From assembly GCA_012799315.1 (NCBI GenBank), contig JAAZLM010000211.1, positions 1 to 6,993 of the forward strand: a stretch of DNA of 6,993 nucleotides, given 5' to 3'. Position 1 is the first letter of the stretch. Each line of letters begins with the position of its first letter. The notes below the pieces were generated by a model. That model ran no database searches and was not told the DNA's origin. It worked only from the letters and a program-made list of their open reading frames with translations. The DNA comes from Clostridiales bacterium. Lineage in GTDB: Bacteria; Bacillota; Clostridia; Oscillospirales; Ruminococcaceae. Below are positions 1 through 6,993 of this stretch, piece after piece. The translations under genes were made by a program, and so were the position numbers.

Positions 1-194
1 GTAAATCTAATCTCATTCTGCACTTGAATCTCATCTATCACCCATCTAATAGCAGGTTTAAAATGTATTGCATCAAGTATCCCCCTCGCCGCAGACGGCG
101 TTATACAGTCGTAGCTCACTCGCTCAACCTTCATCTCTGGTCGGGTAAAGAGTGCATAATCCCCCGAAACCTCAAGTTTAAAACCGTAGCTCAT
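1..194 (-). CDS. cas5: Cas5 (Cas5d/Cas5c, type I-C), N-terminal part, cut by window edge
   Basis: The 64 visible residues begin [20 protein letters not shown] and continue with a [17 protein letters not shown] segment and [12 protein letters not shown]. This is the N-terminal RAMP fold typical of type I-C Cas5. In type I-C this protein replaces Cas6: it cuts the CRISPR repeat at the 3' base of its hairpin and stays bound to the 5' handle in Cascade. From memory of the Bacillus halodurans protein, a catalytic Tyr sits in a SIYWKP segment; here the equivalent is AIHFKP with His44, so the nuclease residue may differ. The rest (catalytic Lys/His region) lies outside the window. The ATG at 194-192 follows a near-perfect Shine-Dalgarno. 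The gene has its own promoter inside the cas3-cas5 gap and is probably followed off-window by cas8c, cas7, cas4, cas1 and cas2, the standard type I-C order (known of the family, not seen). Confidence 0.93.
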
Positions 195-198
195 TAAA

Positions 199-208
199 TC
201 ACCTCCTT
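199..208 (-). promoter_or_regulatory. Shine-Dalgarno of cas5, fully complementary to the anti-SD
   Basis: On the minus strand this reads AAGGAGGTGA, a ten-base complement of the 16S rRNA tail, four bases before the ATG at 194-192. Two bases of the TTC PAM (207-209) of the crRNA-like guide's target fall inside it, so guide binding would cover the edge of the ribosome site as well as the transcription start. A five-codon mini-ORF (ATG at 211-209, TAA at 196-194) runs over the SD and overlaps the cas5 start by one base; it has no SD of its own and is probably incidental. Confidence 0.85.
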
Positions 209-226
209 CATGCGTTTGTAAGTTAT
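207..226 (+). promoter_or_regulatory. Predicted PAM plus partial protospacer for the crRNA-like guide, in the cas5 leader
   Basis: TTC at 207-209 is followed by a sequence matching the spacer-like part of the 366-456 RNA (starting at 393). Position by position: 1-5 (ATGCG) match, 6 differs (guide G, target T), 7-11 (TTGTA) match, 12 differs (guide G, target A), 13-17 (GTTAT) match, 18 onwards diverges. Every mismatch within 1-18 is at a multiple of six, where type I Cascade flips the guide base out and does not read it. TTC is the established type I-C PAM. A full-length R-loop of about 34 bp would extend to roughly 243, over the cas5 transcription start (about 233) and the -10 (240-245). The match is too short for expected target destruction but suits repression. 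The guide also equals the antisense of the cas5 mRNA leader, so plain antisense pairing is an alternative. Confidence 0.8.
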
Positions 227-239
227 AAACTATGCTTAT

Positions 240-268
240 AGTATACTTGTTTCTAACATAACCATCAA
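240..268 (-). promoter_or_regulatory. Promoter of cas5 (and the downstream cas operon)
   Basis: Reading the minus strand, TTGATG (268-263) is separated by 17 bp from TATACT (245-240), close to the sigma-A consensus. Predicted start is near 233, giving a leader of about 40 nt before the cas5 ATG. It diverges from the promoter of the small RNA at 332-360, so both could fire independently. Its start site and -10 lie within the stretch a Cascade complex on the 207-226 site would cover. Confidence 0.72.
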
Positions 269-331
269 TATGCTTTTTACCCAATGTTTGGTGCGATTAT
301 TTAGTATATACTTACAAATCATGTTGTTTGC

Positions 332-360
332 TTTACTAAAACTCTATTTAGTGTTATAAT
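332..360 (+). promoter_or_regulatory. Promoter of the crRNA-like small RNA
   Basis: TTTACT (332-337), a 17 bp spacer, and a perfect TATAAT (355-360). The sixth base after the -10 is G366, the first base of the degenerate CRISPR repeat, so the RNA should begin exactly with its repeat and no leader. No open reading frame with a ribosome site follows on this strand before the terminator at 418-456, which argues for a non-coding product. Confidence 0.75.
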
Positions 361-365
361 AAATT

Positions 366-392
366 GTCATTCGTTTGAATGTGGGTTGAAAT
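366..392 (+). repeat. Single degenerate type I-C-like CRISPR repeat (pseudo-repeat)
   Basis: It starts GT, then a five-pair hairpin CATTC-GTTT-GAATG (368-381), then TGGGTTGAAAT (382-392). Family repeats of type I-C begin GTCGC, have a short hairpin such as GCACTC/GAGTGC, and end GTGGATTGAAAT. The 11-base 3' end here differs from the usual TGGATTGAAAT handle at one base (A to G), and the stem is weaker (A/T-rich) but at the same place. There is one copy only, with no second repeat within the window, so it is not an array. The host's genuine array is not in the window, so divergence from it cannot be measured here. Confidence 0.78.
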
Positions 393-417
393 ATGCGGTT
401 GTAGGTTATCGCAACTC

Positions 418-456
418 TCTTCCCCCTCCTTAAAAATGGGAAGGGGAAGATTTTTT
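418..456 (+). terminator. Rho-independent terminator of the crRNA-like RNA
   Basis: TCTTCCCC (418-425) pairs with GGGGAAGA (443-450); after one C-A mismatch, TCC (427-429) pairs with GGA (439-441); the loop is about 8 bases; TTTTTT follows at 451-456. The T-tract faces the plus strand only: on the minus strand the hairpin is preceded by A's and followed by GAGTTG, so it should not stop cas3 transcripts. Its last two T's are part of the cas3 stop codon (455-457). Confidence 0.85.
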
Positions 457-2632
457 ATGCGTAGATTCCGATGCCTGTTTCTAAGTTAAGATTAAGGCCT
501 GTCTTTTCATTATAAGAATCCTCATCCGATAGAACAGCAAATTCATTTGCCACTAACCTAACCCTCCCAGCGTTTAGCAAGGCAATAAATTCATTTTCAT
601 AAATATTTACCGTATACGCTTGTAGAGATCGCAATGTCTTGGAGTGGAACTCCTCTTCTTTAAGTCTGCTAATTAGCTCATTTGCATTACCTCTAGATGG
701 AATTATTACTGGGCGAGTATCATCCTTGATTATTTTAAATTCGCTGGCGATATCTTTAAAATCAAAGTCCAGTTTGCTAACATTCTCCTCAAGCATCTGG
801 CTAATATTATTAGTGTCGAGACCTTTACTGCTCAAGATATACTGCATTTCCTCAAAATATGACCTTATTGCATCTAATGATGCAATGTCGTCAAATCTTC
901 TCATAGTTCCTTTAGTTATCTTGCTTATACTTTTAAAAAACTTGGGTTCACGTTTTGAATATTTCTCTTCAGAAATAAAAACATGAACTTCTCCTAAGAC
1001 TGGTTCGCCATTGCCATTCTTTAACTCTCCCTCACGATTACACCTGCCTGCTGACTGTATTATAGAATCAAGCCCAGCCATTGCTCTGTAAACAACAGGG
1101 AAATCGATGTCGACTCCAGCTTCAATTAGTGAGGTCGATATGACTTTACAAGGCATGCCCCTATTCAGTCTATCCTTTATTTCAGATATAACCGCCCTCC
1201 TATCGAAGGGGCACATATATGTTGATAGGTGATAAACATCTTCCCCTTCTAACATTGAGAACAATTCAAATGCATGCTTACGGGTATTAACTATACACAA
1301 TGCCTGACGATGCGCATTAATCTCTTTTGCTAGAGTATCGTTATCCATTAAACCTCTTTTGATGATATTGGTGCGCTTAAAAAAATTGTAAAGTCCTGTG
1401 ACATCATTGCATATCTCTTTTATCTCCATTTCTTTAGGGAACAAATTATCTAAGGCTGGTTGGGTGGCGGTGCATAATACTGCTGAGCATTTATAATTCG
1501 TCACTAATTCGGATATAACCTTAACACACGGTATAAGATAATTTATAGGAAGCATCTGAGCTTCATCAAAAATAATGACACTGTTGACTATATTGTGTAG
1601 CTTCCTACATCTTGAAGATCTATTTGCATATAGCGATTCAAAGAATTGAACATTAGTAGTCACTATTATTGGTATATCCCAATTCTCGGAGGACAACTTT
1701 AATTTATTATACTTTTCGTTTTCACCGTCTTTAAAATCAAAATTCGAGTGATGTTCTAGAACAACATCATCGCCGAATACTTTCCTAAATTCTTCAGCAT
1801 TCTGCTCAATTATGCTAGTATACGGTATAACATATATTATTCTATCCATGTCATTTTCAATTGCATGATTTAATGCGAAAGCCATTGATGAAAATGTCTT
1901 TCCACCGCCAGTTGGCACAGTTAAAGAAAATAGACCTCTTTGGTTCTCTGCTTTACTTATACAAGAATTCAATATCTCATTTCTTTTTGTGTTAATCGGG
2001 TTCGTAGCTTTCTCAAAGCTGCGGATTTTTTTGTTCAATTCATCAAGTAAGCTTTTAAGGTGCAGATCATAACCTCTTTGGACTTTATTATCCTTCATAA
2101 ATGCCTCAGTGTTTAAGAAATCCGCATCTACTAGGCATGAATAGAGCATCCTTATATAAAAAGATAGTGCAAAGCCAATACCATTCGTTATTTTTACATC
2201 TGGCATTGAGTTCGCTGGCAAACCAATTTCCGGCATTTCACCGAGGTAGCCATCATAAGAATATATATTATCATTATTGAGTTTGCTTGATAATGTTCCC
2301 TCAATACCAACATCATGTTTCGAGCCAGCATTAGGAATTCCCGCATGGTGTCCACCTATACAATATGCTATCATCTTCCCAATATTGCCGAATCTTTTGT
2401 AAGCTTCTTGTGCCCCCGCAGTAGAATGATCCACCAACTTTTTGCTGCCATTAATGCGATCTTGGAATTGCAGAGAATACTTGCCTAAATCATGTAACAT
2501 CCCAGCTATGTAGGCATATTCCCCCGCACCGAATTTATCGGCAAAAGACCTTGCCATTTCTGCAGTTTCTTCTAAATGGTCTATAAGCAAATGTGTTCTG
2601 CTACTTTCCTCCATTTTGTGTGCAATAAACAT
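455..2632 (-). CDS. cas3: Cas3, type I-C CRISPR-associated HD nuclease/helicase
   Basis: Cas3 is recruited by Cascade after target recognition, nicks the displaced strand with its HD domain and degrades DNA while moving 3' to 5'. All parts are visible in 725 residues. HD domain (about 1-200): His19, MLHDLGK (His47-Asp48), His69, GGHHAG (His95-His96) and a VDADF segment at 168-172. Helicase: Walker A VPTGGGKT (239-246), VTTNVQFFES near 324-333, Walker B DEAQ (356-359), motif III TATQP (388-392), motif V STSLIEAGVDID (499-510), and motif VI QSAGRCNREG (526-535) with the arginine finger. The C-terminal region follows to 725. The length is normal for type I-C and no motif is broken, so the gene looks functional. 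The ATG at 2632 is chosen because AAGGTG lies just upstream and the MFIAHK start aligns with family N-termini; a second Met is seven codons in. It has its own promoter at 2714-2746. The 260 bp gap before cas5 is unusually long for this operon and holds the small RNA unit. Confidence 0.96.
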   Translation of the reverse strand: MFIAHKMEESSRTHLLIDHLEETAEMARSFADKFGAGEYAYIAGMLHDLGKYSLQFQDRINGSKKLVDHSTAGAQEAYKRFGNIGKMIAYCIGGHHAGIPNAGSKHDVGIEGTLSSKLNNDNIYSYDGYLGEMPEIGLPANSMPDVKITNGIGFALSFYIRMLYSCLVDADFLNTEAFMKDNKVQRGYDLHLKSLLDELNKKIRSFEKATNPINTKRNEILNSCISKAENQRGLFSLTVPTGGGKTFSSMAFALNHAIENDMDRIIYVIPYTSIIEQNAEEFRKVFGDDVVLEHHSNFDFKDGENEKYNKLKLSSENWDIPIIVTTNVQFFESLYANRSSRCRKLHNIVNSVIIFDEAQMLPINYLIPCVKVISELVTNYKCSAVLCTATQPALDNLFPKEMEIKEICNDVTGLYNFFKRTNIIKRGLMDNDTLAKEINAHRQALCIVNTRKHAFELFSMLEGEDVYHLSTYMCPFDRRAVISEIKDRLNRGMPCKVISTSLIEAGVDIDFPVVYRAMAGLDSIIQSAGRCNREGELKNGNGEPVLGEVHVFISEEKYSKREPKFFKSISKITKGTMRRFDDIASLDAIRSYFEEMQYILSSKGLDTNNISQMLEENVSKLDFDFKDIASEFKIIKDDTRPVIIPSRGNANELISRLKEEEFHSKTLRSLQAYTVNIYENEFIALLNAGRVRLVANEFAVLSDEDSYNEKTGLNLNLETGIGIYA

Positions 2633-2713
2633 AATTCACCTTACCTTTATCATTTACTTTAATTCTAGCGACATATTTTGTGCATCCACACTAAACCCTT
2701 CCAACTTATAGCT

Positions 2714-2746
2714 ATTATATCACAATGTAAATGCAAAAAGTGTCAA
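2714..2746 (-). promoter_or_regulatory. Promoter of cas3 (extended -10)
   Basis: On the minus strand, TGATATAAT (ending at 2714) is an extended -10 (TGnTATAAT). A perfect TTGACA lies at 2746-2741, but the spacing to TATAAT is 21 bp, longer than the ideal 17, so the extended -10 may carry most of the activity. Predicted start near 2707 gives a leader of about 75 nt. I searched this region by eye for the guide's seed (ATGCG after TTC) and found none, so cas3 appears not to be a direct target of the small RNA. Confidence 0.6.
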
Positions 2747-3015
2747 CCTATGAATATATTTTATACTTTTTCCCAAATTCGTGTTGAATTTAGTCTTTTT
2801 CCTTGGATAAACTATATCTTTAGACGGTTTATAATTCGCATTAGTGAATTAGTTTGGTTAAAGCGACGATGCTTTGTAGTAGATCTGGATTTATGTCACT
2901 ACTTTCTACGATTCGTTAATGCGACTGTTGTCCGCCGTAGTTCTGCTGCCTTTTGCGACTTTTATTGTTACGGGAAATGCTTTTGTAGAATATTTTCTAT
3001 TAAGACGATTTAATA
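2747..3015. other. Intergenic stretch without a convincing gene
   Basis: About 270 bp between the cas3 promoter and the next plus-strand promoter. A long plus-strand frame opens with TTG at 2678 and runs to 3013, but has no ribosome site, crosses the cas3 promoter and gives a Cys-rich, unfamiliar protein, so I do not call it. A short hydrophobic ORF at 2919-3038 is listed separately. I see no tRNA, repeat array or insertion-sequence end. It may be a decayed gene. Confidence 0.5.
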
Positions 3016-3038
3016 CTGATAATTTTTTTGTTTTATGA
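2919..3038 (+). other. Doubtful 39-codon hydrophobic ORF, possibly remnant of a membrane protein
   Basis: ATG at 2919 opens a frame beginning MRLLSAVVLLPFATFIVTGN, then FVEYFLLRRFNTDN, ending in TGA at 3036-3038. It would form one membrane segment (about residues 3-18) followed by a basic stretch (LLRRF). The frame is open upstream to a TAG at 2880 with no other ATG. No Shine-Dalgarno precedes 2919, and its end overlaps the -10 region of the next promoter, so translation is doubtful. It could be the C-terminal relic of a membrane protein, a small membrane peptide, or chance. I do not recognise it. Confidence 0.2.
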
Positions 3039-3044
3039 TATACT
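3016..3044 (+). promoter_or_regulatory. Promoter of the ybaN-membrane protein-katA-perR gene group
   Basis: CTGATA (3016-3021), 17 bp, then TATACT (3039-3044) with TG at 3036-3037, making an extended -10. Start is expected near 3051. A perfect 11-base palindrome TACTA-T-TAGTA (3041-3051) overlaps the -10 and the start, a position suited to a repressor; it is not a clear match to the PerR box consensus. Confidence 0.6.
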
Positions 3045-3088
3045 ATTAGTAATGAGTCTTAATAGGCATTAGAGAAAGTAGTGATATT

Positions 3089-3472
3089 TTGCGTTTTAAA
3101 AAGTGTTTAATGCCGAGCATTGGCTTTGTTTTTCTTGGTTTAGGTGCGATCGGTGTTATTTTGCCCATATGGCCGACTACACCTTTTGTTTTAGTATCTG
3201 TTGCGTGTTTCTCATCTTCCCCCCGCATAAAAGCGAAAATTATGAAGATTCCTTTTTTCAGGGAGCATATTGAGAATTATAATAATAGGAACGGTCTATC
3301 ATCTAAAACATTATTAATTAGCCTTATTTGGTTATGGGGAATGCTGATAATATCTATGTCTATCATTCGAGAATTGTGGGCATTCATTCTATTATCTATT
3401 GTCGGCTCAGCCGTGACAACGCATATTCTCTTTGTTGCAAGGCCAAAAGATAAGGGAGAGAAGAAAGAATGA
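3089..3472 (+). CDS. YbaN/DUF454-family small inner-membrane protein
   Basis: A 127-residue membrane protein with the DUF454 signature: an N-terminal hydrophobic helix rich in Gly (SIGFVFLGLGAIGVILPI, about 10-27), then PTTPFVLVSVACFSSSPRIK (29-48), a polar stretch with FFREHIENY (56-64), and two further membrane segments (about 74-92 and 95-116), ending in a charged tail (KDKGEKKE). The P-TTPF motif and following Phe/Ser-rich segment are the family hallmark. The molecular function of the family is not established. Start choice is uncertain: the TTG at 3089 keeps the usual basic MRFKK-like beginning, but only a weak AGAAAG precedes it; the alternative ATG at 3110 would remove seven residues and also lacks a clear SD. 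It overlaps the next gene by ATGA, implying translational coupling. Confidence 0.85.
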   Translation: MRFKKCLMPSIGFVFLGLGAIGVILPIWPTTPFVLVSVACFSSSPRIKAKIMKIPFFREHIENYNNRNGLSSKTLLISLIWLWGMLIISMSIIRELWAFILLSIVGSAVTTHILFVARPKDKGEKKE

Positions 3473-4122
3473 AGCATAACTTTAGAATTTTAGAGGCCGT
3501 GTTCGATGTTCTATATCTGGGCATCGCATTGATAATCGGGGTTATACTAATGTTGAGTTCAATCAATAATTCCGCAAGATTAGTTGCAGGCATTGCCGTA
3601 TTAACATTAACTATTGGCGATTCGTTCCATCTAGTGCCGCGGATAATACATATTACTACACCTAATGTATCGGATCGTATTTATTATTTTCTTGGACGTG
3701 GAAAACAAATTACATCAATTACGATGGCAATTTTCTATTTACTTCTATGGTGGATAGGAACAATGGTTTTACCAGTCGGTAACGTCAAGGTTTACTCCTA
3801 TCTTATTTTTATTCTTGTTGCTATACGTATTATAATGTGCATAATGCCGCAGAATAAATGGCTTGAAAAAGATGCGGATAACCTGTGGGGAATTTGGCGA
3901 AATGTCCCGTTCCTAGCTATTGGGCTCATTGTAGCGACACTGTTTTTCATTTATAGATCGTCATTCCAACAGCTTGGGTTAATGTGGGTGGCTATCCTAA
4001 TAAGTTTCGCATTCTATATGCCTGTTGTGATCTGGGCGGACAAGGTCCCAAAAATCGGGATGCTCATGTTGCCTAAATCATGTACATATATTTGGATACT
4101 TATAATGTTCCTATCGCTGTAA
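3469..4122 (+). CDS. Conserved-looking polytopic membrane protein, function unknown
   Basis: I do not recognise this 217-residue protein. It is almost wholly membrane-embedded, with about seven predicted segments: roughly 11-30, 36-50, 82-101, 108-127, 145-162, 170-188 and 198-216. Notable polar spots inside or beside membranes are GDSFHLVPRI (50-59), a charged loop DRIYYFLGRGKQ (69-80), and QNKWLEKDADNLWGIWRN (128-145). A His/Asp/Arg cluster near 51-58 at a membrane edge could be functional (inference). There is no signal peptide distinct from the first helix. The ATG at 3469 overlaps the preceding stop as ATGA, with a purine-rich GGGAGAGAAG upstream, so the two are surely co-translated. Only 44 bp separate it from katA and I see no terminator, so it likely shares the katA transcript. 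Confidence 0.75.
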   Translation: MKHNFRILEAVFDVLYLGIALIIGVILMLSSINNSARLVAGIAVLTLTIGDSFHLVPRIIHITTPNVSDRIYYFLGRGKQITSITMAIFYLLLWWIGTMVLPVGNVKVYSYLIFILVAIRIIMCIMPQNKWLEKDADNLWGIWRNVPFLAIGLIVATLFFIYRSSFQQLGLMWVAILISFAFYMPVVIWADKVPKIGMLMLPKSCTYIWILIMFLSL

Positions 4123-4166
4123 TTATCCTAGTGATATTGCATAAAAATTAAAAGGAAGGTGTTATT

Positions 4167-5681
4167 ATGAAAAAACTGCAAAAACTCACGAACGAGGTCG
4201 GTGCACCGGTCGCCGATAATGAAAATGCTATTACTGCGGGGCCACGTGGCCCAGTTGTAATGCAGGATGTTTGGCTGATGGAAAAGATGGCTCACTTTAA
4301 CCGTGAAGTTATTCCAGAGCGACGAATGCACGCAAAAGGTTGGGGTGCATATGGTAACCTGACCGTAACACATGATATTTCACAATATACTAAGGCGAAA
4401 GTATTGCAGCCTGGAGCAAAAACTGATCTATTTATTCGATTCTCTACTGTTGCCGGCGAACGTGGCGCAGCTGATTGTGAAAGAGATATTCGTGGTACTG
4501 CTGTAAAGTTCTATACAGAAGAGGGAAATTGGGACTTAGTTGGCAACAATACTCCTACATTCTTTATCCGAGATGTACATAACTTCGCTGACTTAAACCG
4601 TGCAGTTAAGAGGGATCCCCGAACGGGACGCCGCTCCGCTCAAAATAACTGGGACTTTTGGACCTTGTTACCCGAATGTTTCCATCAAGTTACTATCGTA
4701 ATGAGTGATCGTGGAATACCTGCATCTTTCCGAAATATGCACTTCTTTGGCGAACATACCTACTCCTTTTATAACGATAAAAATGAACGAGTATGGTGTA
4801 AATTCCATTTCAGAACTCAACAAGGAATTAAGAATCTTTCCAATAAGGAAGCAGCCGAAATCAACGGCATGGATAGAGAATATCATGGTAAAGATCTGTT
4901 TGATGCTATTGAACGTGGCGATTACCCAAAATGGACTATGTATGTTCAAATCATGACAGAGCAGCAAGCGAAAAATCACTATGAAAACCCATTCGATATT
5001 ACCAAGATTTGGAGAAAGTCGGAATACCCGCTCATTGAAGTTGGTGTTTTAGAGCTTAACCGTAACCCGGAAAACTACTTTGCCGAGGTTGAGCAAGCGG
5101 CATTCACACCGGCGCACGTTGTTCCCGGTATTGGATTCAGCCCTGATCGCTTTTTACAAGGAAGATTATTCTCATATGGAGATGCTCAAAGATACCGCCT
5201 AGGCGTTAACCATAACCTCATTCCTGTTAATCGTGCTAAAGTTGAAGTTACCGATTATCATCGTGATGGCGCAATGAGAGTAGATGGAAACTATGGCGGG
5301 GCACCGGCATATACTCCGAATAGTCAAGGAATATGGACGGCGCAACCCGATGTTATGGAGCCTCCTCTTGATTTAGATGGCGCAATGTATCGCTACGATC
5401 CCAAGGATGATCCTACTGACGATTGTTTCCGTGCAGGCGGGGATTTATGGCGCTTAATGGCGGAGGATAAAAAGCAGGTTCTAATTGAGAATACTGTTGA
5501 AGATATGGCTCCTGTAACAAAGAATATCAAATATCGTCATGCTGCCCATTGCTATTTGGCGGATCCCGAATACGGCGAGCGATTTGCTAATGCGGCTGGC
5601 TTAAATTTCGATAAGGTTAAGGAATTATCTAAACTAAGTCATGATGAATTAGTTGAAGCAACATTGAAAGATATGGACTAG
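4167..5681 (+). CDS. katA: Monofunctional heme catalase (small-subunit, KatA type)
   Basis: This enzyme turns two hydrogen peroxide into water and oxygen in the cytoplasm, as a heme-b homotetramer in this family. The 504-residue length is that of small-subunit catalases. Key features: the N-terminal ITAGPRGP arm; distal His55 in [15 protein letters not shown]; the [13 protein letters not shown] segment (91-103); catalytic Asn128 in [11 protein letters not shown]; and the proximal heme ligand Tyr337 in [14 protein letters not shown] with Arg333. C-terminal [19 protein letters not shown] is also typical. Nothing is truncated or altered at the active site. AAAGGAAGGTG sits seven bases before the ATG, a strong ribosome site. 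It lies 44 bp after a membrane-protein gene and 25 bp before a Fur-family regulator, which probably controls it. Codon use is not obviously unlike its neighbours. Confidence 0.98.
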
Positions 5682-5706
5682 GCACATTAAAGGGAAGTGT
5701 AGTATT

Positions 5707-6105
5707 ATGAAAATGCAGCGAAAAACTAGGCAACGTCAATTGATATTAGACGCAATACAGGCTCGCTGCGACCACCCCTCTGCAGGCGAAATATACCTAG
5801 ATGTTCGTAAGATCGATAGCAAAATCAGTCGTGGCACAGTATATCGCAATTTAAATGTACTAGTAAAGCAAGGGAAAATACTTCATATTAAACTCCCGTA
5901 CAAAGATCGATATGAGCCCATCAAGCAGCCGCACTACCATTTTAGATGTTCGATATGCGGTGCAATTGCCGATGTCCCCCTCCCTTATGACAAGGATTTA
6001 GATGATAGGACGGCTAAGGAGAGTGGATTCATCGTTGAGAGTCATCGAATTATATTCGAGGGGTTTTGTATCGATTGCCAGCGCAAGAAGTCTATAACTA
6101 AATAA
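5707..6105 (+). CDS. perR: Fur-family metalloregulator, PerR-like
   Basis: A 132-residue Fur-family repressor: N-terminal winged helix (RQRQLILDAIQ, HPSAGEIYLDVRK, and recognition helix SRGTVYRNLNVLVKQG at 41-56) and a C-terminal dimerisation/metal domain. The structural zinc site is two CxxC pairs, Cys81/Cys84 and Cys121/Cys124. Aligned by hand to Bacillus subtilis PerR, the regulatory ligands would be His23, Glu70 (Asp85 in PerR), His76, His78 and Asp89 (Asp104). The Asp104 equivalent, the residue linked to peroxide sensing, is kept; the Asp85 position is Glu, a conservative change. Immediate placement after katA supports a peroxide-responsive role: repression with Fe/Mn and release after iron-catalysed His oxidation (family knowledge). 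A Fur or Zur role is not excluded. SD-like GGGAAGTG precedes the ATG; the strong terminator follows directly. Confidence 0.85.
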   Translation: MKMQRKTRQRQLILDAIQARCDHPSAGEIYLDVRKIDSKISRGTVYRNLNVLVKQGKILHIKLPYKDRYEPIKQPHYHFRCSICGAIADVPLPYDKDLDDRTAKESGFIVESHRIIFEGFCIDCQRKKSITK

Positions 6106-6113
6106 ATGCAGCG

Positions 6114-6149
6114 AAATCAGCTCATCGAAACAGATGAGCTGATTTTTTT
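6114..6149 (+). terminator. Rho-independent terminator after perR
   Basis: TCAGCTCATC (6117-6126) pairs perfectly with GATGAGCTGA (6133-6142) around a GAAACA loop, followed by seven T's (6143-6149). The stem can lengthen with the flanking AAA/TTT. It lies 12 bases past the perR stop and closes the gene group starting at 3089. Confidence 0.95.
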
Positions 6150-6288
6150 AACATCCGTAATGTTTGCCATATATATTGAATACTATAGTTTGTGGCAGTT
6201 AGTATAACTTTTAAATATAACTTGGACGGTATCATTATATAAAATCATCTATTGATACGACAAATTTCCATCTTTTAATACTTTCATA

Positions 6289-6317
6289 TTGCTAAAAATA
6301 ACGGAAAGTGTTATAAT
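6289..6317 (+). promoter_or_regulatory. Promoter of nfeD-SPFH pair
   Basis: TTGCTA (6289-6294), 17 bp, TATAAT (6312-6317). Predicted start near 6324, leader about 44 nt. The rest of the 6150-6367 gap is AT-rich with no ORF or RNA structure I can support. Confidence 0.72.
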
Positions 6318-6367
6318 ATTATTAGGTAGCTTAAGTTATAAAAATATAATAAAAGGGGGGTGTAGTT

Positions 6368-6799
6368 GTGAATTATCTCATTTTATGGGCTTGTGTATTA
6401 GTTGGTATGGTTGTTTTTGAAGTAGTTACAACGCAATTGGTAGCCATTTGGTTTGCACTTGCGAGCTTAGTGAGTTTATTTGCCTCCCTATTCGGCGCAA
6501 CCTTCACTGTACAATGCGTTATTTTCGTTGTTGTTACTATTATCTCACTTGCATTAACACGCCCTTTTGTAAAGAAGTTCATTACAAATAAGGCTGTCCC
6601 TACAAACGCAGATAGAAATATCGGTGAAATCGGGTATGTTATCAATACAATTGATAACAATTCCTTTGAAGGTAGGGTGACGGTTGACGGAATAGATTGG
6701 GCTGCTAGATCAATCGATGGTGACGTAATAGAAACAGGTAGTAAAATTGTGGTCGAACGCATTGAGGGAGTAAAGCTCATTGTCTCGAATGCGGATTAA
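6368..6799 (+). CDS. NfeD-family membrane protein (short form with OB-fold tail)
   Basis: A 143-residue protein with two or three membrane segments (about 2-20, 25-45, 47-64) and a C-terminal soluble OB-fold (about 80-141) carrying the family pattern NIGEIGYV, then GRVTVDGIDWAARS, then GSKIVVERIEGVKLIV. It lacks the ClpP-like protease domain of long NfeD, so it is the short (NfeD1b-type) class. Short NfeD proteins partner SPFH proteins encoded next to them and are thought to help organise membrane microdomains or membrane-protein quality control; the mechanism is unsettled. The GTG at 6368 is chosen because a GGGGGG-rich SD (6355-6360) is seven bases upstream and the NYLILW start fits the family. 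The next gene begins 23 bp after its stop. Confidence 0.9.
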   Translation: MNYLILWACVLVGMVVFEVVTTQLVAIWFALASLVSLFASLFGATFTVQCVIFVVVTIISLALTRPFVKKFITNKAVPTNADRNIGEIGYVINTIDNNSFEGRVTVDGIDWAARSIDGDVIETGSKIVVERIEGVKLIVSNAD

Positions 6800-6822
6800 T
6801 ATTTATTTAGGAGGATTATTTT

Positions 6823-6993
6823 ATGGAAACAGCAGGTTATGTATTACTCGGCGTTATAGTGTTTTTAATTATCGTGATTATTTCTAACATTAAAGTTGTC
6901 CCGCAAGCACAGGAGTATGTAATTCAACGTATGGGTACATATCTCACAACTTGGACAACAGGATTGCATTTTAAGATACCTTTCATTGATGTA
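6823..6993 (+). CDS. SPFH/Band-7 (stomatin-like) membrane protein, N-terminal part, cut by window edge
   Basis: The 57 visible residues have an N-terminal membrane anchor (GYVLLGVIVFLIIVIISNI, about 5-23) followed by KVVPQAQEYVIQRMGTYLTTW and TTGLHFKIPFIDV, the opening of the Band-7 domain (VPQ-E-V-R-G-Y then G-HF-PFID is the family signature). It belongs to the stomatin/QmcA type that forms large membrane-attached rings, usually with the NfeD protein encoded just upstream, as here. AGGAGG at 6809-6814 sits eight bases before the ATG. The length and C-terminus are unknown because the window ends. Confidence 0.93.
   Translation, partial: METAGYVLLGVIVFLIIVIISNIKVVPQAQEYVIQRMGTYLTTWTTGLHFKIPFIDV

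What the first reader, a model, noticed from the sequence alone, without database searches (positions are those of the whole stretch)
207..243. Guide matches the cas5 promoter/leader with mismatches only at positions 6, 12 and 18, next to a TTC PAM
Seen: the guide beginning at 393 equals the plus strand beginning at 210 at 1-5, 7-11 and 13-17; the differences lie exactly at 6, 12 and 18, and TTC occupies 207-209. Known: type I Cascade does not read every sixth guide base, and the type I-C PAM is TTC. The spacing of mismatches is hard to explain as chance or as recent duplication, and indicates selection on Cascade-mediated pairing. A bound complex would cover the cas5 start site and -10. About 15 readable pairs should allow binding and repression rather than self-cleavage.
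Basis: partly seen in the sequence, partly recalled or inferred. Interest (0 to 1): 0.95.

Follow-up and report, generated by a model that had tools for sequence, protein, structure and literature searches.

The report
Guide RNA aimed at cas promoter
Between two genes of a bacterial type I-C CRISPR system lies a crRNA-like element whose guide matches the start region of the next CRISPR gene except at positions that CRISPR complexes are known to skip; the same pattern recurs, with different letters, in about fifty related gene clusters, so the element likely lets the CRISPR machinery turn down its own production.

Summary
Guide 393-409 matches + strand 210-226 at positions 1-5, 7-11 and 13-17 beside TTC. 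It differs at 6 and 12, and the match ends at 17. Expected chance hits in this gap: about 2e-8 with the PAM. The guide follows a degenerate type I-C repeat (hairpin plus handle TGGGTTGAAAT) and is followed by a terminator hairpin, antisense between cas3 and cas5c.

In 290 distinct I-C cas5 loci, 50 carry such an element matching its own region upstream of cas5 at 14 or more of 17 positions; scrambled guides reach this in 17 of 1620 trials. Over 46 non-redundant guides, positions 6 and 12 match 13 times each (background level). The other positions from 1 to 15 match 44-46 times, and pairing fades after 17. In related pairs of loci the target follows 19 of 23 guide changes at read positions and 0 of 16 at 6/12.

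Best reading: a type I-C counterpart of CreR, predicted to guide Cascade to repress its own cas operon without cutting. CreR is known in I-B, I-E and V-A. No expression or binding was tested.

The parts
3..194 (-). cas5c (Cas5d), N-terminal 64 aa; the contig ends inside the gene; ATG at 194-192
   Evidence: TIGR01876 87.9 bits against cut-off 85; window is G000:C113:1-6993
200..206 (-). GGAGGTG, likely ribosome-binding site of cas5
   Evidence: read from sequence
207..209 (+). TTC, PAM of the target
   Evidence: sequence; TTC in 36 of 50 related elements, TTT 11, CTT 2, TTA 1
210..226 (+). target (protospacer) in the cas5 leader, matched by the guide at 15 of 17, mismatches at 6 and 12
   Evidence: chance 1.7e-8
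240..268 (-). predicted cas5 promoter, TTGATG 17 nt TATACT; start expected near 233
   Evidence: consensus scan only, 9 of 12
332..360 (+). predicted promoter of the small RNA, TTTACT 17 nt TATAAT with TG before it
   Evidence: consensus scan, 10 of 12
361..392 (+). degenerate I-C repeat: stem 368-372/377-381 (CATTC/GAATG), loop GTTT, 11-nt handle TGGGTTGAAAT 382-392
   Evidence: handle 10 of 11 identical to the genome's own array repeat on C72; the 22 bases before it only 6 of 22; stem 5 pairs against 8 in the array repeat, two of the five changed on both sides; stem in the fold
393..409 (+). guide, matched part
410..417 (+). unmatched filler between guide and terminator hairpin
418..456 (+). 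terminator hairpin and U tract; begins at guide position 26
   Evidence: fold z -3.86 for 361-455; median start 27 in relatives. The simple terminator scan did not list it
455..2632 (-). cas3, HD nuclease-helicase, 725 aa
   Evidence: TIGR01587 and TIGR01596 above cut-off

Best explanation
The window holds a short crRNA-like gene between cas3 and cas5 whose guide matches the cas5 leader at every base that Cascade is known to read within the first 17, and which is predicted to direct the cell's type I-C Cascade there so that the cas operon represses itself. Shown by sequence: promoter-like site, degenerate repeat with an I-C handle, 17-nt guide, terminator hairpin, TTC next to the target, and the same design with other letters in about 50 related loci. 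Inferred: the RNA is made, Cas5 cuts it at the base of the repeat stem, Cascade loads it and sits over the cas5 start site and -10, and blocks RNA polymerase. Also inferred: because only three five-base segments pair and the guide is shorter than a normal spacer, Cas3 is not brought in, so the promoter is repressed rather than cut. Array crRNAs and anti-CRISPRs that occupy Cascade would then relieve the repression, as reported for CreR.
For: (1) Exact match at 15 of 15 read positions beside TTC, chance about 2e-8. (2) The handle differs by one base from the genome's own I-C array repeat; the stem is shorter (5 pairs against 8) and two of its five pairs have changed on both sides while still pairing. 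(3) 50 of 290 distinct loci have such an element with 14 or more of 17 matched to their own cas5 upstream region; controls 17 of 1620 (scrambled guides), 11 of 1620 (guides moved to other loci), 0 of 10 (decoy handles). (4) Position tally over 46 non-redundant guides: 44-46 matches at each of 1-5, 7-11, 13-15; 13 at 6; 13 at 12; 41 at 16; 35 at 17; 13 at 18; then background. (5) Related pairs: target follows 19 of 23 read-position guide changes, 0 of 16 at 6/12. (6) PAM TTC in 36 of 50. (7) In the earlier set of 203 distinct loci, 45 of 45 elements with cas3 in view lie in the cas3-cas5 gap, and none of the 108 loci with a gap under 120 nt has one. (8) Terminator hairpin found in 34 of 50, 30 of these starting at guide positions 24-32; 8 of 1000 in shuffles. 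(9) Positions 6 and 12 were shown experimentally to be dispensable, and 1-5/7-11 essential, in an I-B CreA (PMC8501985, passages).
Against: No RNA, binding or expression data. The assembly is 79% complete and cas8c was not found in it, so a working Cascade is not proven in this genome. The predicted promoters are weak evidence (3 promoter-like sites found, 2.4 expected). The fold pairs part of the handle (383-388) with 412-417, which could compete with loading. 31 of 81 handles do not reach 14 of 17: six are a true array in L113; L170 and L250 reach 13 beside TTC and may be real; L010, L092 and L108 match only 11-12 of 17 beside TTC; most of the rest look like chance handles. 16 of 50 elements gave no terminator by my scan and 11 of 46 no stem of four or more pairs.
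Confidence: 0.9

Rival explanations
1. A plain antisense RNA that pairs with the cas5 message next to its ribosome-binding site and blocks translation, without Cascade.
For: In the window the guide is complementary to the predicted cas5 5' leader, just upstream of the ribosome-binding site.
Against: Nine of 50 related elements match the other strand, at 90-191 nt upstream of cas5; the 35-nt footprint of eight of these overlaps the predicted promoter and the ninth ends next to its -35. Pairing shows a six-base rhythm and a PAM, which antisense pairing does not need. (That the guide follows a crRNA handle is how the elements were searched for, so it is not counted here.)
Confidence: 0.04
2. A relic of a CRISPR array with a spacer taken by accident from the cas5 leader (self-targeting spacer), now decaying.
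For: Repeat is degenerate and stands alone.
Against: Decay would scatter mismatches; here 70 of 92 cells at 6/12 mismatch against 10 of 598 at 1-5, 7-11, 13-15 (46 elements). Guides and targets change together across loci.
Confidence: 0.02
3. A CreTA-type toxin-antitoxin: the guide represses a small toxin gene rather than the cas operon.
For: CreA guides have the same 1-5/7-11 pairing logic (PMC8501985). Reading frames of 28 aa (236-322, minus) and 29 aa (270-359, plus) exist in the gap.
Against: The promoter-like site 268-240 leads straight into cas5 with about 40 nt of leader, and no plus-strand promoter-like site was found near the target. The 28-aa frame begins upstream of the predicted start site; the 29-aa frame lies upstream of the small RNA itself. 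Not examined by hand in the relatives.
Confidence: 0.03
4. A repeat-like decoy RNA (Racr-like) that jams Cascade assembly.
For: A solitary I-C repeat with such an effect exists in a prophage (PMC10651486, passages).
Against: It lies inside the cas operon, carries a guide kept matched to the cas5 upstream region in 50 loci, and has a terminator at a set distance. No record of viral contigs carried this exact handle plus guide.
Confidence: 0.02

Closest known systems
CreR, cas-regulating RNA (Liu et al. 2023, Cell Host Microbe; the paper itself was not read, seen only through passages of PMC13131331, PMC12737573, PMC12948488)
   Same: crRNA-like RNA with limited complementarity to its own cas promoter; expected to make the effector repress its own genes
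   Different: Reported for I-B, I-E and V-A (PMC13131331). Here type I-C, processed by Cas5 instead of Cas6 (recalled; legend in PMC10651486), single degenerate repeat, terminator in place of the second repeat, 17-nt pairing in three segments. How many repeats and how much pairing the published CreRs have was not seen
CreA of CreTA (PMC8501985, passages and section 14)
   Same: Degenerate repeat, TTC PAM, pairing that ignores positions 6 and 12; in H. hispanica one repeat and a terminator
   Different: CreA pairs 1-5 and 7-11 only and represses an RNA toxin; here a third segment 13-17 is kept and the target is the cas operon
Standalone repeats / mini-arrays of Shmakov et al. 2023 (not held; content recalled)
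   Same: Repeat-like elements in cas loci, mostly type I, with spacers partly complementary to cas promoters
   Different: Whether that survey lists I-C elements of this kind could not be checked; the position tally here is not known to me from it
Racr, RNA anti-CRISPRs (PMC10651486, passages)
   Same: Solitary I-C repeat
   Different: Phage-borne, inhibits assembly, no conserved target

Membership tests
CreR | Standalone repeat-like sequence with a working-looking handle at the cas locus | tested here: met
   handle 10 of 11 to own array repeat, paired stem
CreR | Guide with limited complementarity to the cognate cas promoter, next to a PAM | tested here: met
   the promoter itself is only predicted
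CreR | RNA made, processed and bound by the effector | not testable with these tools
   no RNA data
CreR | Effector-dependent repression of the cas genes, relieved by crRNA competition or Acr | not testable with these tools
   needs reporter strains
Type I-C CRISPR-Cas | Cas5c and Cas3 of the subtype | tested here: met
   TIGR01876 above its cut-off, general Cas3 models above cut-off
Type I-C CRISPR-Cas | Cas8c present | tested here: inconclusive
   TIGR01863 not found in the 79% complete assembly; contig ends inside cas5
CreTA | Toxin gene under the targeted promoter | tested here: not met
   predicted promoter runs directly into cas5; two frames of 28 and 29 aa in the gap are not placed downstream of it; rests on a promoter prediction
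Racr | Encoded by a mobile element, no guide target | tested here: not met
   between cas3 and cas5, guide matches cas5 leader

The most novel reading that the evidence does not exclude
A widespread type I-C autoregulator in Clostridia and at least one further lineage of the phylum: a one-repeat, Cas6-free guide RNA whose terminator hairpin sits about 27 nt into the guide and stands in for the second repeat, giving a shortened Cascade that pairs through exactly three five-base segments, so that it represses and cannot recruit Cas3. Its guide-target pairs are an evolutionary record, over some fifty loci, of Cascade's unread sixth bases.
Probability: 0.5. Interest if true: 0.82.

Novelty: new variant of a known kind. 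Interest (0 to 1): 0.72.

Why it matters
It extends RNA-guided self-control of CRISPR, reported for I-B, I-E and V-A, to I-C. The 46 non-redundant guide-target pairs show from evolution alone which guide bases Cascade reads, and that natural regulators stop at about three segments. This makes testable how much pairing separates repression from cutting in a system without Cas6, and offers ready-made I-C repression guides.

Tried and rejected
Chance match: rejected. Antisense RNA, array relic, CreTA and Racr: see rivals. A second chromosomal target: the only other near match apart from the guide itself (C240, 2 mismatches) lies inside a phosphofructokinase-like reading frame and is taken as chance. 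A phage copy of handle plus guide: 0 exact matches in viral contigs. Rfam: nothing in 1-700 up to E = 1. Orthologues in the same genus: no other genome held (searched one genome, this one). Selection for mismatch at 6 and 12: not supported, matching there is at background. My first promoter-overlap count (27 of 46) used a strict footprint; with 10 nt upstream of -35 to 20 nt past the start it is 47 of 49, against 56% for random placement. The wider window was chosen after seeing the first count, so this is moderate evidence only. The stem before the handle is 4 or more pairs in 35 of 46, against 26% in shuffles; not all repeats keep a clear stem. One of the 50 positives (L196, handle on the other strand) is probably false; it was kept in all counts. 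The looser list (13 or more of 17) holds two more doubtful rows (L184 plus strand, L226), which fall below the cut-off. Searches were earlier, smaller runs of the scan. Duplicates dropped before counting: 19 of 309 loci with a cas5 start (identical upstream stretch or too little of it; for example L038, the same cas5 as L015), and 4 of 50 guides as near-copies. 11 of the 290 loci had less than 700 nt upstream.

Full report
Check of the observation. Positions 1-5, 7-11 and 13-17 are equal, 6, 12 and 18 differ, and TTC is at 207-209. Beyond 18 the pairing is gone, so the internal mismatches are 6 and 12. In the base composition of the 261-nt gap, a match at all 15 read positions next to TTC is expected 1.7e-8 times. 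The held genome has only one exact site.

Anatomy. The window is the contig C113 of a 1.26 Mb, 79% complete assembly. Genes on the minus strand are cas3 (455-2632) and the first 64 codons of cas5c. Between them, on the plus strand, lie a promoter-like site (332-360), a repeat-like stretch with a five-pair stem (368-372/377-381) and the 11-nt handle 382-392, the guide, and a hairpin with a U tract at 418-456 that overlaps the cas3 stop codon. The fold of 361-455 is 3.9 standard deviations more stable than shuffles. The genome's own array, cut by the end of contig C72, has the repeat GTCGTCCCTCTTATGAGGGACGTGGATTGAAAT. Its handle differs from the window's in one base, while the 22 bases before it agree at only 6 of 22. 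The array stem has eight pairs; the window's has five, of which three have the same letters and two have changed on both sides (G-C to A-T, C-G to T-A) and still pair. The two complete spacers of the array are 35 and 34 nt by reading.

Relatives. Not every match listed in those calls was fetched. Of 312 loci held, 309 gave a cas5 start and 290 were distinct. I looked 700 nt upstream of cas5 for the handle (TGGRTTGAAAY, at most one mismatch), on both strands. I then took the best ungapped match of the next 17 bases to the same region, all positions weighted alike, any PAM (TTC used only to break ties). There were 81 handles in 71 loci. Of these, 50 (in 50 loci) reached 14 or more of 17; 31 did not. 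Scrambled guides reached it in 17 of 1620, guides moved to other loci in 11 of 1620, and decoy handles in 0 of 10. Of the 75 named loci left after removing duplicates, 25 are positive.

The tally. Over 46 non-redundant guides the matches are: positions 1-5: 44, 45, 45, 46, 45; 6: 13; 7-11: 45, 44, 45, 46, 46; 12: 13; 13-15: 44, 44, 46; 16: 41; 17: 35; 18: 13; then 6-18 of 46 at positions 19-30. Mismatches confined to 6 and 12 within the first 16 bases: 31 of 46. Because detection treated all positions alike, this rhythm is not built in; the cut-off of 14 of 17 does raise the general level of matching inside 1-17. Matching at 6, 12 and 18 equals the background of positions 19-30 (26%, on the 46 elements of the earlier set), so these bases look unread, not selected to mismatch.

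Covariation. In 11 pairs of loci with similar guides (12-16 of 17 equal), the same target strand and targets within 25 nt of each other in place, guide changes at read positions were followed by the target in 19 of 23 cases, and at 6/12 in 0 of 16. These pairs are not all independent (L015, L040, L042 and L043 give five of them, L186 two), and similar guides need not mean common descent. For example, L030 and L225 differ at guide positions 9, 15 and 16 and their targets differ in step; L040 and L042 differ in the guide only at 6 and 12.

Place and partners. Of 191 loci with cas3 in view (the 203-locus set), none of 108 with a gap under 120 nt has the element and 45 of 83 with a longer gap do; all 45 handles lie inside the gap. 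In one search, 49 of 50 handles run against the operon. Targets lie on the minus strand in 41 and on the plus strand in 9. A 35-nt complex would overlap the predicted promoter region in 47 of 49, against 56% for random placement. One element (L302) comes from a genome of the same phylum but another class than the window's.

The 3' end. A terminator hairpin was found in 34 of 50; it starts at a median guide position of 27, 30 of 34 within 24-32; shuffles gave 8 of 1000. The two spacers seen in the genome's array are 34-35 nt, so the guide is shortened. In an I-B system, spacers of 24 bp or less repress without interference, while 28-30 bp still allow some cutting (PMC10989794, abstract and passages). 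That the hairpin takes the role of the 3' repeat stem of an I-C crRNA is my inference.

Mechanism. The best-supported reading is a cas-regulating RNA, CreR-like, using I-C Cascade. Shown: the anatomy, the match, its conservation with changing letters, the PAM, and the unread sixth bases. Inferred: transcription, cutting by Cas5, loading, repression, relief by crRNAs or anti-CRISPRs. In an I-B CreA, mutation of guide bases 6 and 12 had no effect while any of the other ten of the first twelve did (PMC8501985, passages), which is the experimental counterpart of the tally here. That type I-C uses a TTC PAM, and that Cas5 is its processing enzyme leaving an 11-nt handle, is recalled; Cas5 processing is also stated in a figure legend of PMC10651486 (passages).

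Known or new. Passages of PMC13131331 give CreR for I-B, I-E and V-A; PMC12737573 speaks of type I and V-A; PMC12948488 describes CreR briefly. My searches that named type I-C showed no I-C case in their listings; most of the listed papers were not opened. Searches looked for CreR and mini-CRISPR in general. The two key papers (Liu 2023, not listed; Shmakov 2023, not held) were not read, so priority for I-C is open. I file it as a new variant of a known kind: it works like CreR, meets the sequence criteria, and the functional criteria are untested.

Noticed in passing
L096, handles 285 and 352 nt upstream of cas5: Two repeats here: a spacer of normal length between them, then the regulating guide after the second, ending in a hairpin that still begins like a repeat (GTCGC). 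It looks like an intermediate between a small array and the one-repeat form.
   Followed up: partly
L082, L085, L089, L096, L106, L117, L179, after the guide: Terminator hairpins have similar letters (near GGGCAGATGC...GCATCTGCCC), and in some loci start like a repeat, as if the second repeat had turned into a terminator.
   Followed up: partly
L010, L092, L108: Handle present but only 11-12 of 17 matched, from a TTC and with a mismatch at 6; in L108 a one-base shift seems to break the match. Possible recent loss.
   Followed up: no
window 383-388 and 412-417: GGGTTG of the handle can pair with CAACTC beyond the matched guide, which might hide the handle.
   Followed up: no
L006 (contig C72), minus strand from 8791: End of the genome's I-C array; the last repeat is degenerate; the reading frames listed on this contig look like ordinary metabolic genes, none recognised as cas (no family search made).
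   Followed up: partly
window 3089-4122: A DUF454 protein followed by a 217-aa membrane-like protein without a Pfam or NCBIfam match.
   Followed up: no
window 4167-6105: Catalase gene followed by a Fur/PerR-family regulator, likely a peroxide response unit.
   Followed up: no
window 2481-2496 and 4069-4084: A 16-base exact repeat between the cas3 HD-motif region and the 217-aa gene, in unrelated contexts; probably chance.
   Followed up: no
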